Assembly: GCA_023443925.1 (NCBI GenBank)
Contig: JAEZSL010000084.1
Span: 1-35,480 of the forward strand
DNA: 35,480 nt
Direction: 5' to 3'
Origin: Bacillota bacterium
Lineage (GTDB): Bacteria; Bacillota_A; Clostridia; Lachnospirales; Lachnospiraceae
Position 1 is the first letter of the stretch, and each line of letters begins with the position of its first letter. The notes under the pieces were generated by a model. The model was not told the origin of the DNA. It saw nothing but the letters and a program-made list of their open reading frames with translations, and searched no databases. This document shows positions 1 through 35,480 of this stretch, in pieces. The translations under genes were made by a program, and so were the position numbers.

Positions 1-2
1 AT

Positions 3-311
3 GAATTCCTAAAATATATATGTGAATATCCTGACTGGAAAGCACGAGTGACCCTTTTTGAAAATGGAACAAGTTTAATACCGGCAGAACATATCTTTCT
101 TATCTCAGCTTCTTATGGGATGTCCGCATGCTTTGTGGGTTTTCTGGATATTGAAGAGGCCAACAAGATTTTACAATTGCCGCAGCATATTAGCTGCTTT
201 TATCTCCTTCCCGTCGGTTATGCAGACGAGATGCCATGCGAAAAGTACACGAAGGATTTAGATGAATTAGTATTTTATGATCAGTGGATTTTGCAGAAGA
301 AAATAATTTGA
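3..311 (+). CDS. Nitroreductase-family protein, C-terminal part (5' end outside window)
   Basis: The reading frame is open from the left edge and stops at TGA 309-311, so this is the last ~102 codons of a longer gene. The visible part (EFLKYICEYPDW..., then IPAEHIFLISASYGMSAC and YLLPVGYADEMP) resembles the C-terminal half of FMN-dependent nitroreductases, where a helix of the AENILLAAxxxGLGSC type is followed by a strand ending in LPVGYP. Family members reduce nitro, quinone or enone substrates with NAD(P)H in the cytosol; the substrate here cannot be told. The GTG at 48 is an internal valine, not a start. A strong terminator lies ~110 bp downstream. The family call is by eye from a fragment and is moderately secure. 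Confidence 0.65.
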   Translation, partial: EFLKYICEYPDWKARVTLFENGTSLIPAEHIFLISASYGMSACFVGFLDIEEANKILQLPQHISCFYLLPVGYADEMPCEKYTKDLDELVFYDQWILQKKII

Positions 312-423
312 CATTTATAAGATGATTGACTGCTGGTTATGCCTCAAGGATTGTTTGCGTGGAGAAATAAAGGCTGTAAAAGGTACAAAGTTAAATAGAA
401 TCAGAATGAATAATAATCAAGTG

Positions 424-451
424 GGCTGCCGGAATTGGGCAGCCTTTTTTT
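424..451 (+). terminator. Rho-independent terminator
   Basis: GGCTGCC (424-430) pairs perfectly with GGCAGCC (438-444) around a 7-nt loop, followed by seven T. It probably ends the nitroreductase-like transcript. Confidence 0.85.
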
Positions 452-462
452 ATCGTCTAGAA

Positions 463-488
463 AAAAATCGCCCTATTTAATAAAAACC
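463..488 (+). repeat. Short dispersed repeat, copy 1 (AAAAATCGCCCTATTTA core)
   Basis: AAAAATCG-C-CCTATTTA followed by AATAAAAACC matches 21719-21743 with one substitution and one single-base indel. Both copies lie just after the T-tract of a terminator. Function unknown. Confidence 0.5.
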
Positions 489-538
489 TGATTAGGGATG
501 CACATGAACACGCAATAGGATATATCATTTTAAAGAGT

Positions 539-566
539 GTCACAACCGTGACAGCGCATCAGCGCC
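539..566 (+). repeat. Double-hairpin dispersed repeat, copy 1
   Basis: Two adjacent small inverted repeats: GTCAC-AACC-GTGAC, then A, then GCGC-ATCA-GCGC. The same two-part unit occurs at 17069-17096, with 24 of 28 bases identical and differences mostly in the loops. This resembles REP/BIME-like extragenic elements or a small structured RNA; flanks of the two copies are unrelated. Confidence 0.6.
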
Positions 567-827
567 GGAATGCTGTTTCATATGGAGTTAACTCTACTTT
601 TGACCTTAACTCAGTCTTTATTCGATAAAACCAGTTAATAAGAGAGAAAGCGTAATTTATATAAAAAGCCTTCCCCCATGGTTAAAGATAAAGGCTGATA
701 AAATCAAATAAATGCCAGGTAAATAGTAAAAAAATAATTTGAAGATAAACCGGCAGCATACTCGTTATATATTAGAAAATGTTTCAATAATTAGGTTTAG
801 AATGAAAAGTATGGGAGGATTATAATT

Positions 828-2693
828 ATGAATATAAGGAAAAACTATAAAGTATTAATTACTTTATTTATGACCGTATTACTATTAACGCAAATGTTCA
901 CAAATTGTGTCGTTAATGCAGAAACAAATAAGGATAACCCTGAAAATAGCAGTAATATTATTAAATATATAGACGCTGAGATGAATAATTTAGTCGGCAA
1001 TAAATTAGCAAAGGGCGTTACAGCTTCTATTATTCAAAATAATGAGTTAGTCCTGAGCAAAGGTTATGGTTATTCGGATGAGAAAACTGGCAGGGAGGTA
1101 GATCCAGAAAACACAATTTTTAAAATCGGATCAGTATCAAAGATATTTGTTGCACTTGCGGCTATGCAGCTTAAGGAACAAGGCAAACTTGATTTGAATG
1201 TACCTATAACTCAGTATCTTGAGGCGGATTTCCCAGGATTTAAATACCCTGTAACAATGGAAAATCTGCTTACCCATACGGCCGGCTTTGAGGACCTGTA
1301 CTCACCCCTGGAGGTCAGATTGGAAAGTGAGATTATACCCCTTAAGGATTTTGTCAGAACTGGCATGCCGGAGCAGGTTTTTAAACCGGGTGAGGTTTCT
1401 GCATATTCTAATTATGGGATAGCACTTGCCGGCTATGTGATCGAGAGAATTTCGGGTATTTCCTTTTACGATTATGCCGAAGAAAATATATTTAAGCCAT
1501 TGCAAATGAATCATACAACTTATAAACCAGTTCCAAAAGGTATTATATCAAAAGCTTACAGCCCCAAAGGGGAAGAAAAATCGGATGTGCTGGAGCATTC
1601 GTACCCGGCCGGTTCTGTTACCTCTACGGCAGAGGATATGGCTAAATGTATGAAATTCCTGCTGGATGATGAGGAACAGAGTATTTTAGGAAGCAAGGGA
1701 AAAAAAGAAATGTTTGATAAGCACTTTGCTATGGATCAGGAATGGCCGGGTTACGGATATGTATGGATGAGGCACGAGATCAACGGTCATACTTTTTATG
1801 AACATGGCGGCGGAACTGCTAATTTTGCGTCAGAACTGGTGCTGTTTCCGGAGCAGAAGCTTGGAATATTTATGTCAAGTAATCAAATAAGCAGTTATGA
1901 GCTGGCGGAATATACCTTTGGTGCGGCAGAAATGCTTTACGGAAAGGAATCAAAAAAGCTTGCATATTTAGGCATAAATGACAGGGACATCAGCGGATAT
2001 TACATACCGGCCAGAAGTGTATTTAAAGGTTCGGATAAGTTCGCCAGTTCAATTTTAAATTTGTTATATGGCTTTCCAAAGCATATTACAGGAAATCCGG
2101 TAGATGGATTTGTACTAGATGGAAAAAAACTTATTGCAGCAGGAGAAGATGCATACAGTATCGAGGGGAGTTCTGAATATATAAAGTTTATGCAAAAAGG
2201 GAATCATTTATATTATTCGTCAAAACAATATTACACATCTTGCATCCGTGTACCATGGTATGAAGGCACACAGTGGCAGTTATTTGTAATACTATCGTTT
2301 ATTGTTTTCGGTCTGGTTGGGTTTATTCTGGCTGCTGTTTGTGTAATATCAGGTACCATAAAGAAGAGGGGGCAGTACCCCGTACTGACGCATTTACCTT
2401 ACATGGCAGTGTTCCTTATATTTGTATCCATGGTTATCCGATTTATTTTTTATATGGACTATATGAATAAAGTATTTGGAGATTTGAATTGTTTGGCCGG
2501 TCTGGATGGAGTGATATCTTTTTATAAAGTGGCAGCACCATTGATAGGCATTTCCGGATTGGGTGGGATTGCTTCCACTGTCTTTTTATGGTTACAGCAA
2601 CGCAATATTTTTGTCTGTATGTTTTACTCCATATGGAGTGTAATAGTTGTAATTTTTACATTATGGCTTATTCAATTAAACTTAATCGGATAA
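828..2693 (+). CDS. Beta-lactamase-family (class C-like) serine hydrolase with C-terminal membrane segments
   Basis: The 621-aa product has an N-terminal signal/anchor (residues ~8-30) and a serine beta-lactamase/D-Ala-D-Ala peptidase-type domain (~45-370). The active-site signatures are visible: SVSK at 102-105 (SxxK nucleophile), YSN at 193-195 (YxN), and HGGG at 326-329, in the place of the KTG/HxG motif. A linker is followed by about four hydrophobic segments (~490-615), so the catalytic domain is outside the cell and membrane-tethered at its C-terminus. Relatives include Bacillus PbpE/YbbE-like proteins and esterases of family VIII, so peptidase, esterase or weak beta-lactamase activity are all possible. 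The ATG follows GGGAGG. It is monocistronic, ended by the hairpin at 2777-2806. Confidence 0.9.
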   Translation: MNIRKNYKVLITLFMTVLLLTQMFTNCVVNAETNKDNPENSSNIIKYIDAEMNNLVGNKLAKGVTASIIQNNELVLSKGYGYSDEKTGREVDPENTIFKIGSVSKIFVALAAMQLKEQGKLDLNVPITQYLEADFPGFKYPVTMENLLTHTAGFEDLYSPLEVRLESEIIPLKDFVRTGMPEQVFKPGEVSAYSNYGIALAGYVIERISGISFYDYAEENIFKPLQMNHTTYKPVPKGIISKAYSPKGEEKSDVLEHSYPAGSVTSTAEDMAKCMKFLLDDEEQSILGSKGKKEMFDKHFAMDQEWPGYGYVWMRHEINGHTFYEHGGGTANFASELVLFPEQKLGIFMSSNQISSYELAEYTFGAAEMLYGKESKKLAYLGINDRDISGYYIPARSVFKGSDKFASSILNLLYGFPKHITGNPVDGFVLDGKKLIAAGEDAYSIEGSSEYIKFMQKGNHLYYSSKQYYTSCIRVPWYEGTQWQLFVILSFIVFGLVGFILAAVCVISGTIKKRGQYPVLTHLPYMAVFLIFVSMVIRFIFYMDYMNKVFGDLNCLAGLDGVISFYKVAAPLIGISGLGGIASTVFLWLQQRNIFVCMFYSIWSVIVVIFTLWLIQLNLIG

Positions 2694-2776
2694 TTATTTT
2701 ATACTAGATAATACATCTGAAGGGATCTCTGCTGTAATGATATATAGCTTCCCTCACAGAATTTTAAGGTGATTTA

Positions 2777-2806
2777 AAAACCAGGGCTGAGTCAGTCCTG
2801 GTTTTT
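2777..2806 (+). terminator. Rho-independent terminator, likely bidirectional
   Basis: AAAACCAGG (2777-2785) pairs with CCTGGTTTT (2797-2805) and is followed by T; the A-rich left arm would also serve the other strand. It lies ~85 bp after the serine hydrolase gene. Confidence 0.8.
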
Positions 2807-2819
2807 GAGGTTGCCCTTT

Positions 2820-3008
2820 ATGGCGGATGAATGGTGTATTTCCGCAAGCATGGTTAATGAAAAAAATCATGTATTTAATATGAAATATTTACTTGATATG
2901 ATCGGTGTTCGATATAGGGAGTGTCGCGAGAAGTTTATCCCATGGTATGAACTTAACGTTAATCTGATTGCGGACAGCATTATCAATTTTATGATTCTAC
3001 TTGCCTAA
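2820..3008 (+). CDS. Small hypothetical protein or gene remnant (62 aa)
   Basis: An open frame beginning MADEWCISASMVNEK and ending INFMILLA, preceded by GAGG nine bases before the ATG. I do not recognise it. It starts directly after the serine hydrolase terminator and ends ~40 bp before the flavoprotein promoter. The hydrophobic C-terminus could be the tail of a decayed one-component regulator (for example TetR-type, whose operators are palindromes like that at 3089-3100), but there is no helix-turn-helix. It may be chance. Confidence 0.25.
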   Translation: MADEWCISASMVNEKNHVFNMKYLLDMIGVRYRECREKFIPWYELNVNLIADSIINFMILLA

Positions 3009-3049
3009 AATATTACAAGAAATAAAAATAGCTAATATTATTTTTTGTA

Positions 3050-3078
3050 TTGACAAAAAAATAACAAACGACTATACT
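3050..3078 (+). promoter_or_regulatory. Sigma-A-type promoter of the flavoprotein gene
   Basis: TTGACA (3050-3055), a 17-bp spacer and TATACT (3073-3078): near consensus. A palindrome lies immediately downstream. Confidence 0.8.
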
Positions 3079-3088
3079 TTTATTTGAA

Positions 3089-3100
3089 TGACCGCGGTCA
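3089..3100 (+). promoter_or_regulatory. Palindromic operator TGACCGCGGTCA
   Basis: A perfect 12-bp palindrome begins 10 bp after the -10 box, over the expected transcription start. The placement is that of a repressor operator (TetR-type sites often look like this). No intact cognate regulator is adjacent. Confidence 0.6.
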
Positions 3101-3153
3101 CTTAAATGCGCATATAACACTTAACAGAATATCATAAAAAGGGGAATTACAAT

Positions 3154-5106
3154 TTGAAAAAGCATATTACAATTATACTCACCCTGATTCTTGTAACTAT
3201 GACAGTATTATCCGGCTGTACAAAGGTTAAAGAGAAGGAAGTTATGAAATCGGACACGAAAGATTCTAGTGAAACATCTTCAAATACAGGGGAAGCATCC
3301 TCTGCGGTAAAAGCAGGAACCTATACGGCAACCGCAAAAGGAATCGGAGATGTCAAAGTCACGCTGACTGTAGATGCCAAGGGTGTCATTACGGATTTAA
3401 CTGCCGATGCATCAAACGAAACAGCAGATATCGGTGGTGAAGCCGTGAAAAAGTTAACAGCTCAGATACTGAAGCGACAGACAGTAGCCGTTGACGCCGT
3501 ATCCGGTGCAACACTTAGCAGCGGTGCTTTAATCTCCGCCGTAACGGATGCTTTAAAGCAGGCAGGTATTGATCCGGAAAAAATGACAGCCAAAGAAGTG
3601 GAAGCCGGAGTTGACGAAGAAGTTACGGTTGATGTAGTTATCGCAGGCGCAGGTACCTCCGGAACCGGTGCTGCTCTTGCTGCCAGTGAATCCGGAGCAA
3701 AAGTTATGATTCTTGAAAAAACTGGAAAAGTAGGCGGTCTGGGAACAACCGGATTGGGACTTTTTGCCACGGAGTCAAGTCTGCAGGCAGCAGCCGGAGT
3801 TAGCGTTACTTCAAAGGAAATGTTTGAATATATTGAAAAATATAACCATTACCGTTCCAATGGTGCACTCTTAAAAGCCATCATTGATAAATCTGGTGAT
3901 ACGGTTGACTGGCTGATGGCAAACGGCATTGGCTTACATATGGGTCTGGGAGTAAACCAGAAAGCACATATCGGTGCACCAAAAACATACCATATGTGGG
4001 ATAATTCCAGGGAAGATTTCCCTGCCGTATATGAAATGATGCAGAAGGAAAGAGGCGCTGAGTTAAGACTCAATACCAGAGCAGTAGAGTTGATTCAGAA
4101 TGCGGATGGTTCCGTAACCGGCATCATTGCAGAAAAAGAAGACGGCGGCAAATTAACAGTTCATGCAAAAGCGGTTATTCTTTGTACCGGCGGTTTTGGT
4201 GCAGATGAAGAGATGATGAAAGAATATACACAGATTAACGAATATAATTATTTTGGATACGGCAATACCGGTGATGGTGTTAAAATGGCATGGGAGGCCG
4301 GAGCGGATAAGCTGGGCAATCATGTACTTCAGATCCATCTGGGCGATCTTCCGGAATCCAAAACAATCAATGATCGTTACGGTGATAATGCCGTAACCCA
4401 GGTCAAGGATGTTCCACTGCTGTGGGTTAACAAGGAAGGTACACGCTTTGTAAATGAGAGTGTCGTATATGACAATGTACTATGGGGAAATGCGGCATAC
4501 TCTGCAGGCGGAGAGTATTTTACAATTGTAGACCAGGCTTCCATAGATAAATTTATAAAGGAAGGAATTGCATTTACAGGAGCTTACCAGATGAATGGTT
4601 CAGGACTTATGACTCCGGAGGGCGGCAATGATACGAATATAACCATTGCCCCGTTGCCAAATCTTCAGCAGGATCTGGAGACACTGATTAATGCGGGTAT
4701 TGTCTTTAAAGGAAATACAGTACAGGAACTGGCGCAGGCTTCCGGAATGAACGCGGATAAACTCGAGAAGAATATAGCAATGTACAATGATGCTGTAAAA
4801 TCCGGCAGTGATAATCATTTCTACAAAGACGCGAAGTATCTTCTTTACAATGTAGAGAAAGGACCGTATTATGCCATTCGCGTCAGAGGTTCCGTATACG
4901 GCTCCATCGGTGGTATCCGAATCAATGAAGATATCCAGGCATTAAATGAAGCAGGACAGCCGATACCGGGTCTTTATGCAGCTGGTGTCGATGCAGGCGG
5001 GTTATATGATAACACTTACCCGGATATTGAAGGAGTGACCATGGCCTTTGCTATGAATTCCGGACGTATTGCAGGAGAAAATGCGTCTGCTTCTGCTGCA
5101 AAATAA
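3154..5106 (+). CDS. Secreted flavoprotein lipoprotein: FMN-binding domain plus fumarate-reductase-like FAD domain
   Basis: 650 aa. The start is TTG 3154, since AAAAGGGG precedes it. Residues 1-22 are a lipoprotein signal with lipobox LSGC (Cys22). Residues ~52-137 form an FMN_bind domain with SGAT at 117-120, the Thr that ApbE-type transferases flavinylate. From ~158 on is a FAD_binding_2 domain: Rossmann motif GAGTSGTGAA at 165-174, GTRFVNE with the conserved Arg431, and the FAD-contacting C-terminus near 628-642. The family contains fumarate, urocanate and other unsaturated-acid reductases that accept electrons outside the cytoplasmic membrane. The HHTMGG segment of true fumarate reductases is VYGSIGG here (581-587) and the later Arg-bearing HGANRLGG segment is YDNTYPDIEG, so the substrate is probably not fumarate. 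No apbE is present in the window. Confidence 0.88.
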   Translation: MKKHITIILTLILVTMTVLSGCTKVKEKEVMKSDTKDSSETSSNTGEASSAVKAGTYTATAKGIGDVKVTLTVDAKGVITDLTADASNETADIGGEAVKKLTAQILKRQTVAVDAVSGATLSSGALISAVTDALKQAGIDPEKMTAKEVEAGVDEEVTVDVVIAGAGTSGTGAALAASESGAKVMILEKTGKVGGLGTTGLGLFATESSLQAAAGVSVTSKEMFEYIEKYNHYRSNGALLKAIIDKSGDTVDWLMANGIGLHMGLGVNQKAHIGAPKTYHMWDNSREDFPAVYEMMQKERGAELRLNTRAVELIQNADGSVTGIIAEKEDGGKLTVHAKAVILCTGGFGADEEMMKEYTQINEYNYFGYGNTGDGVKMAWEAGADKLGNHVLQIHLGDLPESKTINDRYGDNAVTQVKDVPLLWVNKEGTRFVNESVVYDNVLWGNAAYSAGGEYFTIVDQASIDKFIKEGIAFTGAYQMNGSGLMTPEGGNDTNITIAPLPNLQQDLETLINAGIVFKGNTVQELAQASGMNADKLEKNIAMYNDAVKSGSDNHFYKDAKYLLYNVEKGPYYAIRVRGSVYGSIGGIRINEDIQALNEAGQPIPGLYAAGVDAGGLYDNTYPDIEGVTMAFAMNSGRIAGENASASAAK

Positions 5107-5135
5107 AGTCTAATCATATTGTAGCAGACATATGG

Positions 5136-5174
5136 ACACGAACTGCTTTTTAACATAAGCGGTTCGTGTTCTTT
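5136..5174 (+). terminator. Terminator of the flavoprotein gene
   Basis: ACACGAAC (5136-5143) pairs with GTTCGTGT (5162-5169), extended by inner pairing of GCTT with AAGC, then a short T-rich tail. Confidence 0.8.
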
Positions 5175-5407
5175 TCAAGTGCCTGTAGGACAAACTGATA
5201 TAAAAGACCAAATGTGTTATAGCTGTTTGAAAATGTGATTATACGAACAGACAGGCAATAAAAGCAAGCTTATGAAATTTATGAATCAATTGTTAAATAG
5301 CTGGAAGACAGAGAGTATTATATCGAAGCAGAAGGCTTGAGAAATAAGATAAAAAAGATACAGGGAACATAGGATTAAGACCTGTGTTTGCCCTAAGAGA
5401 CTAAGAA

Positions 5408-5452
5408 ATGATTATCCTGGACTTTAGAAGGTGGAGGATAATCATTTTTTTA
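5408..5452 (+). terminator. Rho-independent terminator without an intact upstream gene
   Basis: ATGATTATCCT (5408-5418) pairs with AGGATAATCAT (5435-5445), followed by a run of T. It is the second terminator after the flavoprotein gene, suggesting that a gene once lay between them. Confidence 0.75.
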
Positions 5453-5639
5453 TACAGTTTAAGATGGATATCTAGACATGGATCTCTCATTTTTCTGACG
5501 AAATCAGATAATATATGGTAAAGTAAAAATATGGTTAAATTAGAATGTGGAGTAAAATTTCTTGAAAAGATTAAAATTTTTTTTCACGCAATAAAAAAGG
5601 CAGTCTGATGCATCTTTATTAGTAGGGAGGAGGAGACGA

Positions 5640-6104
5640 ATGGGAATTAGCAAACGTGATTATGTTACACAGATGGAGATATACAAAAAGAGCTTATACC
5701 GGGTTGCTTACAGCTATATGAACGATAAAACTCTTGCTCTTGATGCATTGGATGAAGCCCTTTATAAAGGATATATCAACCGGGGCAAGTTAAAGAAAGA
5801 AGAATGTTTTAAAACCTGGCTTACAAGGATTGTCGTAAATGAATGTTTACAGCTGCTGCGCAGGAAAAAACGTGAGGTTTTGATTGACCGGATACCGGAG
5901 GAAGCAGTAGAAGCTTTTGACTCTCTTCCGGTTAGGGAAGCTCTGGGTAAACTTTCGCAGGATCTGGCAAGTATTATCTATCTTCGGTTCTTCGGTGGGT
6001 ATACCCTGGCGGAAACGGCTGCCATTCTAAAGGTGCCACAGGGTACGGTAGCCACAAGAGAACGTAAGGCGCTGGCACTATTAAAACTGGAATTATCGGA
6101 ATGA
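5640..6104 (+). CDS. ECF-type RNA polymerase sigma factor
   Basis: 154 aa, the usual length for an ECF sigma factor. Region 2 covers ~15-65 (LYRVAYSYMNDKTLALDALD, then KTWLTRIVVNECL), and region 4 covers ~95-152 with the helix-turn-helix YTLAETAAILKVPQGTVATR. It redirects RNA polymerase to a small stress regulon. A strong AGGAGG site precedes the ATG. The next gene starts 13 bp after the stop and encodes a DUF4179 membrane protein, the usual partner that holds such sigma factors inactive until an envelope signal arrives. A second such pair lies at 26632-28687. Confidence 0.92.
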   Translation: MGISKRDYVTQMEIYKKSLYRVAYSYMNDKTLALDALDEALYKGYINRGKLKKEECFKTWLTRIVVNECLQLLRRKKREVLIDRIPEEAVEAFDSLPVREALGKLSQDLASIIYLRFFGGYTLAETAAILKVPQGTVATRERKALALLKLELSE

Positions 6105-6117
6105 AGGGGAATAAAAG

Positions 6118-7536
6118 ATGAATGATGATCGTATTACAGAGTATAAAAAATTAATACTGGAAGCAGAGAATTATCCGGATGAATTAGAATTCATAAATAA
6201 CCGACTGCAAAAAAAAATCAGGAAAGGATATAGAAGGCGTTTTATGGCCGGTCTGTGTACTATTGTGGGGGTGGCTTTATTATTTACAGCGGTTGTAAAT
6301 ACACCTACGGTTATTGCCGAGTCCATATACCGAATTCCTGTCATCGGTGATTTGGCGGAGTATGTAAAGTTTGACCGCGGACTGCAAAATGCTGTTAAGA
6401 ACGAATATGTTCAGGAGGTAAATCTGGAACAGGAATCAAACGGTTACACCCTGAAAATGCCCTATGTAATTGCTGACAGTAAGCGCCTTGTGTTGTTCTT
6501 TCAATTACCGGAGAGCATAGTCAGCCGGTCTGATGCAAATGAATACCAGATTGTAATAGGGGACATCGCCTTGGAGAAATTTGATGTAAGAAGTATCAGC
6601 TACCCGCAACTTAAGGGCAAGTTCGCAGCAGGTGTCAGCGGACTGCAAGTTATCAGCATCCGCATGAATGAAACGGCTATACCGCAGGATATAGTTTTAC
6701 CAATATCATTGGTTAAGTTATATAAAGAGATAAGTACCGGGATGGCGGACAATAAACAGGCTGACGAGGGTTCCCTTGTCAATGCAGCGGAATCTGGGGA
6801 AACTATACTGGGATCTTATGAATTCAGTCTTCATCTGAACACCTTTCAGGAGCCCATAACCACGGTTTTAAATTCGGAAATACAGGTGTTAAATGAAACT
6901 GTATTCATACAATCCATTACCGAGTATCCTACGGGTATTGAAATTAAAGTAACGACACCGAATAAGGGGAATGCAATTATAAGTGGTCTGCAATTCAGAG
7001 GAATTGATAAAAAAGGTAATACCTGGGGAGGTCCGGAGGGAACTGGTCCAGCGGTTAATTATAATTATATTGATAACTCCTTAGATTTTAAATATTATCT
7101 GGAAAATGACTATTTTAACAAAGCGTCATTGACTGGCCTGGAGATTATCGGGGTGGGTATGTTTATGAAATCAGATCAGAAGATAACGGTTGACTTACAA
7201 AATCAGACGATGTCACCGGTAATTTCTGACCTAATAATCAAGGATGTCAGGAAAGCGGGAGATAAGGCCGCTGTTACCTTTGAATCAACGGTTGCTGATA
7301 GTATGGATAAGGTTTTAAGAACTTTCGATACGCGTTATGAAGATCTTCATGGTAATGTCTATGATATGACAGATTATCAAAACGGAGCAGGTTATCAAAC
7401 AGCATGGCAGATCAATGATAAAATTTTTTATGAGGTATCTGTAATTTGGCCAGAAGATAATCAAGTGGTTTTAATGAGGAGGGAGGCTCCCGTTATTAAA
7501 CTTGACAACCCGGTTAGTATTTCTTTAAATAAATAA
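6118..7536 (+). CDS. DUF4179-domain membrane protein, probable anti-sigma factor
   Basis: 472 aa: a charged cytoplasmic N-terminus (1-41), one membrane helix (~42-61, FMAGLCTIVGVALLFTAVV), the DUF4179 core just after it (IAESIYRIPVIGDLAEYVKF) and a long extracellular beta-rich domain to the end. Location and topology fit an anti-sigma factor whose outer domain receives a signal and whose inner tail binds the sigma factor. It forms an operon with the ECF sigma gene. No classical zinc-binding anti-sigma motif (HxxxCxxC) is seen in the N-terminus, so the mode of inhibition is open. The ligand is unknown. Confidence 0.85.
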   Translation: MNDDRITEYKKLILEAENYPDELEFINNRLQKKIRKGYRRRFMAGLCTIVGVALLFTAVVNTPTVIAESIYRIPVIGDLAEYVKFDRGLQNAVKNEYVQEVNLEQESNGYTLKMPYVIADSKRLVLFFQLPESIVSRSDANEYQIVIGDIALEKFDVRSISYPQLKGKFAAGVSGLQVISIRMNETAIPQDIVLPISLVKLYKEISTGMADNKQADEGSLVNAAESGETILGSYEFSLHLNTFQEPITTVLNSEIQVLNETVFIQSITEYPTGIEIKVTTPNKGNAIISGLQFRGIDKKGNTWGGPEGTGPAVNYNYIDNSLDFKYYLENDYFNKASLTGLEIIGVGMFMKSDQKITVDLQNQTMSPVISDLIIKDVRKAGDKAAVTFESTVADSMDKVLRTFDTRYEDLHGNVYDMTDYQNGAGYQTAWQINDKIFYEVSVIWPEDNQVVLMRREAPVIKLDNPVSISLNK

Positions 7537-7629
7537 TATTAATACTTGCCGCTGCACCTCCTAACAATTATAATTTATCACAGAGAGCTTTTTTACTATT
7601 ACCGCTTAAAAACTGTTTGAGGTGATACG

Positions 7630-8574
7630 ATGAAACTTGAGCGACTTCTCGCCATAATAATGCTGCTGCTTAACAGGAGGCAGGTAAATGCAACAGAACT
7701 TGCAGAATATTTCGAAGTATCTCAAAGAACCATTTATAGAGATATTGATGCGATTAACCAGGCTGGAATTCCCATTGTATCTTATATGGGTGCGGAAGGC
7801 GGCTTTGGAATTTTAGAAAATTATAAGGTCAATACGAATTTTTTAGACGATTATGAGATTAACTCTATTATCACAGCTCTAAAAAATCTGAACGGTACGG
7901 TTGATAACAGAAAGATATCCCATGCTTTAGAAAAATTAGAAAATTTAAAACCTCACAAAAATGGTGACGGAGATAGTATGAATACTATTCCAATTAATAT
8001 TGACTATAATAACTGGAATAGCAATAATATGGATAAGGATAAGTTAAAGGCTCTGAATAAGGCTATTTACGAGAAGAGAAGAATTTGTTTTAATTATATT
8101 AACATAAAAGGTGAATTGACCAATCGCATTGTCTCGCCTTTATCTCTTTTATTAAAGGATTTCTCCTGGTATCTTCACGGTTATTGCCATAGTAAGCAGG
8201 ATTACAGGCTTTTCAAGGTGAAGAGAATGCTTAAATTACAGGTTACGGACGACATTTTTACCATGGAGGCCCCTCCTCTGGAGTCATTGGATTATCTCGA
8301 AGCCTGGTACAAGGATAAAGAGGTTATAAATATTAAGTTAAAATTTAAACCAGAAGTGAGGGCAAGGGTCGTTGACAGCTTCAATGAAGAACAGATCCGA
8401 TTTTGTGAAGACGAAACAGCAGAGGTTAATTTTACGGCACCTGAGGATAATTGGCTGTTTGAACTCATACTTGGTTTCGGAAATCAGGTAGAAGTGATAG
8501 AACCGCTTCGCTTACGATTATTAATGAAGCAAAAGGCCATGGATATCTGGAATTTATATAAAAATGATTATTAA
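7630..8574 (+). CDS. HTH/WYL-domain transcriptional regulator (YafY type)
   Basis: 314 aa. An HTH_11-type winged helix occupies ~1-60 (VNATELAEYFEVSQRTIYRD) with the following GIPIVSYMGAEGGF segment typical of YafY-like regulators. A WYL domain runs from ~138 to 228 with the name-giving W-Y-L at 180-182 and downstream RLFKVKRM, and a WCX-like C-terminal extension follows to 310. WYL domains bind ligands such as nucleic acids or nucleotides and control DNA damage, defence and metabolic genes. Start ATG follows GAGGTG. It stands alone, closed by a strong terminator that overlaps the stop codon. Its target is unknown; the neighbouring Fpg-like gene is a possible but unproven one. Confidence 0.88.
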   Translation: MKLERLLAIIMLLLNRRQVNATELAEYFEVSQRTIYRDIDAINQAGIPIVSYMGAEGGFGILENYKVNTNFLDDYEINSIITALKNLNGTVDNRKISHALEKLENLKPHKNGDGDSMNTIPINIDYNNWNSNNMDKDKLKALNKAIYEKRRICFNYINIKGELTNRIVSPLSLLLKDFSWYLHGYCHSKQDYRLFKVKRMLKLQVTDDIFTMEAPPLESLDYLEAWYKDKEVINIKLKFKPEVRARVVDSFNEEQIRFCEDETAEVNFTAPEDNWLFELILGFGNQVEVIEPLRLRLLMKQKAMDIWNLYKNDY

Positions 8575-8614
8575 AAGATCAAGTATGACAGAGAGCTGTC
8601 ATACTTGATCTTTT
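8573..8614 (+). terminator. Very strong hairpin terminator
   Basis: A perfect 19-bp stem: the arm 8573-8591 begins AAAAGATCAAGTATG and pairs with 8596-8614 around the loop AGAG. It begins within the stop codon of the WYL gene and is symmetrical enough to act on both strands. Confidence 0.88.
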
Positions 8615-8651
8615 ATACTAAGGAAAAATTATAAGTTGGAGGGTTATAAGA

Positions 8652-9476
8652 ATGATAGAATTACCTGAATCCTATGTACTTATGGATCAAATCATTAGTG
8701 AAGTAAAGGGTAAGAAAATAATAAGGGCAGCAGCGGATCATACTCCTCATGCTTTTGCCAGGTATACCGGTGATCCGGCTGAATATAATGAAAAACTTGC
8801 CGATAAAACAATTACAGGAGCGGATATCTATAGCGGAAATCTAAGGATAAGAGCAGGTGATATGATTTTGATTCTGACCACACCTGTAAGATTTCATAAA
8901 AAAGGTGAAAAGCTGCCGGAGAAACATCAGCTCTATCTGGAGTTTGAGGATGCATCCTCAATAACCTGTACAGTTCAAATGTGGGGCTGTATGTATTGCT
9001 TTCAGGAAAAGGACGCGAATGGTATACCAGAAACCCATGTGATTAGTAAAAACCCAACTCCGTTAGAGGATAGCTTTGATGAGGGGTTTTTTAAGAGCTT
9101 GCTTCAAAATAAGAAACTTTCATCTCTACCAGCAAAAGCCTTTCTTGCAACGGAACAAAGAATTTCGGGACTTGGAAATGGCGCAGCCCAGGATATATTA
9201 TTTACTGCCAGAATACATCCAAAGCGGAAGATGTCTACGCTGTCTGACCCAGAATTAAATGTTTTATTTAAGGCTGTTAAGAGTGTCCTTAGCGATATGA
9301 GGAATAATGGAGGAAGAGATACGGAGTATGATTTGTATGGACGCAAGGGAGGCTACCGGACAATCTTAAGTAAAAATACGGTCAATAAACCTTGCCCGAT
9401 ATGCAGTACCTTGATAAAGAAAGAGAGTTATTTGGGTGGAAGCATATATTTTTGTGAACAATGCCAGAAATTGTAG
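8652..9476 (+). CDS. Fpg/Nei-family DNA glycosylase-like protein lacking catalytic Pro2
   Basis: 274 aa, normal length for formamidopyrimidine-DNA glycosylase/endonuclease VIII. The N-terminus reads MIELPES, against the canonical MPELPE. The H2TH segment is at ~171-200 (ISGLGNGAAQDILFTARIHP), and a C-terminal zinc finger has CPIC (248-251) and CEQC (268-271) with the standard 16-residue gap. The catalytic nucleophile of this family is the N-terminal proline; here residue 2 is Ile while Glu3 is kept. The protein should still fold and bind DNA but cannot use the usual Schiff-base chemistry through Pro2. The ATG follows GGAGGG at good spacing and no alternative start restores a proline. Monocistronic, with a terminator at 9559. 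Confidence 0.85.
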   Translation: MIELPESYVLMDQIISEVKGKKIIRAAADHTPHAFARYTGDPAEYNEKLADKTITGADIYSGNLRIRAGDMILILTTPVRFHKKGEKLPEKHQLYLEFEDASSITCTVQMWGCMYCFQEKDANGIPETHVISKNPTPLEDSFDEGFFKSLLQNKKLSSLPAKAFLATEQRISGLGNGAAQDILFTARIHPKRKMSTLSDPELNVLFKAVKSVLSDMRNNGGRDTEYDLYGRKGGYRTILSKNTVNKPCPICSTLIKKESYLGGSIYFCEQCQKL

Positions 9477-9558
9477 TAGTGATGGGAGGTGAGAGCTTTA
9501 CCCATTTCAAAAATGATGTTTAAAGGGCTGGGGTTTGAGTTTTATTAATTATTAGGTT

Positions 9559-9595
9559 AACAGCTGTTTTACAAAAGTAAAGCGGCTGTTTTTAT
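9559..9595 (+). terminator. Terminator of the Fpg-like gene
   Basis: AACAGC pairs with GCTGTT, and the inner TTTTAC pairs with GTAAAG (one mismatch) around AAAA, giving a long hairpin at 9559-9590 followed by T. Confidence 0.75.
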
Positions 9596-9743
9596 ATCTT
9601 GAACAGGAATAAAGTATTAAGTTATCCTGATGAAAATAAGGAATATTAGGCAAATTCTGAAACTGGGACTGCAAATTATAATTACAGAGCTTTTTTAAAT
9701 GAATCCATGTAATAAATTTATTGCAGGAATTGGAAAAAAGTAG

Positions 9744-9793
9744 TTGACATCCATTATAGACAAGTGTATATTATAAATATAGACAAATGTAGA
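9744..9793 (+). promoter_or_regulatory. Promoter overlapped by two BlaI/MecI-like operators
   Basis: TTGACA (9744-9749), a 17-bp spacer and TATATT (9767-9772). Two near-identical imperfect palindromes, TATAGACAAGTGTATA (9755-9770) and TATAGACAAATGTAGA (9778-9793), are spaced 23 bp apart. The first covers the -10 box, the second the start region. They resemble the TACA-N-TGTA sites of BlaI/MecI repressors, so autorepression is likely. Confidence 0.75.
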
Positions 9794-9813
9794 TCATGTT
9801 AGGAGAATCGAAA

Positions 9814-10272
9814 ATGAAGAAAAAGCACATGAACGAAGATAATGAAACTAGTTTTTACAATCAATCCTCAGAAGAAGCTTTAGAGGTATCAGCTGATTTT
9901 TTAACTAAGCTGCCGGAAGCGGAATTTGAGGTTATGTTAGTGGTTTGGAAAAATACACCTCCTGTAACCACGGTAATACTTATGAATCAACTTGGCATTG
10001 AAAAAGGCTGGAAACTGCAAACTTTAGTTACTCTGTTGAACCGCTTAACCAACCGCGGATTTTTGCGGAGTGAAAAGTTAGGAAAGGAACGTACTTATTA
10101 TCCTTGCGTAAAGCAGGAGGATTATATTCAATTTGAAACAACCCTTTTTGTTAAACGGTATCACCAAAACTCCTTATTTCAATTGGTGAATGCTTTCTCA
10201 GGCAATAACAAACTGAGTAAGGATGAACTAAACGAGTTGAATAACTGGCTGAAAAAGCAAGAGGATGAATAG
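9814..10272 (+). CDS. BlaI/MecI/CopY-family transcriptional repressor
   Basis: 152 aa. ATG 9814 is chosen because AGGAG (9801-9805) precedes it; an in-frame ATG at 9796 lacks a ribosome site and overlaps the operator end. The winged helix has the family signature LPEAEFEVMLVVWKNTPPVT followed by WKLQTLVTLLNRLTNRGFL, and the C-terminal dimerisation helices end near DELNELNNWLKKQ. The N-terminal ~25 polar residues are longer than in most BlaI proteins. Such repressors bind as dimers and are cleaved or released when the membrane protease partner senses its signal. The M56 protease gene starts 2 bp after this stop. Confidence 0.9.
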   Translation: MKKKHMNEDNETSFYNQSSEEALEVSADFLTKLPEAEFEVMLVVWKNTPPVTTVILMNQLGIEKGWKLQTLVTLLNRLTNRGFLRSEKLGKERTYYPCVKQEDYIQFETTLFVKRYHQNSLFQLVNAFSGNNKLSKDELNELNNWLKKQEDE

Positions 10273-10273
10273 T

Positions 10274-11911
10274 ATGGCAGCTATCCTTAGTACCTGTTTT
10301 ATAAATTCTATTAATATGACATTTATAATTATTATAATGGTTTTGCTGATGCCGCTGTTAAAAAAATATTTATCTTCGGTTTGTATATACCGTCTTTGGG
10401 TGATTGTTCTAATTGGATTATTAATACCAATACGTTTTGGCACCAATACGGCTTTAGTTTACATTGGCACGCTCCAGATAACTGCTGAAGATAAAACACA
10501 TCCGGATATTCAGGCAAGCAATGCATCCAATTATGGAATGAAGCACTATAACCTGGAAAAGCAACTGACTCCGGATAAGCAGGCACAGATCAGCCGGCAA
10601 GGAAGCTGGTATTATTTTATTAAAACAATGATAACTGCGAAACTCTCAAATATTGTTCAATATAAATACTTGTTTTTAGTCTGGGGCTTTACAGCATTCG
10701 TCCTGATGGCAGTAAAGAGCATTGGATACCTGGTATACCGGAAACGGCTGAAAAGATTTGTAAGACCTGTTATTAAGGAAAACATATTAAAGGAATATAG
10801 CCGTTGTTTTCTGGAATTACATAGCAACAACAGAATGGGACTTTTTCAGCATAATAAAATATTATTATATACAAGTCCTGTAATTACCAGCCCCATATCA
10901 ATTGGTATTTTAAAACCAGCTATTTTATTACCGGATGAATCCTACACGGATAAAGAGATATATTTTATCCTCAAGCATGAGCTAATCCATATATTAAGAA
11001 GAGATTCTTTGATTAAAGCAATACAGCTAATCGTGCTGGCTCTTAACTGGTATAATCCATTTTGTTATGTATTGGCCAGATATTTGGAGGAATGGTGTGA
11101 AGCTTCCTGTGATGAACAGGTTCTTCGTAATGCGGACAGAACGGATCGCTTCGGGTATGGCAAGCTGCTTTTGAAGTACGCTGAAACTAAAACATATATG
11201 CCATCTGCGATTAATTTAATGGGAGGAAATAATATGAAAAACAGATTGAAGTCTATCATAGAGCATAGAAAAAAGCATTCCGGCATAATACCGGTGGTGC
11301 TGCTGCTCTGTATTGTATTTACTATGGTAATTGTATCTTCTCGCAGTCATACTGATTCTCTGGCTGCCGAGGTTACAATAACAGAGGAGAAGGAACCTAT
11401 GATGCCGCTGGAGGAAACAGGGGATAGCCAGGAAGATAAGAGTGAATCCTCCTTAGCAAATAACAGTGGTCCAATCAACAAGGATATATCAGAGAAAGAA
11501 ACGGAAATTTCGGAACCGAATGCAGCAGACACTTTATCTGACGGGGTATCCGGTGAAGATATCGTCGAATATGCAAAGCAAGCAGTTGGCAGCCCCTATT
11601 TATGGGGAGGAAATGATCTTGATACCGGAGTTGATGCCAGCGGATTTACACAAGTAATCTATGGAAAGTTTGGTTATTCGCTTCCCAGGACATCCAGGGA
11701 GCAGGCGGTGGAGTGCACAGAGGTTTCAATGGATTCTCTTAAGCCCGGTGATTTGGTTTTTTATCCGGGCATAGAAGAGAATAAGGCGGATCATGTTGGA
11801 ATCTATATTGGAGAGTATAAGATTATCCATGCAAAGAATTCACGGGACGGCGTGGTTATTCAAGATATCAATTACCGGACACCGATAAGTGCAGGCAGGG
11901 TTATACAATAA
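10274..11911 (+). CDS. BlaR1-like M56 metalloprotease fused to an NlpC/P60 domain with Ala replacing the catalytic Cys
   Basis: 545 aa from ATG 10274; GAGG at 10261-10264 gives proper spacing, whereas ATG 10265 abuts it. Membrane helices lie at ~14-29, 41-56 and 132-150. The M56 zinc-protease domain carries HELIH at 235-239, then EASCDEQVL near 276. A fourth helix is at ~337-356. A Ser/Glu-rich linker follows, and residues ~428-545 are an NlpC/P60 domain: YAKQAVGSPYLWGGNDLDTG, VDASGF, KPGDLVFY, DHVGIYIG (His507) and IIHAKN (His519). The catalytic Cys of the DCSGF motif is Ala455 (codon GCC, two base changes from a Cys codon). By BlaR1 topology the domain is extracellular, in the place of the penicillin-binding sensor. 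Inference: it binds peptidoglycan fragments and triggers cleavage of the adjacent repressor. Confidence 0.88.
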   Translation: MAAILSTCFINSINMTFIIIIMVLLMPLLKKYLSSVCIYRLWVIVLIGLLIPIRFGTNTALVYIGTLQITAEDKTHPDIQASNASNYGMKHYNLEKQLTPDKQAQISRQGSWYYFIKTMITAKLSNIVQYKYLFLVWGFTAFVLMAVKSIGYLVYRKRLKRFVRPVIKENILKEYSRCFLELHSNNRMGLFQHNKILLYTSPVITSPISIGILKPAILLPDESYTDKEIYFILKHELIHILRRDSLIKAIQLIVLALNWYNPFCYVLARYLEEWCEASCDEQVLRNADRTDRFGYGKLLLKYAETKTYMPSAINLMGGNNMKNRLKSIIEHRKKHSGIIPVVLLLCIVFTMVIVSSRSHTDSLAAEVTITEEKEPMMPLEETGDSQEDKSESSLANNSGPINKDISEKETEISEPNAADTLSDGVSGEDIVEYAKQAVGSPYLWGGNDLDTGVDASGFTQVIYGKFGYSLPRTSREQAVECTEVSMDSLKPGDLVFYPGIEENKADHVGIYIGEYKIIHAKNSRDGVVIQDINYRTPISAGRVIQ

Positions 11912-11921
11912 AACTTATTAG

Positions 11922-11952
11922 TAGATTAACTGGCTTTCATTGAGTTAATCTA
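11922..11952 (+). terminator. Hairpin after the M56/NlpC gene, possible weak terminator
   Basis: TAGATTAACT (11922-11931) pairs perfectly with AGTTAATCTA (11943-11952). The tail is A/T-rich but not a clean T-run, so a partial terminator or an operator is also possible. Confidence 0.5.
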
Positions 11953-11983
11953 TAAACTAAATTTTATATTAGGAGGGAAGGGT

Positions 11984-12514
11984 ATGGTTGTCTTTCATGG
12001 TTCTCCGGTTGCAGGGATTAAGATTTTTACACCACGTATTTCAACCCATGGCAAACCCGTAATCTATGCTTCCGATAGAATGGATGCTGTTTTATTGTAT
12101 TGTGCTAAATGGAATGATTTTATGCTGACCTGTGGTTCGGAGGAAGTTGTTGTAGAGCGTTATAAAGGAGCTTTCGATGAGTTATATAAAGACAAGAAGG
12201 GTTATATTTATATTTTAGATGGAACAACATTTCAATTCGATGAGTATTGCAATGAGTTAGTTTCAGAAAAAACTGTAGAAGTTATTGATTGTATTACCAT
12301 AAATAATCTATATGAAGTTGTTATGGCAAAATATACGGTTTATCTTTATCCCAATAAACCGCAGTGGATTACAGACGATGACGGAGATATCGTAGAGCAT
12401 GCTATAGAGATATACAAAATGAGTGGAGATTTTGGTATTTTTAATTATATATATGAGAGGTATCCAAAACTTGATAAACAAATTAAGAATGCGATGATAG
12501 ACATTATAAAATAA
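11984..12514 (+). CDS. Hypothetical protein, possibly with an ADP-ribosyltransferase-like fold
   Basis: 176 aa with a strong AGGAGGG ribosome site. The N-terminus MVVFHGSPVAGIKIFTPR followed by GKPVIYASDRMDAVLLYCA resembles proteins beginning with a HGSP motif, a strand-loop seen in ART/KptA-like NAD-binding folds; I cannot confirm this without a profile search. No signal peptide or membrane helix is visible, so it is probably cytoplasmic. It lies 73 bp after the M56 gene beyond a hairpin and may or may not be cotranscribed. Possible roles include NAD-dependent modification or toxin-like activity, both speculative. Confidence 0.7.
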   Translation: MVVFHGSPVAGIKIFTPRISTHGKPVIYASDRMDAVLLYCAKWNDFMLTCGSEEVVVERYKGAFDELYKDKKGYIYILDGTTFQFDEYCNELVSEKTVEVIDCITINNLYEVVMAKYTVYLYPNKPQWITDDDGDIVEHAIEIYKMSGDFGIFNYIYERYPKLDKQIKNAMIDIIK

Positions 12515-12644
12515 GCTAATGATTTGTAATAGACTTAATATACGGATAAAAACTTTAAATACTTGGTAAATTCAACTATTTTATTATGGTATCGAATTCT
12601 CTAATTGATTTCTGAAATGCAATGATAGTAAACGGTAAAATCGC

Positions 12645-12680
12645 AAAAAAAGTGTGAGGATTATCTAACACACTTTTTTT
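12645..12680. terminator. Bidirectional terminator between convergent genes
   Basis: AAAAAAAGTGTG (12645-12656) and CACACTTTTTTT (12669-12680) form a perfect stem with a T-run on either strand. It serves both the plus-strand gene ending at 12514 and the minus-strand gene ending at 12705. Confidence 0.88.
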
Positions 12681-12704
12681 ACTAAATAATATTATTAATT
12701 AATT

Positions 12705-13292
12705 CTACCAGCTTATATCAAAGTCATATTCTTCAACAGTAACTTTTCCTACTGCATACCCTGATATAGTTTTAAAATTTACATTCTCAGGCATTGTTTT
12801 TCCATCTGCCCAATTAGTACACCTAAAAAATAAAGGCCCCCCTCCCATTGCCTGATATACTGTATATACCATTCCTTTTGATGCTTTATAAGCAGCATTT
12901 ATACCTGTGTTAAAAGAATCCTCTATGATTGCTGCATATATATCATATAAAACAAAAGCTCCTCCAACTAAGGGAGTAAGGTCTACACCAAATTTTTTCA
13001 GAATTTCTTTAGCTACTACAGTAGTTAAAGCTTGAGAACCATATTCCTCAAGATACTCTTTTAAACCATCCGTCGGAAGATCAGCATTATGAAATGCTTT
13101 TACCATACTGTATGGAATATAAGTGATTTTAACTGGAATGTCTGTAAATGAGAGTGATTCAGAAGTTTTAAAATCCGTTACTCTCCAGGTTCCACCTTTG
13201 GTACTTGAGGCTGCAAACGAAGTTATTGAACTACTAAAACCGAGTGCCACTACTAACGTAAATGCTAGTAAAATTTTACTAATGTGTTTCAT
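12705..13292 (-). CDS. Secreted protein of unknown function
   Basis: 195 aa. A clear signal peptide (KILLAFTLVVALGF, ending near SFAA at 26-28) indicates export. The mature part has a beta-like start (GTWRVTDF), a central hydrophobic Gly-rich stretch (~103-123, VDLTPLVGGAFVLYDIYAAI) and a short C-terminus ending DFDISW; only one Cys (158). I do not recognise the family. The GAAAGGGG site precedes the ATG, and TATAAT on the minus strand at 13334-13329 is a plausible -10. It is divergent from a LytTR regulator gene and very AT-rich. The layout resembles small secreted effector or peptide-antibiotic loci regulated by LytTR proteins, but nothing in the protein proves that. Confidence 0.75.
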   Translation of the reverse strand: MKHISKILLAFTLVVALGFSSSITSFAASSTKGGTWRVTDFKTSESLSFTDIPVKITYIPYSMVKAFHNADLPTDGLKEYLEEYGSQALTTVVAKEILKKFGVDLTPLVGGAFVLYDIYAAIIEDSFNTGINAAYKASKGMVYTVYQAMGGGPLFFRCTNWADGKTMPENVNFKTISGYAVGKVTVEEYDFDISW

Positions 13293-13385
13293 AATATATA
13301 TTCCCCTTTCTATTTTTAAGATATCTATATTATAATACTATTTTGTATTTATTTGGGAATATATGCCAAAATGTTCAACATTCTG

Positions 13386-13444
13386 GAATTATTTGTAATA
13401 ATTCAGTCATTATTGTTGCCATAATAGGAATAATTTGTTATAAT
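13386..13444 (+). promoter_or_regulatory. LytTR gene promoter with upstream inverted repeat
   Basis: TTGCCA (13416-13421), 17-bp spacer, TATAAT (13439-13444). Just upstream is a perfect inverted repeat, GAATTATT-TGT-AATAATTC (13386-13404), in the region shared with the divergent minus-strand gene. Two GTT cores (13415 and 13437) lie 22 bp apart, a spacing used by LytTR proteins, but flanking matches are weak. Confidence 0.65.
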
Positions 13445-13464
13445 GATTATGGGGAGATAATAAT

Positions 13465-13812
13465 ATGAATAAGAAAATAGCTTTAAAAACAAAAGATTCA
13501 TTATTGGTAGTAGATATAAAAGATATTATTTATTTTGAAAAAGAAAAAAAGAATATAAAAGTAGTGTTGAAGAATAAAAATAATCTATATATAAAAAATA
13601 GCATGAAAAATTTACAATATATTCTTGAAAATGAAAATCTATATAATATATATTTCTTTAAGCCACATTGCTCCTTTATGATTAATGCAGTTCATATAAG
13701 CGCTATAAAATCAACTCAAGTTATAATGTCAAATAGAGATTTTATTCCTATAAGTCATTCCAATAGAAAAAATTTTTCTCAATTGATAAAAAGTAATTTA
13801 TATATGATATAA
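13465..13812 (+). CDS. Stand-alone LytTR-type DNA-binding regulator
   Basis: 115 aa made up almost entirely of a LytTR domain: KTKDSLLVVDIKDIIYFEKE, then a beta-strand-rich middle (KVVLKNKNNLYIKNSMKNL), and the late FKPHCSFMINAVHISAI and PISHSNRKNF blocks that form the DNA-contacting loops. There is no receiver domain or membrane segment, so activity must be set by abundance or a partner protein. Stand-alone LytTR genes are often paired with a small membrane protein that controls them; one follows at 13964. It may control the divergent secreted-protein gene. Strong A/T codon preference. Confidence 0.85.
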   Translation: MNKKIALKTKDSLLVVDIKDIIYFEKEKKNIKVVLKNKNNLYIKNSMKNLQYILENENLYNIYFFKPHCSFMINAVHISAIKSTQVIMSNRDFIPISHSNRKNFSQLIKSNLYMI

Positions 13813-13963
13813 CGTAAACATTTTTAAAGTAACTATTATTACATATTATCATAGTTCTATTAATAGAGTGGAATTGCGTGGTTTTAGCATAAAACAGCTT
13901 TGATTTCAAGAATTGTGTTTTGCATAACGTACAATATTGTTTATAAAAGAGAGGAAATAAGAT

Positions 13964-14347
13964 ATGATTAAATTTAATAAGTTAATAAAAATCTTGCTAA
14001 TTTTTTTTATTGTAATTATAATACTAATTCCTAAAAAATATTTAGCTATGAATCAATTAAATTATTTAGAGATTATAATAAGTGTATTGTTTTTTCTTTA
14101 TTTCACCATATGTTTATATATGGATATAGCAAAAAGGCAGTATTCTACATCTATACTAATTATAGTTGTAGATATTATAAACATAATAGCACTTGCAATT
14201 TTATGCTATTTATATTTTAAAAATTATGATAAAACAAATATGGATGCTTTATGGAACAGAAAGACTAACATTCAAACATGTGCATTTTTACTGATTCTGA
14301 TGGTACCAATAAAATACATTTTAGAGAATCAAAGATTTAAAAAGTAA
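13964..14347 (+). CDS. Small four-helix membrane protein
   Basis: 127 aa with four hydrophobic segments at ~8-24, 31-50, 61-82 and 104-119, separated by charged loops. GAGAGGAAAT precedes the ATG. I do not recognise the family; its position after a stand-alone LytTR gene matches the common arrangement in which a small membrane protein inhibits the LytTR regulator, but it could instead give immunity to, or export of, the secreted product encoded divergently. A 151-bp gap from the LytTR gene contains ATAACGTA twice (near 13809 and 13924). It is the last intact gene before an IS remnant. Confidence 0.65.
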   Translation: MIKFNKLIKILLIFFIVIIILIPKKYLAMNQLNYLEIIISVLFFLYFTICLYMDIAKRQYSTSILIIVVDIINIIALAILCYLYFKNYDKTNMDALWNRKTNIQTCAFLLILMVPIKYILENQRFKK

Positions 14348-14353
14348 ATTAAA

Positions 14354-14568
14354 TTTTGGGGAGGGCCCAAATTTTGTGTAAACCTTCAAACCGATGTAAA
14401 ATAAAATTACCCGGTTTGGAGGTTTATTTAATGGCGAGAAGAAGGAACGAGTCTTAAGAAAGACATAAACTACGTGAAATACAAATACCTGAAATAAAAT
14501 CCGGTTAAATGGAACGGATGTCAATGCCCTCATGAGAGAATAATTAAGGTTCAGGCTCGAGGCCGTTA
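14354..14568 (+). pseudogene. Decayed IS256-family element: left end and transposase start
   Basis: An end-like sequence (CCCAAATTTTGTGTAAACC near 14366-14384) resembles the TTGTGTAAA core of IS256-type termini. A hairpin AAACCTTCAAACCG / CGGTTTGGAGGTTT (14380-14393/14412-14425) precedes ATG 14431. The frame reads MARRRNES, stop, ERHKLREIQ, and after a frameshift NGTDVNALMRE, stop, LRFRLEAV, the N-terminal pattern of IS256 (mutator) transposases. The rest is missing; the remnant runs to the stop codon of helD. Confidence 0.7.
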
Positions 14569-16635
14569 GATTAATTTTGTTAAATCCCCAACATAAAGTA
14601 CTGCCAGTTCGTGTAAAGCACGAGTTGCTGCTACATACAAAAGCTTAGCGTGACCATCATCTTCCGGATAGTGGCTACTGGTTGGATTATAAATAAGAAC
14701 CGTATCAAACTCCAGCCCTTTTGTATACTCTACCGGAAGCACCATAATACCCTTTTTAAATTCTGCTATTTCCAGGTCACTTTCCTCGATGGTAATAAGC
14801 TTACCAAGATTTTTAGCCGTAAGCTTTGCTTCTACAGCATTTCGGCATACAACAGCAATGGTATCATATCCCTCCTGCTGCCATTTCTGAATAATTTCTA
14901 CGGATTGGTTCAACATATCTTTTTCATTGTGGCACTTCGTTACTAAAACCTCATTTCCATGCCGTATAATAGGCTCAATCGGATAACTGGAAAATGAGCC
15001 ATTCCGTAAAATTTTCTGTGCAAAATTAGAGATCTCCACGGTATTTCTATAACTCTTAGCTAATACTCCAAAGTTGTCAAAGCGGTCTGTTAAAATTAAG
15101 TTCTTTAATTCTTCCCAGTCATGGAGCCCATATCCAAAGTGAATATTCTGGGATACATCCCCCATAATGGTAAAAGAACAACTTGGAATACAATAGCGCA
15201 GAACCGAATATGCCATCATACCAAAATCCTGTGCCTCATCCACTACGATGTGGTGTGCTTCACGAATGGGGTCTGTTTCCTTTACACGTTTATACAAATA
15301 TGCCAGGGCAGCTAAATCATAAACATCAAATTCCTTTGCGGCAGCATTAATATCCTGTATGGAAATATCATCCGTCCATATTTCTTTTTGTTTTAACAGG
15401 AACTCACGATATAAATCATATATGGAGCCCTTCCACTTCTTTTCTCCAAACCGTTTCGTATAATCTTTCACTAACTGTTTTTTCATTTCCGGGGTATAAC
15501 TAATTTCCCTGCCGGTAATCTCATTCTTAAGCTTGTTTAATGCACGCAGGTTTAAGCCGTCAATTTTTGTTTGTATGGATAATCTTTTACCTTCCTCAAT
15601 ATACCCTTTAATCTGTTCGGAGGAGTAAAGCAGTTTGTCATCTAAATATATATCTTCCTGTGGTATTACTTTGGCTTCTAACTCACTGCAAAATTCTTCT
15701 AATGCATGAAACCAATCATTCGTTCCTTTGCGATAACTTAGCTTCTCACATGGAATTACTTTATATTTTTTTTCATTCCAGTCTTCGTAAAGTAAACGGA
15801 TAAAGAGCTGTTCCATGGTCATCTGCTTCACACCATGTACATCCAAGTCAGGTAACACACCAGTAATATAGTTCAGCAAAATACGATTACTACCAATGAT
15901 GTAAAAGTCTTCTGGTTTAAAATCTTCTTCATAGTTATATAGGATATAGGAGATTCGGTGCATTGCTACGGTGGTTTTCCCGCTGCCGGCAACTCCTTGA
16001 ACAATCATATTGCGATAGGGAGATTTTCGTATAATATCATTTTGTTCTTTTTGTATTGTTGCTATGATTTCGCCTAGTACGGCTTCTTTATTCTTCGCTA
16101 AATATTTGGTAAGCAGATCATCATTGGTTACCACTTCAGAATCAAAGTAATCAATCAGCTTTTCTCCCTCAATCTCAAAGGTTCGCTTCTTTTTTAAATC
16201 AATGGTAATTTTTACTTTGTCCGGTGCTGTATAGGAGCATTCACCGAGTCCGTTTTCATAATAAACATTGGCTATTGGGGCCCGCCAATCGACAACCATG
16301 ATTGTGATGGTGTCCTTCATAACCCCTCCCTTTCCTATATAGAATGTCTCTTCTTCCCGGCCTTGGTCTTGAATGTCAATACGTCCAAAATACGGTTTTT
16401 TTAAAGCCTTGATGTTCTTACGAAGTGCTGTTTTCATATTTTCATTCATGGTGATTGTGTTTGACAATTCTGTAAATATTTCCGGATCATCATGCCGGTA
16501 TCGATCATACATATCATCAATGTCTGCACTCATAATATCAATTTCTTTCTTATACGCATTAATATTATCTTTAATGATACCGATGCATAGATTCAAATAT
16601 TGCTCTTCCAAAAGACGTTCTGGCTGGTTTGTCAT
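14566..16635 (-). CDS. helD: HelD-like UvrD-superfamily ATPase (RNA polymerase recycling motor)
   Basis: 689 aa. An N-terminal coiled-coil arm (~5-80) precedes a superfamily 1 motor: Walker A GVAGSGKT at 214-221, DEAQDFG (motif II), GDVSQNIHFGYG, SYRNTVEISNFA (motif IV region), YTKGLEFDTVLIYNP (motif V) and YVAATRALHELAVLY (motif VI). HelD removes stalled or inactive RNA polymerase from nucleic acid, using the long N-terminal arm that reaches into the enzyme. The length is in the range of Firmicutes class I HelD proteins, a little shorter than B. subtilis HelD. A strong AAGGAGG site precedes the start. Gene is monocistronic; its stop codon coincides with the end of the IS256 remnant, so its 3' neighbourhood has been rearranged. 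A generic UvrD-like helicase is the alternative. Confidence 0.88.
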   Translation of the reverse strand: MTNQPERLLEEQYLNLCIGIIKDNINAYKKEIDIMSADIDDMYDRYRHDDPEIFTELSNTITMNENMKTALRKNIKALKKPYFGRIDIQDQGREEETFYIGKGGVMKDTITIMVVDWRAPIANVYYENGLGECSYTAPDKVKITIDLKKKRTFEIEGEKLIDYFDSEVVTNDDLLTKYLAKNKEAVLGEIIATIQKEQNDIIRKSPYRNMIVQGVAGSGKTTVAMHRISYILYNYEEDFKPEDFYIIGSNRILLNYITGVLPDLDVHGVKQMTMEQLFIRLLYEDWNEKKYKVIPCEKLSYRKGTNDWFHALEEFCSELEAKVIPQEDIYLDDKLLYSSEQIKGYIEEGKRLSIQTKIDGLNLRALNKLKNEITGREISYTPEMKKQLVKDYTKRFGEKKWKGSIYDLYREFLLKQKEIWTDDISIQDINAAAKEFDVYDLAALAYLYKRVKETDPIREAHHIVVDEAQDFGMMAYSVLRYCIPSCSFTIMGDVSQNIHFGYGLHDWEELKNLILTDRFDNFGVLAKSYRNTVEISNFAQKILRNGSFSSYPIEPIIRHGNEVLVTKCHNEKDMLNQSVEIIQKWQQEGYDTIAVVCRNAVEAKLTAKNLGKLITIEESDLEIAEFKKGIMVLPVEYTKGLEFDTVLIYNPTSSHYPEDDGHAKLLYVAATRALHELAVLYVGDLTKLI

Positions 16636-16855
16636 ATTGGTAACCTCCTTTTTTTCGGCACATTAACTTCGCTATCGTGCAAAAACTATCTCTTTTGCTC
16701 TTGCATATAGTCGGTTTTAACTGCCGTTGTCCGCTGTTTATTAGCTGCAAAGTCTATTATATAGAATAAAAAAAATAATACTAGACTTTATTTTCAAGAT
16801 GTGTTAATATTGATACTGAAATATACCTAAAATTAAGGGTTTACATATATTGAAT

Positions 16856-16886
16856 GCTATCTGCTTATGGCAGGCAGCTTTTTTTT
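16856..16886 (+). terminator. Terminator-like hairpin without an upstream gene
   Basis: GCT..CTGC pairs with GCAG..AGC around TTATG, followed by eight T. No plus-strand gene precedes it, so it may end a small RNA or be a relic. Confidence 0.55.
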
Positions 16887-17153
16887 ATTTATAGGATTCG
16901 AGTGAATAGGTCAATTTTGTGTTTTATATAAATACGAGCATAGATATATTTATTAAATACACGTGTAGAAATCTTTTGATACTCGAATCTTTATGGGGAA
17001 GTTCTCCGAACTTACCTATAAATTTAATAGCCTTCCAGGCAGGATGAACTGACGCCCTTAAGGAAGATGTCACGGTCGTGACAGCGCGTCAGCGCCAGAG
17101 TCTGGCAAGCCGGGCCCTTCTTATGCGTTAAGCGAAAAAAGCTGCCTGCAATA
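16866..17153. repeat. Inverted repeat (18/19) bounding ~250 bp
   Basis: Arms 16866-16884 (TATGGCAGGCAGCTTTTTT) and 17135-17153 (reverse complement with one mismatch). It could be two terminators facing each other or the terminal repeats of a small non-autonomous element; the double-hairpin repeat lies inside. Confidence 0.5.
17069..17096 (+). repeat. Double-hairpin dispersed repeat, copy 2
   Basis: GTCACG-GT-CGTGAC followed by A and GCGC-GTCA-GCGC; second copy of the unit at 539-566. Stem bases are kept while loop bases vary. Confidence 0.6.
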
Positions 17154-17499
17154 GGACACAGAGCTTACCTTATATGATTCGCAAAAGGTCAATTAGCTAT
17201 CTTTTCTTTGTGCACCTATTTTTAACAAGCCTCTAATGTCGAGGAAAAAAAGCCGGCTGGCTTATTATTTGGCCAGAGTAAAATAGTAATTCATAGTACT
17301 AATTCTAAATTTTGATAGTACATTAATCTAACATTCTCATGATAATCTCCATATAGTTGTTCAGCTGATAATTTTTGATCCCGAAACATAATTTCAATGT
17401 ATTGATACAAAGAAACCGAATCGCAAACCGCACAAAATATAACTAAATCATGTGAAACGGTTATAGATTATATGGAATCATATGGGCAGAATTTTAGTA

Positions 17500-17533
17500 T
17501 TGACTTTAATTATACGATGGTATAATATTATAC
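17500..17533 (+). promoter_or_regulatory. Promoter/operator of the second blaI-like gene
   Basis: A TTGACT -35 (17500-17505) precedes TATAAT (17521-17526; 15-bp spacing) or TAATAT (17523-17528; 17 bp). A perfect inverted repeat ATTATAC-GATG-GTATAAT (17509-17526) overlaps it, and a third ATTATAC half-site follows at 17527-17533. This is a likely autoregulatory site, with a sequence different from the operators at 9755-9793. Confidence 0.65.
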
Positions 17534-17561
17534 AATAATAGAAACGTTAGGAGAGAGAGTT

Positions 17562-17954
17562 GTGAATAATAAAATAAAAAAATTAGGAGATGCAGAATTA
17601 GAAATCATGATGGTTCTATGGAGCAGCACCCAGCCGGTTACGTCGGGATATATCTTAGAACAGCTCAAGGAAAAGCGCAGCTGGGCTTTATCAACGTTAA
17701 TGACCTCCCTTGCCAGATTGTCCGATAAAGAATTCATATTTTGCGACAGAGCCACACGTTCTAATTTATATTCTGCAATTATAACAGAGAATGAATATAA
17801 AGCACAGGAAAGCAAGTCCTTTTTAGCTAAACTTTACGGAAATTCACTTCAAAGTCTGGTAACCAATCTGTACAGTAACAAGGTTATAGATCAGGCCGAT
17901 TTAAAAGAGCTGCAGGAATATCTTAAGGATTTGGAGGAGGAGAATAAGGTATGA
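17562..17954 (+). CDS. BlaI/MecI-family transcriptional repressor (second copy)
   Basis: 130 aa from GTG 17562, with AGGAGAG upstream. The winged helix shows the family pattern LGDAELEIMMVLWSSTQPVT and WALSTLMTSLARLSDKEFI, and the C-terminal dimerisation part ends LKELQEYLKDLEEE. Length is typical of BlaI. It is a paralogue of the repressor at 9814 but without the polar N-terminal extension. The M56 protease gene overlaps its stop by 4 bp (ATGA), so the two are translationally coupled. It likely represses its own operon through the ATTATAC repeats. Confidence 0.9.
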   Translation: MNNKIKKLGDAELEIMMVLWSSTQPVTSGYILEQLKEKRSWALSTLMTSLARLSDKEFIFCDRATRSNLYSAIITENEYKAQESKSFLAKLYGNSLQSLVTNLYSNKVIDQADLKELQEYLKDLEEENKV

Positions 17955-20212
17955 TTGATACATTATTCGCAGCCATATTTGAGGTTTCACTAACAACCGG
18001 TTTAGTTATTCTAATTATTAAGTCGCTATCCTTTACGATCAACAAAAACTATGCCGCAAAGTGGAAAAAGTATATATGGCTGATAATAGCCGCCAGGCTT
18101 TTAATACCGGTCAACTTTTCCTTTTTAGGAGCCCCGGTCCAGCTGAATATACTAAATAACAGCAATTCAAACTATGAGCTTACTGCATCTTCAAATGGCA
18201 TGAATTCCATCAGAGTACAAAGTAAAACAACTGATATTACTGCCGAAAAAGAAGATAACGGAGAGACCCGAAACAAAAACACAGGACCGGATACACTTAC
18301 CAGTAAAAATCGAAGCCATTCAATTCCGTGGATGAATTTTGCTGTTTATATATGGGCAGCCGGGGTGATTATATTCATAATGTACCATCTGATTGGATAT
18401 GCATATTTTAGAAAACAGGTCCTGTGCTGGAGCAGGGTTGTAAAAGAACAGAGAACACTGGATATAGCTAGAGAAATAAGCAATCATTTAGCTTTGAAAA
18501 AAAGACTGAGACTTTACGTATGTGACAAAATAGTGAGCCCGTCCCTGATCGGCTTTATAAATCCGATGCTGGTAATACCTCCCCATAATTATACCGATAA
18601 GGACCTCACATTTATACTGGAACATGAACTTACACATTACCGTTTGAAGGATCTTTGGTATAAACTGTTTATACTTCTTGCCAATGCAGTTCATTGGTTT
18701 AATCCCGCCGCTTATGTGCTTCGTCATGAGGCTTATAATGATTTGGAACTTGCCTGTGATGACGAGGTAATTAAGAATATGTCCGCAGATGACAGGAATA
18801 AATATGCAAAAACAATTCTTTCCTGCATTCAGCAGCAGAAGATGCGGAATGTAGCCTTAATAACCAGTTTTAATAATCCGGTAAAAATCTTAAAAGACAG
18901 ATTGAGAAATATAGTAAGCCGAAAGAAAAAGCGTAACGGCTTGATTATAATTTTTATTTCCCTGATTCTGGTGACCGGGATTGGAGCTTTGTTTACCTTT
19001 AATGGCAGAGTACAAAAGAAGCAGGATATACAGGGATTCACCTGGTATGGTGCAGTCAGTTTAATTCCGGAAAAGACAGAATTACCGGATAAGCTGATTA
19101 TAAACAGTGATATGTGGAACGAATTCTTAGATAGTGATGCTACAGTTGCATTGGTCGCAGCTATACCGCAAGCAGATATTAATGTGTATGGATTGAAAGA
19201 AAATGGTGTGGAAGAAGGAACTTATACCCTGCGGGGAATTTTGGTGAAACAGGGTAATGAAATTCAGGTACTGGATACGGGCTGGGGTGTTTATGAAGAG
19301 TTACCAGAGATCAGGTACCAGGATTATGATGGTGACAATGTCAATGAAATTGCATTGATTGTAAGAAGTGCAAGCGGGACAGAGCTGTCTGTTAATGATT
19401 TACATATATTAAAGAAAGAACCGGCCGGCGGGTGGAAGGATTACTTATTTGACTCCTCTGCCTGGCAGGAAATGATAAAACAGCGAATGGATTACCAGGT
19501 TAAAGACGGGATCTTAACTATTTCGATTGATGGGAAGGATACCGGATATTACATTGATCTTACACCTTATGAAGAAGAGTGGGGAGATAAACTAACTTCC
19601 GTCTTTTTTGGAAACTATGGTCTATTTCATTTTGACAATGGTGAGATAGCACTGCAGGTACTTCCGGCTGCCAATGTGGGAAATTGGGCCACTCCACAGG
19701 TCATTACCGATACTTATATCCATATGAAAGTAACTTTTCGTGGCCAGTTTGACTTGGTCAGTGAATTTAAAGAAAATAAAAATACAGAGGAAGTTCCCGA
19801 GGCATATCCGAACCCCAGGGAAGAAACCGGCACCGGTGAGGAAGAACCGGAGACCGGTACGGATAAAGACTTGCAGGAATTTCTGGATAGTCCGGATGGG
19901 AATCTCCTTAAGGAAACCGCTGAGAACTTTGTAAAGGCTTATTTTCTGGGCGAGAAAGAAACTGCCCGGGGCTTTCTATCGGAGGAGGCTGATCCTGACA
20001 ATTGTGTTTATCTGGATTCGGCGGGAGTGGCCGGGAATGTTTATGATAAATTAACTCACCTTGTGGCAAAATGGTATACGGCAGATGGCAACATAGCAAA
20101 TGTGCAATATGAATACAGCCTGGAAGGAGAGGATACCTTCACCTATCTTAACCTGGACTTTAAAAAAGACGGAAGCAACTGGGTAATTGAAGGTGTATAT
20201 CTGGAAAAGTAA
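17951..20212 (+). CDS. BlaR1-like M56 metalloprotease with a large non-PBP extracellular region
   Basis: 753 aa. Helices lie at ~9-27, 41-56, 129-148 and 329-347. The M56 catalytic motif HELTH is at 225-229, followed by ELACDDEV near 266-273. After the fourth helix the ~400-residue outer part does not contain the SxxK/KTG motifs of a penicillin sensor. It has a beta-rich portion with an Asp-rich DYDGDNVNEIAL motif (possibly calcium-binding, FG-GAP-like), then a Pro/Glu/Thr-rich linker (~620-645) and a C-terminal ~100-residue domain (LLKETAENFVKAYFLGE... NWVIEGVYLEK) resembling NTF2/DUF4829-type small domains. It should cleave or release the preceding repressor when its signal, not obviously a beta-lactam, is sensed. 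Confidence 0.87.
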   Translation: MIDTLFAAIFEVSLTTGLVILIIKSLSFTINKNYAAKWKKYIWLIIAARLLIPVNFSFLGAPVQLNILNNSNSNYELTASSNGMNSIRVQSKTTDITAEKEDNGETRNKNTGPDTLTSKNRSHSIPWMNFAVYIWAAGVIIFIMYHLIGYAYFRKQVLCWSRVVKEQRTLDIAREISNHLALKKRLRLYVCDKIVSPSLIGFINPMLVIPPHNYTDKDLTFILEHELTHYRLKDLWYKLFILLANAVHWFNPAAYVLRHEAYNDLELACDDEVIKNMSADDRNKYAKTILSCIQQQKMRNVALITSFNNPVKILKDRLRNIVSRKKKRNGLIIIFISLILVTGIGALFTFNGRVQKKQDIQGFTWYGAVSLIPEKTELPDKLIINSDMWNEFLDSDATVALVAAIPQADINVYGLKENGVEEGTYTLRGILVKQGNEIQVLDTGWGVYEELPEIRYQDYDGDNVNEIALIVRSASGTELSVNDLHILKKEPAGGWKDYLFDSSAWQEMIKQRMDYQVKDGILTISIDGKDTGYYIDLTPYEEEWGDKLTSVFFGNYGLFHFDNGEIALQVLPAANVGNWATPQVITDTYIHMKVTFRGQFDLVSEFKENKNTEEVPEAYPNPREETGTGEEEPETGTDKDLQEFLDSPDGNLLKETAENFVKAYFLGEKETARGFLSEEADPDNCVYLDSAGVAGNVYDKLTHLVAKWYTADGNIANVQYEYSLEGEDTFTYLNLDFKKDGSNWVIEGVYLEK

Positions 20213-20241
20213 AAGTGGGTAACTGGGTAAAGTAGGTAATC

Positions 20242-20271
20242 AGAGGACTGGAGACAGGCCTCTATTTTTTT
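20242..20271 (+). terminator. Terminator of the second blaI/M56 operon
   Basis: AGAGG pairs with CCTCT and inner CTG with CAG around GAGA, followed by a run of T. Confidence 0.8.
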
Positions 20272-20487
20272 CTTATAAGAAAACTAGTCTTATAAAACAT
20301 AAACCTTCCGAAGAAAGCACATTAATACGCAAAAGGATAAATCCTTTGGAGGATTGCCACTCTATCATTTAGTTTTAATATTCTTAAATAGGAATGAGTC
20401 CTCTGTGTGGATTTATTTGGTATTAAAGTGAGCTTTTATACTTGAAAGTAAGATAGGAATAAAAATTTAAAATAGTAAATATACCTC

Positions 20488-20516
20488 TTGACACACTATA
20501 CTATGTAATGTATAGT
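20488..20516 (+). promoter_or_regulatory. Promoter with PadR-type palindromic operator
   Basis: TTGACA (20488-20493), 17-bp spacer, TATAGT (20511-20516). A perfect inverted repeat ACTATAC-N8-GTATAGT (20495-20516) fills the spacer and -10 box, as expected for an autorepressing PadR protein. An AAGGAGG site lies just before the start codon. Confidence 0.8.
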
Positions 20517-20538
20517 ATAAGTCATAAGGAGGTATTGT

Positions 20539-20856
20539 ATGGATATTCAGTTAAAAAAAGGACTATTAGAATTCTGTGTACTTGCGGTATTGAAAAAATC
20601 GGATTCATATGGTTATCAGATAATTAAAGATATCTCTGTTTGTATCGAAATCTCGGAATCGACGTTATATCCCATATTAAAGCGACTGGAAGCTGGCGCT
20701 TATCTGGAAACGTATTCAGTCGAGCACAACAGCCGCCTGAGAAAATACTACAAGATTACAGATAAGGGAAAGGATTATGTGAAAGAATTCCTGGACGAAT
20801 GGCAGCATGTAATGAAGATATATTATTTTATAAAAGGAGAGCAGGAGCATGAATAA
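20539..20856 (+). CDS. PadR-family transcriptional regulator
   Basis: 105 aa, typical of the short PadR subfamily. The N-terminus MDIQLKKGLLEFCVLAVL, the winged-helix part DSYGYQIIKDI and STLYPILKRLEAGAYLE, and the wing RLRKYYKITDKGKDYV are diagnostic. These regulators repress their own operon and respond to small hydrophobic compounds or to the membrane proteins encoded with them. It overlaps the next gene by 8 bp. Operon: PadR, DUF1700 (HAAS) membrane protein, small lipoprotein. Confidence 0.92.
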   Translation: MDIQLKKGLLEFCVLAVLKKSDSYGYQIIKDISVCIEISESTLYPILKRLEAGAYLETYSVEHNSRLRKYYKITDKGKDYVKEFLDEWQHVMKIYYFIKGEQEHE

Positions 20857-21436
20857 GGCTGGATTTTTAAGTGAACTGACACTATATCTGCAAAAAATGA
20901 ATGTTAATGAAAGAAATAAGTTTATAACCTACTATGACGAAATGCTTTCAGATTATATGGAAAACGGGATACAGGAAGAAGAAGCGGTAAAGAAAATAGG
21001 CATGCCAAAAAATATCGCAGAAGAACTTTTAAATGATTATAAAAGTTTAAACGTAAAACTGCCGTCAACCGGCAGCAGAATTATAAAATATTTGCTGATT
21101 TTTTTGAGTTCTCCATTGTGGGGATTCTTATTACTTTCTGTAATTTTGGTTGTCATATCTCTTTATATTGCTTTATGGTGTGTTCCTTTTATCACAGGAG
21201 TTGGCAGTATCGGATATTTAGCAACCTCACTCATCGGCATTGTAGGTTCCCCCTTTATAATGGCAGAAAGTCTTCCGGCCGGTATTATACAGTTAGGTAG
21301 CGGTATTGCAGGCATTGGTCTTTCACTATTACTAGGATTTGCCACAATCGGTTTATACAAAAAAATAATTTGTATTACAAAAAGATTTAATTCGAAACTG
21401 GTTGTATTATTTAAAAAGAAAGCGGTGATACAATGA
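20849..21436 (+). CDS. DUF1700/HAAS-domain membrane protein
   Basis: 195 aa. The N-terminal ~60 residues form the cytoplasmic HAAS helical domain (FLSELTLYLQKMNVNERNKF, then EEAVKKIGMPKNIAEELL). Three to four hydrophobic segments follow from ~75 to 178. Proteins of this type almost always sit beside a PadR gene and are thought to transmit a membrane signal to it. Start is within the padR-like gene and the stop overlaps the next gene (ATGA), so the three are translationally coupled. Confidence 0.88.
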   Translation: MNKAGFLSELTLYLQKMNVNERNKFITYYDEMLSDYMENGIQEEEAVKKIGMPKNIAEELLNDYKSLNVKLPSTGSRIIKYLLIFLSSPLWGFLLLSVILVVISLYIALWCVPFITGVGSIGYLATSLIGIVGSPFIMAESLPAGIIQLGSGIAGIGLSLLLGFATIGLYKKIICITKRFNSKLVVLFKKKAVIQ

Positions 21437-21669
21437 AGATCCAGAATATAAATAAAAAAATTATTACTGTGAGTCTGATATTTATTTTGACAGGTGCTTT
21501 TATTTCTATCATTGGATGTGGTGCGGCGGGGTTTAATTACCAAAAACTAAAAGACGGCACTAAAGAAAATGTTTGGTATCAGACAATTCATATGAATGAT
21601 GATAACTTTTGGTATGGTATTGATTTGGGAAATGGTATAAACCTTTTTGTTATAGGAAATAGTGATTGA
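21433..21669 (+). CDS. Small lipoprotein-like protein, probable truncated DUF4097-family member
   Basis: 78 aa. The N-terminus has a hydrophobic segment ending in ISIIGC, a plausible lipobox, followed by GAAGFNYQKLKDGTKEN. The start matches the beginning of DUF4097 (putative adhesin) proteins that normally follow PadR-DUF1700, but those are around 250-350 aa with a long beta-helix region, absent here. A stop at 21667 and a terminator 9 bp later show the gene is really short, either a natural miniature or a 3'-deleted remnant. Coupled to the preceding gene by a 4-bp overlap. Confidence 0.7.
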   Translation: MKIQNINKKIITVSLIFILTGAFISIIGCGAAGFNYQKLKDGTKENVWYQTIHMNDDNFWYGIDLGNGINLFVIGNSD

Positions 21670-21677
21670 TCATCATT

Positions 21678-21705
21678 AAAAAAGACTGCTTGCAGTCTTT
21701 TTTTT
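21678..21705 (+). terminator. Terminator of the padR-like operon
   Basis: AAAAAAGACTG pairs with CAGTCTTTTTT around CTTG, followed by more T. Confidence 0.88.
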
Positions 21706-21718
21706 AACGTGTACGGGG

Positions 21719-21743
21719 AAAAATCGTCCTATTTATAAAAACC
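21719..21743 (+). repeat. Short dispersed repeat, copy 2
   Basis: AAAAATCG-T-CCTATTTA followed by TAAAAACC, matching 463-488. Like copy 1, it sits ~12-15 bp beyond a terminator T-tract. Confidence 0.5.
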
Positions 21744-21869
21744 CAGCAGTCGCAGCTTAGTTATGGCAGGGTGTGTCAAAGTTTTATGGCTGACAATTAG
21801 CTGTTTTATTAGTAGGAACAGGCCAGTGATAGGGGCAATAAACCTATTTAATTGGTATTTAATATTATT

Positions 21870-21944
21870 TTTACAAGAATATTACAGAAAATGCATAATT
21901 TACCCCTCTTTATGATAACAGATTTTACATTCATTCACTATAAT
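21870..21944 (+). promoter_or_regulatory. pst promoter region with PhoB/PhoP-like direct repeats
   Basis: TTTACA (21870) and ATTACA (21881) are spaced exactly 11 bp, the helical period of Pho boxes; further related hexamers occur at 21899 (TTTACC), 21915 (ATAACA) and 21924 (TTTACA). TATAAT at 21939-21944 is the likely -10, with no good -35, as is usual for PhoB/PhoP-activated promoters. Induction by phosphate starvation is inferred. Confidence 0.6.
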
Positions 21945-21994
21945 TTCAAAGTAGTTCGTGCAAGGAACAAAAATATAAGAATAGGAGAAAATTT

Positions 21995-23380
21995 ATGAAA
22001 AATCTTTTTAAAAAGTTTTTTGCATTTATTTTATTGGCGGTTTTAACATTTAACTTAACTTACGTTCCCACAACAGCAGCAACAGCAACAAAAACAGTAA
22101 CACTATCGGGGTCAACCTCTGTTAACCCTCTTATTCAGGCTCTTGCGGAAGCGTTTATGGCCAAGAATCCTGATATCAAAATTATTGAGCAGAACGTTAC
22201 TGGTTCCGGTGCAGGTATTTCAGATGCAAAAGATTCCAAAAGCGCAGTTGATTTTGGTATGTCCAGCAGAGACTTAACCGGTGCGGAATCAGAAGTGCTG
22301 AATAAAGTACAGATTTGTATGGACGGTCTTGCAGTTGTAGTAAATAAAAGCAACCCGTTAAATGAGATTTCTCCGGAACAGCTCTATAAAATATATACAA
22401 AAGACGCTTCCTATGCTAACTGGAACCAGTTAAGCGGATCTTATTCGAAAAGCGTAAAAGTTGCACCTTTCGGCCGTGAATCCGGATCCGGTACCAGAAG
22501 CTGCTTTGAAGACTTTTTTAAAGCAGATTACGGCACTGCCTTACCAAGCGGTTATGACTTAAAACTTGACGGCTCCCTTTCCAGCACCGGCGCTATGCAG
22601 TCATCCATTCAGAGTAATACCGGTGCCATCGGTTATATGTCTCTTGGTGACATGGATGATACAAAGGTGAAAGCCCTCAAAATCGAAGGTGTTGAACCTT
22701 CCAAATATACCGTTGCCGATGGTACATATGCAATTAAGAGACCTTTCTTACTGGTTCATAATAAGAATAAAACAATTTCACCTTCTGCGCAGGCATTCCT
22801 GGATTTCATCGCAAGTGCTGACGGACAGGCAATTATAGATAAGATGGGATTTGTTAAAAACAATCTTGTAAAAACAAAAGCCACCGGTATCACTTTAAGA
22901 AGTTCATCCATTACCATCAAGCCCGGTTTCAGCTATTCTTTAACTGCTGCTTTCGAACCGGCAGATACCAGTGATAAAAAGTTAACTTATACCTCGTCCA
23001 ATCTTGCAGTTGCAACCGTTTCCTCTACCGGAATGGTTACCGGTGTAAAAGCAGGTAATGCAACCATTACCGTAAAGACAACCGATGGTTCCAAGCTGAC
23101 CAAGACCTGTAAGGTAACCGTTGCAGCTTCGGTAACAGGTGTTAAATTAAATGAAACCACAGCTAAGCTTAAGGCAGGAGAAATACTTACTTTAAAACAA
23201 ACAGTGAGTCCTTCCGATGCTTCCAATAAAGCCGTGACCTGGTCCTCATCCGATAAAAACGTAGCTGCAGTTTCCGCTGACGGTGTTGTTACCGCCAAGA
23301 AAAGCGGAAGTGCTGTCATTACCGTTACAACAAAAGATGGCAAAAAGACCGCAGCCTGTAAAGTTACGGTTACGAAATAA
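21995..23380 (+). CDS. pstS: PstS-like phosphate-binding protein with two Big_2 domains
   Basis: 461 aa. Residues 1-30 are a signal peptide ending near TTAAT, with no lipobox Cys. Residues ~33-290 are the PBP-like phosphate-binding domain: TLSGSTSVNPL (35-45), NVTGSGAG (67-74) and GRESGSGTR (160-168) contribute phosphate ligands. Two bacterial Ig-like Big_2 domains follow, ~297-376 and ~379-459, each with the W/YxSS and GxVTaxxxGxAxIT patterns. A usual Firmicutes PstS is a ~280-300-aa lipoprotein; here a protein lacking a lipid anchor carries domains that may fix it to the cell wall. It delivers phosphate to the PstCAB transporter encoded next, and leads the operon. Confidence 0.92.
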   Translation: MKNLFKKFFAFILLAVLTFNLTYVPTTAATATKTVTLSGSTSVNPLIQALAEAFMAKNPDIKIIEQNVTGSGAGISDAKDSKSAVDFGMSSRDLTGAESEVLNKVQICMDGLAVVVNKSNPLNEISPEQLYKIYTKDASYANWNQLSGSYSKSVKVAPFGRESGSGTRSCFEDFFKADYGTALPSGYDLKLDGSLSSTGAMQSSIQSNTGAIGYMSLGDMDDTKVKALKIEGVEPSKYTVADGTYAIKRPFLLVHNKNKTISPSAQAFLDFIASADGQAIIDKMGFVKNNLVKTKATGITLRSSSITIKPGFSYSLTAAFEPADTSDKKLTYTSSNLAVATVSSTGMVTGVKAGNATITVKTTDGSKLTKTCKVTVAASVTGVKLNETTAKLKAGEILTLKQTVSPSDASNKAVTWSSSDKNVAAVSADGVVTAKKSGSAVITVTTKDGKKTAACKVTVTK

Positions 23381-23507
23381 TTGTCTAAGCTTCCGGGATC
23401 AGATTAACAGGTGTGCATGACAGAATAAACTATTTCATTAATATTTGCACGTAACCGGAGCCTGGTGAGTGAATCATCACAGGAAGGTTATTATTATACA
23501 GAGTCTG

Positions 23508-23539
23508 CGATTGGCACTGCCTCATGGCAGTGTCAATCG
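23508..23539 (+). promoter_or_regulatory. Intercistronic hairpin between pstS and pstC
   Basis: GATTGGCACTGCC (23509-23521) pairs with GGCAGTGTCAATC (23526-23538) around TCAT, with one G-T pair. No T-run follows, and the pstC ribosome site lies ~10 bp downstream. It may act as an RNA-stability or attenuation element that lets pstS be expressed above the permease genes. Confidence 0.6.
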
Positions 23540-23559
23540 TCAATTCTAAAGGAGAAGGT

Positions 23560-24438
23560 ATGAACAGACAGAAAGTATACTTATATAACGGCATTTTTAA
23601 AGCCGTCGTTTTTTTCTTTGCTTTAATCACATTAATATCGGTAATATTGATCGGAGTTTTTATGATAGCAAACGGAGGACCCAGCATTCTGGAAGTCGGG
23701 TTGGTAGAATTTCTGTTTGGCCCGGTCTGGAACTCAGCAGGCGAACCGCCTCAGTATGGGATACTGACCTTTATATTATCTTCTTTTTATGTTACTTTTT
23801 TTACTGTTTTGATTGCCGTACCGATATCAGTTTTGGTAGCAGTCGGCATCGGCCAGCTGATGCCGAAAAGACTGGGTTCGGTATTTAGAGCTACAATCAG
23901 CTTGTTAGCCGGTATACCTTCCGTTATTTATGGTTTTATGGGATTGATATTTGTCGTGCCCTTTGTACAAAGACAAATGGATCTATCGTCGGGGCTTACC
24001 ATGGTTTCGGCAGTTATTGTCTTAATTATAATGACCTTACCCACTATCATCAGTGTAAGTGAATCCAGTATTAATGCAGTAAACCAGGGCTATTTAGAAA
24101 CTGCCTATGCTTTAGGCGTAAGGAAAGAATACGCTTTGTTTACCGTTGTGCTGCCGGCTGCAAAATCCGGTATTATGGCGGCGGTACTGCTTGGGGTCGG
24201 CAGAGCCATTGGAGAAACTATGGCAGTTATTATGGTGGCGGGTAATATTCCCCAGATGCCTGCCATGTTAAAACCGGTACGTTTCTTAACCACAGCCATC
24301 GTTACGGAGATGTCCTATGCGACGGAGCAGACCAGAGGTGTGCTGATTGGTATCGGCTTAGTTTTATTTGTTTTTGTATTAATTATCAATTCTGTTTTTC
24401 ACTTTTTTATGAAGAAGGCAGGTAATTCAAATGACTAA
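23560..24438 (+). CDS. pstC: Phosphate ABC transporter permease PstC
   Basis: 292 aa from ATG 23560, since AAAGGAG (23548-23554) precedes it; the in-frame ATG at 23524 lies inside the hairpin. About six membrane helices, with the binding-protein-dependent permease (MetI-like) fold; the EAA-type loop reads ALGVRKEYALFTVVLPAAKSG. Forms the membrane channel with PstA and is powered by PstB. Overlaps pstA by 8 bp. Confidence 0.92.
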   Translation: MNRQKVYLYNGIFKAVVFFFALITLISVILIGVFMIANGGPSILEVGLVEFLFGPVWNSAGEPPQYGILTFILSSFYVTFFTVLIAVPISVLVAVGIGQLMPKRLGSVFRATISLLAGIPSVIYGFMGLIFVVPFVQRQMDLSSGLTMVSAVIVLIIMTLPTIISVSESSINAVNQGYLETAYALGVRKEYALFTVVLPAAKSGIMAAVLLGVGRAIGETMAVIMVAGNIPQMPAMLKPVRFLTTAIVTEMSYATEQTRGVLIGIGLVLFVFVLIINSVFHFFMKKAGNSND

Positions 24439-25312
24439 AACTTGTTATGATAAAAAAATCAGGCCCGGCATTATTGCGGTGCGGGCTTTAATATATACGG
24501 TTACCGCAATTGTAATTGCTTTGGTTGGGGCAATTATTCTATACCTGACGGTAAAAGGACTGCCTTTTATCAACTGGGAATTCCTCACCTCGGCACCTTC
24601 CAGGCTCAATGAGACCTATGGAATCGCGCCGATGATTCTCAATACTTTATATATTGTTTTTTTAACCCTTGTGATATCCATACCCCTTGGTATCGGAACG
24701 GCTATCTATCTTGCAGAATATTCAAAACCCGGAAAAATCATATCCGCCTTCCGTTTTTCCATTGAAATTCTTGCCGGTATACCATCCATCGTATATGGTT
24801 TATTCGGGCTTGCGTTTTTCGTTAATACACTACGGATTGGCAGCGGCAGCGGCTCAATGCTGTCCGGTGCTTTAACCTGTGCCTTAATCGTTCTGCCTAC
24901 CATGATACGTACCACGGAAGAAGCCCTTCTTCAGGTAAACCCCGCTTACGTGGAAGCGGCCTTTGCACTGGGAGCCTCAAAGCTTTTTATCATTCGGACG
25001 ATACTGCTGCCCTGCGCCTTACCCGGAATCGTTGTTGCCATTATTCTCAGTATAGGAAGAATTGTCAGCGAATCTGCCGCATTGATTTATACCGCAGGTG
25101 TGGATTATACTATGCCCGCAGATTACTTAAGACATATTACGGAACCCGGTGCAGGCCTGACCGTTCAGCTTTATCTTTACGCTACCGAGGGTGCCGCACC
25201 GGATTGGGTTCCTTATGCCATGGCTGCTATATTAATGATTCTGGTATTTGCAATTAATCTTACCGCGAATATCATTGCAGGCCTGTTCAAAAAGAAAGTG
25301 AGCGCATCCTAA
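24431..25312 (+). CDS. pstA: Phosphate ABC transporter permease PstA
   Basis: 293 aa, six predicted membrane helices; typical PstA segments are [19 protein letters not shown], the [10 protein letters not shown] loop, and the EAA loop [20 protein letters not shown] that docks to PstB. The C-terminal [16 protein letters not shown] ends the last helix. Second permease subunit of the phosphate transporter; its start lies inside pstC, and its stop shares one base with the start of pstB (TAATG), so the three genes are translationally coupled. Confidence 0.92.
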
Positions 25313-26061
25313 TGAGCATAATTACAACAAGAAATTTAAACCTGTATTACGGGGATAAACAGGCGATAAAGAATATTAATATGGATATAGAAAAAAATCA
25401 AATTACGGCGTTAATTGGTCCTTCCGGCTGCGGTAAATCCACATATTTAAGAATTCTGAACCGAATGAATGATATTATCCCGGGCTGTAAGATAACCGGT
25501 GAAGTAATTTATGACCAAATTAATATTTATGGCCGGAAAATTGATCCGATGTTAAACCGAAAAAAAATTGGTATGGTTTTTCAAAAGGCAAATCCGTTCC
25601 CTGCAAGCATATATGATAACATAGCCTATGCACCGAAATATCATGGCAAGAAAAAAGGTGAACTGGAGGAGATAGTAGAGAACAGTCTGAAAGCTGCTGC
25701 TTTGTGGGATGAAGTAAAAGACCGTCTTAAAAAAAGCGCATTGTCACTCTCAGGGGGACAGCAGCAGAGGTTGTGTATTGCCAGAACTATTGCCATGAAC
25801 CCGGAGGTTATATTACTGGACGAAGCAACCAGTGCTCTAGATCCCATTTCCTCCTATAAAATTGAAGATTTATTAATAAAACTGAAAAAAACCTATACGG
25901 TTGTAATTGTAACCCATAATATGCAGCAGGCATCCCGGATTGCAGATAAAACAGCCTTCTTTTTAATGGGTGATTTAGTCGAATATGACCTTACTGACAA
26001 AATTTTTACGAATCCGGTTAACAAAAAGACCGCGGACTATGTAAGCGGATATTATGGATAA
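25312..26061 (+). CDS. pstB: Phosphate ABC transporter ATP-binding protein PstB
   Basis: 249 aa, standard PstB length. Walker A GPSGCGKS (36-43), Q-loop [14 protein letters not shown], signature LSGGQQQR (146-153), Walker [14 protein letters not shown] (166-178) and the H-loop [13 protein letters not shown]. PstB proteins usually have MNDLIP after Walker A; here MNDIIP is seen. It hydrolyses ATP on the inner membrane face to drive phosphate import. It is the last gene of the operon: the usual phoU partner is absent and ~185 bp later there is a terminator. Confidence 0.95.
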
Positions 26062-26631
26062 TTATGGTTATATTAAGAATATCAAAAGAATTAACAGGAA
26101 ACAGATTGTTGCGATACTATTTATGAAATAGATATAATAATTACTTTTTAGTTGGTGTTACTTTATGTAGGCATATCTATGTGAGGAATGAATTTATTTA
26201 TATCCATAGTATAAGAATAAAAAATAAATAACAGGTACAAGCAGGAAAGAGAATTGGTGACAGTTCTCTTTTTAATTTTTGATTCGTAACGCGATTTTAT
26301 TGTGGGTTGTAAAAAGGATTGAAATTTAATATATTCATATCCTATTACTTACTTTTTAACATTGTTCAGATAGTGCAGTTTTTTGTAGTATACTTTAAGA
26401 AACAGCCTTGAAATTCACTTGAGACGAAAATAGTTTTTTCCTAACGGTAAAAACGGCGGCAGATAAGGTTAAGAAAAGCGGATAACTAAGAAATGCGGTG
26501 GCTGCAGCCGTACGCAAAAGCAGTTGTTTGGAAGTATATAATCATTATTATAAAAACTTAATATTTTCTGGTCAGATTTAGCGGGGTGAAAACGAATTAA
26601 TAGGTGAATAAAGGGAAAGGAAGTGGTTTGA
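26062..26631. other. Gene-free interval between pstB and second sigma factor gene
   Basis: No gene is seen, in particular no phoU. Contains the terminator (26246-26275) and an AT-rich leader; a weak promoter-like pair (TTGTTC near 26362, TAGTAT near 26386) may serve the sigma gene. Confidence 0.55.
26246..26275 (+). terminator. Terminator of the pst operon
   Basis: AAAGAGAATTG (26246-26256) pairs with CAGTTCTCTTT (26261-26271) around GTGA with one T-G pair, followed by T. Confidence 0.82.
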
Positions 26632-27219
26632 TTGCAGGATATGGAACTGATGGACTTACTTGACAGGAATCCGGAGCTGGGTTTGGAATGTATGATAGAG
26701 CAGTACAGCGGACTGGTGTATAGTATTATTAATACAAAAGTATCCACGGTTGGAACAGAGGAAGATATACATGAATGTGTCAGCGATGTTTTTATGGATT
26801 TTTTCCTTAAGAAAGAAAGTTTGGATCAAAGTAAAGGCTCTGTAAAGGGTTATCTGGCAGTGATTGCAAAACATAAAGGAATCGATTTGTACCGCAAATT
26901 GTCCAGAGCGGCAGGTCGGAGTGCTGATATTAAGGAGAATTGGGAGTACTTTGAAGATACCAGGGTGAATTTGGAGCAGGGTATTATAGAGAGAGAAGAG
27001 AAAAGTCTTTTATTAAAAGCCCTGGATTCCTTGGGCGAACCGGATAGGGAGATTATAATCCGAAAATATTATTTCGGACAAAAAACAAAAGAGATAGCAG
27101 GTTTGCTGAATTTACGGGACAACACGGTGGATAAAAAGCTATCAAGAGGGTTGAAAAAACTTAGAATATTATTGGGAGGTGTGGAAAATGGGCGAGAAAA
27201 TAAAATCTATGCAAAATAA
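26632..27219 (+). CDS. ECF-type RNA polymerase sigma factor (second copy)
   Basis: 195 aa starting at TTG 26632; GGAAAGGAAG lies at the right distance, whereas the ATG at 26641 is too far. Region 2 spans ~15-85 (MIEQYSGLVYSIINTKV, then EEDIHECVSDVFMDFF), and region 4 spans ~125-190 (LDSLGEPDREIIIRKYYFG, KEIAGLLNLRDNTVDKKLSR). The role is transcription of a stress regulon, probably including its own operon. The DUF4179 partner gene overlaps the 3' end by 32 bp. Clearly different in sequence from the sigma factor at 5640, so the two systems probably recognise different promoters. Confidence 0.9.
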   Translation: MQDMELMDLLDRNPELGLECMIEQYSGLVYSIINTKVSTVGTEEDIHECVSDVFMDFFLKKESLDQSKGSVKGYLAVIAKHKGIDLYRKLSRAAGRSADIKENWEYFEDTRVNLEQGIIEREEKSLLLKALDSLGEPDREIIIRKYYFGQKTKEIAGLLNLRDNTVDKKLSRGLKKLRILLGGVENGRENKIYAK

Positions 27220-28687
27220 TTCTGTACTGGATGATAAAATAAATTCAGTCATGGATAAACTCAATGCAGAAGAAACCACAGCTCTTCTTAAGAACATTGA
27301 CATGCACAATGCCGGCTTAAAGAAAGAAGAGATAGAGAGACTAAAAATAAGAACCTTAAATAAACTTAACCTGGCACCGGCCAACCGGGAACATGAGGGT
27401 GAGATGGTACCTCTAAATGTAATCCCAGACAGTAAAAAAAGAATTATGTTCCGAAAACGCTTTGCAGTTATGGCCGCAGCAGTCTTACTGTTTATTATAA
27501 TCCTGCAATACAATAACATTGCCTATGCTTTCCAGCATATGTTAAGCCTGATACCCGGTGTAGGAATTATTGAAAATGACAGGGAAATTTTGTACCAGCT
27601 GAAAGAACCGGTATCTACAGAAGATGAGCAGGCTGCACTGACAATAACAAGCGCTGTGGCATCAAGTCAGGAAATCACCATTGGCTTTGAGTTTGCCAGA
27701 AAGAATTATACAGATGAACAGTTAATGGCCGACAAGAACGCAGAGTGGGAAAATCTAAAAAAGGGCCGAGAACAGAAAAAGCCCAATATTTATCTTCAGG
27801 TTGGCAGTCAGAAGTACGATGACTATGGATATTACGGCAGCAGCGGCGGTGGTCTTAAGGAGATGTTTAGTTATACCTTTGAGTTACCCCCTGAGGTTAT
27901 TGACACTTCGAATAACTTTAAACTGGTTTATGAAGACTATAATATCAGTGCGGATTTTAAGCTGGTAACCTTGGAACAGTACAAAAGCCTTAACGAGATT
28001 GGAATTACCGCAATCCATAATAACATTAGCCTGACTGCCACAGCGGCTATGGAAAATAATCTGCTAAAGGTTCATGTTTATCCTTTTAATTATTCAAATT
28101 ACAATCTTATCAGTTTTGATCAGGAATATGAATTTAACTATTTTAATAAGAAACTTGTCCTGAAAACAGATAAGGGGGATAAAACTTATACCTTGCCGGA
28201 CAGTTACGGCAGCGGTATGAATGCGGCTTATACTTTTGATTTAAGTGATGGTGCGGATTATAATATTTTATCCATACCCTATCTTGTAGTTGAATCGAAG
28301 GAAGAGGCTAAAGTAACACTGCCCATACCGGAGGAAGGCGTAATTCTTCCTGTAAATAAGGAAATTTTCTTTGAAGAGGGAAGTGTAATTATTAAAAATG
28401 TTGAAAAAATAATACATGATGAAGAGAACAATCAATCTGACACCTACGCGGAATTAAAGGTAGATTTAGAGTATAAAAGCAAAGATTCAAAGCAGCAATT
28501 GGTAGCTATTGATCTGACAAATAAAAAATCGGAAGGCAAGTCCTGGGAATATGATGAGCAATATAGAGTAAAGACCATATCCTATATGCTGGAGAAAGGT
28601 GCCAAATCTAAAATAAAACTATATCTTGTTAAACCCAGATACGTTTTGATGGATGGATATAATCTGGATTTAAGTGAGATTCAATAA
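27188..28687 (+). CDS. DUF4179-domain membrane protein, probable anti-sigma factor (second copy)
   Basis: 499 aa from ATG 27188, chosen because GGGAGG ends at 27179, where an in-frame GTG would overlap the ribosome site. A long cytoplasmic part (~1-88, Lys/Glu-rich) is followed by one membrane helix (~93-109, FAVMAAAVLLFIIILQY), then the DUF4179-like segment IAYAFQHMLSLIPGVGIIEN, and a large extracellular domain. Paralogue of the protein at 6118-7536 with the same topology. It probably binds and silences the preceding sigma factor until an envelope signal is received. Terminator at 28729. Confidence 0.83.
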   Translation: MGEKIKSMQNNSVLDDKINSVMDKLNAEETTALLKNIDMHNAGLKKEEIERLKIRTLNKLNLAPANREHEGEMVPLNVIPDSKKRIMFRKRFAVMAAAVLLFIIILQYNNIAYAFQHMLSLIPGVGIIENDREILYQLKEPVSTEDEQAALTITSAVASSQEITIGFEFARKNYTDEQLMADKNAEWENLKKGREQKKPNIYLQVGSQKYDDYGYYGSSGGGLKEMFSYTFELPPEVIDTSNNFKLVYEDYNISADFKLVTLEQYKSLNEIGITAIHNNISLTATAAMENNLLKVHVYPFNYSNYNLISFDQEYEFNYFNKKLVLKTDKGDKTYTLPDSYGSGMNAAYTFDLSDGADYNILSIPYLVVESKEEAKVTLPIPEEGVILPVNKEIFFEEGSVIIKNVEKIIHDEENNQSDTYAELKVDLEYKSKDSKQQLVAIDLTNKKSEGKSWEYDEQYRVKTISYMLEKGAKSKIKLYLVKPRYVLMDGYNLDLSEIQ

Positions 28688-28728
28688 GTAAGCAATGAGC
28701 TGTGCAACGTCCACCAAACAGCTTTAGA

Positions 28729-28774
28729 GGCGGATAAACCAATTATGTATAAAGCGGTTTATCCGTCCTTTTTA
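28729..28774 (+). terminator. Terminator of the second sigma/DUF4179 operon
   Basis: CGGATAAACC (28731-28740) pairs with GGTTTATCCG (28756-28765), then a T-run. Confidence 0.85.
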
Positions 28775-28819
28775 ATAGATTGGTTTTCTATTGTTTTACA
28801 GAATAAGGTGCAGATTTTC

Positions 28820-28848
28820 TTGATAATATGACATACTGATGTCATAAT
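28820..28848 (+). promoter_or_regulatory. Promoter with inverted-repeat operator upstream of the DUF3788 gene
   Basis: TTGATA (28820-28825), 17-bp spacer, CATAAT (28843-28848). A perfect inverted repeat TATGACAT-ACTG-ATGTCATA (28827-28846) fills the spacer and reaches the -10 box, a typical repressor-site position. The cognate regulator is not obvious. Confidence 0.7.
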
Positions 28849-28892
28849 TAATTTTGTAAAATAATATAAAAAATTAATAAGGGAGAGAAAAA

Positions 28893-29309
28893 ATGGCTTT
28901 GAGTATATTTGAAGACAAGATAAAGAAACCTGAAGACGAGGATATCAGGGAAGCTCTTAACGGCAGCTGCCGGCTCTGGGAGGAAATAAAGGAATATATG
29001 GTAAATCATGGCACAATGACAGAAGAGTGGAAATTCTATGGAAAATCCTCGGGCTGGACGCTTTTGTTAAAGCATAAGAAAAGGACAATCATCTACATGT
29101 TTCCGGGAAAGGATTTTTTTACCACATTATTTGTTTATGGAGACAAAGCTATGGAACAAGCTGGTACAAGCAATCTTCCGGATTATATTATAGATAGAAT
29201 CCATAGTGCGAAGCCGTATATGGAAGGAAGATCCTTTCAGGTGGAAGTAAAGAGTGAGCAGGATCTGGCTCATGTAAAAGTCTTAGTGGACATCAAGCTT
29301 AATAATTGA
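28893..29309 (+). CDS. DUF3788-family protein
   Basis: 138 aa, the usual length. Family features visible include the start SIFEDKIKKPEDEDI, EEWKFYGKSSGWTLLLKHKKR and TIIYMFPGKDFFTTLFVYG, followed by KPYMEGRSFQVEVK near the end. These proteins are small, cytoplasmic, of unknown function, and related in fold to YdhG/SRPBCC-type proteins of the DUF1801 group. GGGAGAG precedes the ATG. It is monocistronic and appears to have its own operator, suggesting it answers a specific signal. Confidence 0.85.
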   Translation: MALSIFEDKIKKPEDEDIREALNGSCRLWEEIKEYMVNHGTMTEEWKFYGKSSGWTLLLKHKKRTIIYMFPGKDFFTTLFVYGDKAMEQAGTSNLPDYIIDRIHSAKPYMEGRSFQVEVKSEQDLAHVKVLVDIKLNN

Positions 29310-29450
29310 GGTTGGTATTACCAATCCGGGTCTATCCCGAAAGACTATGTCAACGGCCTGCCGAACCACACACGAAAATTTGCAGGATCTAGTGTTTAAA
29401 ACAGCTTAGAAGGAATGAGATGGTATAAAGAGTTGAGTGACCATAACAGC

Positions 29451-29479
29451 AGGCGGGAGAGTTGCTTCCGCCTATTTTT
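29451..29479 (+). terminator. Rho-independent terminator
   Basis: AGGCGG (29451-29456) pairs with CCGCCT (29468-29473), followed by ATTTTT. Probably ends the DUF3788 transcript, ~140 bp after the stop. Confidence 0.75.
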
Positions 29480-29512
29480 ATGTGAAAATCCGAAAAATTC
29501 ACCGGACTTTGT

Positions 29513-29690
29513 ACCAATGTATTTTACTGTGATGCAGGAAGTCCCTATCAGAAAGAGGTTATCGAAGTAAGCATGAATTAATCAGTCGAGTTCTTCCGAA
29601 AGACTCCAGCTTCAATAACCTTACACAGGAAGATATCAGTTTAATGATGAATCACATTAGTTATTAAAAAGAAAAAAGCTGAATAACCGC
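29513..29690 (+). pseudogene. Fragment of an IS30-family transposase (opposite strand to the intact copy)
   Basis: Reads NVFYCDAGSPYQKEVIEV, a one-base deletion, then HELISRVLPKDSSFNN, LTQEDISLMMNHI, another frame disruption, and KKLNNR. It corresponds to residues ~337-398 of the intact transposase at 30105-31400 but differs at many codons, so it is a diverged relative and not a recent copy. Only the C-terminal catalytic part remains. Confidence 0.85.
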
Positions 29691-29728
29691 ATTTTAAGTA
29701 GGGGCCATTTTTAAGCTCAATTTTTAAG
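29691..29728 (+). repeat. Three ATTTTTAAG-type repeats, possible IS end
   Basis: ATTTTAAG (29691), ATTTTTAAG (29707) and ATTTTTAAG (29720). They start precisely at the break in the IS30 fragment, as expected for the end of another element inserted there; repeated short motifs near the ends are typical of IS21-family elements. The identity is inference. Confidence 0.45.
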
Positions 29729-29831
29729 TGCGGTCGATTAAAGGTAATGTGATTTAATAAAATTATATTGTAATACAATAAATAAATATTGCTAAATCTC
29801 TTAAAACGGTTTATAATACTTAATAGTAAAG

Positions 29832-29965
29832 CGAGAAGCCACTTTGTAAATTGAGATGCAATGTTTGTAACCGACAACTGAATATTTGTAAACGAAAAGC
29901 CACTTTTGTAATCGAACTGCAGGTTTTGTAAACGAAAAGCCACTTTTGTAACCCAAATGCAGTTT
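29832..29965 (+). repeat. Six TTTGTAA repeats phased at 20-21 bp
   Basis: TTTGTAA starts at 29843, 29864, 29885, 29905, 29925 and 29945. Units alternate between TTTGTAAACGAAAAGCCAC (29885, 29925) and TTTGTAA(T/C)C..TGCAG forms (29905, 29945), giving a 40-bp higher-order repeat. Two-helical-turn phasing suggests iterated protein-binding sites on one DNA face, as in IS21-type transposon ends. No associated istAB genes are present. Confidence 0.75.
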
Positions 29966-30079
29966 GATTTTCAACTTTTATCGTAGTATTATAGTAATTA
30001 CAAGTATGCCAATGGGAGGTCGACTCCCTCTCGATATTTTTGTAATCGGAGAATCCACCCCTTTATTCCTTAGACAGAT

Positions 30080-31428
30080 AAATGGTTGGCGGCACGCTAA
30101 TTTATTATTTTTTGAGAAGAGCCGGTTTTAACATGATGTCACTGGCGGCTACCGGTGAACATCCAAGCTTATGTAAAACTTCTTCTCCGTGATAAAAGCT
30201 GAATGTTTCGTAGGGACTACGATTATTTAGCTTTTTTCTTTTGTAAGAATTGATGTGATTCATCATCAATTCGATATCCTCCTGCGTGAGGTTGTTGAAA
30301 CTTGTACCTTTTGGCAGAACTCTTCGTATTAGTTCATGGTTTACTTCAATTGCTCCTTTTTGATAAGGACTGCCCGCATCACAATAGAATACTTTCGTTC
30401 GCAAAAACGGCATTGTTGGGCGGTATTCAAGCGCCTTCGGATTCGAAAACTCACTTCCATTGTCGGTAAGAATAACAGGGAACAGACTGTTGAAGGTATC
30501 TTTTCCCAGATCCTTATCAAGCTGGTCGAATATATCTATTACAGTCTTTGATGTATTTGCATCCCTCAAAAAGGCAAGCATAAGGCTGCATTCTACAAAA
30601 TGAATGGTGAGAAGACATTTGCCACCTTTTGATCCGATGACAGAATCCATCTGAACAACTGCAGTATCAGGGTTCTTATCCATAAAAGCTTCAAATGCCT
30701 CATAATTACGGCCGATGCGACAGCCTTTATCCACTTTAAACTCAGGCTTTTTATACCGCTCGCGAAACTTTACTTTCCTTGGAAGATCAATGTTTCTGAC
30801 ATCAAACAGACATGCGTCAATGTAATTGTAAATAGTTTTTTCGCTGCACATCAGCTCATCCTGATGAGTGATATAGATCTGGTTTACCGACTGACCTTTC
30901 TTAACCAAAGGAGAAATAACCTCATTTAATCTGGCTATTTCATCTTCGGATACACACAAGCCACTTCGTGATTGTGAAATAGTTTCGTGAGCTTTTATAT
31001 GGGCGTGTTCAGCATCATAAATGTTTTTCATAAGTGAACAATTAACAATTGTATTACAGCCGTTGCAAATGTATGGAACTCTGAATCTGGCTGTACAGAT
31101 TTCCTCCATAAACTCGGGGCAGCTGTTATTGCATGAAGTGCACAGTTTACAATAGATATCAGATTTTCTGGAACACTCCTTGCCGCATACTTTTTTCAAC
31201 CGACAGTTAAAACGGTTCTTACAGGCATTGAAGGGAAATCCGGGAGATCCTGTGGCAATTTCCGAACTGTACTTTCGAACTTCTCTGGAGATGGTTGTTG
31301 GATTCTTATCCAACCTGCGACTGATTTCTTTAAATGAAAGGCTTTCTTTCAGATATTTCTGTAGCTCAAGTCTTTCCTCATAAGTAAAAAACTTAGACAT
31401 ATATCCTCCAATCTGCCGCCAACTGTTT
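30080..31428 (-). mobile_element. IS30-family insertion sequence, apparently intact
   Basis: Encloses a full transposase gene. The ends carry the inverted repeat GTTGGCGGCA (30085-30094) / TGCCGCCAAC (31414-31423), with partial extension to about AAAtgGTTGGCGGCA. The outer limits are uncertain by several bases and no target duplication could be fixed by eye. Confidence 0.7.
30105..31400 (-). CDS. IS30-family transposase
   Basis: 431 aa, full length. N-terminal helix-turn-helix at ~22-42 (FKEISRRLDKNPTTISREVR) for terminal repeat binding. A Cys-rich segment with about a dozen Cys between residues 60 and 121 (C60, C66, C72, C76, C84, C87, C90, C94 and others) suggests zinc binding. The DDE catalytic core has Asp252 (QMDSVIG), Asp313 (LTDNGSEF) and probably Glu352 (GAIEVNHEL). 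IS30 transposases cut and circularise the element. The gene has no frameshift or stop, so it may be active. A GGAGGATATAT site precedes the start. Confidence 0.93.
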   Translation of the reverse strand: MSKFFTYEERLELQKYLKESLSFKEISRRLDKNPTTISREVRKYSSEIATGSPGFPFNACKNRFNCRLKKVCGKECSRKSDIYCKLCTSCNNSCPEFMEEICTARFRVPYICNGCNTIVNCSLMKNIYDAEHAHIKAHETISQSRSGLCVSEDEIARLNEVISPLVKKGQSVNQIYITHQDELMCSEKTIYNYIDACLFDVRNIDLPRKVKFRERYKKPEFKVDKGCRIGRNYEAFEAFMDKNPDTAVVQMDSVIGSKGGKCLLTIHFVECSLMLAFLRDANTSKTVIDIFDQLDKDLGKDTFNSLFPVILTDNGSEFSNPKALEYRPTMPFLRTKVFYCDAGSPYQKGAIEVNHELIRRVLPKGTSFNNLTQEDIELMMNHINSYKRKKLNNRSPYETFSFYHGEEVLHKLGCSPVAASDIMLKPALLKK

Positions 31429-31460
31429 TAGGATATATGAGTTTTAAACTTATGAAAACA

Positions 31461-31490
31461 AAAAAGACTGGAATAAACCAATCTTTTTGT
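31461..31490. terminator. Hairpin terminator beside the IS30 element
   Basis: AAAAAGACTGG (31461-31471) pairs with CCAATCTTTTT (31478-31488) with one mismatch; usable on both strands. It would block readthrough between the IS and the DUF2975 operon. Confidence 0.65.
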
Positions 31491-31497
31491 AAGCCGG

Positions 31498-31567
31498 GAT
31501 GCAACCACCTGGCATAGGGATTTTATTTAGGAGTAACTACTCAATCTGGAATCGGGAGGGTTGCATC
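31498..31567. repeat. Inverted repeat GATGCAACC/GGTTGCATC with nested hairpin
   Basis: Arms 31498-31506 and 31559-31567 are perfect; inside lies the small palindrome GAGTA-AC-TACTC (31531-31542). Could be a structured leader RNA or a small palindromic element. Confidence 0.45.
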
Positions 31568-31605
31568 TCGTTTTACAATTGAGGAACGGTTTATAATACA
31601 TTTAA

Positions 31606-31635
31606 ACGATCTGAAGAGGAACGATCTGAAGAAAA
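31606..31635 (+). repeat. 15-bp tandem duplication
   Basis: ACGATCTGAAGAGGA (31606-31620) is followed directly by ACGATCTGAAGAAAA (31621-31635). It lies in the 5' leader of the DUF2975 gene and may reflect slippage. Confidence 0.65.
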
Positions 31636-31726
31636 TTGCTTTTTAAAAATAGAGCTTTTAAAATAGAACAGGTTTAAAAACACAATTAAACTAAACAGCA
31701 ATTTTAAGTTAAGAGGAGATGTAAGA

Positions 31727-32206
31727 ATGAAACAGCATGAAATTGCAAAATGGCTAAAGATTATTTGTTTTGGTATTGCAGTTATGGGAGTAATTTTTTT
31801 CGGATTAATTATTCCAAATCTAGCGGTGGAGAGCAGGCAGCAGTATCCGGAGGTAGATTTTTTATTTTGGCCGGGATTAATCAGCACCTGGGTTATAGGG
31901 GTGCTCTGTTATGCAATCCTATATCAGTTCTGGAAGGTATGCATTCAGATTGGCCGGGATAATTCCTTTTCCTGGGAAAATTCAAAATCATTTATTGCTA
32001 TCAGTAAGTTTGCCGCAGGAATTTCATTAATCTCTTTTGGAGCTATGTGTTTCCTGGGGGCTAATAAATGGCTGAACCCGGGTATTATGCTTTTAATAAT
32101 AGGTGTAATTTTTATCGGTATTATAATTACTGTTCTGGCAGCAGCCTTGTCCCATCTAATATTAAAAGCCTATGAGCTGAAACAGGAAAATGAACTTACG
32201 ATCTGA
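31727..32206 (+). CDS. DUF2975 membrane protein
   Basis: 159 aa with four hydrophobic segments (~10-31, 47-66, 91-109, 117-142). The family is defined by this four-helix layout and the central QIGRDNSFSWEN segment, and is almost always followed by a short YozG-type HTH gene, as here (10 bp downstream). AAGAGGAG precedes the ATG. The role is unknown; it likely forms a membrane partner for the regulator. Confidence 0.85.
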   Translation: MKQHEIAKWLKIICFGIAVMGVIFFGLIIPNLAVESRQQYPEVDFLFWPGLISTWVIGVLCYAILYQFWKVCIQIGRDNSFSWENSKSFIAISKFAAGISLISFGAMCFLGANKWLNPGIMLLIIGVIFIGIIITVLAAALSHLILKAYELKQENELTI

Positions 32207-32216
32207 GGTGAAATGA

Positions 32217-32432
32217 ATGGCAATTATCATTAATATAGATGTGATGCTGGCAAAAAGAAAAATGAGTGTCACGGAACTGGCAGATAAAGTGGGAATTACT
32301 ATGGCTAACATTTCCATATTAAAAAATGGGAAAGCAAAAGCCTTAAAAATAAATACCCTGAATAAAATTTGTTATGCCCTGGAGTGTCAGCCTGGAGATA
32401 TCCTTGAATGGAAAAAGGAGGAAGATTTTTAA
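32217..32432 (+). CDS. YozG-like Cro/CI-type HTH regulator
   Basis: 71 aa, a single helix-turn-helix: VMLAKRKMSVTELADKVG, ITMANISILKNGKAKALKIN and TLNKICYALECQPGDILEW, diagnostic of the small YozG/XRE family. Start ATG 32217 follows GAGGTG. It links the DUF2975 gene to the DUF4173 gene, with which it shares one base (TAATGG). It probably regulates this operon. Confidence 0.92.
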   Translation: MAIIINIDVMLAKRKMSVTELADKVGITMANISILKNGKAKALKINTLNKICYALECQPGDILEWKKEEDF

Positions 32433-33931
32433 TGGAAGAGAATCAAAATGTTTTAAATCATAGGAACGCAGAGTCAAAAAAGGAAGAAAAGTTAGAATTT
32501 AGCAGGTTGGATTGTATCTATGCCTATCTTATGTTAGCAGCAGGTTTTTGCTTTATTCGGTTTGCGGTATGGAATGTGACCGGCTTGTTTACAACCGTCT
32601 TTTTTATGGTATTTGCCTTTGCCTGCCTGTTTTATCTTAAAAAACATGACTATAAGCTTTACCGCTTTCATAAAATAAGTTTTGGACTGATTATAGCCTT
32701 CAGTCTTGTGTTTTCGATCACTGCGAATTTCTTTATTAAGTTTTTAAATCTTATATTTTTGCTGCTATTGGGAATTTACTGGGTTTATTCCGTATGTAAG
32801 AAAAATACGAAACTAGAACGCTTTTTCCTGCCGGATATGTGTAAAGCGGTGTTGGTAATGCCGTTTGCGAGTTTTGGCAAGGCTTTAAATGCCATCGTAT
32901 ACTCAACCGGTAAGTCAAAAACAGGTAATAACATTAAACTGGTGCTATTAGGACTGGTGGTAACGGTTCCCCTTACCATGTTTGTTGCTATGCTGTTAAT
33001 CAGTGCTGACAGCGGGGTGGAAGCGGTATTAAATTCCCTGTTTGGCAATGTATTTGAACGTGGCTTTCTTATCTTTATGCAGCTTAGTATGGGAATCCCG
33101 GTAACTTTATATATCTTTGGTATGCTCTATTCCAATGTTAATAAGATAGCTGGCAACGGTCTTAATGAAGAACAATACGAGGATAAGTTAAGAAGTATAA
33201 GAATTTTTCCAAATCTCGCAATGTATTCCGGGGTAACACCGGTCTGCATTTTATATGTACTGTTTTTTGTTCTGCAATTAAAGTATTTTATATCCGCTTT
33301 TACGGGAGTACTGCCGGAAGCTTACAGTTATGCGGAGTATGCCAGAAAAGGATTTTTTGAATTATCAGTCATTGCAGTTATTAACCTGCTGATACTTCTG
33401 CTGATTAATTACCTTTCAAAACAGTCAGGAGAGAATAAACCACTATTACTGAAAGTGTATTCGGTTCTTATAGCCGTATTCACCATACTATTGATCGTAA
33501 CGGCTCTCAGCAAGATGATATTATACATTAACAATTACGGCCTGACTCAGCTCAGAGTCTATACCTCCTGGTTTATGCTGCTGCTGGCAGTGGTAAATAT
33601 ACTTATCATATTAAAGCAGTTCCGGTATACTTTTAATTTTATAAAATATGCGGTAATAACCTTTGTACTTTTCTTTGGCATTTTGTCCTTTTCCAATGTG
33701 GACGGCAATATCGCAAAGTATAATATAAAAATGTACCAGGCAGGCTATCTGAATGAACTGGATGTTTATGCACTATGCAGCTTATCGGATGACGCCTTGG
33801 TTTATGTAATGAAAGAAGGGTTGGACACACAGGATTACCTGGAGGGGAAGCTGGATATCTATAAGCACAATCCCTATTTTACGTATAATCTCTCTTCTTT
33901 CAGGGTTAAAAAATTACTGGAAGAGGAATAA
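32432..33931 (+). CDS. DUF4173/DUF4153 polytopic membrane protein
   Basis: 499 aa from ATG 32432, which follows AAGGAGG (32415-32421); an upstream in-frame ATG at 32408 would sit before that site. Around ten hydrophobic segments span residues ~25-420. Family features include YAEYARKGFFELSVIAVINL and LRVYTSWFMLLLAVVNI, with a C-terminal outer part (NVDGNIAKYNIKMYQAGYL). Function is unknown; in many Firmicutes it accompanies DUF2975/HTH genes. Its stop is 11 bp from the stop of the convergent NUDIX gene, with no terminator visible between them. Confidence 0.88.
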   Translation: MEENQNVLNHRNAESKKEEKLEFSRLDCIYAYLMLAAGFCFIRFAVWNVTGLFTTVFFMVFAFACLFYLKKHDYKLYRFHKISFGLIIAFSLVFSITANFFIKFLNLIFLLLLGIYWVYSVCKKNTKLERFFLPDMCKAVLVMPFASFGKALNAIVYSTGKSKTGNNIKLVLLGLVVTVPLTMFVAMLLISADSGVEAVLNSLFGNVFERGFLIFMQLSMGIPVTLYIFGMLYSNVNKIAGNGLNEEQYEDKLRSIRIFPNLAMYSGVTPVCILYVLFFVLQLKYFISAFTGVLPEAYSYAEYARKGFFELSVIAVINLLILLLINYLSKQSGENKPLLLKVYSVLIAVFTILLIVTALSKMILYINNYGLTQLRVYTSWFMLLLAVVNILIILKQFRYTFNFIKYAVITFVLFFGILSFSNVDGNIAKYNIKMYQAGYLNELDVYALCSLSDDALVYVMKEGLDTQDYLEGKLDIYKHNPYFTYNLSSFRVKKLLEEE

Positions 33932-33942
33932 GGAAAGGAACA

Positions 33943-34395
33943 TTATAAAAGTTTTAATTCCCACTGGCCATCTTTTCTATGGTAATAACATTCATTGAGG
34001 GTATCGTTATCAAAAACCTCAACCATAGATTCAAAGTCGTCTGCAAGCCGGTAATGCTGTAACTGATCCCTTTGGATCCAGAGCACATTACCCTCTTCGG
34101 AGCCTGTTAATTCACCGGAAAACTGATCTGTTTTAAAGAACAGCACCACATACCGTTCCTCGTTTTTCGTTTGAAATTGCTTTACTCCGCAGAGCCTGGG
34201 ATTTTCAATTGTTAGGCCGGTTTCTTCGAATACCTCCCGTTTTACGGATTCGACGAAAGATTCGCCCGGCTCTACATGACCTCCGGGGAAGCAGACTCCC
34301 GGCCAGTTTTTATCAACTCTGTCCTGAACCAAAATTTTATCCTTATCATATACCATACAAAGAGTGGTAAATTCCGCTTTTTCACTTCTGTTCAT
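33943..34395 (-). CDS. NUDIX hydrolase (MutT/8-oxo-dGTPase-like)
   Basis: 150 aa. A complete Nudix box, G39-x5-E45-x7-R53-E54-V-x-E57-E58-x-G60, supports metal-dependent hydrolysis of a nucleoside diphosphate derivative. Strand LCMVYDKDKILVQDRV precedes it and WPGVCFPGGHVEPGE leads into it, the form typical of 8-oxo-dGTP diphosphatases of Firmicutes; substrate not provable. GGGAGG precedes the start. It follows the HAD gene by 16 bp in an operon. Confidence 0.9.
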   Translation of the reverse strand: MNRSEKAEFTTLCMVYDKDKILVQDRVDKNWPGVCFPGGHVEPGESFVESVKREVFEETGLTIENPRLCGVKQFQTKNEERYVVLFFKTDQFSGELTGSEEGNVLWIQRDQLQHYRLADDFESMVEVFDNDTLNECYYHRKDGQWELKLL

Positions 34396-34411
34396 TTCTT
34401 AAGCCTCCCGC

Positions 34412-35134
34412 TTACAGATCAGGTAGTTCCCTTATAAATTCCAGCAGGTCTTCAAATCCGCCTTGTTTATAACCGGAGATATCGGTTTCTTCTTTGTTTA
34501 TAATGCAGTCCTTTAATAAGTAAGTATCCATTCCAAGAACTGACACGCACATATCCTCCGCTACGTCGTTGCCGACCATAATGCAATCGGAGGATTTTTT
34601 TTGTATTATGTTTAGGATCTCCGTATAGTAATCCGGGTTTGGTTTGCAGAAAGCTGCATTTTCATAAGTAGTTATGTGCATAAAATCCTCAGCCGACAGT
34701 CCTGCCCAGCTAATTCTGGCCTGGGTAGCTACCCGGGGAAATATAGGGTTTGTGGCAAGAACCAAGGTATAGCCTTTCTCTTTTAATATACGGATACATT
34801 CCTTTGCAAGGGGATTGGCAGAGGTTGTGCTTTTAGCCAGGTTAAACTCATTTTGATAAAATTCATCAAAAACCGGCTCCAGGCTGCGGATTTCTTCACC
34901 TAATATTTCGCTGAAGGTATTCCAGAAACGTTGTTCATTTGTCATAGACCCGTCATTGCCGATCATGGCATAGGTGCCGGTCCATACGGCTTTCGTCAGT
35001 TTTTGAACATCGATGCCATGTGGAATTATCTTCATGGCCAAGGCTTTAAAATAGGACTCCAGAAATAGTTCCTGACTGGGCATGGGTAATAAGGTTCCGT
35101 CCAAATCAAATATAAAGGTATTAATTGATTGCAT
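34412..35134 (-). CDS. HAD-superfamily hydrolase (phosphatase-like)
   Basis: 240 aa. Motif I is FDLDGTLL (Asp10 nucleophile, Asp12), motif II LVLATNP, motif III Lys in CKPNPDYY, and motif IV MVGNDVAEDM. A cap-like helical insert lies between ~20 and 105. These enzymes dephosphorylate small metabolites; the substrate cannot be read from sequence. First gene of a two-gene minus-strand operon with the NUDIX hydrolase, a combination suggesting nucleotide or metabolite clean-up. Confidence 0.9.
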   Translation of the reverse strand: MQSINTFIFDLDGTLLPMPSQELFLESYFKALAMKIIPHGIDVQKLTKAVWTGTYAMIGNDGSMTNEQRFWNTFSEILGEEIRSLEPVFDEFYQNEFNLAKSTTSANPLAKECIRILKEKGYTLVLATNPIFPRVATQARISWAGLSAEDFMHITTYENAAFCKPNPDYYTEILNIIQKKSSDCIMVGNDVAEDMCVSVLGMDTYLLKDCIINKEETDISGYKQGGFEDLLEFIRELPDL

Positions 35135-35310
35135 TGTTTTTCTCCGCTTCTATTTATTTAAAACTATAATTATTATTTTATTTATGTATATAAAATCTCT
35201 GCGGCAGGTTGTGCCTGTCCGGATTTTGTACCTGGATTGCTGAATGATTACCTGGTCTTATAAAACAACAGGTATTTGTTTTTTAATGTGGGATACAATT
35301 TTCTGCTCCG

Positions 35311-35478
35311 TTACTCCAGGCGTTTTAATACGCCTAGACAGGGAGAAAAATAAATAAGATAATTTTGATATTCCACATAGGTTCCATATTTATTTCTATA
35401 AACATCCAAAGCATCTTTTAAATAATCTTCTGTAATATCCAGGTATTCTGCCATGGTATACAGACTGGTGCAGCCGAC
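35311..35478 (-). CDS. C-terminal end of a protein resembling ImmA/IrrE-type peptidases (5' end outside window)
   Basis: An open minus-strand frame enters from the right edge and stops at 35311-35313. The 55 visible residues include TSLYTMAEYLDITEDYLKDA, then YRNKYGTYVEYQNY and LIYFSPCLGVLKRL. The pattern resembles the C-terminal end of small ImmA/IrrE-like peptidases of Firmicutes, in which a helical AEYLxVTEEFLxEAL part is followed by a YxVxYxxYxIYFxPxLGV strand pair. The catalytic HEXXH lies outside the window, so the call is tentative. Confidence 0.5.
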   Translation of the reverse strand, partial: VGCTSLYTMAEYLDITEDYLKDALDVYRNKYGTYVEYQNYLIYFSPCLGVLKRLE

Positions 35479-35480
35479 TT

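What the first reader, a model, noticed from the sequence alone, without database searches (positions are those of the whole stretch)
10274..11911. BlaR1-type protease whose sensor is a catalytically dead NlpC/P60 domain
Residues 428-545 are a clear NlpC/P60 domain attached after the fourth membrane helix of an M56 protease, where classical BlaR1 has its penicillin-binding sensor. The catalytic Cys of the DCSGF motif is Ala (VDASGF), a two-base change, while both His residues and the fold motifs remain. A dead cell-wall peptidase is a natural peptidoglycan-fragment binding module. With the adjacent BlaI-type repressor and its twin operators this would be a sensing system for cell-wall fragments, not beta-lactams. 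The architecture is read from sequence; the ligand is inference, and I do not know whether this fusion has been described.
Basis: partly seen in the sequence, partly recalled or inferred. Interest (0 to 1): 0.78.

Follow-up and report, generated by a model that had tools for sequence, protein, structure and literature searches.

The report
Membrane protease with dead-hydrolase sensor
Some bacteria of the Lachnospiraceae carry a BlaR1-like membrane protease whose outer part is a cell-wall-cutting enzyme that has usually lost its cutting residue but kept its binding pocket, so it may sense pieces of cell wall rather than penicillin.

Summary
Window 10265-11911 encodes an M56 (BlaR1-type) membrane protease fused after its fourth helix to an NlpC/P60 domain whose catalytic Cys is Ala (codon 11636-11638). 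It is not one damaged copy: of 58 NlpC/P60 domains from M56 fusions, 43 lack the Cys (34 Ser, 7 Ala, 2 Thr), against 0 of 96 stand-alone relatives. The protease motif HExxH is kept in 54 of 54 fusions long enough to show it. In the 37 non-Cys domains scored by alignment, both active-site His and the gamma-D-Glu pocket are almost invariant. Tree and codons indicate repeated loss. A BlaI-type repressor lies upstream, with twin operators 23-24 bp apart at a fixed distance from TTGACA in 7 of 7 loci. Exact sites elsewhere in six genomes were no more than a reversed-pattern control, so autoregulation is the only output seen. Best explanation: a receptor that reads peptidoglycan stem peptides with a dead hydrolase and relays through BlaI. 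Ligand, signalling and target genes are inferred; 15 of 58 domains keep Cys.

The parts
9744..9772 (+). promoter of the blaI-m56 operon: -35 TTGACA (9744-9749), -10 TATATT (9767-9772), spacer 17
   Evidence: consensus scan (11 of 12; the number of such sites in the region, 17, is not above the shuffle mean 16.6); -35 box at the same distance from operator 1 in 7 of 7 loci
9755..9774 (+). operator 1 (core TAGACAAGTGTA 9757-9768), overlapping spacer and -10
   Evidence: site present in 7 of 7 loci
9778..9797 (+). operator 2 (core TAGACAAATGTA 9780-9791), just downstream of the -10
   Evidence: site present in 7 of 7 loci
9814..10272 (+). BlaI/MecI-type repressor gene (ORF from 9796; 9814 is the likelier start)
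   Evidence: PF03965 E 6.6e-24; MecI (1sd6) E 2.5e-12; ribosome site read directly
10265..11911 (+). M56 protease - NlpC/P60 fusion gene
10307..11254 (+). Peptidase_M56 (BlaR1-type) membrane protease region
10976..10990 (+). HELIH zinc-protease motif (residues 235-239)
   Evidence: alignment; HExxH in 54 of 54 fusions long enough to show it
11282..11338 (+). fourth membrane helix (residues 337-355)
   Evidence: hydropathy
11342..11542 (+). linker (residues 357-423), probably disordered
   Evidence: pLDDT below 50; 22.5% mean pairwise identity for 359-424
11546..11908 (+). NlpC/P60 sensor domain (residues 425-545; Pfam match 11588-11872)
11636..11638 (+). codon 455 GCC = Ala in place of the catalytic Cys
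11792..11830 (+). stretch from retained active-site His507 (11792-11794) to His519 (11828-11830)
   Evidence: both His in 51 of 51 fusion domains

Best explanation
It is an autoregulated BlaI/BlaR1-type signalling operon in which the penicillin-binding sensor is replaced by an extracytoplasmic NlpC/P60 domain that has become a pseudo-hydrolase. Proposed mechanism: the dead domain holds peptidoglycan stem peptides through its gamma-D-Glu (S1) pocket without cutting them; binding is relayed through the linker and helix 4 to the cytoplasmic M56 protease, which leads to inactivation of BlaI and release of the twin operators over the operon promoter. Shown by sequence: architecture, loss of the nucleophile, retained pocket residues, intact protease motif, conserved operators. 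Inferred: extracytoplasmic placement (by BlaR1 homology), ligand, signal relay, repressor inactivation, autoregulation as such, target genes.
Against: 15 of 58 fusion domains keep Cys, so catalysis is not always lost, and the direction of each change on the tree is unsettled (some Cys may be regained). High conservation of the domain is not special to non-Cys members: in the 12 Cys rows it is also the top segment (54.7%). P0149-P0153 of the second family have also changed the Ser after the catalytic position. No target gene outside the operon was found. A kept pocket is not proof of binding. No dN/dS could be computed: DNA of close relatives was not held.
Confidence: 0.6

Rival explanations
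1. The domain is still a working hydrolase in the Ser (and Cys) members, using Ser as a weak nucleophile or a relocated Cys; sensing is a by-product of, or depends on, cutting.
For: 15 of 58 members keep Cys; both His are invariant in 51 of 51. A second Cys at position 481 occurs in 31 of 51 fusion domains and in 0 of 96 stand-alone relatives.
Against: 7 members have Ala at 455. Cys481 is no commoner when Cys455 is lost: 22 of 37 non-Cys against 9 of 14 Cys members; 15 of 37 non-Cys members have no Cys there.
Confidence: 0.12
2. The dead domain binds something else: a protein partner (an inhibitor or hydrolase), an antibiotic, or a different wall polymer.
For: No ligand was tested. Some positions are uniform in fusions but not in stand-alone relatives: Asn522 51 of 51 against 38 of 96, and position 481, so another surface may have been selected.
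Against: The residues that hold gamma-D-Glu in YkfC are nearly all kept in non-Cys members.
Confidence: 0.2
3. The domain is a decaying relic or spacer with no sensing role.
For: The catalytic residue is gone in 43 of 58.
Against: It is the most conserved segment in the 32 non-Cys rows, and the other active-site residues are kept in nearly all of 37.
Confidence: 0.05

Closest known systems
BlaR1/MecR1 - BlaI/MecI systems (S. aureus, B. licheniformis)
   Same: M56 membrane zinc protease with four helices, C-terminal domain after helix 4, adjacent BlaI-type repressor with operators over the promoter
   Different: no penicillin-binding sensor domain matched; an NlpC/P60 domain instead; no operator seen before another gene in the window; NCBIfam BlaR1 model far below cut-off (97.4 of 400 bits)
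RipD (Rv1566c) of Mycobacterium tuberculosis, non-catalytic peptidoglycan-binding NlpC/P60
   Different: RipD has Ala-Ser-Glu in place of the triad (review passages); here both His stay, and the domain is fused to a signalling protease
YkfC and SH3-NlpC/P60 gamma-D-glutamyl endopeptidases
   Same: fold and gamma-D-Glu pocket residues; the nearest stand-alone relatives listed carry SH3 domains at about 48-55% identity
   Different: catalytic Cys lost; the position of YkfC Asp256 (free L-Ala amine) is Thr in 34 of 37 non-Cys domains, so a free N-terminal L-Ala is not predicted to be needed
M56 proteins with other wall-related domains (LCP fusions L125, L126 found here; M23 proteins with an M56 domain mentioned in PMC9662197)
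   Same: M56 protease joined to a wall-enzyme-type domain
   Different: different domain; state of their catalytic sites not tested

Membership tests
BlaR1/MecR1 antibiotic sensor | M56 protease region with HExxH | tested here: met
BlaR1/MecR1 antibiotic sensor | four membrane helices with a domain after the fourth | tested here: met
   hydropathy; model
BlaR1/MecR1 antibiotic sensor | adjacent BlaI/MecI repressor and operator-like sites | tested here: met
BlaR1/MecR1 antibiotic sensor | C-terminal penicillin-binding sensor domain | tested here: not met
   only M56 and NLPC_P60 matched at E<=0.001
BlaR1/MecR1 antibiotic sensor | NCBIfam equivalog cut-off | tested here: not met
   97.4 bits against 400
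BlaR1/MecR1 antibiotic sensor | induction by beta-lactams and inactivation of the repressor | not testable with these tools
   needs experiment
NlpC/P60 (C40) cysteine peptidase | NlpC/P60 fold | tested here: met
NlpC/P60 (C40) cysteine peptidase | catalytic Cys in DCSG | tested here: not met
   Ala455
NlpC/P60 (C40) cysteine peptidase | active-site His pair | tested here: met
   His507, His519
Non-catalytic peptidoglycan-binding NlpC/P60 (RipD type) | nucleophile lost, fold kept | tested here: met
Non-catalytic peptidoglycan-binding NlpC/P60 (RipD type) | binds peptidoglycan | not testable with these tools
   pocket conservation only

The most novel reading that the evidence does not exclude
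A group of Clostridial receptors repeatedly turned a gamma-D-glutamyl endopeptidase domain into a dead ligand-binding sensor, so that a BlaR1-type protease reads natural peptidoglycan stem peptides. This would be the outside counterpart of the gamma-D-Glu-diamino acid signal reported to act on BlaI in the cytoplasm, and would make drug sensing by BlaR1 one special case of wall sensing by M56 receptors.
Probability: 0.45. Interest if true: 0.82.

Novelty: new variant of a known kind. Interest (0 to 1): 0.64.

Why it matters
BlaR1/MecR1 are known as beta-lactam receptors, but none of the five M56 proteins scanned whole with Pfam here (two in the window, L123, L125, L126) has a penicillin-binding domain, so other M56-BlaI pairs must answer other signals. 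Here the likely signal can be read from the sensor: a wall-peptide pocket whose cutting residue was lost more than once. That makes 'do M56 receptors sense peptidoglycan turnover?' directly testable with one small domain, with natural Cys, Ser and Ala versions to compare, and it is a case of recurrent pseudo-enzyme formation tied to a change of role from enzyme to receptor.

Tried and rejected
Single damaged copy: rejected. Migrated nucleophile at Cys481: not supported. Wider regulon: TATAGACAARTGTA with up to one mismatch gave 6, 8 and 7 hits in three genomes against 10, 14 and 21 for the reversed-pattern control. Exact TAGACAANTGTA in six genomes gave 21 sites against 31 for the reversed control: 11 at the fusion operons, 10 elsewhere. 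Of these 10, 7 lie inside open frames of 100 aa or more; 3 lie between genes, each a single site: L150 (before another blaI-M56 pair in G409), L162 (G409, about 50 bp before a gene that reads like a glycosidase; name recalled from its sequence, not searched) and L163 (G414, some 370 bp before the next same-strand frame). Conserved neighbourhood beyond blaI: none seen by eye at the window, L001, L091, L092, L119, L120, L121 (only about 1.5 kb of flank for most). The window's second BlaI-M56 pair (17562-20212) and the beta-lactamase-family gene at 828-2693 have no such site upstream. Independent origin of the two fusion families: the M56 parts form two groups with unfused M56 between them (with a long-branch warning for the second family), but the NlpC/P60 parts do not reject one clade (p-AU 0.452) and do not hold the first family together either, so it stays open. 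Window organism: not identified; no whole genome is held. Paper searches used 'NlpC P60', which cannot match 'NlpC/P60', so their zeros say nothing; the informative ones are M56+NlpC+BlaI: 0 papers; BlaR1+NlpC: 2 papers; passages seen, none on this fusion. Searches were seen as listings, apart from the papers named in the report.

Rows: the 51 domains are the 50 proteins plus genes of G408 and G409, less P0142 (no NlpC/P60 domain); 5 are partial proteins (P0012, P0138-P0141). P0146 belongs to both the 51 and the family of 8. G414's gene (L121, Ser) is in neither. One search's pattern count gave 93 of 96 Cys; the aligned column gives 96 of 96. Left out: 7 of 52 rows in the tree (P0138-P0142, P0012, P0145); one search used 30 chosen fusion proteins and dropped 14 repeated or partial loci (47 rows of 61); one search used 31 fusions and every second stand-alone protein (48 of 96, plus P0154-P0156). 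Lists were capped: one search shows 120 of 548, one search scored only 7994 candidates, one search kept 80 loci.

Full report

Not a single damaged copy. A domain search gave 24 proteins that carry both Pfam domains among the 120 hits listed. A profile search gave 49 proteins at E<=1e-60, 47 of them listed with both domains. Together these are 50 proteins; with two genes from genomes G408 and G409, and without P0142, which has no NlpC/P60 domain, there are 51 domains: Ser 28, Cys 14, Ala 7, Thr 2 at the catalytic position. In the 96 stand-alone relatives listed the same column is Cys in 96 of 96. A search from the most distant fusion, P0146, found seven more of its kind; of these 8 proteins 2 have Cys and 6 Ser. 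P0146 is also one of the 51, so the total is 58 domains: Cys 15, Ser 34, Ala 7, Thr 2 (recounted). By contrast HExxH of the M56 protease is kept in 54 of 54 fusions long enough to show it; four fragments are too short.

The change recurs. On a maximum-likelihood tree of 45 fusions, with the catalytic residue masked and rooted on P0146 (a very long branch), Cys against non-Cys needs 9 changes, at least 5 forced by strongly supported branches. The direction of each change is not settled; some Cys may be regained from Ser. Codons help: where DNA is held, Ser is TCG (L119), TCT (L120) and AGT (L121), Cys is TGC (L001, L091, L092) and Ala GCC (window). TCN and AGY serine are not one base apart; they connect through Cys or Thr, so at least two separate origins of Ser are likely (inference). 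The window's Ala clade (P0001-P0005) groups with Ser members, as expected for Cys to Ser to Ala; the other Ala member in the tree, P0008, sits beside a Cys member, P0023 (97/75).

The binding site stays. [quoted passage not shown] The window has Y442, W444, D454, S456, S474, A455, H507, H519 (mapping from the alignment to 3h41). In the 37 non-Cys domains these are Tyr 35 (Phe 2), Trp 37, Asp 37, Ser 36, Ser 34, His 37, His 37, and Arg472 37. A combined pocket criterion (Tyr; Trp, Tyr or Phe; Asp; Ser; Ser, Thr or Ala) is met by 33 of 37 non-Cys, 9 of 14 Cys and 84 of 96 stand-alone domains. Against this reading, P0149-P0153 of the second family have changed the Ser after the catalytic position. 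YkfC's Asp256, which holds a free L-Ala amine, is Thr in 34 of 37, so a free N-terminal L-Ala is not expected to be needed. Among 32 non-Cys rows the domain is the best-conserved segment of the protein: 62.0% mean pairwise identity, helices 1-2 60.1, protease 53.0, linker 22.5; the 12 Cys rows show the same order (54.7, 54.2, 44.4, 14.4), so loss of Cys has not loosened the domain, but high conservation is not special to the dead forms. Conservation is a proxy; dN/dS could not be done.

Regulation. A BlaI/MecI-type repressor gene abuts the fusion (8 bases of overlap if the fusion starts at 10265); the neighbours of the fusions in L001 and L121 are of the same Pfam family. Two near-identical sites, TAGACAAGTGTA and TAGACAAATGTA, lie 23 bp apart over the promoter, the first between -35 and -10. 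The same pair, spaced 23 or 24 bp, with the first core starting 13 bases after the start of TTGACA, is found at 7 of 7 fusion loci with DNA held (window, L001, L091, L092, L119, L120, L121), Cys and non-Cys alike. Exact copies of TAGACAANTGTA in the six other genomes number 21, against 31 for the reversed pattern: 11 at the operons, 7 inside open frames, 3 between genes, one of these before another blaI-M56 pair. So autoregulation is the only output visible, and the regulated response is the main gap.

How common. Fusions were read in 3 of 15 genomes of the genus of G001 (Anaerocolumna sedimenticola) and 3 of 34 of the genus of G003 (a Herbinix MAG), where 3 further genomes matched with the M56 part only. 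A sample of 397 genomes of G001's family gave only G001 itself at E<=1e-70, and 395 relatives of G438 gave only the same three genomes as at E<=1e-90. It looks rare and patchy in Lachnospiraceae. The window's own organism is not identified.

Mechanism. I take the dead domain to be a ligand-binding sensor for stem peptides, relayed by M56 proteolysis to BlaI as in BlaR1. Amoroso 2012 (PMC3305447; abstract and the section on the mechanism of induction) reports that a dipeptide from wall turnover, gamma-D-Glu with a diamino acid, binds BlaI/MecI in the cytoplasm; that the present receptor reads the same chemistry from outside is my inference. RipD is the precedent for a non-catalytic, peptidoglycan-binding NlpC/P60 domain (PMC12067865, passages; PDB title). 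The nearest stand-alone relatives listed are SH3-NlpC/P60 proteins at about 48-55% identity, so the sensor was probably recruited from a wall hydrolase (inference).

Novelty. The searched open-access library has no paper with M56, NlpC and BlaI together, and in the two with BlaR1 and NlpC the passages found do not describe the fusion; most subscription papers are not held. Databases already show the architecture as precomputed Pfam domains, under names such as 'cell wall-associated NlpC family hydrolase' or 'peptidase BlaR1', which would mislead for the non-Cys members. I rate it a new variant of a known kind.

Noticed in passing
L125 2-1687 (-), L126 763-2778 (-): M56 proteins fused to an LCP (LytR_cpsA_psr, PF03816, E 4.1e-28 and 3.5e-34) domain, each with a BlaI-type gene just upstream (PF03965 E 3.3e-29 and 3.1e-30); another wall-enzyme domain in the sensor position.
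   Followed up: partly
window 17562-20212 (+): Second BlaI-M56 pair in the window: Penicillinase_R E 1.3e-28 and Peptidase_M56 E 4.8e-50, with a different, unassigned C-terminal part and no match to the twin operators.
   Followed up: partly
window 828-2693 (+): Large PF00144 beta-lactamase-family (serine hydrolase) protein; no fusion-type operator upstream.
   Followed up: partly
window 5640-7536 (+): ECF-type sigma factor gene followed by a DUF4179 protein, perhaps a sigma/anti-sigma pair; fusion loci in G438 and G439 also lie near genes that read like sigma factors, not clearly the same ones.
   Followed up: no
window 11714-11716 (residue 481): Cys in 31 of 51 fusion domains where stand-alone relatives have Gly in 90 of 96; not linked to loss of the catalytic Cys. 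Meaning unknown.
   Followed up: partly
L162 1501-1512 (G409) and L163 1501-1512 (G414): Single exact copies of the operator core between genes, away from any blaI seen in the 3 kb held; chance or real targets not decided.
   Followed up: partly
window 12705-13292 (-) and 11984-12514 (+): Two proteins without any Pfam match beside the operon; the first begins with a signal-peptide-like stretch.
   Followed up: no
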